From positions 1 to 46,941 of the forward strand of contig JAFNVC010000001.1 of the NCBI GenBank assembly GCA_017379935.1: a stretch of DNA of 46,941 nt, given 5' to 3'. Below are positions 1-46,941 of this stretch, in pieces. A program made the position numbers and the translations under genes. The stretch is from Clostridia bacterium (GTDB lineage Bacteria; Bacillota; Clostridia; Oscillospirales; Acutalibacteraceae). How positions within the stretch are numbered: the stretch's first letter is position 1; every line of letters starts with the position of its first letter. The notes under the pieces are model-generated. The model was not told the DNA's origin. It worked only from the letters and a program-made list of their open reading frames with translations, and ran no database searches.

Positions 1-54
1 AAGCAGATTTCATCCGAGCGGAGTGAGGATTTCATCGCGCTTGCGCGATTTCAT
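1..54. repeat. Intergenic repeat edge with three GATTTCAT copies and GC hairpins
   Basis: The octamer GATTTCAT occurs at 6-13, 28-35 and 47-54. It separates short GC-rich segments, one of which is the palindrome CGCGCTTGCGCG at 36-47. The element runs off the left window edge, so its full size is unknown. Its last copy leads directly into the -35 box of the next gene. Similar ATTTCAT/hairpin strings are, from memory, common between genes of Ruminococcaceae genomes, often near four-helix-bundle genes. That last statement is recollection, not shown here. Confidence 0.6.
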
Positions 55-82
55 TGAAAAGTTTGTAAATGTGTAGTACAAT
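54..82 (+). promoter_or_regulatory. SigA-type promoter for the four-helix-bundle gene
   Basis: TTGAAA (54-59), a 17 nt spacer and TACAAT (77-82) precede the start codon at 104. The -35 box overlaps the last bases of the edge repeat, so the repeat may supply part of the promoter. Confidence 0.6.
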
Positions 83-103
83 CGGAGTAAATGAGGTGAT
101 AGT

Positions 104-451
104 ATGGCTGAAAACAAACTTGCTGATATGTCAACAGAATTTGCGATTCAAATCTTAAAACTGACAGAAAACATAAAAGGACATTATTCTCTGTCAAATC
201 AGCTTGAACGAAGCGGAACGAGTTTTGGAGCAAATATCCGCGAGGCGAAATATGCACACAGCCGTCCCGATTTTATCGCTAAATTGCAGATTGCTTTGAA
301 AGAATGCTACGAAACAGAATACTGGATTGAAATCGCACAAAAAGCGAGCATTATCTCTGATGATGTCGCAAAAACTGTATTGCACGATTGCGGATCGATA
401 CGCAGAATGCTCATCTCATCAATCACCACCGCAAAGGAGAATCTGAAATGA
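104..451 (+). CDS. Four-helix-bundle protein (S23/IVP family)
   Basis: This 115-residue, mostly helical protein has the family hallmarks: an ARF-type N-terminal helix (here FAIQILKLTENIKGHYSLSN), QLERSGTSFGANIREA near residues 33-50, then LKECYETEYWIEIA and a C-terminal SSITTAKENLK tail. Members are known from 23S rRNA intervening sequences and as relatives of the Avd accessory protein of diversity-generating retroelements. No reverse transcriptase or 23S rRNA is nearby, so the role here is unknown. GAGGTGAT lies just upstream of the ATG. Its stop overlaps the next start (ATGA), so the two are probably translated together. Confidence 0.85.
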   Translation: MAENKLADMSTEFAIQILKLTENIKGHYSLSNQLERSGTSFGANIREAKYAHSRPDFIAKLQIALKECYETEYWIEIAQKASIISDDVAKTVLHDCGSIRRMLISSITTAKENLK

Positions 452-708
452 AATCTTTAAAAACCATATTGAGAGCAATATTTTGGGTTTTAATAACCTT
501 TATTTTTATATTTACTTTTGTCTTTTTTGGCGGATATAAATTTTTTGAATCGCAAAATCCGATTCTTATTGAAATTGGAGTTTCAATAATATTAGGAGGT
601 TTGCTTTTTAGTGTATTTGAAGGTGGCAGAAAATTTGAAAAACACTACGATTCAAAAATAGCTGAACTTGAAAAACGCATTGAAGATTTGGAACACAAGA
701 ACATTTGA
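448..708 (+). CDS. Small membrane protein with C-terminal coiled coil
   Basis: Not recognised. The 86-residue product has two predicted membrane helices (about residues 8-30 and 40-57). A charged segment with heptad-like spacing (KIAELEKRIEDLEHK) ends the chain, so it probably oligomerises on the cytoplasmic face. I chose the ATG at 448 rather than the upstream in-frame ATG at 388, because AAGGAGA lies just before it and it makes an ATGA overlap with the four-helix-bundle gene. The pairing suggests a two-gene unit, but no function can be assigned. Confidence 0.7.
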   Translation: MKSLKTILRAIFWVLITFIFIFTFVFFGGYKFFESQNPILIEIGVSIILGGLLFSVFEGGRKFEKHYDSKIAELEKRIEDLEHKNI

Positions 709-733
709 CACATTCTTCCTGTTGTGATATACT
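705..733 (+). promoter_or_regulatory. SigA-type promoter for the secreted papain-fold candidate
   Basis: TTGACA (705-710), a 17 nt spacer and TATACT (728-733) lie 31 nt before the start codon at 765. The -35 box overlaps the stop codon of the preceding gene. Confidence 0.75.
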
Positions 734-764
734 TTCACGGTATTTTACATAGGAGAATTATAAT

Positions 765-1403
765 ATGAAAAATCTCAAACGCATTTTATCGGTTTTGCTT
801 ACGCTTGCCGTGCTTGTCGGCATGCTTGTTATCCCCGCGGCGGCGGGCAATGACGAGCAGGAAGAAATTGTTGCAAGAATGTATATCGGCCATAAGGAAA
901 GATATATGAATCTTTCGGGCCATACATGGATTTATATTGAAAATCTTACTGAACACGAGCTGACCGTCGGCGCATATCAGCTAAAATCGGGCAGGGGAGT
1001 TTCGGTCGGCACATTCGGCTTCAGCATTGTCGACGGCAAGGGACTTTATTATAACGCCGAGGCGTACAGATATCAGAATGTCGATATGTCCGAGGCGATT
1101 TTTCTGAGTAAGGAGCTGACACAAGAGCAGCTCGATAAGGTCAGCAAGAAAATCCTCAACAGCGGGACATGGGATTACACCCTCAACTGCGCTTACTTTG
1201 CTATCAAGGTCTGGAATGCGGCATTCGGACAACCTCTGATATATATGATGATTCCGACACTTCATCAGCTTCAGATTCTTATTTATCCGAGCCATTTCAA
1301 TGGGATAAATATGACCGTACCGAAGCTTGACGATGTTTATAAGCAGATCGGCAGAGGCAAAAGAGCATTTCTTGTCAACGCTGATCCGAGAGTACCCGAT
1401 TAA
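765..1403 (+). CDS. Secreted protein, possible permuted papain-like (LRAT/YiiX-type) fold
   Basis: The 212-residue product begins with a clear signal peptide (KNLKR, hydrophobic core to about residue 22, cleavage near AAA-G at 25-28), so it is exported. His53 lies in SGHTWIYIEN and Cys142 in YTLNCAYFAIKVWN. The order His then Asn-Cys, with a strand after the His and a helix after the Cys, is that of permuted NlpC/P60 papain-fold proteins such as LRAT and YiiX, where NC followed by an aromatic-rich helix holds the nucleophile. Family membership is inference from these motifs. Substrate is unknown; peptidoglycan peptides or acyl chains are the usual targets. It has its own promoter and a shared downstream terminator. 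Confidence 0.65.
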   Translation: MKNLKRILSVLLTLAVLVGMLVIPAAAGNDEQEEIVARMYIGHKERYMNLSGHTWIYIENLTEHELTVGAYQLKSGRGVSVGTFGFSIVDGKGLYYNAEAYRYQNVDMSEAIFLSKELTQEQLDKVSKKILNSGTWDYTLNCAYFAIKVWNAAFGQPLIYMMIPTLHQLQILIYPSHFNGINMTVPKLDDVYKQIGRGKRAFLVNADPRVPD

Positions 1404-1414
1404 TTCAAAAATAA

Positions 1415-1455
1415 AACCACAGAACTGATTTTAAAATCAGTTCTGTGGTTATTTT
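1415..1455. terminator. Bidirectional terminator between convergent genes
   Basis: A perfect inverted repeat, AACCACAGAACTGATTTT (1415-1432) with its complement at 1433-1450, is followed by ATTTTTATTTT on the plus strand and preceded by A-rich sequence that gives a U-tract on the minus strand. It serves both flanking genes. Confidence 0.85.
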
Positions 1456-1463
1456 TATTTTCG

Positions 1464-2990
1464 TCAGAACGGGTTAAGAAGTCTGTCAAGGGTAACCGGG
1501 TTATATCCGAGACCGAAATACTTAAAAATCCAGATGAGGGGATTGAAGCGGAAGATGATAACATCGAGAACCGTTACAAGACCGCGCAGGAACCACGGCA
1601 GGTCATAAACCTTCTTGACCTCAACAGGCTCAAAGGATTCGCCCTCTACATTGAGAACCATCGGCTGTGAATAGCAGATACCGTTTTCGCCTGTAATGTA
1701 AAATCTTACATAAAGCTCAGCCTCGTTACCGTTAAGGAATTCATCGTTATGAAGGTCAAGCGTAGCCGTGCCGGAGGTGATGTTTTCCTCACGCTTGATT
1801 ACGTTACCGTTGGAAACCCAGACGATTCTGTTGAAGTTTACGCCCTCAACTGTGATTGTGTCGCTGTCCTGATCAACCGTAACTCTCGTTACATTGGGAG
1901 TGTTGTCAAGCCAGTATCTTTCCGTGTCATAAACCTCCTGCTCAACAAAGCCGGGGATTTCGGGAATACCGTCAAGCTCAACACCGTTTGAGTAATGAGA
2001 AATCGAGAAATACTGACCCTTTTCAAGGCAGGTGCGGAAGGCGTCCGTTGTCAGCTCGGGCATCCAACTCATAGTATAGGCATCATTGATTGCTGTCTCG
2101 TTGTGCGAATCCGCAAAGGTGTTGCACCACGGCACAACGCCGTTGGGGATTGTCTTCTGCAGAATCTGATCGTAAAGGATTCTGTCACAGCGTGTGTGTG
2201 CATCTGTTGCACTGTTGATACCCATACCGAGTGAAGAGCCTGCATTGTCTATAAAAATCTTTGCGAACTTCGTTGCGTAATAATCGTCAACCTTCTGTCC
2301 GACGTAGTTTTCGGAATCCTTGTCAGGGTAAACATACTCACCGACGTGTGAAAGGAAGGAGATACCGCCCTTTTCCTTAACACCCTTTGACGGTGTCTCA
2401 TAGTCGCCGTAAACGCCTGCAAGACCCTGACCGTATTCGGCATAGTAGCCCGTAAGGTGACAGTCTGCGAAGGGTGTTGCCATATTAAGCTCGTTGCCGA
2501 GAGGAATGTCAATCATACCATTTGTCTTGGTTCTCTCGAGCTTATAGCCGCTCGTTGTCATAAAGACTGTGTTCGGGTTTGTGCCGTTGAGATATCCCTG
2601 ATATTCCTCCTCGGGAATGGGGATAATCTCCGCGTTCTTCGTGCGCTCCTTTTTGATAGCGCGCATAAGAGGCACAACCTCGGGCTTTTTATTCCAGCCG
2701 AGATTGAGTGTGCCGTGATCTGTCAGAGCAACGATGTCGTAGTTGGTTGCATAGTGCATCTTACAGAATTCGTCAATTGTGAGGAAGCCGTCACTTGCAG
2801 TCGTGTGACAGTGAAGCTGTGTTTTGTAGTTGCCCCAGCTGTCCCAGTCAATACCCTCGTAGGGATTGTCTATGATATAATTTTTTTCTGCGGTATCAGC
2901 CGCATAAGCCATAGGGGACACCGCACCTACACAAAGCACGGCGAGCAGAACAGCCAGACCTTTTTTTGCTTTTGAAACAAATTTTCGCAT
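1464..2990 (-). CDS. Secreted PHP-domain metal-dependent phosphoesterase-like protein
   Basis: The 508-residue product has a signal peptide ending AYA-A near residue 30, then a PHP domain. Metal-binding signatures are QLHCHTTASDG (His60, His62), ALTDHGT (Asp91, His92), FLSHVGEY and SATDAHTRCD, so the metal site looks complete. PHP domains hydrolyse phosphoesters or phosphorolytic substrates. The substrate here is unknown. After the barrel a beta-rich, Ig-like segment (about residues 350-455) is followed by a hydrophobic tail, VTVLDVIIFRFNPLIWIFKY, that could anchor the protein to the membrane surface. GGAGG lies close to the ATG. It has its own strong promoter. Confidence 0.85.
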   Translation of the reverse strand: MRKFVSKAKKGLAVLLAVLCVGAVSPMAYAADTAEKNYIIDNPYEGIDWDSWGNYKTQLHCHTTASDGFLTIDEFCKMHYATNYDIVALTDHGTLNLGWNKKPEVVPLMRAIKKERTKNAEIIPIPEEEYQGYLNGTNPNTVFMTTSGYKLERTKTNGMIDIPLGNELNMATPFADCHLTGYYAEYGQGLAGVYGDYETPSKGVKEKGGISFLSHVGEYVYPDKDSENYVGQKVDDYYATKFAKIFIDNAGSSLGMGINSATDAHTRCDRILYDQILQKTIPNGVVPWCNTFADSHNETAINDAYTMSWMPELTTDAFRTCLEKGQYFSISHYSNGVELDGIPEIPGFVEQEVYDTERYWLDNTPNVTRVTVDQDSDTITVEGVNFNRIVWVSNGNVIKREENITSGTATLDLHNDEFLNGNEAELYVRFYITGENGICYSQPMVLNVEGESFEPVEVKKVYDLPWFLRGLVTVLDVIIFRFNPLIWIFKYFGLGYNPVTLDRLLNPF

Positions 2991-3022
2991 ATAAAAACCT
3001 CCCGAGGTTATATTATGTGTAA

Positions 3023-3051
3023 ATTATACAGTTATTTTAAGTGTTTGTCAA
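3023..3051 (-). promoter_or_regulatory. SigA promoter of the PHP gene
   Basis: Read on the minus strand: TTGACA (3046-3051), 17 nt, TATAAT (3023-3028), a consensus promoter upstream of the start at 2990. Confidence 0.85.
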
Positions 3052-3072
3052 ATATTTTGAATAAATATACAA

Positions 3073-3102
3073 CACCCGCTGACGTTTTTCTGTCAGCGGG
3101 TG
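3073..3102 (-). terminator. Hairpin downstream of the RHH gene
   Basis: CACCCGCTGAC (3073-3083) pairs with GTCAGCGGGTG (3092-3102). On the minus strand the stem is followed by a moderately T-rich stretch, consistent with a weak intrinsic terminator. Confidence 0.7.
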
Positions 3103-3116
3103 CTTTGATGATAGTT

Positions 3117-3305
3117 TTATTTGATTTCACAATTTTTGATTGCGTAATCCAGAAGAAGGTTAATCAGTTCATTTCGTGAACGATTGGATTCCTTGGAAAG
3201 ATTTTCGAGACTGACTACGGTTTCGTCCTTTATGCGTATAGAAAATGTTTTGTAACCGTCTTCACCTTTTAAAGTCTTTTTGTTAATCACAAGCTTCTCT
3301 TTCAC
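3117..3305 (-). CDS. Ribbon-helix-helix (CopG/Arc-type) small protein
   Basis: The 62-residue product has a short basic beta segment (YKTFSIRIKDETVVSLENLSKES) followed by NRSRNELINLLLDYAIKN, the beta-helix-helix layout of RHH DNA-binding proteins. The alternative TTG start at 3311 is only 2 nt after GAGGTG. The GTG at 3305 has a 7 nt spacing and is preferred. It is divergent from the membrane-anchored gene at 3418, and the two share about 110 bp of regulatory sequence, so local control is possible. It also resembles antitoxin-like RHH proteins, but no toxin gene is adjacent. Confidence 0.65.
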   Translation of the reverse strand: MKEKLVINKKTLKGEDGYKTFSIRIKDETVVSLENLSKESNRSRNELINLLLDYAIKNCEIK

Positions 3306-3332
3306 AACCAATCACCTCACATATATTATAAC

Positions 3333-3362
3333 TTGACTTTCATTTTTGATGTATGTTATAAT
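3333..3362 (+). promoter_or_regulatory. SigA-type promoter for the gene at 3418
   Basis: TTGACT (3333-3338), 18 nt, TATAAT (3357-3362). A transcript starting near 3370 would exclude the upstream ATG at 3346, which supports the start at 3418. Confidence 0.7.
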
Positions 3363-3417
3363 AAATAACATAAAATATGTTATAAACGTATTTTATTATT
3401 TTTTAGGAGGATTTCAA

Positions 3418-4455
3418 ATGAACGAGAATGAAAAAATTGTCGCTCAGCCTGAGTCAGGCAACGACAAAGAAGCTTATCTCGCGGCAATGAGACAGCTTGA
3501 GCAGGAAAAGAAGGATGCCAAAAAGGCAAAGAAAAAGAAGAGAAGAAAAAAGGTTCTTATTGCTTTTCTTGTTATTATAATCGGATTTATAGCCTTTATG
3601 GTTATTTCTCCGTCAATTTTTGCCGGTGATTCAATCGGTAATATCAAGGATTATATCAATAATCCCGAAGGCAGAACCTCATCTCTCGAATATGTTGTTA
3701 ACGAATACATCGGTTATGATTTCCATTCAGAGGAAAAAGAGGTGAAAAATCTCTTCAAGCTCGGCAAGCAGGCGATAGAAGCAGAGGATTATGCAACCGG
3801 TGCATATCTTCTTAAGCATTGCATTGCATTCTCTGAAGAATATAAAGAGAAGATCAGCAACGATATCGGTGATGCTGACGAAATTCTTCTTAAGGGTGCC
3901 CGCGCTGCTGTAAAGGCAGAGGATTATGGCGTAGCAGCCGGAATTTATGCTGCTTACAAGGGAAGCGAAAACATTAAGAACGAGTACAATGAGGCCTGCT
4001 ATCAGCTTGCAATATCATATATTGCAGATAAGAAATATGCAGATGCATCTGTATCGCTGAATATGCTTGGCGATTATAAGTACACAAAGCAGCTTAAGCT
4101 CTGGCTTGATGTTGAAAAATGTAAAGACTTCAATGATCCCTCAAAGGCAAGATCTGAGCTTGTATCCCGCCTGAAGGATCCGTCATCTTATCAGGAAACT
4201 TCTGCTACCTGCTGGGTATCCCCGATGGTACGTGAGGATAAGACAAATGGTGTTTATGTAAAGATTGTCAATTATGTAAGCATTAAATATTCTGCTACAA
4301 ACAGCTTTGGCGGAAGAATTTCGGATTCATACTATTGGAACAGCGGTGATGTTTCTGTAAAAGTGAAGGTAGAGGGACTCAGTAAGTCTGAAGCTGACTC
4401 TGTAATCAAGCTCAAGCAGAAGGATATTATTGAAAAGGCAAAAAATTATAAATAA
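3418..4455 (+). CDS. Single-pass membrane protein with extracellular TPR-like helical repeats
   Basis: Not assigned to a named family. The 345-residue product has an acidic start, a highly basic segment (KKDAKKAKKKKRRKKV, about residues 31-46), one membrane helix (about 47-67) and a long outer domain. Within it, units such as LFKLGKQAIEAEDYATGAYLL, LKGARAAVKAEDYGVAAGIY and QLAISYIADKKYADASVSL have the spacing of TPR-like helix pairs. The last ~110 residues look beta-rich. The ATG at 3418 is preceded by AGGAGG, whereas the in-frame ATG at 3346 lies upstream of the -10 box. A scaffold or envelope role is plausible, but it is unproven. Confidence 0.75.
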   Translation: MNENEKIVAQPESGNDKEAYLAAMRQLEQEKKDAKKAKKKKRRKKVLIAFLVIIIGFIAFMVISPSIFAGDSIGNIKDYINNPEGRTSSLEYVVNEYIGYDFHSEEKEVKNLFKLGKQAIEAEDYATGAYLLKHCIAFSEEYKEKISNDIGDADEILLKGARAAVKAEDYGVAAGIYAAYKGSENIKNEYNEACYQLAISYIADKKYADASVSLNMLGDYKYTKQLKLWLDVEKCKDFNDPSKARSELVSRLKDPSSYQETSATCWVSPMVREDKTNGVYVKIVNYVSIKYSATNSFGGRISDSYYWNSGDVSVKVKVEGLSKSEADSVIKLKQKDIIEKAKNYK

Positions 4456-4470
4456 ATCACAGCAATATAA

Positions 4471-4500
4471 AAAACCGTAGCAGAGATGCTACGGTTTTGT
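4471..4500. terminator. Bidirectional terminator
   Basis: AAAACCGTAGCA (4471-4482), loop GAGA, TGCTACGGTTTT (4487-4498). The A and T tails allow use from both strands by the convergent genes. Confidence 0.85.
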
Positions 4501-4523
4501 TGTTTATATCAATTATGTATCCA

Positions 4524-5351
4524 TTACGGCATATATGGGTCAACATCCATATTTTCGTACTTTTCATCGATAAGGAACTGCTTGACATAATTTATTGTAA
4601 AGTCAATGCCCCACTGACCCTTGCCGCCGAACCAGTTGTGAGAATGCGGCTCAATGGAAAGCATACCCTTATAGTTGTGAATGTGCAGAAGAGCAAAAAC
4701 TGCACCCCAGTTCGTCTGATCAAGACCTGCGGGCGGGTCGTCGTAATGGTCGCCGCCGACATGGAGAGTGCCCTTGATGTGGAAGTGGTGGAAGCGGTGA
4801 CCCCAGTCTGCCATTTCCTTGAGATAATCGCCGAAGCGGTTGATACAGTGTGAGGGGTCATACTTGATGCCGAGCTCGGGAATAGCGGTCAGAATTGCGC
4901 CCCATGCCTTAGCGTCCCAGATGAAGTTTGCCCAATCACAGTTATAAATACCGATTTTAACGTTTCTTTCCTTTGCGTATTCAACAAGCTGTGAAAGATA
5001 AGCGATTGCATATTTACAGTTTTCCTCAAAGCTCTTGTCTACAACCTCGTTACAGCCGACGTTGTAGACAGGGCAGCCGAGCCTTGATGCAAGGTCAACA
5101 AGGTTTTTGTCGTGCTGCATAGCCTCGGGTATGATTTCGCCGTTGTCGTCGACTCTGTCCATACCCCAACGGCCGATTGAGCCGACCGCAACGCCGTATT
5201 TTTCTGAATATCCCTTGATTTCATCGGCACGGGCGAGCACCTCTGCAGAGTCATATTTGTGGTTGATACAGAATTCAACTGCCTCGAGCCCCTTATCCTT
5301 AACCGATTTAAAGTGAGCTTCTTCCCAGCCGTTGATAATACCTAATTTCAT
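4524..5351 (-). CDS. Sugar phosphate isomerase/epimerase (xylose isomerase-like TIM barrel)
   Basis: The 275-residue protein belongs to the AP-endonuclease-2/xylose-isomerase-like TIM-barrel superfamily (IolE/DTE-type). Features are MKLGIINGW at the first strand, GLEAVEFCINHKYD, VYNVGCNEV, VKIGIYNCDWANF, GIKYDPSHCINRFGDY, FHHFHIKGT and MLSIEPHSHNW. The spread Glu/Asp/His residues (Asp in KYDPSH, His in FHIKG, Glu in SIEPH) match the usual divalent-metal site. The substrate is unknown. The ATG at 5351 has AGGCGG 8 nt upstream, while the GTG at 5360 abuts that site. A dedicated promoter separates it from the ABC transporter operon. Confidence 0.85.
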   Translation of the reverse strand: MKLGIINGWEEAHFKSVKDKGLEAVEFCINHKYDSAEVLARADEIKGYSEKYGVAVGSIGRWGMDRVDDNGEIIPEAMQHDKNLVDLASRLGCPVYNVGCNEVVDKSFEENCKYAIAYLSQLVEYAKERNVKIGIYNCDWANFIWDAKAWGAILTAIPELGIKYDPSHCINRFGDYLKEMADWGHRFHHFHIKGTLHVGGDHYDDPPAGLDQTNWGAVFALLHIHNYKGMLSIEPHSHNWFGGKGQWGIDFTINYVKQFLIDEKYENMDVDPYMP

Positions 5352-5382
5352 AAAAAACACCGCCTTTTATTTTGCTGTTTTC

Positions 5383-5411
5383 AATATAGCAAAATGAGGC
5401 GGTGTTGTCAA
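5383..5411 (-). promoter_or_regulatory. SigA promoter of the isomerase-like gene
   Basis: On the minus strand TTGACA (5406-5411), 17 nt, TATATT (5383-5388), placed right after the ABC ATPase stop codon. Confidence 0.8.
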
Positions 5412-5415
5412 GTAT

Positions 5416-6198
5416 TTATTTTTCGTAAGTGTTAAGAAAGGCTTTTGTTCTGGGATTTTTGGGGTTCACAAGAACCTCCTCGGGAGTGCCTTGCTCGGCG
5501 ATAACTCCGTCATCCATAAAGATTACCTCGTCCGAAACGTCCTTTGCAAAGTTCATTTCGTGGGTTACGATAACCATTGTCATATTGTCCTCAGCGAGCT
5601 GACGGATTGTTTTGAGGATTTCACCCGTAAGCTCGGGGTCGAGTGCCGATGTCGGCTCGTCGAAAAAAAGAATCTGCGGATTCATTGCAAGCGCACGCGC
5701 GATTGAAACACGCTGCTGCTGACCGCCCGAAAGCTCGCAGGGGTAGTTGCCGAGCTTGTCGGAAAGACCGACCTTATCGAGATAACCCTTTGCAATTTTA
5801 TCGATTTCCTCGAGAATATGCTTCTTGTTTTTCTTATAATCAGGACGCTTCTTTGCCGCAAGCTTCATTGCGAGCGTAACGTTACCGAGAGCCGTGTACT
5901 GCGGAAAGAGATTGAACTGCTGGAAAACAAGACCGATATTCTGCTGGTTACCCTTGATTTCCTTGAGTGCATTCTTGTCCGTGATTGTGCTGTCAAAAAC
6001 GACCTTTTCGTTTACGCTTATCTTGCCTGATGTAGCGGTTTCAAGACCGTTGATACAGCGCAGAAGGGTAGTCTTACCGCTTCCCGAGGAGCCGATGATT
6101 GAAAGCACCTTGCCCTCCTCGAGTGAAAAGGTGATGCCCTTAAGAACCTTGGTTGTGCCAAAGTCCTTTGTAAGCTCATTAACTTCAAGAATTGCCAT
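5416..6198 (-). CDS. Polar amino acid ABC transporter, ATP-binding protein
   Basis: The 260-residue ATPase has all ABC motifs: Walker [10 protein letters not shown] (about residue 35), Q-loop [13 protein letters not shown], signature [14 protein letters not shown], Walker [15 protein letters not shown] and switch VTHEMNFA. The NLFPQYT Q-loop and the overall length are typical of the GlnQ/ArtP/HisP group. It drives uptake through the permease encoded just upstream (12 nt gap), with the lipoprotein at 6984-7769 as receptor. The amino acid transported cannot be read from sequence. Confidence 0.93.
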
Positions 6199-6209
6199 AT
6201 CAGATCACC

Positions 6210-6905
6210 TCACACGGAAAAGTAGCTGAGCTTCTTCTCAATCTTGTTGAAGAGGATTGTAAGAAGTCCGCAAGCAAGCAGGAAGAATACGCCTGTGTAG
6301 AAAAGAGGCCAGAGCAGACCGTCACTCTTGATGAACGCTTCACCGCTCCAGATAATCTCATAAACGGAGATAATTCTTGCAAGTGAGGTGTCCTTAACAA
6401 GTGTAATAATTTCGTTGCTCATCGGCGGAATAATGCGTTTTACAACCTGCAGAAGCACAACCTTAAAGAAAGCCTGACTCTTTGTCATACCGAGCACGTG
6501 GCAGGCCTCGTACTGTCCCTTTGAAATGGACTCAATACCGCCGCGGTAGATTTCGGAGAAATAGCATGCATAGTTGATAACGAAGGCGAGCAGAGCCGCG
6601 CCGAAGCGGTCTAAAACGTGCCATGTTGCAAGCCACTGGATAAAGAGGTTGGAGCTTTGCTGATCCTGAGCCCACATTCCGACAAAGCCGGGAACGTAGA
6701 AAATGATGATGAGCTGAAGCATAAGGGGAGTACCTCTGATGATCCACACGAAGGTGCGGACAAGCCATTTTATCGGCTTAAGCTTACTCATCGAGCCGAA
6801 GCTGATGATAAGACCGAGAGGTAAAGCAAAAACCAGAGTCAGAGCAAAGAGCTCGAGCGTTGAAGCAAAGCCCTCAAGCAAAGACTGTGTTACCGTCCAA
6901 AACAT
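6210..6905 (-). CDS. Polar amino acid ABC transporter, permease
   Basis: The 231-residue HisM/GlnP-type permease has about five hydrophobic segments and starts with the family-typical QSLLEGFASTLELFALTLVFALPLG. The EAA loop, which contacts the ATPase, is visible as GQYEACHVLGMTKSQAFFKVVLLQVVKRIIPPMSNE (residues roughly 136-172). The VRTFVWIIRGTPLMLQL segment is also characteristic. It sits between the binding protein and ATPase genes on the same strand, so a single permease probably forms a homodimer. Confidence 0.93.
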   Translation of the reverse strand: MFWTVTQSLLEGFASTLELFALTLVFALPLGLIISFGSMSKLKPIKWLVRTFVWIIRGTPLMLQLIIIFYVPGFVGMWAQDQQSSNLFIQWLATWHVLDRFGAALLAFVINYACYFSEIYRGGIESISKGQYEACHVLGMTKSQAFFKVVLLQVVKRIIPPMSNEIITLVKDTSLARIISVYEIIWSGEAFIKSDGLLWPLFYTGVFFLLACGLLTILFNKIEKKLSYFSV

Positions 6906-6983
6906 AAAAAAATACCTTTCTTACATCTTAAAGGCAGGGAGCCGTAAGACTTCCTGCCTGAGATTTTGAGTTTTAAGAATGAA

Positions 6984-7769
6984 TTATTCCTCAACTGTTA
7001 CGCCGTACTTATCAGCAAGCTTCTTGAATTCGCCGCTTGCCTTGTACTCTGCAAGGAATGTGTTAAGCTCAGCTGTAATGTCAGAGCCCTTTCTGAAGGA
7101 GATACCGAACTCCTCTGTGCTGAGTGTCATAGCGATACCGAGGTTTGCATAGCTTGTGCCTGCACCAACTGTTGCGTCAGCCATTGTCTTGTCGATGATA
7201 CAACCGTCGCAAGCGCCGCTCTTTGCTTCGAGAAGTGCTGTAGCCATATCCTTAACAGCAACTGTCTTGAGACCGTTGTCATTACCTGCTGTCTGACCTG
7301 CAGAGCCTTCCTCAACTGCAAAAGTGAGGTCCTTGATAGCGTCAACTGTTGTGAGAGTAGCAGCCTTATCAGCAGGGAGAACAACTACCTGTGAGTTCTG
7401 AAGGTAAACATCAGAAACTGAAGAGTTGTTGCGAGCCTCGTCTGTGATTGTCATACCGTTCCATACGCAGTCGATTGTGCCTGCCTGAAGATCCATAAAC
7501 TTCTTGCCCCAGTCAGCAAGAACAACGAACTCAACCTCAACGCCGAGCTTTTCAGCGAAAGCGTATGTAAGCTCTGTGTCAAAGCCGACCCACTCGCCGT
7601 TTTCAAGGTAGTTCATGGGCTCGTAATCTGTGATACCAACAACGATCTTGCCCTTTTCCTTGATAGCAGCAAGCTCAGATGTCTCGTTTGTCTTGTCGCC
7701 GCAGCCTGCGAATGCAAATACCATAACAGCAGTAAGCACTGCAAGAGCGATAGCAATAAACTTTTTCAT
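6984..7769 (-). CDS. Amino acid ABC transporter, substrate-binding lipoprotein
   Basis: The 261-residue product has a lipoprotein signal peptide with lipobox FAGC (Cys22), then a family-3 solute-binding fold: GKIVVGITDYEPMNYLENGEWVGFDTELTYAFAEKLGVEVEFV, then DCVWNGMTITDEARN and ALLEAKSGACDGCIIDKTMA. These segments form the two lobes and hinge seen in HisJ/GlnH-like receptors. It is the first gene of the three-gene transporter operon. The ligand is not predictable with confidence. Confidence 0.93.
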   Translation of the reverse strand: MKKFIAIALAVLTAVMVFAFAGCGDKTNETSELAAIKEKGKIVVGITDYEPMNYLENGEWVGFDTELTYAFAEKLGVEVEFVVLADWGKKFMDLQAGTIDCVWNGMTITDEARNNSSVSDVYLQNSQVVVLPADKAATLTTVDAIKDLTFAVEEGSAGQTAGNDNGLKTVAVKDMATALLEAKSGACDGCIIDKTMADATVGAGTSYANLGIAMTLSTEEFGISFRKGSDITAELNTFLAEYKASGEFKKLADKYGVTVEE

Positions 7770-7801
7770 AATAAAATCCCTCCAAAAGAATTTGTGCTGT
7801 T

Positions 7802-7830
7802 ATGTTAACACATTACTACGCTAAAGTCAA
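7802..7830 (-). promoter_or_regulatory. Probable promoter of the amino acid ABC operon
   Basis: On the minus strand TTGACT (7825-7830), 17 nt, TAACAT (7802-7807); the -10 is a weak match. GGAGG precedes the start codon. Confidence 0.55.
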
Positions 7831-7908
7831 TATAAAAAACATTATTTTACATTTATTTTTAACGAATATCGGCGTTGAATCCACAAAAGAATAAATCAGG
7901 TGATTTTT

Positions 7909-8262
7909 ATGGATTTTTTATGGGCGTTTCTGGTCGGCGGAGCAATCTGTGTCATCGGTCAGCTTCTGATAGATTTAACTAAGCTTACTCCTGCGCGTAT
8001 TCTTGTCAGCTTTGTTGTAGCGGGTGTTATCCTCGAGGGCTTCGGGCTTTATCAGTATCTTGTCGATTTCGCGGGCTGCGGTGCAACCGTACCGCTGACG
8101 GGCTTTGGCTATACACTCGCGAAGGGTACACGCGAGATGATTGATTCCGAGGGCTGGCTGGGTATACTTACGGGACCCTTATCCTCCGGAGCGGCGGGTA
8201 TTACGGCGGCTATTGTCAGCGGACTTGTTGCGGCGTTTCTTACCCGCTCGAAGCCGAAATAA
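7909..8262 (+). CDS. spoVAE: Stage V sporulation protein AE (SpoVAE)
   Basis: The 117-residue membrane protein matches SpoVAE closely in pattern: LWAFLVGGAICVIGQLLIDLTKLTPARILVSFVV, then GCGATVPLTGFGYTLAKGTRE and LGILTGPLSSGAAGITAAI. SpoVA proteins form the spore inner-membrane channel for dipicolinic acid uptake during sporulation and release at germination. AGGTGA lies 5 nt before the ATG at 7909, which is preferred to the GTG at 7900. It stands alone: no spoVAC or spoVAD is adjacent, although these are usually clustered. No clear SigG promoter was identified. Confidence 0.9.
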   Translation: MDFLWAFLVGGAICVIGQLLIDLTKLTPARILVSFVVAGVILEGFGLYQYLVDFAGCGATVPLTGFGYTLAKGTREMIDSEGWLGILTGPLSSGAAGITAAIVSGLVAAFLTRSKPK

Positions 8263-8290
8263 AAAAATCGGAGCAAGTCAGACTTGCTCC
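8262..8290 (-). terminator. Terminator of the small Cys-tail membrane gene
   Basis: GGAGCAAGTC (8270-8279) and GACTTGCTCC (8281-8290) form a stem followed on the minus strand by GATTTTTTTA. On the plus strand there is no T-run, so it mainly serves the minus-strand gene. Confidence 0.8.
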
Positions 8291-8312
8291 GGAATTAAAA
8301 GCTGTTTTAAAA

Positions 8313-8504
8313 TTATGCCTCAACAGGAACGGGATCGTCGATGTCGCAGCAAGAGCATGAAACATAATCGCTCTGGTCGTCATCCTCAACCTTATTCTTG
8401 CAGGGGAGAACCTTTGTTACAACATAGTAAATGCCTGCGGCAACAGCAGCGATAGCAGCAATAATGCCGACAACCTTAAGAATCTTTTTAAGTGTATCAC
8501 ACAT
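8313..8504 (-). CDS. Small single-pass membrane protein with Cys-rich tail
   Basis: Not recognised. The 63-residue product has a short basic N terminus, one Ala/Ile-rich membrane helix (about residues 10-32), a VLPCKNK junction, an acidic segment and a tail with the cluster CSCCD. AGGAGG lies upstream of the ATG, and a strong terminator follows, so it is a real monocistronic gene. The Cys cluster could bind metal or be redox active. With the helix oriented by its basic residues, the side of the tail is uncertain. Confidence 0.7.
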   Translation of the reverse strand: MCDTLKKILKVVGIIAAIAAVAAGIYYVVTKVLPCKNKVEDDDQSDYVSCSCCDIDDPVPVEA

Positions 8505-8572
8505 GGGATAGTACCTCCTGAACTTTATTTACACTAATTATATTACACTAAAGAGCTAAAGTCAAGTTCTTT

Positions 8573-8610
8573 GCCGGAAAAAAACAAAAGGACGGATATA
8601 CAATCCGTCC
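8573..8610 (-). terminator. rpsT terminator
   Basis: GGACGGAT (8590-8597) and ATCCGTCC (8603-8610) form a stem followed on the minus strand by TTTTGTTTTTTT. Confidence 0.9.
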
Positions 8611-8628
8611 GTATTGTTAAACTCATAA

Positions 8629-8883
8629 TTAGTCTGCAAGAAGCTTTGCAAGAGCTGACTTCTTTCTGGCAGCGTTGTTCTTGTGGAGAAGATTCTTTGC
8701 ACAAGCCTGGTCTACCTTCTTGATTGCAAACTTAACAGCAGCTTCCTTATCGGGTGAGTTAGCTGCAGCAGCAGCGTTAGCCTTTTTGATTGCTGTCTTA
8801 AGAGCTGAATTTCTTGACTTGTTACGAGCAGCCTTTGACTTGTTTACAAGTACTCTTTTCTTTGCTGATTTGATGTTAGGCAT
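8629..8883 (-). CDS. rpsT: 30S ribosomal protein S20
   Basis: The 84-residue, Lys/Arg/Ala-rich helical protein has the S20 pattern: MPNIKSAKKRVLVNKSKAARNKSRNSALKTAIKKA at the start, then KNLLHKNNAARKKSALAKLL at the end. It binds 16S rRNA at the base of the small subunit. AGGAGG precedes the ATG, and a consensus-like promoter and terminator bracket it as a single gene. It is divergent from gpr, a frequent arrangement in Firmicutes. Confidence 0.97.
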   Translation of the reverse strand: MPNIKSAKKRVLVNKSKAARNKSRNSALKTAIKKANAAAAANSPDKEAAVKFAIKKVDQACAKNLLHKNNAARKKSALAKLLAD

Positions 8884-8918
8884 AATTCCACCTCCTTTAA
8901 TGCATTACACAGTTAGAT

Positions 8919-8947
8919 ATGATATCATTAAACTGTTAAAAAAGCAA
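8919..8947 (-). promoter_or_regulatory. rpsT promoter
   Basis: On the minus strand TTGCTT (8942-8947), 17 nt, TATCAT (8919-8924). The -10 box lies within the perfect palindrome ATGATATCAT (8919-8928). Confidence 0.65.
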
Positions 8948-8991
8948 GTATTTTTTTACTTTTTTTAAAATTTTTTTCAAGGGTGATTTTT

Positions 8992-9861
8992 ATGGATTTC
9001 CGTACTGACCTCGCACTCGAACGGCACGAGGAGCTCAGGTGCACGCCGACCAACGGTATAGAAAGTCAGATTTACGAAAAAAGCGGTGTGACCTTCACTA
9101 AAATCAAAGTGACCGATGCCCGCGGAGAACAGTCGCTGGGCAAGCCGATCGGCACTTATATCACAGCCGAAATTCCGTCACTTGCCGATCAATCGCCGCT
9201 GTGTGATGAGCTTATCGGGACAATCGGTGCAGAGCTGCGTTCGCTTTTGCCGAAGGAGGGTACCGTGCTCGTTGTAGGACTCGGCAATACGGATATCACA
9301 CCTGATGCAGTCGGCCCTGAAAGTGTGTCCCTTGTTCTTGCAACGCGCCATATCAGCAGGGAGCTTTCCGAAAGTGTCGGCCTGGGCAATCTGCGCCCCG
9401 TGGCAGGGTTTGTACCGGGAGTTCTGGGCAGGACGGGCATCGAGTCTGCCGAAGCCGTAAAGGGGCTTGCAGAGCGTATCAGGCCATCTGCCGTGATTGT
9501 GACAGATGCCCTTGCGGCAAGGCGGCTGAAAAGACTCGGCAATACCGTGCAGATGTCGGATACGGGAATCATTCCCGGGTCGGGCGTCGGCAATGCAAGA
9601 GCGGAGATTAACCGCGAAACGCTCGGCATACCAGTCATTTCTGTCGGTGTACCGACGGTTGTCGATGCACAGACTCTTGTCAATGACCTTACCGGTGACG
9701 AAGCCGAAATTTCACGCGAGGAAAACAAAAGAATGATAATCACGCCGCGTGAAATCGATCTTGTTGTAGAACGTGCCTCAAGAATAATAGGGCTTTCAAT
9801 CAATAAAGCCCTTCAGCCTCATTTAAGCACGGACGAGATTATGATGCTCGTCGGGGATTAA
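8992..9861 (+). CDS. gpr: Spore germination protease GPR
   Basis: The 289-residue endopeptidase degrades small acid-soluble proteins when spores germinate. Diagnostic parts are RTDLALE at residues 4-10, VLVVGLGNTDITPDAVGP (about 88-105), AVIVTDALAARRLKRLGNTVQMSDTGIIPGSGVGN (about 168-202) and GIPVISVGVPTVVDA. The conserved Asp residues in LGNTDITPD and VTDALA fit the aspartic-type active site. It is shorter than the well-known Bacillus enzyme, mainly at the N terminus: almost nothing precedes RTDLA, the region that resembles the autoprocessing site. I chose ATG 8992 over GTG 8983. The stop overlaps the convergent yfcE stop. Confidence 0.93.
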   Translation: MDFRTDLALERHEELRCTPTNGIESQIYEKSGVTFTKIKVTDARGEQSLGKPIGTYITAEIPSLADQSPLCDELIGTIGAELRSLLPKEGTVLVVGLGNTDITPDAVGPESVSLVLATRHISRELSESVGLGNLRPVAGFVPGVLGRTGIESAEAVKGLAERIRPSAVIVTDALAARRLKRLGNTVQMSDTGIIPGSGVGNARAEINRETLGIPVISVGVPTVVDAQTLVNDLTGDEAEISREENKRMIITPREIDLVVERASRIIGLSINKALQPHLSTDEIMMLVGD

Positions 9862-10400
9862 ATTCTTTCTTCTCTGTAAACCTCACCGTCAAGATTCTTC
9901 CACTTAAGCGTATCGTCCTCAAGCAGGATGTATCCGTGCTCGCTGTTTTCCTTCGGAATGGAAACCGAGCCGGGATTTACATAAATAAAGCCGTCTTTCT
10001 CCTCGAAAGCGGGAACGTGTGTGTGTCCGTTGAGAAGAATATCACCCTTCTTGATTTTAGGGGGATTGGCAGGGTTGAAATTGTGACCGTGTGTTGCAAA
10101 AATCATTCTGCCGTTGTTATAGAGAATTGCGTATTCCGCAAGCACGGGGAAATCAAGCACCATCTGGTCAACCTCTGTGTCGCAGTTACCGCGGACACAA
10201 AGAAGCTCATCGGCAATCGGATTGAGCATCGAAATAACCTGCTTGGGTGCATATCCCTCGGGCAGATCATTTCTCGGGCCGTGATAAAGAATATCACCGA
10301 GAAGCAGGAGCTTGTCCGCGTTTTCCTTATTATAAGCCTCAAGCATTTTTTTGCAGTAAAAGGCACTGCCGTGGATGTCTGATGCAATCATTATTTTCAT
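9858..10400 (-). CDS. yfcE: YfcE-type metallophosphodiesterase
   Basis: The 180-residue calcineurin-fold enzyme carries every metal motif of the YfcE/MJ0936 family: SDIHG (Asp8, His10), LLLGDILYHGPRND, CVRGNCDTEVD, FATHGHNFNP and LNGHTHVP. It is expected to hydrolyse phosphodiesters with Mn or a similar metal in the cytoplasm. The natural substrate is not known for the family. Its coding end overlaps the gpr end by four bases in convergent orientation, and the CDP-glycerol transferase gene lies a few bases upstream (10405), suggesting co-transcription. Confidence 0.92.
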   Translation of the reverse strand: MKIMIASDIHGSAFYCKKMLEAYNKENADKLLLLGDILYHGPRNDLPEGYAPKQVISMLNPIADELLCVRGNCDTEVDQMVLDFPVLAEYAILYNNGRMIFATHGHNFNPANPPKIKKGDILLNGHTHVPAFEEKDGFIYVNPGSVSIPKENSEHGYILLEDDTLKWKNLDGEVYREERI

Positions 10401-10404
10401 ATCG

Positions 10405-11571
10405 TTACCTCACTGCGTATTCGGCAATTCTTTCGACACAATTGCCGTCGCACGCACTCATAAATTTTTCTTTGAATTCTTTAACTTTTTCCTGCTGACA
10501 GCTGCCGCTTAAGATGCAGGCAACGATTTCCTCGTTCGTCGTGACGATTCTGCCGGGAACGAAGCTCTTGTAATCGAAATAGAAGCTTCTGTCTCTGTCG
10601 TATTTCTCGAGGTCGTAAGCGTAGAATATCATCGGCTTGTCAAGCAGAGCATATTCAAAAATAAGTGAAGAATAGTCGGCGATAAGATAATCAGCCGCAC
10701 AGAGGGCTGTTTCGATGTTCAGGGCAGAGGATGCGTCAAATACAAAATCGCCGTATTTTTTCTTATCCTCATCGTTCATTTTATATTTTTTAGCCGTGAA
10801 CGGATGAAGCTTGAGAATGAGCGCATATTCCTTTCCGAGGGTCTTTTTCATAAGCTCGTAATCAATCGGCTGGTCGTTGTAGGATTGCTCGGGCGAGTTG
10901 CCGCGGAAGGTAGGTGCATAAAGTATAATCTTTCTGTCGCCTATTTCGGGGAATGCCTTGATTACCTCGTCGCGGCAGCTGTCAACGAAGTCCTTGTCAA
11001 AATAAACGTCCGTTCTCGGTGTACCGAACGCCTTGACGATGCTCTCATCACAGCCGAAGGCTTCGGCATAGCAGGGGATGACACTTTCAGCGGAAACGAA
11101 AACGTCCGTGTAGGTGTTATGCTTCGGAAAGCGGAGCATATCCTCACGGCTTCCGCCCCACGCAAGGTCGAGTGTGGAGTTACCCCATTTCTTGAAAGCG
11201 CCGCAGGCGTGCCAGAGCTGGATAACCTTTGTACCCTCGTTCGGCTTGTGTGCATAAAGTGGATCAAAATTATCCGTCACAAAAACACACTTGCATCTTG
11301 CATAATCCTTCTGGAACATAATGTCTGCAATAATTCTTTTAAGCGCACTTTCGGGTGAGCTGATAATTTTACAGTTGTATCCATTTTTTAAAAGGTATTT
11401 ATATATACCGACCATATTATCAGGCATTTCGGAATAATTCTTGCTGTAAGCAAAAAGCACGAGCTTCTCGTCGATGGGCTTTAACGAAAACAGCCTGAAG
11501 GCGAGAGGCCATATAAAAAAGAAGAATATCCTTCTTCTGAAAATATTGATAAACTTTTTTATCTTATCCAT
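10405..11571 (-). CDS. CDP-glycerol glycerophosphotransferase family protein (TagB/TagF-like)
   Basis: The 388-residue protein has the family motifs GTKVIQLWHACGAFKKWG (about residues 113-130), IILYAPTFRGN, LILKLHPF and ADYLIADYSSLIFEYALLDKPMIFYAYDLEKYDRDR. The conserved His residues in LWHA and LHPF belong to the catalytic GT-B-like site that transfers glycerol phosphate or a related polyol phosphate in teichoic-acid-like polymers. A hydrophobic stretch near residues 10-28 suggests membrane association. The ATG at 11571 has GGAGGA upstream and is preferred over the longer frame starting at 11643. It is a lone gene; no other teichoic acid genes are visible. Confidence 0.88.
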   Translation of the reverse strand: MDKIKKFINIFRRRIFFFFIWPLAFRLFSLKPIDEKLVLFAYSKNYSEMPDNMVGIYKYLLKNGYNCKIISSPESALKRIIADIMFQKDYARCKCVFVTDNFDPLYAHKPNEGTKVIQLWHACGAFKKWGNSTLDLAWGGSREDMLRFPKHNTYTDVFVSAESVIPCYAEAFGCDESIVKAFGTPRTDVYFDKDFVDSCRDEVIKAFPEIGDRKIILYAPTFRGNSPEQSYNDQPIDYELMKKTLGKEYALILKLHPFTAKKYKMNDEDKKKYGDFVFDASSALNIETALCAADYLIADYSSLIFEYALLDKPMIFYAYDLEKYDRDRSFYFDYKSFVPGRIVTTNEEIVACILSGSCQQEKVKEFKEKFMSACDGNCVERIAEYAVR

Positions 11572-11584
11572 TGTATTCCTCCGT

Positions 11585-11617
11585 AAAAGACAAAGAGGCT
11601 GTCTGTTGACAGCCTCT
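11585..11617 (-). terminator. rpmB terminator
   Basis: AGAGGCTGTC (11594-11603) and GACAGCCTCT (11608-11617) with a TGTT loop, followed on the minus strand by TTGTCTTTT. It lies between rpmB and the downstream CDP-glycerol transferase gene. Confidence 0.85.
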
Positions 11618-11632
11618 GTATCATCATGTGCA

Positions 11633-11821
11633 TTAAACGGCACGTGTTACCTTACCTGAACGTAAACAACGTGTGCAAGCATAAACCTTGCGCGGAGAAC
11701 CGTTAACAACTGCCTTAACACGCTTAATGTTCGGCTTCCAAGTTCTGTTTGAACGTCTGTGTGAGTGAGAAACCTGAATACCGAAAGCTACACCTTTGCC
11801 GCAGAATTCGCATTTTGCCAT
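11633..11821 (-). CDS. rpmB: 50S ribosomal protein L28
   Basis: The 62-residue protein has MAKCEFCGKGVAFGIQVSHSHRRSNRTWKPN and VYACTRCLRSGKV. Two CxxC pairs (CEFC and CTRC) make this the zinc-binding form of L28. The ATG at 11821 follows AAAGGAGGTG at good distance; the GTG at 11830 lies within the ribosome-binding site and is rejected. It is divergent from recA. Confidence 0.97.
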   Translation of the reverse strand: MAKCEFCGKGVAFGIQVSHSHRRSNRTWKPNIKRVKAVVNGSPRKVYACTRCLRSGKVTRAV

Positions 11822-11866
11822 AGTCGGCACCTCCTTTTAACTTACGAATACTAAACAACGTCCTAC

Positions 11867-11895
11867 ATAATAACAGATATTTTTGAAAAAATCAA
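11867..11895 (-). promoter_or_regulatory. rpmB promoter
   Basis: On the minus strand TTGATT (11890-11895), 17 nt, TATTAT (11867-11872). Confidence 0.7.
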
Positions 11896-11938
11896 CCTTT
11901 TTTCGAAACAATTTTAAAAAATATTTAGAAAAATACTA

Positions 11939-11967
11939 TTGCTTTTTTCTTTTGACTAATGTATAAT
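11939..11967 (+). promoter_or_regulatory. recA promoter
   Basis: TTGCTT (11939-11944), 17 nt, TATAAT (11962-11967). A TTGACT at 11953 is too close to the -10 box to act as the -35. Confidence 0.75.
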
Positions 11968-11975
11968 ACATCTAT

Positions 11976-11989
11976 CGAACATTTGTACG
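11976..11989 (+). promoter_or_regulatory. LexA (SOS) operator of recA
   Basis: CGAACATTTGTACG matches the Gram-positive SOS box CGAACnnnnGTTCG with one mismatch in the right half. It lies just downstream of the -10 box at the expected transcription start, where LexA would block recA. Confidence 0.75.
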
Positions 11990-12007
11990 GATATCGGAGG
12001 TATAATT

Positions 12008-13126
12008 ATGGCTGATAAACAAAAGGCTCTGGAAACCGCAATTGCCCAGCTTGAGAAGCAGTACGGCAAGGGAACCGTTATGAGACTCGGTCAGAATGCG
12101 GGTATGACTGTTGAGGCTATTTCAACGGGCTCGCTCTCTCTTGACGTTGCAACGGGCATCGGCGGTCTTCCGAAGGGCAGAATTGTTGAAATATACGGAC
12201 CTGAATCTTCAGGTAAAACCACACTTGCTCTCCACGCTGTCGCTGAGGCACAGAAGGCAGGCGGCGAGGCTGCGTTTATTGATGCTGAGCACGCGCTTGA
12301 TCCTGTTTATGCCGCTAACCTCGGCGTTGACGTTGATTCGCTTCTTGTTGCACAGCCCGATAACGGTGAGCAGGCTCTCGAAATTGCTGAAGCACTTGTC
12401 CGCTCGGGTGCTATCGATATCGTTGTTGTGGACTCTGTTGCCGCTCTCGTTCCGCGTTCGGAAATCGAGGGTGAAATGGGCGATTCACACGTCGGTCAGC
12501 ATGCAAGACTTATGTCACAGGCGCTCAGAAAGCTTGCAGGTGCAATCAACAAGTCTAATACCATTATAATATTCATCAATCAGCTTCGTGAAAAAATCGG
12601 CGTTATGTACGGCAACCCCGAAACAACAACGGGCGGCCGCGCGCTTAAGTTCTATGCTTCAATGCGTATGGATGTCCGCCGAACGGAGTCTATCAAGGGC
12701 GCAGGTAACGAGTTTATCGGCTCAAGAACAAGAGTAAAAATTGTCAAGAACAAGGTTTCACCTCCGTTCAAAGAGGCTGAATTTGATATTATGTACGGTG
12801 AGGGTATCTCCAAGGTCGGTGAAATCCTCGATATCGCGGTCTCTCTTGATATCGTCAATAAGAGCGGCGCTTGGTTCTCCTACGGTGAAACAAGACTCGG
12901 TCAGGGCAGAGATAACGTCAAGGAGCTTATCAAAAACGATCCCGAGCTTATGGCAGAGCTTGAGCAGAAGATCCGAGAGAATATGGATAAGCTTTCAAAT
13001 ATGTCAAAGGCTTCGGCTAAGAAGGGGATCAAGGCTCCTGCCGCTCCCGTTGCTCCTGCGGCACCGTCCGCACCCGTAACAAAGGCATCTGCAAAGGCAA
13101 AGCTTGACATTGCGGTAGACGACTGA
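12008..13126 (+). CDS. recA: Recombinase A
   Basis: The 372-residue RecA carries Walker [10 protein letters not shown] (about residues 67-75), [12 protein letters not shown], Walker [12 protein letters not shown], the L1/L2 DNA-binding region around [22 protein letters not shown] and [29 protein letters not shown], and the C-terminal domain. It pairs homologous DNA and stimulates LexA autocleavage. The last ~40 residues are an Ala/Pro/Lys-rich tail ([15 protein letters not shown]) ending DIAVDD, longer and less acidic than in E. coli. It is SOS-regulated by the site upstream, and its TGA overlaps the recX ATG by one base. Confidence 0.98.
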
Positions 13127-13758
13127 TGAAAATTACTGCGAAACAGGGTAGAGGCACAAAAATACATATACACATCGACGGCGAATACCTTTTAACCGTG
13201 GACGAGGATTTCTGGTTCTCGTCGGGGTATGTTTCGGGCGATGAAATCGACGACGGGGACCTTGCTGCCTTTAAGGAGGCGGCAGGCTCCCGCCTTGCTT
13301 TTAACAGCGCAATGTTCAGTCTTGATATGCGTGACCACTCCGAAAGAGAGATAAGGCAGAAGCTTTCGCGCAAGTACGATGAGCAAGCTGTTGACACTGC
13401 GGTTGAAAAGCTTCTTGATTTAGGCCTTGTCAATGACCGCCGTTATGCCGAGCTTCTTACACGCGAGCTGTTTGAACGGAAAAAATACGGAAAAAACCGC
13501 GTCAGAAGTGAGCTTTACCGTAAGGGAATAGCATCAGATACTGTCAACGAGGTGCTTGAGGAGTACGAAAACGAGAATAAACCCGATAATGTGCAAACAA
13601 TAGTTGATATTATCAGAAAAAAATATTATAATAAATTAATTGATGAAAAATCACGACAGAAGGTGGTTGCCGCTCTGGTGCGTCTCGGCTATTCTTTTTC
13701 AGATATCCGTCAGGCTATGCGTGAATTTACATCAGACGATTTTTATGAAGAATATTAA
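13126..13758 (+). CDS. recX: Regulatory protein RecX
   Basis: The 210-residue helical protein has three RecX-type repeats: RLAFNSAMFSLDMRDHSEREIRQKLSRKYDEQAVDTAVEKLLDLGLVNDRRYAELLTREL, KYGKNRVRSELYRKGIASDTVNEVL and RQKVVAALVRLGYSFSDIRQAM. RecX binds RecA filaments and limits their activity. Translational coupling to recA through a TGATG overlap fits that role. Confidence 0.94.
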   Translation: MKITAKQGRGTKIHIHIDGEYLLTVDEDFWFSSGYVSGDEIDDGDLAAFKEAAGSRLAFNSAMFSLDMRDHSEREIRQKLSRKYDEQAVDTAVEKLLDLGLVNDRRYAELLTRELFERKKYGKNRVRSELYRKGIASDTVNEVLEEYENENKPDNVQTIVDIIRKKYYNKLIDEKSRQKVVAALVRLGYSFSDIRQAMREFTSDDFYEEY

Positions 13759-13776
13759 GAAGATTAAGGTGACACT

Positions 13777-15105
13777 ATGGCTTATCAGATTGGTATGATT
13801 TCACTCGGCTGTCCGAAGAATCAGGTTGATGCCGAGCATATGCTTGCTCTCATTGACGAAGCGGGGCACAGCATCGTTGACTATGTTGACGGCTGTGACG
13901 TTGTTATTATCAACACCTGCGGATTTATCGACGATGCAAAAAAGGAAGCAATCGAGAATATTCTTGATACTGTCGAGCTTAAGAATGAGGGACTTGTCAA
14001 AAAAATCATCGTAACGGGCTGTCTTGCACAGCGCCATAAGGACGAAATTGCAAAGGAAATTCCCGAGGTCGATGCAGTTATCGGTATCGGCGCTGACGGT
14101 GATATCCTTAAAATAATTGACGAGGTTATGACGTCGGACGAAGTTGTTGAAAAATTTCCTCCGCAGTCTGAGCTTCCGCTTGACGGTCAGCGTATTCTTA
14201 CCACCCCCGAGCACTGGGCATATCTTAAGATTGCCGACGGCTGCTCAAACCGTTGTACATACTGCACGATTCCTTCAATCCGCGGTGATATGAGAAGCCG
14301 CACAATGGAAAATATCTGTGATGAAGCAAAGCAGCTCGCAGAAATCGGTGTTAAGGAGATTATCCTTATAGCTCAGGATACGACAAGCTACGGTCTTGAT
14401 CTCTACGGCGAGCTTAAGCTTCCCGAGCTTCTTGACCGACTTTGTGAAATCGACGGTATCGAATGGATCAGGCTTCTCTATTGCTATCCCGATAAGATTA
14501 CCGATGAGCTTATCGCAACAATCAAGGCTCAGGATAAGGTTGTCAACTACATTGATCTCCCGCTTCAGCACGCAAATGACAGAATTCTCAAGGCTATGAA
14601 CAGAAGAGGAACGAGCGAGGAAATCCGCAATACTATCGCTAAGCTCCGCAGCGAGATTCCCGACGTGGTTATCCGCACTACCTTCATCGTCGGCTTCCCG
14701 GGTGAGGACGATGAGGCTTTTGAGGACCTTGCGGTATTTGTAAATGAGATGGAGTTCGACCGTCTCGGCTGCTTCTCCTTCTCTGCGCAGGAGGGTACAC
14801 CCGCCTATGATATGCCCGGTCAGCTTGAGGAGGACGTCAAAATCCGCCGCGGCGAGATTATAATGGGTGATCAGCTTCAGATAACTGAAGAAAAGAATAA
14901 TGCCAAAATCGGCAAGACCTTCAGGACAATCGTTGAGGAGTACGATCCGTATTCTGACAGCTATGTCGGCAGAACCTATATGGATGCGCCCGAGATTGAC
15001 GGACTTGTGAGGTTTACCTGTCAGGATGAATTGGAGGTCGGCGATTTTGTTGATGTCAGAATTTTTGATATTGACGAATATGATCTTCTCGGTGAGGTTG
15101 AATAA
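13777..15105 (+). CDS. rimO: Ribosomal protein S12 methylthiotransferase RimO
   Basis: The 442-residue radical SAM enzyme methylthiolates an aspartate of ribosomal protein S12. The N-terminal UPF0004 domain has SLGCPKNQVDAEHM and VIINTCGFIDDAKKEA and TGCLAQ (three Cys for one 4Fe-4S cluster). The radical SAM motif CSNRCTYC (Cys156, 160, 163) binds the second. YSL-type segments LPLQHANDRILKAMNRRGT and FIVGFPGEDDEAF follow, and a C-terminal TRAM domain ends the protein (DELEVGDFVDVRI). It follows recX by 18 nt and is contiguous with pgsA. Confidence 0.97.
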   Translation: MAYQIGMISLGCPKNQVDAEHMLALIDEAGHSIVDYVDGCDVVIINTCGFIDDAKKEAIENILDTVELKNEGLVKKIIVTGCLAQRHKDEIAKEIPEVDAVIGIGADGDILKIIDEVMTSDEVVEKFPPQSELPLDGQRILTTPEHWAYLKIADGCSNRCTYCTIPSIRGDMRSRTMENICDEAKQLAEIGVKEIILIAQDTTSYGLDLYGELKLPELLDRLCEIDGIEWIRLLYCYPDKITDELIATIKAQDKVVNYIDLPLQHANDRILKAMNRRGTSEEIRNTIAKLRSEIPDVVIRTTFIVGFPGEDDEAFEDLAVFVNEMEFDRLGCFSFSAQEGTPAYDMPGQLEEDVKIRRGEIIMGDQLQITEEKNNAKIGKTFRTIVEEYDPYSDSYVGRTYMDAPEIDGLVRFTCQDELEVGDFVDVRIFDIDEYDLLGEVE

Positions 15106-15663
15106 ATGAATACGCCTAATAAAATTACGGTTTTCAGAATGTTTATCGCACCGCTTTTTCTTGTGATTTTCTTTCTGAATATTGAACACAAAATGCTGAT
15201 TTCAGCGCTTATCTTTGCGCTCGGTGCCGTTACGGATGCAATTGACGGCCATCTTGCGCGTAAGAATAATATTGTTACAAATTTTGGCAAATTTCTCGAT
15301 CCTATTGCTGATAAAATGCTTGTGACGGCTGCCTTTCTTGCTTTTATGCAGGTCGGTCTTTGCAATATCTGGATCGTTATGCTGATGCTTACCCGTGAAT
15401 TTGCTGTTACCTCCGTCCGTCTTATTGCGGCGGCAAAGGGAGTTGTAATACCTGCAAATATCGGTGGCAAGATAAAGACTGTGTCCCAGATGGTTTCGCT
15501 CATTGCTGTTATGCTTCTCGGCGAAATCGACGGAATGCTTGCTCTCGGATTACCCCTTGCCGTTATTTCCAACGTGCTGCTCGGTATAACGGCGGTAATT
15601 GCGGTTGTTTCGGGTGTTGTTTATATATGGGATAGCCGTAAGGTTATAGATTTTAAGAGCTGA
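15106..15663 (+). CDS. pgsA: CDP-diacylglycerol-glycerol-3-phosphate 3-phosphatidyltransferase
   Basis: The 185-residue integral membrane enzyme makes phosphatidylglycerophosphate. The CDP-alcohol phosphatidyltransferase signature DG-x2-AR-x8-G-x3-D-x3-D is intact in DGHLARKNNIVTNFGKFLD then PIADK (about residues 45-69). Several hydrophobic helices follow, and MLTREFAVTSVRL is typical of PgsA. Its ATG immediately follows the rimO TAA with no gap, so it relies on coupling. Confidence 0.95.
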   Translation: MNTPNKITVFRMFIAPLFLVIFFLNIEHKMLISALIFALGAVTDAIDGHLARKNNIVTNFGKFLDPIADKMLVTAAFLAFMQVGLCNIWIVMLMLTREFAVTSVRLIAAAKGVVIPANIGGKIKTVSQMVSLIAVMLLGEIDGMLALGLPLAVISNVLLGITAVIAVVSGVVYIWDSRKVIDFKS

Positions 15664-15673
15664 GGTGTAAAAA

Positions 15674-16516
15674 ATGGTTGTATCATCCGCCAGACTTATG
15701 AAAAAAGCGTCGAGGGAGGGCTATGCAATCCCCGCGTTCAATATCGATAATCTCGAATCTGCAATCGCTGTTTCTGAGGTTATTCACGAAATGCGTCTGC
15801 CCGTTATCGTGCAGATGATTCCGCGTACGCTCAATTACGGCGGAATTGCGATGTATCCCGCTATGATGCGCGAGCTTATGGCAGACTGTCCCGTGGATTA
15901 TGCGCTTCACCTTGACCACGGCAACAGCCTTGCTCTTGCACAGAAATGTATAGCGAGCGGATTTTCCTCCGTTATGTTTGACGGCAGTGCGATGAGCTTT
16001 GAGGATAATGTAAGGCTTACTAAGGAAGTGACTGATTACGCCCTTCCGATGGATGTTTCTGTTGAGGGTGAGTTAGGCACAATCGGCGGTAAGGAGGAGG
16101 GCGACACAGACCTCGAGGCGACCTATACAAAGGTCAGTGAGGCGACGGAATTTATCCGCAGAACAAATGTCAGCACTCTTGCAATCGGCGTCGGTACCGC
16201 TCACGGTGTATATAAGGGTGAGCCGAAAATCAACGTGCAGAGAATAAAAGAAATTCATGAGGCAATCCCGACACCGCTTGTTCTTCACGGTGCATCGGGT
16301 CTTTCTGATGAGGTTGTCCGCGCCTGCATTGAGGCAGGTATCAGCAAGATAAACTTCGCTACCGAGCTTCGTCAGGCTTATACGAATGGAATCAAGGCAG
16401 AGTTTGCAAAGGATCCCGAGGTCTTTGATCCGAAGATCTATATGCGCGGCGCAATCGACGAAATCAAAAAAGTCCTCCGTGCAAAAATCAATATCTGTTA
16501 CGGAATCAATGAATAA
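15674..16516 (+). CDS. Class II fructose-bisphosphate/ketose-bisphosphate aldolase family protein
   Basis: The 280-residue TIM barrel has the class II aldolase motifs: AIPAFNIDNLES, YALHLDHGNS (Asp catalytic, His zinc ligand), VSVEGELGTIGGKEEGD, AIGVGTAHGVYKGEPKI (zinc His) and LHGASGLSDEVVRACIEAGISKINFATELR (zinc His and phosphate loop). The short length fits the FbaA/GatY/KbaY/IolJ group. Whether the substrate is fructose-1,6-bisphosphate, tagatose bisphosphate or another ketose phosphate cannot be decided. GAGGTG precedes the ATG. It closes the recA-to-aldolase run before a terminator. Confidence 0.9.
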   Translation: MVVSSARLMKKASREGYAIPAFNIDNLESAIAVSEVIHEMRLPVIVQMIPRTLNYGGIAMYPAMMRELMADCPVDYALHLDHGNSLALAQKCIASGFSSVMFDGSAMSFEDNVRLTKEVTDYALPMDVSVEGELGTIGGKEEGDTDLEATYTKVSEATEFIRRTNVSTLAIGVGTAHGVYKGEPKINVQRIKEIHEAIPTPLVLHGASGLSDEVVRACIEAGISKINFATELRQAYTNGIKAEFAKDPEVFDPKIYMRGAIDEIKKVLRAKINICYGINE

Positions 16517-16521
16517 AAATC

Positions 16522-16548
16522 AGGCATCGCGTTTGCGATGCCTTTAAT
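16522..16548. terminator. Bidirectional terminator
   Basis: AGGCATCGC (16522-16530), loop GTTT, GCGATGCCT (16535-16543). T-rich tails exist on both strands between the convergent aldolase and pncB genes. Confidence 0.85.
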
Positions 16549-16550
16549 CT

Positions 16551-18014
16551 TTATCTAGGTTTATACTTATTAATCATATCATTTTTCATATCCCACAGCT
16601 TCTGTGACATATCAACGTAGTAGTTGTGCGGATTCTCGAAGCGCTTGACCTCGTCCCAGAGTGTGTCAACCTGCTCTGCGCAGTAGCTTCTGATGCTCTC
16701 AAGGTCGGGGTAATTATAAACGCACTTGCCTTTTTCAAACAGCGGAATGAGAAGGGGTCTTGCAGTATAATTCTCAACAGTCTTGCGCTTCCACGTTACG
16801 TCGGGGTCGAAAAGCTCATACGGCTGTGAATCGTCGATTTCTTCATCATCCGTCGTTATCAGGTCGGCAATAGCCTTGCCTGTTTCGTTATCGTAAAGTC
16901 TGTAAAGCTTCTTTGCACCCGGTGTTGTAACCTTTGCTACATTTTCACTCAGCTTGATTTTCGGTTGCATTTCGCCGTCTCTTTCAACTGCAACGAGCTT
17001 ATAAACTCCGCCGAAAACAGGGGTGGAGGATGCCGTGATCAGTCTTTCACCAACGCCGAAGGAGTCAACCTGCGCGCCCTGACGGAGCATATCTCTTATA
17101 ATGTATTCGTCGAGTGAGTTCGAAGCGATAATCTTTACGTCCTCAAAGCCTGCCTCGTCGAGCATTTTTCTTGCCTTGCGTGAAAGGTAGGTTATGTCAC
17201 CGCTATCGATTCTGATACCCTTCGGGCGGAAGCCTCGGGGGAGCACCTCACGTCTGAAAGCCTCAATAGCGTTCGGAATACCTGATTTAAGAACGTCATA
17301 TGTGTCAACAAGAAGCGTACAGCTGTCAGGATAAGCCTTCGCGTAAGCGCAGAAGGCATCAAGCTCGTTATCAAAAAGCTGAACCCAGCTGTGAGCCATT
17401 GTGCCGAGAGCGGGAACACCGAATTCGCGGTCGGAAATTGTACACGCGGTACCCGAGCAGCCGCCGATGTAGGATGCTCTTGCGCCGTAGACGGCACCGT
17501 CGAAGCCCTGTGCGCGTCTTGAGCCGAATTCCATAATTGTTCTGCCCTGTGCCGCACGTGCAATACGGTTTGCCTTCGTGGCGATAAGGCTCTGGTGGTT
17601 GATGGCAAGCAGGAGCATAGTCTCGATAAACTGAGCCTGAATAGCAGGGCCTCTTACCGTAACAATCGGCTCGCGCGGGAAAATAGGTGTACCCTCGGGT
17701 ACGCACCATATATCACATTTGAAATCAAAGCTTGCAAGATAATTCAAAAAATCCTCACCGAAGCCGCGGCCGCGGAGATATTCGATATCCTCATCGGTGA
17801 ATTCTAGATTTTCAAGATACTGTGAAAGCTGCTCGACGCCTGCCATAATCGCAAAGCCGCCGTTATCCGGTACCGTGCGGAAAAACATATCAAACTGCGT
17901 TATTGTATCACCCTTACCGTTGAGGAAATAGCCGTTTGCCATAGTAAGCTCATAAAAGTCGGTAAGCATTGTAAGATTACGTTTTTTCAGGTCGTTCATT
18001 CTGAAATCGTTCAT
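16551..18014 (-). CDS. pncB: Nicotinate phosphoribosyltransferase
   Basis: The 487-residue enzyme converts nicotinate and PRPP to nicotinate mononucleotide in NAD salvage. Typical features are LTMLTDFYELTMANGYF near the start, MEFGSRRAQGFDGAVYGARASYIGGCSGTACT (about residues 157-188), GTMAHSWVQ with the catalytic-site His, KGIRIDSGDITYLS, IIASNSLDEY and VDSFGVGERLITA. The ATG at 18014 has GGTGGTG upstream and sits at a sensible distance from the promoter. The longer frame to 18059 would start inside the promoter. Confidence 0.95.
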   Translation of the reverse strand: MNDFRMNDLKKRNLTMLTDFYELTMANGYFLNGKGDTITQFDMFFRTVPDNGGFAIMAGVEQLSQYLENLEFTDEDIEYLRGRGFGEDFLNYLASFDFKCDIWCVPEGTPIFPREPIVTVRGPAIQAQFIETMLLLAINHQSLIATKANRIARAAQGRTIMEFGSRRAQGFDGAVYGARASYIGGCSGTACTISDREFGVPALGTMAHSWVQLFDNELDAFCAYAKAYPDSCTLLVDTYDVLKSGIPNAIEAFRREVLPRGFRPKGIRIDSGDITYLSRKARKMLDEAGFEDVKIIASNSLDEYIIRDMLRQGAQVDSFGVGERLITASSTPVFGGVYKLVAVERDGEMQPKIKLSENVAKVTTPGAKKLYRLYDNETGKAIADLITTDDEEIDDSQPYELFDPDVTWKRKTVENYTARPLLIPLFEKGKCVYNYPDLESIRSYCAEQVDTLWDEVKRFENPHNYYVDMSQKLWDMKNDMINKYKPR

Positions 18015-18044
18015 TTTAACACCACCAAAATGTTGATGCCATAA

Positions 18045-18073
18045 ATTATAGCACATCAAAAATTACATTTCAA
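18045..18073 (-). promoter_or_regulatory. pncB promoter
   Basis: On the minus strand TTGAAA (18068-18073), 17 nt, TATAAT (18045-18050). Confidence 0.75.
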
Positions 18074-18089
18074 TACTTTACATTATGCG

Positions 18090-18141
18090 AAATATGTCTA
18101 ATTTTTGCATATTTTTTCAACAATAACGTAAATATGTCTAA
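18090..18141 (+). promoter_or_regulatory. Paired 12-bp direct repeats, candidate operators
   Basis: AAATATGTCTAA occurs at 18090-18101 and again at 18130-18141, spaced 40 bp start to start and each preceded by CG within two bases. They lie between pncB and the divergent XRE-type regulator gene. This geometry suggests a binding site pair, possibly for that regulator or for NAD-related control of pncB. The function is inference. Confidence 0.4.
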
Positions 18142-18209
18142 AAAAGTGTCTGCAAAAAGCCCACCGATAGTCGTTTTGTTAGAAAAAGTATGAATAATAC
18201 CGATATCTA

Positions 18210-18238
18210 TTGTTTATTTTGTCGCGTAGTGTTAAAAT
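18210..18238 (+). promoter_or_regulatory. Probable promoter of the XRE-type regulator
   Basis: TTGTTT (18210-18215), 17 nt, TAAAAT (18233-18238), 28 nt before the GTG start. Confidence 0.5.
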
Positions 18239-18266
18239 ATACTCACATTGAACAGGAGGAATTTTT

Positions 18267-18515
18267 GTGAGAACAAGAAAGCAAGAACTTGGCGATATGA
18301 ATATCATTGGTGCAAGAGTTGAAAAGCAGAGAAAAGCAATCGGTATGAAGCAGAAGGATCTCCTCGCACAGCTTCAGGTCAGCGGAATTGACCTCAACGC
18401 ATCGGGACTTTCAAAGCTTGAGGGTCAGCTCCGCGGTGTTACAGACTACGAGCTTAAGGCGATTGCGATTGCACTTGATGTCAGCGTTAACTGGTTGCTC
18501 GGTATTGAAGAATAA
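18267..18515 (+). CDS. Small XRE/Cro-type helix-turn-helix regulator
   Basis: The 82-residue protein is essentially one HTH_3 domain: IGARVEKQRKAIGMKQKDLLAQL forms helices 1-2, GIDLNASGLSKLEGQLRGVTDYELKAIAIALDVSVNWLLG forms helices 3-5. A GTG start follows AGGAGG with 7 nt spacing. Its targets are unknown. The repeated sequence at 18090-18141 upstream is a candidate for self-regulation. A terminator follows, so it is monocistronic. Confidence 0.85.
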   Translation: MRTRKQELGDMNIIGARVEKQRKAIGMKQKDLLAQLQVSGIDLNASGLSKLEGQLRGVTDYELKAIAIALDVSVNWLLGIEE

Positions 18516-18524
18516 TATAAATTC

Positions 18525-18557
18525 AGGCTGCTTTGGAAAAAAGCAGTCTTTCTTTTT
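18525..18557 (+). terminator. Terminator of the XRE-type regulator
   Basis: AGGCTGCTTT (18525-18534) pairs with AAAGCAGTCT (18540-18549), including one G-U pair, and is followed by TTCTTTTTT. Confidence 0.8.
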
Positions 18558-18559
18558 TG

Positions 18560-18589
18560 TTGACAAATTATATTACTGTATAGTAAAAT
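18560..18589 (+). promoter_or_regulatory. Promoter of the DUF1015 gene
   Basis: TTGACA (18560-18565), 18 nt, TAAAAT (18584-18589), upstream of the start at 18625. Confidence 0.7.
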
Positions 18590-18624
18590 TATTACGATGA
18601 TTTTATACAAAAGGAGTCACTTCT

Positions 18625-19866
18625 ATGGCAATTTTCAAACCCTTCAAAGCAATCAGACCCATTCCAGAAAGAGCGAAGGATGTTGCTGCTCTGCCCTACG
18701 ACGTTATGAACAGCGAAGAGGCAAGAGAAATGGTCGTCGGCAAGCCCTATTCCTTCCTTCACGTTGATAAAGCAGAGGTTGACCTTGACAGAAGTGTTGA
18801 TCTCTACGATAAAAAAGTATACCTCAAGGCGAGAGAAAACCTCGATAAGCTCGTAGCGGACGGAATCTGTGAGCAGGATACAGCGCCGTGCCTTTACGTT
18901 TACCGTCAGATTATGAACGGCAGAAGCCAGACAGGTCTTGTCGGCTGTACGGCTATTGACGATTATATCAATAATATCATAAAAAAACACGAGCTTACAC
19001 GTGCGGATAAGGAAGCGGACAGAATCAACCACGTTGACTACTGCGATGCTAATACCGGACCGATTTTCCTGACCTACCGCGAGGATGAGTTTATCAATGA
19101 GACTGTTGAAAGCTGGAAAAACGAGCACGAGCCCGTTTATGATTTCGTTTCCGAGGGTGTAAGCAACACCGTCTGGGTGATTGACTGTCCCGAGACCGTC
19201 AAGGCTATTACGGAAAAATTTGCTTCAATTGATTATCTTTATATTGCAGACGGTCACCACAGAGCCGCATCTGCGGTGCGTGTGGGTAAAATGCGCCGCG
19301 AGCAGAATCCCGCATACACGGGTGAAGAGGAATTCAATTTCTTCCTTGCAGTTCTCTTCCCGTCGGATGAGCTCGAGATTATGGACTACAACCGCGTTAT
19401 GAAGGATCTTAACGGCTATTCAAGTGAGGAGTTCCTTGAAAAAATCAAAGAGGTCTGCGAGGTTGAAGCAGTCGGCACTCAGGCTTATAAGCCCGAGGCA
19501 AAGCATACCTTCGGAATGCTTCTCGACGGAATGTGGTATAAGCTTACCGCAAGGGAAGGCACCTTTGACCCGAACGATCCCGTTGACAGACTTGACGTTT
19601 CCATCCTTCAGAAAAATGTCATTTCACCGATTTTTGGTATCGATGACCCGAGAACGGATAAGCGTATCGATTTCATCGGCGGTATCCGCGGACTCGGCGA
19701 GCTTGAAAGAAGAGTCAATTCGGATATGAAAATCGCATTTTCAATGTATCCGACAACTCTTGACGACCTTATGGATATCGCAGATACAGGCGAGATTATG
19801 CCTCCGAAATCCACTTGGTTTGAGCCGAAGCTTATGAGCGGACTCTTTATCCACAAGCTTTCATAA
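18625..19866 (+). CDS. DUF1015 family protein
   Basis: The 413-residue cytoplasmic protein starts with the family opening IFKPFKAIRPIPERAKDVAALPYDVMNSEEAREMV and contains LYVYRQIMNGRSQTGLVGCTAIDDY, HELTRADKEADRINHVDYCDANTGPIFLTY, YIADGHHRAASAVRVG and the C-terminal VISPIFGIDDPRTDKRIDFIGG. The conserved HELT and DGHHR motifs are probably functional. The family has no settled biochemical role; in many Firmicutes it sits near serine/phosphoglycerate dehydrogenase genes, which is not the case here. It is followed 25 nt later by a membrane protein gene. Confidence 0.92.
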   Translation: MAIFKPFKAIRPIPERAKDVAALPYDVMNSEEAREMVVGKPYSFLHVDKAEVDLDRSVDLYDKKVYLKARENLDKLVADGICEQDTAPCLYVYRQIMNGRSQTGLVGCTAIDDYINNIIKKHELTRADKEADRINHVDYCDANTGPIFLTYREDEFINETVESWKNEHEPVYDFVSEGVSNTVWVIDCPETVKAITEKFASIDYLYIADGHHRAASAVRVGKMRREQNPAYTGEEEFNFFLAVLFPSDELEIMDYNRVMKDLNGYSSEEFLEKIKEVCEVEAVGTQAYKPEAKHTFGMLLDGMWYKLTAREGTFDPNDPVDRLDVSILQKNVISPIFGIDDPRTDKRIDFIGGIRGLGELERRVNSDMKIAFSMYPTTLDDLMDIADTGEIMPPKSTWFEPKLMSGLFIHKLS

Positions 19867-19891
19867 TTCAAGCTTTTGTGAGGAGATAAAG

Positions 19892-20566
19892 ATGAATAAA
19901 AAGACCTTGTTTCTGGTGCTGTCCTTGTTGTCGCTTGCGGGCTTTGTCGCTGTATTGCTGTTGACCGTAACGGATTGGTTGGCTGTAAATCTGCTTTATT
20001 CTGCCGCGTTTCTTGTTCCCTTTGCTGTATTTATTCTGCTGTATATAAGAGAAAAATCATCTGTTGATTCTGAGCAGGATTTTATTTCTGCAGAGCTTGG
20101 CAGACAGACGGAAAAGCCTAAACATATCCGTGATTTTGAAATTGTGCGCGACTGTTGCGAGGGTATTGTAGCTTATCTCAAGACAGACAGAAATATCATC
20201 GCAATCGGTATGTCGAACAACACCTATGAATATGACGGCTATTATGATTTTAAGGAGGACCGTTTTGAATTTCTTGACTGTCTTTACTTTTTTACCTACG
20301 AGATGATTGAGGAAGTGCCTAAGGATTTTCTCAGCGTGCTTGAGGACGGATTTCTTTCAAGAAAGTTTTGTCACGTTGATGCAACCTATTCAGAGGATAA
20401 CATTTTTATGTTCAAAAGAGACGACGAAACCTTTTACGAAACGTTCTACGTTTACGCGACGGCCCCCGATGCTTTAGCTAATTCCGATATCGAGTTTGAA
20501 GCTATCGGAGGAAATTGGTATTACGTAACGTCTGACAAAAAGTTCAGCGAATGGTTCAGCGTATAA
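19892..20566 (+). CDS. Membrane-anchored protein of unknown function
   Basis: Not recognised. The 224-residue product has two adjacent hydrophobic segments (about residues 5-27 and 32-53), then a soluble domain rich in aromatic and acidic residues. GAGGAG lies upstream of the ATG, and the short gap after the DUF1015 gene plus the downstream terminator suggest a two-gene operon. The soluble part, with DYLYFF-like alternation (LDCLYFFTYEMI, FYETFYVYATAPDAL), looks like a mixed alpha/beta fold facing the cytoplasm if the hairpin is inserted with both ends inside. Confidence 0.75.
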   Translation: MNKKTLFLVLSLLSLAGFVAVLLLTVTDWLAVNLLYSAAFLVPFAVFILLYIREKSSVDSEQDFISAELGRQTEKPKHIRDFEIVRDCCEGIVAYLKTDRNIIAIGMSNNTYEYDGYYDFKEDRFEFLDCLYFFTYEMIEEVPKDFLSVLEDGFLSRKFCHVDATYSEDNIFMFKRDDETFYETFYVYATAPDALANSDIEFEAIGGNWYYVTSDKKFSEWFSV

Positions 20567-20570
20567 AAAC

Positions 20571-20612
20571 AACAGCGTATCTACGATTTTTCGTAAATAC
20601 GCTGTTTCTTTA
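20571..20612. terminator. Bidirectional terminator
   Basis: AACAGCGTAT (20571-20580) pairs with ATACGCTGTT (20597-20606), with an inner TACG/CGTA pairing. T-rich sequence follows on the plus strand and U-capable sequence on the minus strand. Confidence 0.8.
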
Positions 20613-20613
20613 T

Positions 20614-21444
20614 TTATTGTACCTTATTTCTTTCCTGCATAGCTTTGATCCAGTCATCGAGTATCTGCCTTGACTCTTCGGTGTCATCAACAACTACCGC
20701 CGAAGCACCGCTTAGAAGCGTTTTGCAGTAATCGCCGGCATTACCTGTTCCTGAAACAATAAACGGAATGCCGAAATTATCTAGTGTGCTCACGATTTCC
20801 TCTGTTGCGAATTTACTGTCAATTTCCAATCCGCCTGCACCGTATTTTGCGATACATTCGGGAGCGGAAAATTTACCGTCCTTCATGCTTTGCAGATCCT
20901 CGGCGCTGAAATCATATTTCAACAGAAAAGGGAGAATCGTATCGTCACTTGTCACAAGCCCGTAATGGCTGACATCAATGCCGATAAGATATACTCTGCC
21001 GACCATATTGTATTTCACGGCAAGTTGATTGAGCTGAGAAAGCTCCGAAAGCTGAATGATGTTCAGAAAAATTTTAACGTCGCTGTATTTATCATCGTTC
21101 ATCTCGGTGAAAAGCTCTTCAACCGTGTCCGCCTCGGCATTGTCTTCGTACCTGTCCGTTATAACGGGAGCTCCGTCAGGACGGAAGCACAGATCAACCT
21201 TGACTGCATCTGCTCCGAGACGTACAGCCTCTTTTATGCCTGCAACGCTCTGTGCCTTGCCGTCAACCTCGGGGCATTCGCCGATAATTACGATGTTATC
21301 AACATTTTTTATATCCTGAGTGATATATTTACGGACATTAAACATACCGATGGTTTCAGAGATGGCAGGCGAGAGTGCCGCGAGTGCAACAATGGCGGCG
21401 ACAATGGCAATTATAATCAGAACGCTTCGCTTCTTATTTTTCAA
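20614..21444 (-). CDS. Membrane-anchored GDPD-like TIM barrel lacking catalytic residues
   Basis: The 276-residue protein has an N-terminal membrane helix (about residues 7-27) and an outer domain with the glycerophosphodiester phosphodiesterase layout: GIKEAVRLGADAVKVDLCFRPDGAPVITD and the late GGLEIDSKFATEEIVSTLDNFGIPFIVSGTG. The usual HRG is replaced by GEC, the ExD metal pair by KVD (Lys for Glu), and the HD after the PVV-type strand by TD. It therefore probably does not hydrolyse glycerophosphodiesters and may bind a ligand instead. Its start overlaps the end of the sugar-kinase gene by 11 bases, implying coupled translation. Confidence 0.7.
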   Translation of the reverse strand: MKNKKRSVLIIIAIVAAIVALAALSPAISETIGMFNVRKYITQDIKNVDNIVIIGECPEVDGKAQSVAGIKEAVRLGADAVKVDLCFRPDGAPVITDRYEDNAEADTVEELFTEMNDDKYSDVKIFLNIIQLSELSQLNQLAVKYNMVGRVYLIGIDVSHYGLVTSDDTILPFLLKYDFSAEDLQSMKDGKFSAPECIAKYGAGGLEIDSKFATEEIVSTLDNFGIPFIVSGTGNAGDYCKTLLSGASAVVVDDTEESRQILDDWIKAMQERNKVQ

Positions 21445-22564
21445 GCAAAGCCCTCCTGTAAATTTCGGCTGTCTTCTCGTTCATCTCGTCCATATTCTTT
21501 TCGATTTCACGCACAAGCTTGAACTGAGTACGGCATCTTACGATATTGTGCTCAGGGTACTTGATACCGAAATAAACGTCACCGTTAAGGTAGTCCGTGA
21601 GGAAGCGCACGCCGCACTCGAGTGTCATCAGCTTTGCAGAGAAAGCCATATTGTCAACCTCATTCTGTGTAAGAGCCGTTGCCGCCTCGGAAAGGAAGCC
21701 CTCTGCATAAGCGTAATAGAGGTTAAGATCAAAGTTGAATTTATCAAGGTTCTGCTCGTCCTCGTCAGCAGTAGCGGCGCCCGAACGGATGCCGTCACCG
21801 AAATCGTAAAGCGAAAGACCGGGCATAACCGTATCAAGGTCAATAACGCAGAACGCCTCGTTAGTGATAAGGTCGAAAAGAACGTTGTTGATCTTTGTGT
21901 CGTTATGTGTAACGCGGATAGGAAGCTCGCCCGCCTTTATCATATCTGTGAGCTTTGAAGCATCCTTCTCGCGTGAGAGAGCAAATTCGATTTCATCCTT
22001 AACAAGGTCAAGTCTGCCTGCCGCATTGTTTGCGATAGCCTCTCTGAGCTGCTCGTAACGTGCGGGAGTGTTATGGAAATTCGGGATTGTCTCGAAAAGA
22101 TTGTCAATCGGATAATCTGCAAGTCTCTTCTGGAAAACACCGAAAGCCTTTGCTGAGCGCATCATTTTGACGGGATCATCGCCCTTGTCGTAGGTTGTGC
22201 ATGCACCTATGTAGTTGTAAGCTCTCCAGCAAGCGCCGTCCTCGTCGCGGTAGTAGGGAGAGTTATCCTTTGTGTAAAGGAAGGTGAGAGTCTCTCTCTC
22301 GGGATTACCGCCGTCGAGAACAATCTTGTTACGAAGGAAGCTTGTTACGTTCATAACGTTGGACATCAGCTCGTCGGGCTTTTTGAAAACAGCGGGATTG
22401 ATAAGCTGTAAGATGTACTGGTAGTTTACGTTGGAATCCGTACAGGTTACGAGATATGTGCTGTTGATGTGGCCTGAGCCTGTTCGTTTGATTTCGATAA
22501 TTTCGCCCTTGAAGGGGAAGTTACCGGCGATTTTTAAAAGCTTTTCATTTGTATTATCAGTCAT
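21434..22564 (-). CDS. N-acetylhexosamine 1-kinase-like phosphotransferase (NahK family)
   Basis: The 376-residue protein has the aminoglycoside phosphotransferase/choline kinase fold and the NahK-type sequence: GSGHINSTYLVTC as the nucleotide loop, YQYILQLIN with the ATP-binding Lys position replaced by Gln-Leu context typical of this subgroup, RVTHNDTKINNVLFD as the catalytic loop (Asp and Asn), and FCVIDLDTVMPGLSLYDFGDGIR as the Mg-binding segment. NahK phosphorylates GlcNAc/GalNAc at C1 in mucin and milk-oligosaccharide use. No lacto-N-biose phosphorylase is present, so substrate assignment stays tentative. It is followed by the GDPD-like gene in the same operon. Confidence 0.85.
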   Translation of the reverse strand: MTDNTNEKLLKIAGNFPFKGEIIEIKRTGSGHINSTYLVTCTDSNVNYQYILQLINPAVFKKPDELMSNVMNVTSFLRNKIVLDGGNPERETLTFLYTKDNSPYYRDEDGACWRAYNYIGACTTYDKGDDPVKMMRSAKAFGVFQKRLADYPIDNLFETIPNFHNTPARYEQLREAIANNAAGRLDLVKDEIEFALSREKDASKLTDMIKAGELPIRVTHNDTKINNVLFDLITNEAFCVIDLDTVMPGLSLYDFGDGIRSGAATADEDEQNLDKFNFDLNLYYAYAEGFLSEAATALTQNEVDNMAFSAKLMTLECGVRFLTDYLNGDVYFGIKYPEHNIVRCRTQFKLVREIEKNMDEMNEKTAEIYRRALLEK

Positions 22565-22595
22565 AATTACACCTCTGATGAATTACATTCAAACA

Positions 22596-22625
22596 ATTAT
22601 ACAATAATTATATCCCTGTAGTCAA
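22596..22625 (-). promoter_or_regulatory. Promoter of the sugar-kinase operon
   Basis: On the minus strand TTGACT (22620-22625), 18 nt, TATAAT (22596-22601). Confidence 0.7.
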
Positions 22626-22653
22626 TGTATCTTTTGCACAGTATTGACTGTTC

Positions 22654-23667
22654 TTATTTGTTACATATTTTTTCGTGATTGATGCTTTTTTCGAGGAATT
22701 CAGCGAGCCTGTCGCCGTGCATACTGAGTGAACAGCCTAGCAGAAGCTTGACATAAGCCATTTCCGCCGTCATATCCGCAATCGGATAAATACCGCCCGA
22801 AAGAGCCGTGCCCGTTGTTTCGTAAGCGTAGGTGTCGGGATTGCAGGGCGCGAGGAAAAGGTCAGCGCCAGCCTCTTTACATCTTTGCGCAAGGTAAAGC
22901 ACCGAGCCAGTACCGCCGTCTGTGCATACGGTTTCGGAATGGTAGGTCGTGTGCAGAGCCGCATCAATGCCGTCGAGTCTGATTGTGCTGTAATCAATGC
23001 CGACATAAGGTGTAATCATCATCACTTTTGCACCGAGCGTGTCAGGAAAACAGCCGTCCGTTTCAAACTCAGCACCCGTAAAATTTGCGTTATCGGCATT
23101 TTTAACAGCTGTCATATCGGCGCTGTAAAAATCGTTGCTGAAATTAGCACACTGCAAAAGATGCGCTCCGAAATGAACGTAAATTTTACCGTCAGAATTC
23201 TGATACACGGCGTAAACGTTCGGCTTTATACCGTTCATAATCAGCTCAACCGCCGCGCGGAAATTGATATTTGCGTTCGTGTTTTCACAGTCAACGGGTG
23301 AGTGGCTCGAAACAAGACAGACGGGCAGACCCTTTTTACCCATAACGAGCGACAGCAGAACGGCCGTATAAGCGAGCGTGTCCGTTCCGTGCAGGATGAT
23401 TATTCCCTTGTAATCATCACTCTTTATATCTCTTAACTCATTAAGAAGAATGTTCCACTTCTCAATGGTCATATTTTCGCTCAGGGTATCAATCGGCATT
23501 CTCGTTTCGAATTCTGTGCCGTTGAAATGGGAGTCACTTTCTCTGAAAGCAGATATAATTTTATATTTTGCATTTTCGCTGTCAACAGCACGCTTGCCGT
23601 CGATGTTCACCGCCGAGCAAATCGTCCCGCCCGTAAGAATTAAAAGAATTTTATCCATATCGTTCAT
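22654..23667 (-). CDS. Type I L-asparaginase family protein
   Basis: The 337-residue cytoplasmic protein has the asparaginase signatures LLILTGGTICS (Thr15) and IILHGTDTLAYTA (Thr95, Asp96), and the C-terminal CKEAGADLFLAPCN region. Type I enzymes use a Thr-Lys-Asp triad. The position that aligns best with the Lys (HVTK-type motif) reads HLLQ here, so the Lys may be replaced by Gln near residue 172. That alignment is by eye. No GatD-type N-terminal domain is present. It is divergent from the AspRS-GatC operon, whose product pathway makes Asn-tRNA. ATG 23667 has GGGACGG upstream. Confidence 0.82.
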   Translation of the reverse strand: MNDMDKILLILTGGTICSAVNIDGKRAVDSENAKYKIISAFRESDSHFNGTEFETRMPIDTLSENMTIEKWNILLNELRDIKSDDYKGIIILHGTDTLAYTAVLLSLVMGKKGLPVCLVSSHSPVDCENTNANINFRAAVELIMNGIKPNVYAVYQNSDGKIYVHFGAHLLQCANFSNDFYSADMTAVKNADNANFTGAEFETDGCFPDTLGAKVMMITPYVGIDYSTIRLDGIDAALHTTYHSETVCTDGGTGSVLYLAQRCKEAGADLFLAPCNPDTYAYETTGTALSGGIYPIADMTAEMAYVKLLLGCSLSMHGDRLAEFLEKSINHEKICNK

Positions 23668-23693
23668 CACATCCGTCCCGTGATTTTATCTTG

Positions 23694-23721
23694 ATTATAC
23701 CACTAAAATTACCCGAATCAA
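23694..23721 (-). promoter_or_regulatory. Promoter of the asparaginase-family gene
   Basis: On the minus strand TTGATT (23716-23721), 16 nt, TATAAT (23694-23699). Confidence 0.65.
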
Positions 23722-23794
23722 ACATTTGAGAGAAAATTTTGAATAATCATCCAAAATCACCATATACTTTTTATATAAAACAATAAAATTATTG

Positions 23795-23822
23795 TTGACA
23801 ATTAAAATTATTTTGATATAAT
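23795..23822 (+). promoter_or_regulatory. Promoter of the T-box/aspS-gatC operon
   Basis: TTGACA (23795-23800), 16 nt, TATAAT (23817-23822), directly upstream of the T-box leader. Confidence 0.8.
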
Positions 23823-23828
23823 AATTGT

Positions 23829-24075
23829 GTTAAAAGGTGAAATTTCTTTTAACCTGCGAAGACCCGACTTAATTGGAAAGTCTGAAAGAGAGAGCGCGCC
23901 ACCGGCTGAAAGCGTGCTTCAGATGAGTAGTAAGCACGGCAACACTTTGTCAGTATAACAGCTTAATATAAAGAGCGGATACCTTCTTGGTATCAACACG
24001 GGTGGCACCGCGGGTTATTTAATGTATACTCGTCCCGAGAATTATTTCGTATAATTCTCGGGGCTTTTTGTTTTT
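23829..24075 (+). ncRNA. T-box riboswitch leader (tRNA-Asn/Asp sensing predicted)
   Basis: The T-box core GGGTGGCACCGCGGG lies at 24000-24014. The bulge UGGC (24003-24006) would pair with a tRNA ending GCCA, that is discriminator base G, as in tRNA-Asn and tRNA-Asp. Other parts: an opening hairpin GTTAAAAG/CTTTTAAC (23829-23853), an AG-box AGAGAG next to a helix AGCGCGC/GCGTGCT (23893-23918) with a GNUG-like GCTG in the loop, stem III GATACC/GGTATC (23978-23994), and the terminator at 24034-24073. The specifier codon is not resolved: GAC at 23861 and AAC in GGCAACAC (about 23940) are candidates. Uncharged tRNA would favour read-through into the operon. Confidence 0.9.
24034..24075 (+). terminator. 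T-box-controlled intrinsic terminator
   Basis: CCCGAGAATTAT (24034-24045) pairs with ATAATTCTCGGG (24051-24062) and is followed by GCTTTTTGTTTTTT. The competing antiterminator would pair the T-box side with the CTCGTCCCGAG region. Confidence 0.9.
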
Positions 24076-24120
24076 TATTTTGTAATTTTGTTAAGACTAT
24101 CTGCAATGGAGGTAGATAAA

Positions 24121-26220
24121 ATGTACAGAACTCATCTTTGCAACGAAATCAGAGAAAAGCACATCGGCGAAACTGTCGAGCTTGCAGGCTGGGTTGACGT
24201 TATCCGTGACCACGGCGGCGTTCTCTTCGTTGACCTTCGTGACTACACAGGTATTACACAGGTTGTTGTTCACGATGAGACTCTTCTCAAGGGTATCGGT
24301 AAAGAGACCGTTATTTCCGTCAAGGGTACAGTCACAAAGCGTGACGAAAGCACGGTAAACCCGAAAATCGACACAGGTCTTGTTGAGCTTGTAGCTGACA
24401 CTCTTGTTGTACTCGGCACCTGCACACGCGACCTTCCCTTTGAAATCGGTTCAAACGACACTAACGAGAACATCCGTCTTAAGCACAGATTCCTCGATTT
24501 GAGAAATCCCGCGCTTCATAAGAATATCGTTCTGCGTTCAAATGTTATCAGACATATGCGTAAGGTTATGGAGGAGAAGGGCTTCCTCGAAATGCAGACA
24601 CCTATCCTTACTGCATCATCACCCGAGGGAGCAAGAGACTTCCTTGTTCCGAGCCGTAAGCATCCGGGCAAGTTCTACGCTCTTCCGCAGGCACCTCAGC
24701 AGTTCAAGCAGCTTCTTATGGTATCGGGCTTTGACCGCTACTTCCAGATTGCACCCTGCTTCCGTGACGAGGATGCCCGTGCTGACCGTTCACCCGGTGA
24801 ATTCTATCAGCTCGATTTTGAAATGGCATTTTCAACTCAGGAGGAGGTTCTCAAGGTCTGTGAGGACGTTGTAAGTGACGTTTTCCATACCTTCTCCGAT
24901 AAGTATATCACACCCACTCCGTTCAGATGCATTCCTTACAGAGAGGCTATGGCAAAGTACGGCTCCGATAAGCCCGACCTCCGTAACCCCCTCATCATCT
25001 GCGACCTTACCGATATGTTCAAGCGCGTTAAGTTCAAGCCCTTTATGAACAAGCAGGTAAGAGGTATCGTCGCTCCGTGTAAGAATGAGAGATGGTTCTT
25101 TGACAAGTCACTTGCATTTGCCACAAAGCAGGCAAAGATGGCAGGTCTTGCTCACATCACTCTTCTTGACGAGAAGAACTACGGCTTCAAGGATGACCCG
25201 ATCAGCAAGGTTATGACACCTGACGAGATGAAGGAAATCGTTGAGCTTACAGGCGTTAAGGAGGGCGAGACAATCTTCTTTATCTGTGATAACGATTCTG
25301 ATATCGCCGATAAGAACGCAGGTGTTGTCCGCACATGGCTCGGTAATGAGCTTGAGCTTATTAAAAATGACCGTTTCGAATTCTGCTTCGTTGTCGATTT
25401 CCCGATGTACGAGCGTGACGAAACAACAGATAAGATTATATTCACTCATAACCCGTTCTCAATGCCGCAGGGCGGTCTAGAGGCTCTGCTTACAAAGGAG
25501 CCGACAGAAATCCTTGCATATCAGTATGACCTTGTATGTAACGGTATTGAGCTCGCATCAGGTGCTGTTCGTAACCACAGCCCCGAGATTATGAGAAAGG
25601 CATTCGAAATCGCAGGCTATTCTGAGGAGGAGCTCGAAAAACGCTTCAGCGCACTTTACAACGCATTCCAGTTCGGCGCACCGCCGCACGCAGGTATGGC
25701 ACCCGGTGTTGACCGTATCATTATGCTTCTTGCTGATACGGAAACAATCCGTGATGTTATTGCATTCCCGCTTGACGGTCAGGCTCAGGACCAGATGCTC
25801 GGCGCACCGAGTGAGGTTACAGAGCTTCAGCTTTATGAAGCAAATGTCGCAATCCGCGGCAAGGGCGGCTCGGATATGCTCGGCTCGGATTCGGGCGAGT
25901 CATCCTACTCCGCTTCGAAGGCTTCCAAGCCCGCAGAGGCAAAGGCTAATAAGTTCGAAAGCCTTGAGTCAGTCAACGAGCTGAGCTTCACGGCTGACGA
26001 GAAGAAAAAGATGAATAAGATTCTCGAGGATATGCTCAAAAAAGAAGCGGACCTCGCAAAAACAGATACATCAGCAGTTGAGCCTATGGTATATGTTATG
26101 CCGATGACCAACATCATCCGTAAGGATGAAAGAAGCCAGCCCTTCACACGTGAGGAGCTTCTCGCAGGTGCTCCGCAGAGCACAGAGGACAGCTGGCAGG
26201 TTCCCAGACTTGTAAAGTGA
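24121..26220 (+). CDS. aspS: AspRS-GatC fusion (aspartyl-tRNA synthetase with C-terminal GatC)
   Basis: This 699-residue protein is about 110 longer than a normal bacterial AspRS. Residues 1-580 are AspRS: an OB-fold anticodon domain, class II motif 2 CFRDEDARADRSPGEFYQLD, a GAD domain and motif 3 GMAPGVDRIIMLL. His31 in RDHGG is the residue type reported for non-discriminating AspRS, which charges both tRNA-Asp and tRNA-Asn. A Ser/Ala-rich linker (581-611) leads to a GatC module (612-699): ELSFTADEKKKMNKILEDM, then VEPMVYVMPMTNIIRKDE (from 653), then REELLAGAPQSTEDSWQVPRLVK. The fusion is one open frame with no stop. GGAGG precedes ATG 24121; the frame opens earlier at 24088. gatA and gatB follow. 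Confidence 0.93.
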   Translation: MYRTHLCNEIREKHIGETVELAGWVDVIRDHGGVLFVDLRDYTGITQVVVHDETLLKGIGKETVISVKGTVTKRDESTVNPKIDTGLVELVADTLVVLGTCTRDLPFEIGSNDTNENIRLKHRFLDLRNPALHKNIVLRSNVIRHMRKVMEEKGFLEMQTPILTASSPEGARDFLVPSRKHPGKFYALPQAPQQFKQLLMVSGFDRYFQIAPCFRDEDARADRSPGEFYQLDFEMAFSTQEEVLKVCEDVVSDVFHTFSDKYITPTPFRCIPYREAMAKYGSDKPDLRNPLIICDLTDMFKRVKFKPFMNKQVRGIVAPCKNERWFFDKSLAFATKQAKMAGLAHITLLDEKNYGFKDDPISKVMTPDEMKEIVELTGVKEGETIFFICDNDSDIADKNAGVVRTWLGNELELIKNDRFEFCFVVDFPMYERDETTDKIIFTHNPFSMPQGGLEALLTKEPTEILAYQYDLVCNGIELASGAVRNHSPEIMRKAFEIAGYSEEELEKRFSALYNAFQFGAPPHAGMAPGVDRIIMLLADTETIRDVIAFPLDGQAQDQMLGAPSEVTELQLYEANVAIRGKGGSDMLGSDSGESSYSASKASKPAEAKANKFESLESVNELSFTADEKKKMNKILEDMLKKEADLAKTDTSAVEPMVYVMPMTNIIRKDERSQPFTREELLAGAPQSTEDSWQVPRLVK

Positions 26221-26230
26221 GGTGTTAAAA

Positions 26231-27418
26231 GTGGGATATTTTGTTAATTCAATCAATCCGTCAGGCAAAATTGCCGTTGACGATACAATCCTTATAAAAG
26301 GAACACCTGCTACGGCAGGCTCAAAAATGCTTGAGAATTTCACCCCGCTTTTCAGCGCCGAAGCGGTCGAAAGACTCGAAAAAGCAGGCTACGAAATCGC
26401 AGGCAAGACTAATGTCGGTGAGTTCGGTCTCGACCTTCTCGGTGAGACATCCTTCTTCGGTGCAAACGAAGAGGACGGTGTGCTCGCAGGCGCAGCAGCT
26501 TCACTCGTCAAAAAAGGCGAGGTTAAGGCAGCTCTCAGTGTTGATCTCAACGGCGCACCCCGCCGTGCAGCAGCTCTTGCAGGCGTTGATTTTATCAAGC
26601 CGACCTACGGTACGGTTTCCCGTTACGGTGTTATCGCATGTGCCTGCTCGGGTGAGCAGATCGGCGTTACGGCTCCCGATGCTGAGACAGCAAAGGAAAT
26701 TCTTTCCGTTATCGCAGGTCACGACAGCAAGGACGGCACAAGCCTTCCCGCTGAAAAGTATGATTATGCTCTTACCGATGTCAAGGGTATGAAGGTAGCA
26801 CTTATCAAGGAGCTTTACGACCTCGCTTCCGATGCAGTGAAGACAGGCATTGATAAGTATGCGGCTTCTCTTAAAGCTCTCGGTGTAACTGTTGAAGATG
26901 TATCTCTCGATATCGTAAAGGAAGCACAGACAGCATGGCAGATTCTTATGTCTGCTGAAACAACAAACAACCTTTCCCGCTTCGATGGTGTCAAGTACGG
27001 CCACCGTGCGGCAGAATATAAGAATATCGACGAGCTTTATGTCAAGAGCCGTACAGAGGGCTTCGGCTTCCTCACAAAGGCTACAATCATTTACGGTTCA
27101 GATGTTCTTTCAAAGAGCAAGTACGATGCCTGCTACGATAAGTCAATGCGCATCCGCCGTGTTGTAACAGAGAAGGTAAAGGCAGTTCTTGCTTCATACG
27201 ATGCAATTCTTGCTCCTGCCTGCTCACAGGCTGAGTATAAGGCTTATGACGTTCTCGACAGCTTCGAAAAGGTATTTGAGGAGAGCGTGTTCACAGCAAT
27301 TCCGAGCATCACTGGCTTGCCCGCAATGGCAACTAAGGGTGTTCAGCTTATCGCAGATTCATACAAAGACAATGTTCTTCTGAGCATTGCAAAAAGTGTT
27401 GAAGGATTGGAGGCATAA
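26231..27418 (+). CDS. gatA: GatA-like protein without amidase catalytic triad
   Basis: The 395-residue product aligns along its length with GatA but lacks the N-terminal ~60 residues and is shorter at the C terminus. Aligned with the S. aureus GatA sequence from memory, the catalytic Lys (IKDN) is Asp17 (VDDT), the cis-Ser (GGSSGGS) is Leu85, and the nucleophilic Ser (DTGGSIRQP) is Ala109 (DLNGAPRRA). The 24-residue spacing of the two Ser positions is kept. Structural segments are well conserved: KPTYGTVSRYG, NLSRFDGVKYG, SRTEGFG, SITGLPAM. It should not act as a glutaminase. GTG 26231 with GAGGTG 6 nt upstream is preferred to GTG 26222. It lies between aspS-gatC and gatB. Confidence 0.88.
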   Translation: MGYFVNSINPSGKIAVDDTILIKGTPATAGSKMLENFTPLFSAEAVERLEKAGYEIAGKTNVGEFGLDLLGETSFFGANEEDGVLAGAAASLVKKGEVKAALSVDLNGAPRRAAALAGVDFIKPTYGTVSRYGVIACACSGEQIGVTAPDAETAKEILSVIAGHDSKDGTSLPAEKYDYALTDVKGMKVALIKELYDLASDAVKTGIDKYAASLKALGVTVEDVSLDIVKEAQTAWQILMSAETTNNLSRFDGVKYGHRAAEYKNIDELYVKSRTEGFGFLTKATIIYGSDVLSKSKYDACYDKSMRIRRVVTEKVKAVLASYDAILAPACSQAEYKAYDVLDSFEKVFEESVFTAIPSITGLPAMATKGVQLIADSYKDNVLLSIAKSVEGLEA

Positions 27419-27420
27419 CG

Positions 27421-28830
27421 ATGAAATACGAACTTGTTATCGGTCTTGAAACTCACGTTGAGCTTTCAACCGCTTCAAAGCTTTTCTGCTCCTGCGGCGG
27501 TCATTCCAGCCCGAAGGAGCCCAATGATTGCGTTTGTCCCGCTTGCTGCGGTATGCCGGGTATGCTTCCCGTAACCAACAAGCACGCAATCGAGCTTGCG
27601 GTCAAGGCAGGCTTTATGCTTAACTGTAAAATCAATCAGTATACAACCTTTGATAAGAAGAGCTATTACTATCCCGACCTTCCCGCTTCATACCAGACTA
27701 CGCAGTGGTTCAATCCTATCTGCGTTGACGGCAGCGTAGAAATCGGTGACAGAACAATCGGAATCAAGCAGATTCATCTCGAGGAGGACGCAGGTAAGCT
27801 TGTTCACGATGATGCAACAAACACATCACTCGTTGACTATAACAGAACGAGCGTGCCTCTTATCGAGATTGTCAGCCGTCCTGATTTCCGTTCTGCGGAC
27901 GAGGTTATCACATACCTCAAGAAGCTCAAGTCAAGCCTTCAGTTTGCAGGTATTTCCGAGTGTGAAGAGGGCGCAATGAGATGTGACGTCAATATTTCCG
28001 TCCGTCCTGAGGGCTCAGAGGAGTTCGGTGTCCGTGCTGAAATCAAGAATATGAGCTCACTTTCCGAAATCAAGGATGCAATCGAGTTTGAAAAGGTTCG
28101 TCACGTCGATGCACTCGAGCGTCATACAGAGGTTCTCGTTCAGGAAACACGCCGCTGGGACGATGTCAAGCGCCGTACCTTCCCGATGCGTAACAAGGAG
28201 ACAGCGGCAGATTACCGTTATTTCCCCGACCCGAACCTTATGCCTATTGTTATTGACGATGCATGGCTTGAGGAAATCCGCGCAAGTATGCCTGCAACAG
28301 CAGAGGAGCAGAGCCTCCGCTATACAGAAATGGGTATTCCCGAGAAGGAAGCAATGGTGCTTGCATCTGACAGAAAGCTTTCAGACACATTTGATGAGGT
28401 TGTTGCTCTCGGCAGAGCACCGAAGTCTGTTGCAAGCTGGATTCTTACAGAATGTATGGGCAATATGAAGCGTCTTGAAATTGATGAGCTTAATATTGAC
28501 GCTGCAAAGCTTGCAAGAATTATTGAGCTTGTTGATACAAACGAAATCACCCGTCCTGCAGGTAAGAAGGTTCTTTCTGCTGTATTTGAGAGTGACGTTG
28601 ACGTTGATAAGTACTGCGAGGAGAACGGTCTCAATGTCAAGGTTGACGAGAGTCTCATCCTTACAACTGTTCAGCGCATCGTTGCTGAAAATCCCGATGC
28701 CGTTGCTAACTATAAGAGCGGTAAGACAAAGGCAATGCAGGCTCTTTTCGGTCTGATTATGCGCGAACTCAAGGGAACAGGCGATCCTGTTGTTATCAGA
28801 ACTCTCCTTGAGCAGGAGCTTAATAAATAA
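27421..28830 (+). CDS. gatB: Asp-tRNA(Asn)/Glu-tRNA(Gln) amidotransferase subunit B
   Basis: The 469-residue GatB is complete. ELVIGLETHVEL (metal His), IKQIHLEEDAGKLVHD and NRTSVPLIEIVSRPDF hold the Mg/ATP residues of the kinase site that phosphorylates the misacylated aminoacyl end. A zinc site CSCGG...CVCPACCGMPG is present. The C-terminal YqeY-like helical tail (from about residue 400) binds tRNA. With GatC fused to AspRS and GatA lacking its glutaminase site, GatB is the only apparently active Gat subunit here. GGAGG of its ribosome site lies inside the end of gatA. A strong terminator follows, so it ends the operon. Confidence 0.96.
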   Translation: MKYELVIGLETHVELSTASKLFCSCGGHSSPKEPNDCVCPACCGMPGMLPVTNKHAIELAVKAGFMLNCKINQYTTFDKKSYYYPDLPASYQTTQWFNPICVDGSVEIGDRTIGIKQIHLEEDAGKLVHDDATNTSLVDYNRTSVPLIEIVSRPDFRSADEVITYLKKLKSSLQFAGISECEEGAMRCDVNISVRPEGSEEFGVRAEIKNMSSLSEIKDAIEFEKVRHVDALERHTEVLVQETRRWDDVKRRTFPMRNKETAADYRYFPDPNLMPIVIDDAWLEEIRASMPATAEEQSLRYTEMGIPEKEAMVLASDRKLSDTFDEVVALGRAPKSVASWILTECMGNMKRLEIDELNIDAAKLARIIELVDTNEITRPAGKKVLSAVFESDVDVDKYCEENGLNVKVDESLILTTVQRIVAENPDAVANYKSGKTKAMQALFGLIMRELKGTGDPVVIRTLLEQELNK

Positions 28831-28841
28831 AAAATGCAACA

Positions 28842-28876
28842 AACAGACAACAGTTCGCTGTTGTCTGTTGTTTTTT
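28842..28876 (+). terminator. Terminator of the aspS-gatC/gatA/gatB operon
   Basis: AACAGACAACAG (28842-28853), loop TTCG, CTGTTGTCTGTT (28858-28869), then GTTTTTTG. Confidence 0.92.
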
Positions 28877-28939
28877 GTCACATAAATATTGCAAAACATT
28901 GGTAATGTTTGTATAAGAATGATAATTTTGAAAAATCTA

Positions 28940-28968
28940 TTGAAATATTACCTCAAATCAAGTATAAT
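28940..28968 (+). promoter_or_regulatory. Promoter of the DUF4474 lipoprotein gene
   Basis: TTGAAA (28940-28945), 17 nt, TATAAT (28963-28968), followed by GGAGG before the start at 29029. Confidence 0.75.
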
Positions 28969-29028
28969 CCTTTTGTATATGTGCGGTGAAAGATATTTTA
29001 TCGCAAAAAAATTGGAGGTAAAACTACC

Positions 29029-30324
29029 ATGGATTTTAAAAACAATGTTATCCGTGCGATTGCTGTTATCGGTATTCTTACACTGGTAACTCTTACAATC
29101 TTACCGGGTTGTAACTTCATCGGTCAGGCTGACCCTGAGGAAAATACAACTCTCAGTGACGACACAACAAATGACGTTGCAGGCGGAGATCAGTTCGAGC
29201 AGTGCTGTCCTATCTGTTCATCAACAGATATTTCGGGACCTGACGCTGAGGGCTATTTCGTATGTAATGCATGCGGTCAGAAGTGGACACAGGACGATTC
29301 ATCAGTTGATATCATCGGTGATGACGGCAGCGTTGTAACACAGCTTGATGCCAACGCAGCTACAAAGCCTATCGTTGTAGGACCTGCAGGTAACGGCGGT
29401 TCATCAAATAACGGCGGTTCATCAAATAACGGTGGGTCATCAAATAACGGTGGCTCAACCAATAATGGCGGTTCATCAAACAATGGTGGCTCTGTAACGC
29501 CGATCGTTCCTCCGACAACTACAACAACCAAGAGCCTTCAGCAGCAGCTTGACGAAATCAAGGATCGCTGGGGCGATGTTATCAAGCCGACAATCGATAA
29601 GGACGGCAACATCACGGTTGAAAGCAAGGACGGCAGTGACACAGGTCTCTTCGGCTTCAAGTACTCAACCAAGGATAAGTGCTTCATCATCGCTGAGGAC
29701 GCTTGGCAGAGAAACTTCGGCTATAACGAGGTTTATGACGCTTCTTCATCTGCAATTGCTATTACATATGACACAATGCGTGTTTACTTTGAGCACGAAG
29801 GTCTCGAGTGGATGATTCAGTACTGGAAGGGTCAGTACGGTATGGTTCTTGTCGGTGCTGAAATCGGTACATACAACCGTCCCGCAGGCTCATCAATGAG
29901 CACACACTACGACTGTGCAACAGACGATATGAAGATGCTTCAGAGTATGGATATTTACAGACGTGAGTCTGAATCTTCAAACAAGTTCAAGTATCTCTTC
30001 TCAAGAAGTCCGGCATTCACATGGTGGTGCGCAGGCTTTGTTCCGGGAACACTCGGTGCAGGTCAGTACAACGTTGATGCTGAAGCAACAGCAATGCTCA
30101 AGGTTGACTCAAAGCTTACTCTTCACTCACCCGAGATGGCTCAGGCGTTTATGCAGGGTCTCAGAGAGGTTAAGACGGTTGAGTATAACGGCGTTTCGAA
30201 GCAGAAGAGAGGCATCACAATGAAGGAGTATGCAACTGTTGAAGAGTACGAAAGCGCAACAGGTGAAGCTCACAAGTTCTGCCTTGAAGAGGACGGCGTA
30301 ACAGTCAGAGTCTGCTGGAGATAA
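29029..30324 (+). CDS. DUF4474 lipoprotein with zinc-ribbon and NGGSS linker
   Basis: The 431-residue product has a hydrophobic leader ending ILPGC (lipobox, Cys28). A possible extracellular zinc ribbon follows (CCPIC...FVCNACGQKW, about residues 59-87), then a Gly/Ser/Asn linker (about 122-155), a Thr-rich stretch and a C-terminal DUF4474 domain. The domain is recognised from LFGFKYSTKDKCFIIAEDAWQRNFGYNEVYD, RVYFEHEGLEWMIQYWKGQYGMVLVGAEIGTYNR and the WCAGFVPG segment. The family is found on the surface of gut Clostridia, and its function is unknown. A small lipoprotein gene follows 12 nt downstream. Confidence 0.85.
   Translation: MDFKNNVIRAIAVIGILTLVTLTILPGCNFIGQADPEENTTLSDDTTNDVAGGDQFEQCCPICSSTDISGPDAEGYFVCNACGQKWTQDDSSVDIIGDDGSVVTQLDANAATKPIVVGPAGNGGSSNNGGSSNNGGSSNNGGSTNNGGSSNNGGSVTPIVPPTTTTTKSLQQQLDEIKDRWGDVIKPTIDKDGNITVESKDGSDTGLFGFKYSTKDKCFIIAEDAWQRNFGYNEVYDASSSAIAITYDTMRVYFEHEGLEWMIQYWKGQYGMVLVGAEIGTYNRPAGSSMSTHYDCATDDMKMLQSMDIYRRESESSNKFKYLFSRSPAFTWWCAGFVPGTLGAGQYNVDAEATAMLKVDSKLTLHSPEMAQAFMQGLREVKTVEYNGVSKQKRGITMKEYATVEEYESATGEAHKFCLEEDGVTVRVCWR
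29392..29493 (+). repeat. 18-bp tandem repeat encoding NGGSSN
   Basis: Five full units and one partial unit of an 18-bp sequence of the form AAC GGC GGT TCA TCA AAT, with third-base and one Ser-to-Thr variation. They encode the flexible linker of the DUF4474 lipoprotein. Copy number may vary between strains. Confidence 0.95.
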
Positions 30325-30336
30325 GGGTGACGGTCT

Positions 30337-30696
30337 ATGAAAAAAGCACTTGCTTTGTTCTTTGCGGTTCTTATGCTTTTCAGTCTCGCATCCTGCGGCG
30401 GCAATCCTTCAGCTGATGCTGATGCGGCTATTATAGCTTTCTACTCTGTCAAGAGTGCTGAAGGCGAATTTATTGTCGAGGTGCAGGATCTCGGCGGTGT
30501 TTATTCCGAGCTTTATGATAAGGATGGTATTTACATCAAGTTCGCGGGAGACGAAGAGCTTTACGATGCCGAAGGCAACAAGCTTACGCGTGAGGATCTT
30601 AACTACGGCGATACTCTTGAGATTCATTATAACGGTGAGCTTTACCGTAAAAATCCCAAGACAATCAAAGCTACAAAAATAATCAGAATTGCATAA
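30337..30696 (+). CDS. Small lipoprotein, beta-rich
   Basis: The 119-residue product has a lipoprotein signal peptide with lipobox LASC (Cys20) and a short mature part rich in beta-type sequence (GEFIVEVQDLGG, GIYIKFAGDEELYDAEGNKLTREDLNYGDTLEIHYNG, KATKIIRI). The pattern of a strand, a polar loop with GDTLEI and a final strand resembles small OB-like lipoproteins, but I assign no family. It follows the DUF4474 lipoprotein gene by 12 nt and precedes a terminator, so both are probably one transcript. Confidence 0.8.
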   Translation: MKKALALFFAVLMLFSLASCGGNPSADADAAIIAFYSVKSAEGEFIVEVQDLGGVYSELYDKDGIYIKFAGDEELYDAEGNKLTREDLNYGDTLEIHYNGELYRKNPKTIKATKIIRIA

Positions 30697-30699
30697 TTA

Positions 30700-30736
30700 A
30701 AGCCTTGCAGTCGTTGAACTGCAAGGCTTATTTTAA
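30700..30736. terminator. Bidirectional terminator
   Basis: AAGCCTTGCAGT (30700-30711) and ACTGCAAGGCTT (30718-30729) with T-rich flanks on both strands between convergent genes. Confidence 0.85.
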
Positions 30737-32085
30737 TATACTCTGAATTCTGAAATAGTAGCAAAGTCTCGTGTCTTTTCGATAACGAGCTTGATGCGCT
30801 TTGCCTCCATCGGTCTGATGATACAGATTTTTTTACGGCCGATTGTCGTTCCTTTATAAATCTTACGCCAACGCTTGTTGTAGAAATAGTAAAGTGAGAA
30901 CTTTTCAATCTGCTGACCGGTTGCAATGTTTTCTGCAAGTACAATTTTATCAATGGAGCAGACATCGCCCATGTTGACGATAATCTCTGTCTTTTTTGCA
31001 CCCTTGGCAGTCTTGAAATAAGACTTGCCTGAGTTGATGAATTTTTCCGAATGAAGCTCGTCACTGCATCCGCTTGATGTGAATTCGGCGCCGTCAGTGA
31101 ATTCATCCTTGAACTCAAGCTCGAGCTGAGCGCCGAGGGTAACAAGCTGTTCGAGATCCTTTTTGTCGATTCGTCCGTTGTGGGACGGTGAAACGTTAAG
31201 GATAAAGGTGCCGTTGTTTCCTACAGAGTTAAAATAGCACATTATTGCCTTTGACATAACCTCGAGGCTTGTGTTCTCGTGGTCGTGGTAGAACCAGCCG
31301 GGACGCATTTTCATATCCATAATCGCGGGGAACCATACGAGCTCCCTGGCTTTTTTGATTTTACTGCGGCTGCCGAGATCTGGCTCAACGAGCTTTTCTG
31401 CAGGTGCATCATTGATGAGGCTCTTCGGTACAACGCTCCATTCCGATTGTCTGCCGATGCCTGCGTGGTTACCGCACCAACGGATATCCGGACCGCAGTT
31501 GCATATCATTGCCTTAGGCTGAAGCTTGCGGATGGTTTTGTAATATCTGTCCCAGTCGTACTGCTGCTTGCCGCTGTTATCCCGCTCAAACCATACGCAG
31601 AATATGTCACCGTAATCAGTGCAAAGCTCCGTAAGCTGGTTTACAAAATAATCGTTATATGCCGCAGTGCCGAAGGTCGGCTCGTGCATATCGTAAGGGG
31701 AGAGATAGATGCCGAATTTGATACCCTCATTACGGCATTCCTCGCTGAGCTGCTTTACCATATCGCCCTCACCGTCGAGCCACGGAGAGCTTTTTACGCT
31801 GTAATCCGTGAACTTGCTCGGCCATAGGCAGAAGCCCTCCGAGAACTTACAGGTAAGAATTATACCGCGCATACCGGCGGATTTAATTGCCTTTACCCAT
31901 TGCTTTGCGGAAAAATCCGCAGGCTTGAAATACTTGACAGGCTCTCTGCCCGTACCCCATTCAACGTTTGTGAAGGTGTTCATTCCGTAGTGGATAAATG
32001 CGATAAATTCGGTATCCATAAACTCGAGCTGCTCGGGCGAAGGGATGGTGCTGTTTGCCTTTTCAATGTAACTTTTAACTGCCAT
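30733..32085 (-). CDS. GH29 (alpha-L-fucosidase)-like protein with altered active-site motifs
   Basis: The 450-residue protein has the GH29 barrel: FIHYGMNTFTNVEWGTGREP, GMRGIILTCKFSEGFCLWPSKFTDYSVKSSPW, GIKFGIYLSPYDMHEPTFG, and a C-terminal beta domain of the F5/8C-like type (about residues 340-450). The normally conserved KHHDGF motif is KFSEGF, and the nucleophile motif WFDG is WFERDN (Glu167 in place of Asp). No signal peptide is present, so it is cytoplasmic. It may be inactive on fucosides or have another specificity. ATG 32085 with GAGGT upstream is preferred to the frame opening at 32124, which would precede the promoter -10 box. Confidence 0.8.
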   Translation of the reverse strand: MAVKSYIEKANSTIPSPEQLEFMDTEFIAFIHYGMNTFTNVEWGTGREPVKYFKPADFSAKQWVKAIKSAGMRGIILTCKFSEGFCLWPSKFTDYSVKSSPWLDGEGDMVKQLSEECRNEGIKFGIYLSPYDMHEPTFGTAAYNDYFVNQLTELCTDYGDIFCVWFERDNSGKQQYDWDRYYKTIRKLQPKAMICNCGPDIRWCGNHAGIGRQSEWSVVPKSLINDAPAEKLVEPDLGSRSKIKKARELVWFPAIMDMKMRPGWFYHDHENTSLEVMSKAIMCYFNSVGNNGTFILNVSPSHNGRIDKKDLEQLVTLGAQLELEFKDEFTDGAEFTSSGCSDELHSEKFINSGKSYFKTAKGAKKTEIIVNMGDVCSIDKIVLAENIATGQQIEKFSLYYFYNKRWRKIYKGTTIGRKKICIIRPMEAKRIKLVIEKTRDFATISEFRVY

Positions 32086-32114
32086 AATGCTTACCTCTGT
32101 TAAATAATGAGTAT

Positions 32115-32143
32115 ATTGTACCATTTTCGGTACTCAAATGCAA
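32115..32143 (-). promoter_or_regulatory. Promoter of the GH29-like gene
   Basis: On the minus strand TTGCAT (32138-32143), 17 nt, TACAAT (32115-32120). Confidence 0.7.
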
Positions 32144-32153
32144 TACACTAATG

Positions 32154-32182
32154 TTGCAAATATTATCATTATAAGGTATAAT
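32154..32182 (+). promoter_or_regulatory. Promoter of addBA
   Basis: TTGCAA (32154-32159), 17 nt, TATAAT (32177-32182). It is divergent from and close to the GH29-like promoter. Confidence 0.75.
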
Positions 32183-32210
32183 TATTAAAGCTTAATTCTG
32201 GGGGGATTAT

Positions 32211-35200
32211 ATGCTCAGGCTGATAACCGGCCGCATCTCGAGCGGTAAGACTACGGAGATTTATTCTGAAATCAAACAGTGTGCCGAAAAGGGTGAAAGC
32301 GTTATGCTTATCATCCCGGAGCAGTATTCCTTCTATACGGAAAAAAAGATGCTCGAGCTTCTCGGTGCAAGAGGAGCGGATAAGGTGGAGGTTGTGAGCT
32401 TCACCTTCCTTTGTGAGCGCCTGCTTAAGAAATACGGTCTTAACTCCAACCCCCGTCTTGATGACAGTACACGCGCGCTTATGATGAGCCTTGCGCTCGA
32501 AAGCGTAAGTGATTCACTCGCTGTCTACGGTAAGCACCGTTATTCGGCATCCGTCATTACCCGTATGCTTAAGGTTATCAAGGAGTTCCGTCAATGTGCC
32601 GTAACGGCGGATATGCTGCGTGCTGCCTCTGCCGCAATGGATGATTGTCTGCTTAAATCCAAGCTTGACGAGCTTGCGCTCGTTACGGATGCTTACAGTG
32701 CTCTTGTTTCGCAAAGCTATTTCGATGATGAATGTGCTCTCGACGAGCTTTGCGGTGTTCTTGATGAGCATAAGGATTTAGCGGGGAAAACGGTGTTTTT
32801 TGACGGCTTCCGTGGCTTTACAAGTCAGGAATTCAAGGTTATGGAGCGTATTTTTGTTCAGGCACGGGATGTTTACGTTACCGTATGCACGGACAAGCCG
32901 GGAGAAGCCGATGATTTCAGCTCCTTTGCGCATACGAAGCGCACCGTGCGTAAGCTTATCCGCATTGCGGAGAAGAACGGTGTAAAAATCGCACCGCCCG
33001 AGCATATCGAGACCTTCAACGATAAAAGATATACAAATTCCGAGCTTCCGCTTCTTGAAAAAAGCCTTTACGAAAATACATACGAGGCTTGTGAGACTCC
33101 GACGGAAAATATTATCCTTTGTTCTGCAGAGGATTTTGAAAGCGAATGTGATTTTGTTGCCCACACGGTAAAAAAACTGATAAGAACAAAGGGGCTTCGA
33201 TGCCGTGATATCGCAATTATAAGCCGAAGTGAGAGTAATTATGTCCGCCAGATACGCTCCGCCTTGCGCAAAAACGGTGTACCTGTATTTGAGGACAGAC
33301 GTCAGCCGATTATGACTCAGCCTCTTATCGAATTTTTACTGAGCGCAACGGACATTGCGGTCAGCGGCTTTTCGTGCGATACGGTTATGCGTGTGCTTAA
33401 AACGGGTATGACCGACCTTACTGTTGAAGAAATATCAGAGCTCGAAAATTATGCAGTGCTGTGGCAGATTAACGGCAACAAGTGGCTTGAGGACTGGACT
33501 GCACATCCTGACGGACTCGGCGAAAAAATGCTCGAAAAGGATATCCTCCGTCTTGAAAAAATCAATGCAACGAGAAGAGCGGTTATCACACCGCTTAATA
33601 GCCTGCGCTTTGAAATCAAAAGCGGTGACGGGCTTACCTGTGCAAAGGCAATGTACGATTTGTTGTTAAAAATGAATGTTCCCGAAAACCTGAAAGCTCT
33701 TGCCGAAGCCCTCAACGAGAGGGGAGAGACGGAGCTTGCTATAGAGCAGGGCAGAATCTGGGATGTTGTTATCGAGATTCTTGACAGAATTGCACTTTCC
33801 CTTGAAGGCGTCAGTCTTAATGCTAAAAGATTCAATGAGCTTCTGGGACTTATCGTTTCGATGTATACACTCGGCTCGCTTCCGCAGGGGCTTGACGAGA
33901 TAGTGATCGGCTCAGCCGACCGAGTTAAAACAACGTCGCCGAAGGTGGTTTTTGCTGTCGGTGTCAATGACGGACTGTTCCCGATGATACCCGCCGCGGA
34001 CGGAATCCTCTCCGATAACGAGCGTAAGACTCTTGCTGCCCATAATTTGCAGATGGATGACAGCTTTGAGCAGAAGATGATGGAGGAACGCTTTATAGCA
34101 TACAGCACTCTCTGCAGTCCGTCGGATATGCTTTATGTCACCTATTCGCGCAAGGATATAACAGGAGCGCAGCTCGCACCGTCGGAAATCGTTGCGCAGA
34201 TTAAGCGCATTTTCCCGCGAGTTACGATTCTTGATACCGTTACGACTCCAGAGCTCGATTTTGTTGAGGGTGATATGCCGGCGTTTGAGCTTATGGCTAA
34301 ATTAAGCCGTAAGGGCGGTACACTGCATTCAACTCTTGAAAAATACTTTGCTTCGCGTGAGGATTATAAGGATAAGCTTAGTGCGCTCAGGCGCGCAGTG
34401 AAAAAGACCGAGTTTGAAATCACGGATAAGGAAATTTCGAAGAAGCTTTTCGGCTTCAATATGTATATGTCAGCGTCGCGTACAGAGGTTTATCATAAGT
34501 GTCCCTTTGAATATTTCTGCAAATACGGCCTTAATGCACAGCCGCGTAAGATTGCCGAGCTTGACCCGATGCAGAAGGGTACGGCAATCCACTATATTCT
34601 CGAAAATCTCATTGCTTCATACGGCAGCGACGGGATTTGTGCTATGCCGAAGGGGCAGAGGGATAAGCTTGTCCGCGATATGCTCGAAGGCTATTTTAAA
34701 GAGATCCTTGTTGCGGGCGAGGATATGGGTGAACGCTTTAACTATCTTTACCGTCAGCTTGTTTATATCGTCTGCGAGGTGGTTGACCGTCTTGTCAACG
34801 AATTTTCCGTCAGCGAATTTGAGCCCGTGGCATTTGAGCTTGCGATTGATAACGACGGAGAGGTGCCGGCGTATGAAATCCCTCTGTCTGACGGAGGTCT
34901 GCTGAAGCTCAAGGGCTCTGTTGACCGCGTGGATGTTATGGAAAACGGAAAGGAAACCTTTGTCAGGGTTGTCGATTATAAATCAGGCGGTAAGAAATTT
35001 GATTTGAATGAGGTATTCTACGGCCTTAATATGCAGATGCTTATTTATCTTTTTGCTATCTGGAAAAACGGCTTCAGAGACTATAAAAACATTACCCCGG
35101 CAGGAATCCTTTATATGCCCGTTAACGCTCCTTTTGCTAAGATAGAGCGTGATGAGGGTGAGGATGTTATTGCTGCACAAAAACAGAAAAGTGCAAAAAT

Positions 35201-35570
35201 GAACGGTATGGTGCTTGACGACAGCCGTGTTATATATTCGATGGATAGCCGTACTTCCGGTGATATAATTCCTGCCGCCATCAAAAAGGACGGAGAAAAT
35301 TCGGGTACGCTCATTTCCTTCAAGCAGATGGGACTTCTTTTAAAGCGCGTGGAAAAAATTCTTGCCGATATGGCAGTCAGCCTTCATGAGGGCAAAATTC
35401 CCGTCAGACCTGCCGTTGCCGAATCAACAACCAGTCCGTACCACGATGTGTGCAAATATTGTGATTATAAGGATGTCTGCGGATTTGATGAGGAAACTCC
35501 TACCAACGATATCGGTAAAATAAAGCATGAGGACAGCTTGAAAGCCTTAGGAGGTGAGAACGATGCCTGA
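32211..35570 (+). CDS. addB: ATP-dependent helicase/nuclease AddB
   Basis: The 1119-residue AddB subunit starts with the nucleotide loop LITGRISSGKTTEIYSEI and has a GENDPLFPM-like region (VVFAVGVNDGLFPMIPA). The nuclease domain near the C terminus has EYFCKYGLNAQPRKI and VVDYKSGGKKFDLNEVFYGLNMQMLIYLFA. The 4Fe-4S cysteines are one upstream (YHKCPFEYFC) and CKYCDYKDVCGF at the end. With AddA it resects double-strand ends for RecA loading. GGGGG lies upstream of the ATG. Its stop overlaps the addA start by 8 bases. Confidence 0.96.
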   Translation: MLRLITGRISSGKTTEIYSEIKQCAEKGESVMLIIPEQYSFYTEKKMLELLGARGADKVEVVSFTFLCERLLKKYGLNSNPRLDDSTRALMMSLALESVSDSLAVYGKHRYSASVITRMLKVIKEFRQCAVTADMLRAASAAMDDCLLKSKLDELALVTDAYSALVSQSYFDDECALDELCGVLDEHKDLAGKTVFFDGFRGFTSQEFKVMERIFVQARDVYVTVCTDKPGEADDFSSFAHTKRTVRKLIRIAEKNGVKIAPPEHIETFNDKRYTNSELPLLEKSLYENTYEACETPTENIILCSAEDFESECDFVAHTVKKLIRTKGLRCRDIAIISRSESNYVRQIRSALRKNGVPVFEDRRQPIMTQPLIEFLLSATDIAVSGFSCDTVMRVLKTGMTDLTVEEISELENYAVLWQINGNKWLEDWTAHPDGLGEKMLEKDILRLEKINATRRAVITPLNSLRFEIKSGDGLTCAKAMYDLLLKMNVPENLKALAEALNERGETELAIEQGRIWDVVIEILDRIALSLEGVSLNAKRFNELLGLIVSMYTLGSLPQGLDEIVIGSADRVKTTSPKVVFAVGVNDGLFPMIPAADGILSDNERKTLAAHNLQMDDSFEQKMMEERFIAYSTLCSPSDMLYVTYSRKDITGAQLAPSEIVAQIKRIFPRVTILDTVTTPELDFVEGDMPAFELMAKLSRKGGTLHSTLEKYFASREDYKDKLSALRRAVKKTEFEITDKEISKKLFGFNMYMSASRTEVYHKCPFEYFCKYGLNAQPRKIAELDPMQKGTAIHYILENLIASYGSDGICAMPKGQRDKLVRDMLEGYFKEILVAGEDMGERFNYLYRQLVYIVCEVVDRLVNEFSVSEFEPVAFELAIDNDGEVPAYEIPLSDGGLLKLKGSVDRVDVMENGKETFVRVVDYKSGGKKFDLNEVFYGLNMQMLIYLFAIWKNGFRDYKNITPAGILYMPVNAPFAKIERDEGEDVIAAQKQKSAKMNGMVLDDSRVIYSMDSRTSGDIIPAAIKKDGENSGTLISFKQMGLLLKRVEKILADMAVSLHEGKIPVRPAVAESTTSPYHDVCKYCDYKDVCGFDEETPTNDIGKIKHEDSLKALGGENDA

Positions 35571-38500
35571 ATGGACTCAAGAACAGCAGAAGGCGATTGA
35601 TTCGCGTAACGGTACCGTGCTCGTTTCTGCGGCAGCAGGCTCAGGTAAAACCGCCGTGCTTGTCGAGCGTGTTATACGCAGGCTTATGGATAAAGAAAAG
35701 CCCTGCACGGCTGACAGACTCCTGATTGTTACCTTTACCCGTGCAGCAACTCAGCAGATGCGTGAGAGAATCTCGCAGGCTATTAACGAGGAGCTTCGCA
35801 AAAACCCCTCCGATGAGCATCTCAAGCGTCAGCTGGTTATGCTTCCGTTTGCTAAAATCAGTACTATTGACAGCTTCTGCAACGATATAGTCAAGGAAAA
35901 TTTTCACGAGCTTGACATATCTCCCGATTATAAAATGCTTGAAGGCGCACAGCTGAAGCTTGTTGAAGCAGAGGCTATGAGCAGAACTCTTGACGGCTTT
36001 TATAAAGAGAATTCCGAAGAATTCAACGAGCTTGTCAACATCCTTGCGAGCGGAACGGATGACAGCGCAGTAGGAGCGCTTGTTTCGAAGCTGTATAATT
36101 ATTCGATGGCTTTTCCGCGTCCGTCTGAATTTCTTGACAGCCTTACCGATAATTATGAATCTGAAAACACCTTAACCAAGGACGTATGGGGCGGTATCAT
36201 TTTTTCCTATGCCTGCGGTGTTGTTGCAAAATGTCTTTGCGCAATCGGTCAGGTTAAGCACAGCTTTGCGGATGACGGAACTGTGGCTGAAAAATACTCT
36301 GACTGCTTCAGTGAAATGGAAGCAACGCTCAACGGTATAATGGAGCTTATTGACAATAAAAAATGGAACGAAACACTCTGTGCACTGCGGATGATTAAAT
36401 TCCCCGCACTCGGCAGACTTCCGAAGGGATATGCTTCACCCGTAGCGGATTTTGCGAAGAAGCAGAAAAAAACAATTACCGATGAGCTTACCAGGAAGCT
36501 TCCGAAATATTTCTGCTCAACTGAAGAGGAATATGCCGACGATATGGCTTATCTTCATCCGATAGTTATAAAGCTTATTGAAATTATCAGACGCTACAGC
36601 GAAATTCTGTGGGAGGAAAAGCAGAAGCTGAACAGCGTTGACTTTTCCGATATAACCCATCTTGCACTCAGGCTTCTTGTATCATACGACGCTCAGGGTA
36701 ATCCCGTCAGAACAAAGCTTTCCGAAGAGCTTTCACAGAAATTTGATGAGATTCTTGTTGATGAGTTTCAGGATATCAACGAGCTGCAGAATACTCTTTT
36801 TTGGGCGGTCTCGAAAAACGAGAGTAATATGTTTATGGTCGGTGACGTCAAGCAGAGTATCTACCGCTTCCGTCAGGCTATGCCCGATATTTTCCTTCGA
36901 CGACGTGATTCTATGCAGCCGTATACGGATAATAATTATCCCGCAAAAATTACTCTTGACCGTAATTTCAGAAGCCGTCCGGGAGTTACGGAGATTGTAA
37001 ATTTTGTTTTCAATCAGCTTATGTCTGCTGATGCAGGCGGTCTTGATTATGATAAGGGCGAGGCACTTGTTGCTGCGGCCTCGTACGATGAATGTGAATT
37101 TCCGCAGGCGGAGCTGCATATTGTCGGCTCGCTTGAGGACGGCAGCCGCGTTTCAAGGGAAATTGAAGCACAGCATATTGCAGAAACAATAAATTCAATC
37201 ATTAAAAGCGGAATGATGATAACTGAAAAGGGCGGACAGCGTCCTGCTTCCTACCGTGATTTCTGTGTGCTTATGAGAGCAACGGGCGGCGGAAGGGCAG
37301 AGCTTTATTCAGATGTTCTTGCCCGCAATAATATACCCGCTTACGTTTCGAATAAGGCAGGCTTCTTTGCCTCGACGGAAATCAGCACGGTGCTTAACCT
37401 TATGCGTGTAACGGATAATCCGTTGCAGGATATTCCGCTTCTGGCGGTTATGCTTTCTCCTGTATTCGGCTTTACTGCCGATGAGCTTGCGAAAATGCGC
37501 GTTGACGAGCGCAAAAAGCCGATTTATCATTGTGTGCTTAATTCCGCAAGGCTAGGTAATAAAAAGAGCATAGCCTTCCTCGGTAAGCTTGATGAACTGC
37601 GTATGCTGGCATCTACGCTTGCTTGCTCAGAGTTCGTCCGTGAGCTTTACGAAATAACGGGCTATAAAGCGATTACCTCCGCTCTTAAAAACGGTTCTCA
37701 GCGTAACGCTAACCTTAATATGCTTCTGGATTATGCCGCTAAATATGAGGATTCGGGAAAGCGCGGACTGTCCGGCTTTATCCGCTTCATAGACCGCGTT
37801 CAGCGTCAGGATGCTGACCTTGAAAGTGCCTCGGATATTTCCGAGGCGGCAGATGTCGTGCGTATTATGACTATTCACAAGAGTAAGGGACTCGAGTTTC
37901 CGGTATGTATTCTTGCTGACCTTAATAACGGCTTCACAAATGACAATCAGAAGGGAGTTTCAGCCTTTCATCCCGATTTCGGCATCTGCTTTGACCGACG
38001 TGATTCCAGAACAAAATGTCAGTATTCCACAGTCGGCAAAAAAGCTCTTTTGCTTGCCGAAAAATATTCAGCTCTGTCCGAGGAGCTTCGTGTACTTTAT
38101 GTTGCAATGACACGTGCCAAGGAGCGACTTATATGCGTAACCCGCTACGATAATATCGGATCAAAGCTTGAGGATTTCTCGCTGTGCGTCGACGGTGATG
38201 ATATACGGATAAATTCTGTTGATATTCTTAACAAGGGCTCGATGGCGGATTGGCTGGTTATGTCATTCCTTCGTCATCCTGATGCCCACGCGCTCCGTCA
38301 GCTTTCAGGAAGAGACGGACAGCTTTCGGATCTCGCTTGCCCGCAGAGGCTGTCAGTTTCGATAGTCAACAGCGTTTTATCGCCTGATGCCGCTCAGGAA
38401 GAAAAAATGAAGGCTCCTGCGGATGATGCGCTCCTTGACGAAATTAAAAACAGAACTGATTATGTTTATCCTTATTCGTCACTCGCATTTGTCCGTGCCA

Positions 38501-39099
38501 AGAGTGCGCCGTCTGAATTTGATTCAACGGGCTTCAGTACGCAGTACTTTGCATCCTCGAAGCCGCAGTTTTTATCAAAATCAGGTATGAATCCCGCCAG
38601 CCGCGGTACGGCAACCCATAAGTTTATGGAGTTCTTTGATTATACCGCCGAAGGCTTCAGCGTTGATGAGCAGATTGAAAAAATGATAGCTGAACGCCAT
38701 CTGACGCGTCAGGAGGCAGATGTGCTCGAAAAAAATAAGCTGCGCCGCTTTTTTGAGAGTGATATAGCCGACCGTATCAAGGCTTCACCGCTTCTTCTGC
38801 GCGAAAAGCAGGTAACCGTCGGTATACCTGCCTGTGAGCTTTATCCTGACCTTGATGTGCCGTGCGACGAGACTGTCGTTATTCAGGGCTATGTTGACTG
38901 TGCCTTTGTTGAGGACGGTGAGCTTGTTATTGTTGACTACAAAACCGACAGGGGAGTAACGATGCAGGAGCTTGCACAGCGCTACCGTACTCAGCTGAAA
39001 ATGTATGAATATGCTCTTGCGGAATGTACAGGAATGGCAGTTCGAGGAACACTTATTTACTCGTTTGAGAATGCTGAATATATTGAGTTAAAAAAATAA
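35563..39099 (+). CDS. addA: ATP-dependent helicase/nuclease AddA
   Basis: The 1178-residue UvrD-family helicase and RecB-type nuclease has Walker A VSAAAGSGKTAVLVERV (about residues 25-41), VTFTRAATQQMRERI, STIDSFC, Walker B DEILVDEFQDIN, GDVKQSIYRFRQA, DRNFRSRPGV, MTIHKSKGLEFPV and RVLYVAMTRAKERL. The nuclease motif is IVDYKTDRGV near the C terminus. Start ATG 35563 follows AGGAGGTG and overlaps the end of addB. Together AddAB replaces RecBCD in Firmicutes. Confidence 0.97.
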   Translation: MPEWTQEQQKAIDSRNGTVLVSAAAGSGKTAVLVERVIRRLMDKEKPCTADRLLIVTFTRAATQQMRERISQAINEELRKNPSDEHLKRQLVMLPFAKISTIDSFCNDIVKENFHELDISPDYKMLEGAQLKLVEAEAMSRTLDGFYKENSEEFNELVNILASGTDDSAVGALVSKLYNYSMAFPRPSEFLDSLTDNYESENTLTKDVWGGIIFSYACGVVAKCLCAIGQVKHSFADDGTVAEKYSDCFSEMEATLNGIMELIDNKKWNETLCALRMIKFPALGRLPKGYASPVADFAKKQKKTITDELTRKLPKYFCSTEEEYADDMAYLHPIVIKLIEIIRRYSEILWEEKQKLNSVDFSDITHLALRLLVSYDAQGNPVRTKLSEELSQKFDEILVDEFQDINELQNTLFWAVSKNESNMFMVGDVKQSIYRFRQAMPDIFLRRRDSMQPYTDNNYPAKITLDRNFRSRPGVTEIVNFVFNQLMSADAGGLDYDKGEALVAAASYDECEFPQAELHIVGSLEDGSRVSREIEAQHIAETINSIIKSGMMITEKGGQRPASYRDFCVLMRATGGGRAELYSDVLARNNIPAYVSNKAGFFASTEISTVLNLMRVTDNPLQDIPLLAVMLSPVFGFTADELAKMRVDERKKPIYHCVLNSARLGNKKSIAFLGKLDELRMLASTLACSEFVRELYEITGYKAITSALKNGSQRNANLNMLLDYAAKYEDSGKRGLSGFIRFIDRVQRQDADLESASDISEAADVVRIMTIHKSKGLEFPVCILADLNNGFTNDNQKGVSAFHPDFGICFDRRDSRTKCQYSTVGKKALLLAEKYSALSEELRVLYVAMTRAKERLICVTRYDNIGSKLEDFSLCVDGDDIRINSVDILNKGSMADWLVMSFLRHPDAHALRQLSGRDGQLSDLACPQRLSVSIVNSVLSPDAAQEEKMKAPADDALLDEIKNRTDYVYPYSSLAFVRAKSAPSEFDSTGFSTQYFASSKPQFLSKSGMNPASRGTATHKFMEFFDYTAEGFSVDEQIEKMIAERHLTRQEADVLEKNKLRRFFESDIADRIKASPLLLREKQVTVGIPACELYPDLDVPCDETVVIQGYVDCAFVEDGELVIVDYKTDRGVTMQELAQRYRTQLKMYEYALAECTGMAVRGTLIYSFENAEYIELKK

Positions 39100-39108
39100 A
39101 AAAAACAG

Positions 39109-39137
39109 TTGCATTTTTAAATATTATGTGTTAAAAT
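39109..39137 (+). promoter_or_regulatory. rpmE promoter
   Basis: TTGCAT (39109-39114), 17 nt, TAAAAT (39132-39137). Confidence 0.65.
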
Positions 39138-39173
39138 AGCATCTGCGTGAATATTTCGAAAGAGGTGACAGTA

Positions 39174-39377
39174 ATGAAGGAAGGAATCCATCCTAAGTAC
39201 GAAACTACAGTTGTACGTTGCGCTTGCGGTAATGAGATAGAGACTCGTTCTACCAAGGAGAATTTGCGTGTTGATATTTGCTCAAAATGTCATCCGTTCT
39301 TTACAGGTAAGCAGAAGCTTGTTGATACAGGCGGACGTGTTGACCGCTTCAATAAGCGTTTCAATTTGTCAAAATAA
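39174..39377 (+). CDS. rpmE: 50S ribosomal protein L31 (zinc-binding form)
   Basis: The 67-residue protein begins [21 protein letters not shown] and ends [29 protein letters not shown]. Four cysteines (CAC and CSKC) mark the zinc-containing form. AGAGGTG precedes ATG 39174, which fits better than the frame opening at 39147. It has its own promoter and terminator. Confidence 0.97.
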
Positions 39378-39393
39378 TTATTTTGAGAAAATA

Positions 39394-39425
39394 AGCGGTG
39401 CATTCTGCGCCGCTGTATTTTTTTA
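39394..39425 (+). terminator. rpmE terminator
   Basis: AGCGGTGCA (39394-39402) pairs with TGCGCCGCT (39406-39414), including one G-U pair, followed by GTATTTTTTTA. Confidence 0.85.
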
Positions 39426-39440
39426 TCGGAGGTGAACCGT

Positions 39441-40058
39441 ATGGAATACAGAACGATTCTTAACGAGTCAAGCGATGAATTTATTGAGCGTAAATCCCGT
39501 TTTATCGGCTATATAAAGCCCGTGACAACTCAGGAGGAGGCGGTCAGCTTCATCAACTCGATCAAATCCAAGCACTGGGATGCTACCCACAATGTCTACG
39601 CCTATGTTCTTCGTGAGGGACAGGTGCGCCGTTATTCCGATGACGGTGAACCGCAGGGTACGGCAGGTATCCCTGTTCTCGATGTTCTTCTTAAGGAAAA
39701 TGTAACCGATTGTGTTGTCGTTGCGACACGTTATTTCGGCGGAACCCTGCTTGGTGCAGGAGGACTTGTCCGTGCGTATTCTCATACGGCTAAGATCGCC
39801 GTTGATGCAGGTAAGATTATCACGATGAAGCTTTGTGCCGTGCTTAAGGTTACCTGTGACTACAATTTCTACGGCAGACTCAATTCATTTATTCCCGAAT
39901 CGGGAGGCGTTATCGATGATACGGAGTTTGCTGATAATGTGACGGTTACCTTCAAGCTGCCGGTAGGAGATGTCGACTCCTTCGACGCGAAGCTCGTTGA
40001 TATGAGCTTCGGTAAGTTCCATACCGAAAAAATCGGTGAAGAATATAAATATTTTTAA
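39441..40058 (+). CDS. YigZ/IMPACT family protein
   Basis: The 205-residue protein has the UPF0029 N-terminal domain with SSDEFIERKSRFIGYIKPV, KSKHWDATHNVYAYVL and SDDGEPQGTAGIPVLDVLLKENVTDCVVVATRYFGGTLLGAGGLVRAYS. The last segment is the family's hallmark. A C-terminal ferredoxin-like DUF1949 domain ends it. The human relative IMPACT modulates GCN2; the bacterial role is not established. AGGTG precedes ATG 39441. dgt begins 70 nt later. Confidence 0.93.
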   Translation: MEYRTILNESSDEFIERKSRFIGYIKPVTTQEEAVSFINSIKSKHWDATHNVYAYVLREGQVRRYSDDGEPQGTAGIPVLDVLLKENVTDCVVVATRYFGGTLLGAGGLVRAYSHTAKIAVDAGKIITMKLCAVLKVTCDYNFYGRLNSFIPESGGVIDDTEFADNVTVTFKLPVGDVDSFDAKLVDMSFGKFHTEKIGEEYKYF

Positions 40059-40128
40059 TTTTAAGAAGGAAAAACAGCTTTTTTAGCGTATATTATAGAT
40101 AAGAAGTTAAAAGATTGGAGTGATATGA

Positions 40129-41139
40129 GTGAAAACGGTCAGAGAAATTACGTGCGAAAACGAGCATAAGATTTTAAGCGAAAACGCCTGCTTTTCGGAT
40201 ATGAGCCGCGGCAGAATGCGTCCCGAAGAGGAATGTGCGCTTCGTACCTGCTTCCAGCGTGACCGTGACCGCGTCATCCATTCCAATTCCTTCAGAAGAC
40301 TCAAGCACAAAACGCAGGTCTTTCTTTCTCCGCAGGGTGACTATTACCGTACCCGCCTGACTCATACCCTTGAGGTTGCCCAGATCGGACGCACAATCGC
40401 GAATGCTCTCGGACTTAACGAGACTCTGACGGAAGCGATTGCTCTCGGTCACGATCTCGGTCACACACCCTTCGGTCATGCGGGCGAAAGAGCACTCAAC
40501 AGTGTTTATGAGGGCGGCTTCCGCCATTATGAGCAGAGTCTGCGTGTTGCTGATGTTATAGAAAAGGAAGGCAGGGGGCTTAACCTTACCGAAGAGGTGC
40601 GCGACGGTATTGTCCGCCATACCTCAGGTACGGAGGCATTCACCCTTGAGGGAAGAATCGTCCGTCTTGCCGACCGCATTGCATACATAAACCACGATAT
40701 TGACGATGCCGTTCATGCACGCGTGCTTAAAGAAACGGACATTCCCGCCGATATCCGTGACGCTTTGGGGCAGAATAAATCACAGCGAATCAATAAGCTT
40801 GTGCTTTCTGCCGTAAATAACAGTAAAGACGATATCATCCTCGGCGAGGACTGTGCCGATGCTTTTGCAGCTCTGCACAGCTTTATGTTTGAGAGGGTAT
40901 ACACAAATCCCGTCTGCAAGGGTGAGGAAGCAAGAGCGATTGAAATGATTAAATGGCTCTATGAATACTTCCTGCTTCATCCGGACGAAATGCCAGCGGA
41001 GTACAAGTCAATCCGTGAAAAAGAGGGTGTTGAGCGTGCCGCCTGCGACTATATTGCAGGTATGACAGACAGATATGCTGTACACACCTTTGAAGAACTT
41101 TTCGTTCCCCGCTCGTGGGTTGTCTTAAAGGGGGAATAA
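40129..41139 (+). CDS. dgt: Deoxyguanosinetriphosphate triphosphohydrolase family protein
   Basis: The 336-residue HD-domain protein hydrolyses dNTP to deoxynucleoside and triphosphate. Features are RDRDRVIHSNSFRRLKHKTQVFL, TRLTHTLEVAQIGRTIA (first metal His), ALGHDLGHTPFGHAGERAL (HD pair) and DRIAYINHDIDDA (metal Asp). The short length corresponds to the Gram-positive dGTPase-like subgroup. The GTG start has GGAGTG 6 nt upstream. It is directly followed by dnaG, a frequent clostridial order. Confidence 0.93.
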   Translation: MKTVREITCENEHKILSENACFSDMSRGRMRPEEECALRTCFQRDRDRVIHSNSFRRLKHKTQVFLSPQGDYYRTRLTHTLEVAQIGRTIANALGLNETLTEAIALGHDLGHTPFGHAGERALNSVYEGGFRHYEQSLRVADVIEKEGRGLNLTEEVRDGIVRHTSGTEAFTLEGRIVRLADRIAYINHDIDDAVHARVLKETDIPADIRDALGQNKSQRINKLVLSAVNNSKDDIILGEDCADAFAALHSFMFERVYTNPVCKGEEARAIEMIKWLYEYFLLHPDEMPAEYKSIREKEGVERAACDYIAGMTDRYAVHTFEELFVPRSWVVLKGE

Positions 41140-41140
41140 T

Positions 41141-42895
41141 ATGGCGATCAGCGATGAATTCCTCTCTGAATTAAGGGCGCGTACCGATATCGAAAGTGTT
41201 ATTTCACCCTATGTGAATCTGTCTAAAAGAGGTAGACTTGTCAAGGGTCTCTGTCCTTTTCATAATGAAAAAACAGCTTCATTCACCATTTACCCGGATA
41301 GCCAGTCCTTCTACTGCTTCGGATGCGGAGCAGGCGGTGATGCAATAACCTTTGTGCGCCGTATCGAAAATCTCGACTACGTCGAAGCGGTAAAGGTGCT
41401 TGCCGAGCGTGCCGGTATGCAGATGCCGGAGGACGGCTATGACGATTCTCTCGCAAAGCACCGTCAGCGCATTCTCGCGGCTAACCGTGAAGCGGCAAGG
41501 TTTTTCCATTCGACAATGATGTCGCCGCAGGGTAAAACCGGTCTTGATTATTTTCTCGGAAGAGGACTTACAATGCAGACAATCAGGCATTTCGGTCTTG
41601 GCTATGCACCCGATTCCTGGGATGCTCTGCTTAAATATATGCGTTCAAAGGGCTTTACCAATCAGGAGCTTTACGATGCAAACCTTGTGCGAAAATCCGA
41701 TAAGGGTGAGCGCACACACTACTATGACAATTTTAAAAACCGAGCAATGGTGCCGATTATTGACCTTAGAGGTAATGTTATCGCATTCGGCGGACGAGTC
41801 CTCGATGATTCAAAGCCGAAGTACATCAACACCTCGGACACCCTTGTTTATAAAAAGAGTGACGGCGTATTTGCACTGAATTTCGCTAAAAACGGCAACC
41901 CGTCACAGATAATCGTTGCTGAAGGCTATATGGATGTTATCGCCCTTCATCAGGCAGGCTTTACCAATTCAATCGCCTGTCTAGGTACGGCTCTTACTCA
42001 GGAGCAGGCAAGACTTGTTTCGCGCTATGCCGAGGAGGTTATACTTTCCTATGACTCCGACGAGGCGGGACAGAAGGCGACAAAGCGCGCTATCGAGATT
42101 TTTGGCAAAACCGGTGTCCGTATACGCGTGCTCAAGCTCACAGGCGGCAAGGATCCCGACGAAATTATCAAAAAATTCGGTAAGGAAAAATTCCGCAGTC
42201 TCATCGACGGCGCAGCGAATGATATCGAATATGCGATACTTCGTGAGCGTGAGAAATATGACCTTGATTCAATCGACGGTAAGACAAAATTCCTGACCTC
42301 AATTGCATCAATTCTTGCAACGGCAAACCCGATTGAGCAGGACGCTTATGCTGCAAAGCTTGCGAGCGAAATGAGCATCAGCAAGGATGCCATTATGCAG
42401 GAGGTAAGGCGTTCATTCAAACGTAAGCTGGAAGCGCAGAAGAAAAATCGCTTTAACGAAATCGTCAGGGAAACCGTCACCCCGAAGGACACTGTCAATC
42501 CCGAGCGTGCAAAGCATGTAAGGGCGACGAAGGCTGAGGAGGTGCTGCTTGCATCCCTTATGCTCAATCCCGACTTTTACCGCAAAATCAAGGACGAGCT
42601 TAACGAAGAGCTGTTTATAACTGATTTTAACCGCAGAGTCTTTGCAGAGCTGTCCGAGCGTATTGAAAGCGGCAGGAGCATTGAATTGTCGATGTTCGCA
42701 GCAGGATTCACTCCCGAGGAAATGGGCAGACTTGCCCAGTTCGGAGCAATGGGAGGAACGATCAGCAACACCGTTGCGGAATGTAACGATTGCATAAAGG
42801 TATTAAAAGAAGAAAAAAATAAGTCCTCGTCAATCAATGCTGCAGAGCTGAGTGACGAAGATTTCAAAAGCTTATTCAGAAAAACGGAAGTCTAA
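41141..42895 (+). CDS. dnaG: DNA primase
   Basis: The 584-residue primase has the N-terminal CHC2 zinc finger ([32 protein letters not shown], about residues 38-69), the RNA polymerase basic core, a TOPRIM domain ([31 protein letters not shown]) and a helicase-binding C-terminal domain. It synthesises replication primers with the DnaB helicase. It sits between dgt and rpoD, as in the macromolecular synthesis operon of Firmicutes. Confidence 0.98.
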
Positions 42896-42912
42896 TAAAG
42901 GAGAACTTTTTT

Positions 42913-44019
42913 ATGGAAAACCATGTACCCGAACAGAAGAAATCACCCCTTAAGCTCTTGCTTGAAAAAGGTAAGGTAACAGGAAAGCTCACCTCGCAGG
43001 AGATTGATCAGGCTCTTATCGATATGGATATCGACATCGAAGAGCTTGACAAGTTCTACGAAACGCTTGAAAATCAGAATATCGAGCTTATCGACGACCT
43101 TTCCAATATCGACCTTGAGAATGTTGATTTCAGTATGGATATGCCCAAGTCTGCCGAGCTTTCAACGGAGGACGTTGACGACAAGGCACAGGGCAACGAT
43201 GATCCCGTCAAGGTTTATCTTAAGGAAATCGGCCGTATTCCTCTTCTTACTGCAGAGGAAGAAATTGAGCTTGCTGTCCGTATCGTAGATGATGACGAGA
43301 GTGCTAAGAAGAGACTGGCAGAGGCTAACCTCCGTCTCGTTGTTTCTATCGCGAAGAGATACGTCGGCAGAGGTATGCACTTCCTTGACCTTATTCAGGA
43401 GGGTAATCTCGGTCTTATCAAGGCTGTTGACAAGTTCGACTATACTAAGGGCTTCAAATTCTCAACCTACGCTACGTGGTGGATCAGACAGGCTATCACA
43501 AGAGCTATCGCTGATCAGGCAAGAACAATCCGTATTCCCGTTCATATGGTTGAAACAATCAATAAGGTTAAGAAGACTAACAGCCAGCTTCTTCATAAGA
43601 ACGGCAGAGATCCGAGCGCTGAGGAAATCGCAGCTGAGCTCGGTATGCCCGTTGCTAAGGTAAGAGAAATTCTCCGTGTTGCACAGGAGCCGGTTTCACT
43701 TGAAACCCCCATCGGTGAAGAGGAAGACAGCCATCTTGGCGATTTCATCCCCGATGACGATGCTCCCGCACCGGCAGATGCAGCTTCAATCCTTCTTCTT
43801 AAGGAGCAGCTTGACGAGGTTCTCAAGACTCTTACTCCGCGTGAGGCAAAGGTGCTTATGCTCCGCTTTGGTCTTGAGGGCGGCCATCCGCATACTCTTG
43901 AGGAGGTTGGTAAGGAATTCGACGTTACCCGTGAGCGTATCCGTCAGATCGAGGCAAAGGCTCTGCGTAAGCTCCGCCATCCGTCAAGAAGCAAGAAGCT
44001 CAAGGATTTCCTTGACTGA
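42913..44019 (+). CDS. rpoD: RNA polymerase primary sigma factor SigA
   Basis: The 368-residue sigma-70 has region 1.1-like acidic N terminus, region 1.2 ([26 protein letters not shown]), region 2 ([56 protein letters not shown]), region 3 and the region 4 HTH ([30 protein letters not shown]). It recognises the TTGACA/TATAAT boxes seen throughout this window. GGAGA precedes the ATG. It is encoded just after dnaG. Confidence 0.99.
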
Positions 44020-44073
44020 TAAATAACAGTTTCGTGTTTCATCGCATAATATGTCTTATAAGGCGGTGAAAAA

Positions 44074-44695
44074 ATGAAACGGCGAAGAAAAATAATAATC
44101 CCGACCGTTACGGCAGCTTTATTGCTCTGTGCGGTCGGGATTTTTGTATTTATGGAAATCAGATTAAGCTCGGTGCGCGACGAGCTTTCGACTCTCGAGG
44201 CCAACAGCACGGCATCATCTGCGCTGACGGCAGGTCTTGAACGTGCGCTTGATGATTATAAGCTCAATTATTCCGATGTTGTCAGCTTTACCTATGACGA
44301 AAACGGTAATATAAAATCTCTTTCTGCAGATATTATCACACTCAATACCCTCGGCAACGAAATCGGAACGAATACCGATGCATATGTAAACGAAATCGGT
44401 ACATACGAAATTGTTCTGCCGCTGTCATCCTTGCTCGGGATTCAGCTTCTTTCGGGCATCGGTCCCGACATTTCGTTCTTTGTTACGATGCGCGGTCTTA
44501 CATCAACGTGCTTTGAAAATAAATTTGAATCAGCGGGTGTCAATCAGACGAGACATCAGATATTTCTCAATGTTACGATACGTACTCACGTCATCTTCGG
44601 CGGTGATGTCAATATCGTTGAATACAATTCCGAAATCTGCATAGCTGAAAGCATAATAGTCGGCGTAACTCCGAACACTTTTGCAGATTTAAATG

Positions 44696-44703
<8 letters not shown>
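44074..44703 (+). CDS. yunB: Sporulation protein YunB
   Basis: The 209-residue protein starts with a basic segment and one membrane helix (about residues 7-27), then an outer domain. The C-terminal half, GIGPDISFFVTMRGLTSTCFENKFESAGVNQTRHQIFLNVTIRTHVI, has the YunB pattern (the AGVNQTRHxI stretch). YunB is a SigE-controlled protein needed for normal sporulation in Bacillus; its molecular role is unclear. No clear SigE promoter was picked out. AAGGCGGTG precedes the ATG. Confidence 0.88.
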
Positions 44704-46737
<2,034 letters not shown>

Positions 46738-46749
46738 GAATTACGGTAG

Positions 46750-46769
46750 GGCGGGGGCTTGCTCCCGCC
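46750..46769. repeat. GC hairpin following ligA
   Basis: GGCGGG (46750-46755) and CCCGCC (46764-46769) flank a short loop. No T-run follows, so it is more likely part of the edge repeat than a terminator. Confidence 0.5.
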
Positions 46770-46814
46770 AAAATCTGCCAATTTTAATTTGTCGGGGAGA
46801 TGAAATGTCGCAGA

Positions 46815-46941
46815 AACCCAGCCTCCCTTGCCTAAAGGGAGGGGGACCACGAAGTGGTGGAGGGATAGTTTGAGACACAGAGGAAAACACATCAGAAAAT
46901 AAATCTTGTTAATGTATCCCTCCGTCTTTTGCTACGCAAAA
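46815..46941. repeat. Composite intergenic hairpin repeat at the right edge
   Basis: Three hairpin units are visible: CCTCCCTT/AAGGGAGG (46822-46842), ACCAC/GTGGT (46846-46858) and an outer inverted pair GGAGGGATA (46859-46867) with TATCCCTCC (46915-46923). The window ends inside TTTTGC-TAC-GCAAAA, a further hairpin. Strings of the type CTCCCTTGCC-TAAAGGGAGG-GGACC are common in intergenic DNA of Oscillospiraceae. No open reading frame is credible here, and the element probably continues past the window. Confidence 0.7.

Follow-up and report, generated by a model that had tools for sequence, protein, structure and literature searches.

A GatA-like protein without the amidase catalytic residues is maintained between aspS-gatC and gatB in Clostridia

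The GatCAB amidotransferase normally couples a glutaminase to transamidation, and the glutaminase of GatA is treated as half of this coupled machine. What, then, is the role of a GatA-like protein that has lost its catalytic residues but is still encoded among the genes of its usual partners, and from where would such a complex take its ammonia? This question is raised by a locus in the window, by which we mean the whole analyzed stretch of 46,941 nucleotides from a Clostridia bacterium. A first-pass annotation had described the gene as a GatA paralogue kept as a pseudo-glutaminase, perhaps a scaffold or an ammonia conduit. The following features define the locus.

26231..27418, + strand: pseudo-GatA open reading frame, 395 amino acids (Pfam Amidase, 2e-54; TIGR00132; alignments to 3h0l, 2df4 and 3al0)
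26219..26224, + strand: GAGGTG, resembling a ribosome-binding site, which precedes the GTG start and overlaps the stop of aspS-gatC
24121..26220, + strand: AspRS fused to a C-terminal GatC domain (GatC approximately 25957-26217; Pfam tRNA-synt_2, GAD and GatC above cut-off)
27421..28830, + strand: GatB, 469 amino acids (three NCBIfam GatB models above cut-off)

The pseudo-gatA frame begins with GTG at 26231, is open throughout and ends with TAA at 27416-27418, flanked by the aspS-gatC fusion (end 26220) and gatB (start 27421); this is the intact frame with a ribosome site that the annotation had claimed. By sequence, the product belongs to the amidase-signature family (PF01425, 2e-54). It scores 267 bits against the TIGR00132 gatA equivalog, below the cut-off of 481, and its best solved relatives are the GatA chains 3h0l_A, 2df4_A and 3al0_A (phmmer, E <1e-60). 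The segments NLSRFDGVKYG and SRTEGFG, which the annotation had named as part of the GatA-like remainder, are both found in the protein. Further downstream, the window encodes at 29029-30324, after gatB, a predicted lipoprotein-like protein with a GGSSNN-type repeat linker.

The catalytic and substrate-binding positions are listed below, with residue counts from an alignment of 67 carrier genomes.

26279..26281, + strand: Asp17 codon, at the position of the catalytic Lys (D 62, E 3, gap 2; n=67)
26483..26485, + strand: Leu85 codon, at the position of the cis-Ser (L 57, I 6, gap 4; n=67)
26555..26557, + strand: Ala109 codon, at the position of the nucleophile (A 42, S 16, T 6, Y 2, F 1; n=67)
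26936..26938, + strand: Trp236 codon, at the position of Tyr309 of S. aureus (W 64, Y 3; n=67)
27083..27085, + strand: Thr285 codon, at the position of the Arg that binds the Gln carboxylate (Arg in 0/67)
27284..27286, + strand: Ser352 codon, at the position of the Asp that recognizes the Gln amide (Asp in 0/67)

In the phmmer alignment with the three GatA chains, D17, L85 and A109 fall on the amidase Lys, cis-Ser and nucleophilic Ser, and the segment from L85 to A109 is ungapped, which keeps the 24-residue spacing of the serine pair; both statements of the annotation therefore hold. No intact triad is visible elsewhere in pseudo-GatA in the alignment to solved GatA chains, where the GGSSGG segment aligns with DGVLAG. 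The extent of the loss proved larger than had been described, as the protein also lacks the Gln-binding residues, is shorter by about 60 residues at the N terminus, and has neither the NPWD..VPGG loop nor one of the C-terminal loops. The positions aligned with W236, T285 and S352 are those that we take to be Tyr309, Arg358 and Asp425 of S. aureus GatA. In yeast GatFAB, the roles of Gln-carboxylate Arg and Gln-amide Asp are assigned to R334 and D418, and the triad is S154-cisS130-K52 (PMC4027206). Judged by its sequence, pseudo-GatA thus fails the defining catalytic features of GatA and should not be named an active GatA.

The term paralogue stands only in part. A PF01425 search of the window's own genome (G000; 1.84 Mb, 84.84% complete) gave pseudo-GatA as its single match. 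At this completeness, the gene is therefore no second copy next to an active GatA, and the term does not apply there. It does apply to 19 of the 67 carriers, which encode an active GatA as well. One of the loci (L095:2795-9818) shows dead and live genes in tandem, with pseudo-GatA and GatB followed immediately by a complete canonical gatC-gatA-gatB set and then by the asparaginase-fold gene.

Homologues were collected from three sources: the 60 nearest genomes, including the window's own, with 15 carriers; 394 genomes of the order, with 17 carriers at 403 bits or more; and named genomes represented by at least 44 loci (L081-L124), which by title are metagenome-assembled genomes (MAGs) or uncultured isolates, mostly from ruminant gut. 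The 15 carriers and 57 further genomes, less five duplicates, make up the 67-carrier set; as it was drawn from among the matches listed, carriers number at least 67, and there are probably more. Pseudo-GatA was seen in at least 16 genus groups. Across the set, each of the 65 rows that could be scored at the Lys position has an acid there, and every scorable row has Leu or Ile at the cis-Ser position, while the nucleophile position is Ala in 42 of the 67, Ser in 16, and Ser or Thr in 22. Among 65 distinct canonical GatA controls, the same positions hold Lys in 64, cis-Ser in 64, the nucleophilic Ser in 65, Arg in 65 and Asp in 63. The recurrence of the same kinds of replacement across 67 genomes, set against these 65 canonical proteins, takes the loss of the active site far beyond chance. 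Several replacements are conserved in their own right (an acid at 17, N107, R112, W236 and N246), which points to a new fixed structure rather than to drift.

The gene is kept by purifying selection. Of 12 pairs compared by the Nei-Gojobori method, 11 had a finite dS for pseudo-GatA. Their dN/dS lies between 0.063 and 0.167, and the values are imprecise as many dS values exceed 1. In the same pairs, GatB gave 0.028-0.083 (one pair again without a finite dS) and AspRS 0.036-0.081, the latter without the pair L091-L096, since the L096 sequence is a different synthetase. Pseudo-GatA thus evolves faster than its two partners, at ratios still far below 1. The frame is uninterrupted in 65 of the 67 genomes, one of which (G047) has a gene that runs off its contig. 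The two exceptions are G163, with one in-frame TAG that could be an assembly error, and G447, where the gene is broken near codon 95 and an active GatA is also present. A decaying pseudogene is ruled out by the frames, the dN/dS values and the uniform substitutions, these two genes apart, and the proposal of a maintained pseudo-glutaminase, with Lys and cis-Ser gone from every scorable row, is supported: interrupted frames are confined to 2 of 67, and dN/dS stays far below 1.

AspRS and GatC form a single chain in the window and in many relatives, and two chains in others. All 45 distinct AspRS proteins linked to pseudo-GatA have the His of the RDHG motif in the anticodon-binding domain, and the second, housekeeping AspRS of the window's genome (L059) has Leu at this RDxG position; four AspRS proteins linked to active GatA have His (two) or Met (two). 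His is a mark of non-discriminating and Leu of discriminating AspRS. This His/Leu determinant is not stated in the available portions of PMC4206432 or PMC6523644. The linked AspRS is putatively specific for tRNA(Asn). In addition, L096 and the genomes G021, G023, G025, G044 and G453 encode, close to genes for GatA or pseudo-GatA, an AsnRS/AspRS-like synthetase of 440-470 amino acids that scores about 200-255 bits against TIGR00457 and is perhaps an archaeal-type non-discriminating AspRS.

In GatB, the residues of the ATP/Mg and zinc-type sites (E10, H12, E121, E122, E149, N191, S193 and four Cys) are present in all 63 distinct partner proteins. A position at which these proteins differ from canonical GatB is residue 89, presumably the equivalent of the Lys88 channel gate of S. 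aureus GatB.

27685..27687, + strand: GatB Ala89 codon, a small residue (partners C 37, A 20, N 3, S 2, G 1; n=63)

Canonical GatB proteins have Gln in 32, Lys in 26 and Cys in one of 59 cases at this position, that is, Lys or Gln in 58/59.

To what end is the operon kept? AsnRS (TIGR00457 over cut-off) is encoded by 9 of the 67 carriers compared with 29 of 45 non-carrier relatives (Fisher 3.7e-8, with the genomes taken as independent though they are related). Active GatA is present in 19 carriers, in 18 over cut-off and in G046 as two contig pieces. Profile searches found neither enzyme in 42 of the 67, referred to below as sole-route carriers; each such absence is uncertain, because the carriers are MAGs or uncultured as far as their titles tell. 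Seven of the 42 are listed as at least 90% complete (G213, G093, G126, G338, G189, G180 and G163, the last with the TAG), and completeness is given for few of the genomes reached through loci. As neither enzyme was found in these 42 carriers, the complex is probably working and needed there. The pseudo-GatA operon is likely to be their sole maker of Asn-tRNA(Asn), which would mean that the ammonia is not made by GatA. GlnRS passes its cut-off in 59 of the 67 carriers, and G222 and G467 are the only two of the 42 sole-route carriers without it, which leaves 40 that have the enzyme. A role in making Gln-tRNA is therefore unlikely, and most sole-route carriers need an enzyme for Asn-tRNA rather than for Gln-tRNA. 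Asparagine synthetase B (asnB) was not found over cut-off in the window's genome, at 84.84% completeness. In the nine carriers with AsnRS and the 19 with active GatA, pseudo-GatA must be redundant or otherwise employed.

In three carrier loci, a tRNA(Asn) gene precedes the operon, at a distance of less than 1 kb from aspS in L104 and L117 and of 2.7 kb in L083; this is weak evidence, because tRNA(Asn) is also nearby in L158, with a canonical GatA, and in L068, which is asparaginase-like. The tRNA-Asn genes of L104 and L117 have U1-A72. The tRNA-Asn(GTT) at L083:5-80 has G1-C72 in the one copy of genome G431 that was examined, and neither AsnRS nor active GatA was found in G431. Bacterial GatCAB requires a U1-A72 pair in tRNA(Asn), according to PMC4206432. 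At the gathering score, the window has no match to T-boxes or to any other Rfam family, and no T-box was found at the operon in nine other loci; a single T-box in L096 lies downstream, away from the operon. A gene for an AlaX/C-terminal-AlaRS-like protein of about 385 amino acids often follows gatB or the asparaginase-fold gene (L045, L046, L047, L050, L051, L086-L088, L094, L096, L099, L110 and L111; two proteins were scanned), and this putative tRNA-editing protein might clear Asp-tRNA(Asn) or another mischarged tRNA.

Taken together, these results are probably best explained by an Asp-tRNA(Asn) amidotransferase of GatC, GatA and GatB that still works, in which the dead GatA has a structural part and the ammonia comes from outside GatA. 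The dedicated AspRS, here fused to GatC, would charge tRNA(Asn) with Asp, and GatB would activate Asp-tRNA(Asn) with ATP and then amidate it with ammonia. This ammonia would not derive from glutamine cleaved by GatA, but would enter from the ammonium pool or from a linked asparaginase-fold protein. Pseudo-GatA would join GatB and GatC, and may still line the ammonia path. We infer that the three proteins form a complex, with pseudo-GatA in the scaffold or conduit role that the annotation had suggested, and that one of these external sources serves the amidation. The use of external ammonia is chemically plausible, because yeast GatFAB with an impaired glutaminase still uses ammonium chloride (PMC4027206). 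Several points count against this explanation: the interruption of the gene in 2 of 67 genomes, its faster evolution relative to GatB and AspRS, the carriers that do have AsnRS (nine) or active GatA (19), the uncertainty of each absence in MAGs, the usual coupling of glutaminase and transamidation in GatCAB, and the RDHG His in two of the four AspRS proteins linked to active GatA.

A candidate for the ammonia donor is encoded on the other side of the aspS-gatC gene.

22654..23658, - strand: asparaginase-fold protein, 334 amino acids, divergent from the operon (Pfam Asparaginase, 1.7e-26)

The models for GatD (97 bits) and type I asparaginase (96 bits) score this protein almost equally, and it falls far short of either cut-off; the GatD structure 1zq1 is among its best solved relatives. 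The GatD N-terminal domain is absent, residue 2 of the window protein aligning with position 76 of the GatD model. The protein belongs to a subfamily whose 27 members keep the GGT and HGTD motifs, but have Gln in place of the catalytic Lys in 27/27, which makes ordinary hydrolysis doubtful; three ordinary asparaginases in the same alignment retain the Lys. All 27 also have a new Hxx[YF]HSxT motif in place of the usual glycine-rich loop. A wider asparaginase-like clade (10 alignment rows; L068-L074 and L213-L215), with LSEN and mostly YHxxT-type motifs, likewise lacks the catalytic Lys and occurs also in non-carriers.

The subfamily was traced with a profile (A1) built from six proteins found adjoining pseudo-GatA, three of which are in the order sample. 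At score limits set after the scores had been seen (280 bits for the 67 carriers, 318 bits for the order sample), it matches 11 of 17 carriers and none of 377 other genomes among the 394 of the order, with a next best score of 222; without the profile's own rows, the figures are 8/14 and 0/377. Among the 60 nearest relatives, 8 of the 15 carriers and 0/45 others give a strong match, or 2/9 and 0/45 if the six rows are removed. Within the 67-carrier set, the subfamily is present in 27 genomes; in 23 of them, no more than about 5 kb separates it from pseudo-gatA (17 of 21 without the six). The placement of the 23 varies: 14 are downstream, five codirectional upstream, three divergent upstream and one convergent. 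Sole-route carriers have the protein in 25 of 42 cases, against 2 of 25 for the other carriers (p 2.5e-5, a value inflated by relatedness), and without the six in 19/36 against 2/25 (p 3e-4). An independent-pairs test for relatedness yielded five pairs, on average 1.3 in the same direction and 0.1 in the other, and was not significant.

These distributions bear on two versions of the ammonia supply. A GatD-like role is suggested for the asparaginase-fold protein, which would free ammonia from Gln, Asn or another amide and hand it to GatB within a complex in which pseudo-GatA is only an adaptor; the role is doubtful as the catalytic Lys is missing. This special case of the favored explanation is possible but rather unlikely. 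Its strengths are the restriction of the subfamily to carriers in the order sample, its adjacency to pseudo-gatA in four arrangements, its concentration in sole-route genomes and the relationship to 1zq1. Its weaknesses are the Gln at the catalytic Lys position throughout the subfamily, the missing GatD N-terminal domain, the relatedness-corrected test with its five pairs and no significance, and the 17 of 42 sole-route carriers in which the subfamily was not found. Free ammonium is the simplest source for these 17, and a scheme in which GatB takes ammonium directly in the ammonia-rich rumen or hindgut, the asparaginase-fold protein having another job, is a serious contender, even if we would not call it probable. 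Inspection by eye of 10 loci without the subfamily revealed no common alternative glutaminase adjoining the operon, although one neighbor in L113 resembles an Ntn-type amide hydrolase. The acidic residue at the Lys position (65/65 scorable rows) could attract NH4+, and the presumed channel gate of GatB carries a small residue in 63/63 partners. However, direct use of ammonium leaves unexplained why, in the samples searched, the asparaginase subfamily is restricted to carriers and adjoins their pseudo-gatA.

There are two further readings, and we regard both as improbable. The complex could be inactive or regulatory, with Asn-tRNA made by an AsnRS that was missed or lies in unassembled DNA. The genomes are indeed incomplete (84.84% for the window's own) and nine carriers do have AsnRS, but 42 of 67 show neither enzyme, including the seven listed as at least 90% complete, the same model finds AsnRS in 29/45 non-carriers, and the catalytic residues of GatB are fully conserved; this makes the reading very unlikely. 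Even less credit is due to the idea that pseudo-GatA still hydrolyzes amides, by means of other catalytic residues or on another substrate. The newly conserved residues would fit such an enzyme, as would the 22 carriers whose nucleophile position holds Ser or Thr, yet the Lys and cis-Ser occur in none of the scorable rows, the nucleophile position is Ala in 42/67, and no carrier retains the Arg or the Asp that bind Gln.

If the favored explanation of a structural, catalytically dead GatA in a working amidotransferase holds, the coupling would prove dispensable in a natural lineage that has given up the GatA glutaminase and yet apparently needs the complex to make Asn-tRNA. Such a lineage would also offer a natural system in which to study GatB and ammonia entry, and would tie a step of translation to ammonia in the environment or to a new partner that donates it. 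For annotation, it cautions that a GatA-like gene in gut genomes can encode a dead enzyme. Within the scope of the literature consulted (titles and abstract openings, with subscription papers mostly outside it), no catalytically dead GatA in Asn-tRNA synthesis was found.

Compared with canonical GatCAB, the system shares the joint encoding of AspRS, GatC, a GatA-like protein and GatB, the intact catalytic residues of GatB and the expected role in Asn-tRNA synthesis. It differs in the altered position 89 of GatB and in its GatA-like subunit, which has neither the triad nor the Arg and Asp that bind Gln and is shorter by about 60 residues at the N terminus and by two loops. A second AspRS that serves tRNA(Asn) alongside the amidotransferase has a parallel in Deinococcus-Thermus (PMC4206432); unlike here, that second AspRS is archaeal-type, and the part of the paper available mentions no loss of GatA catalysis. 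Truncated forms of yeast mitochondrial GatFAB, whose glutaminase is reduced, continue to transamidate with ammonium chloride, and do so at an increased level (PMC4027206), but in contrast to the natural pseudo-GatA these mutants are laboratory-made and their GatA triad is intact.

The closest comparison with a two-protein system is archaeal GatDE, in which GatD supplies ammonia to GatE. GatDE is now found in archaea only (PMC9499178). As in GatDE, an asparaginase-fold protein is tied, here by genome context alone, to a transamidase of the GatB/GatE family. Unlike GatDE, the present system is bacterial, retains GatC and a GatA-like subunit, lacks the GatD N-terminal domain, carries the Lys-to-Gln replacement and is expected to act on Asp-tRNA(Asn) instead of Glu-tRNA(Gln). 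The likeness depends on whether the asparaginase-fold protein is indeed the one that donates the ammonia. Should it be, the operon would represent a third kind of tRNA-dependent amidotransferase, a proposal that we put forward tentatively and think unlikely to hold in full: a bacterial GatCAB with a dead GatA as adaptor and an asparaginase-fold ammonia donor with a rebuilt site (Lys to Gln, Hxx[YF]HSxT), convergent with archaeal GatDE, which would be the only source of Asn-tRNA(Asn) in many gut Clostridia and in some perhaps their only means of asparagine synthesis.
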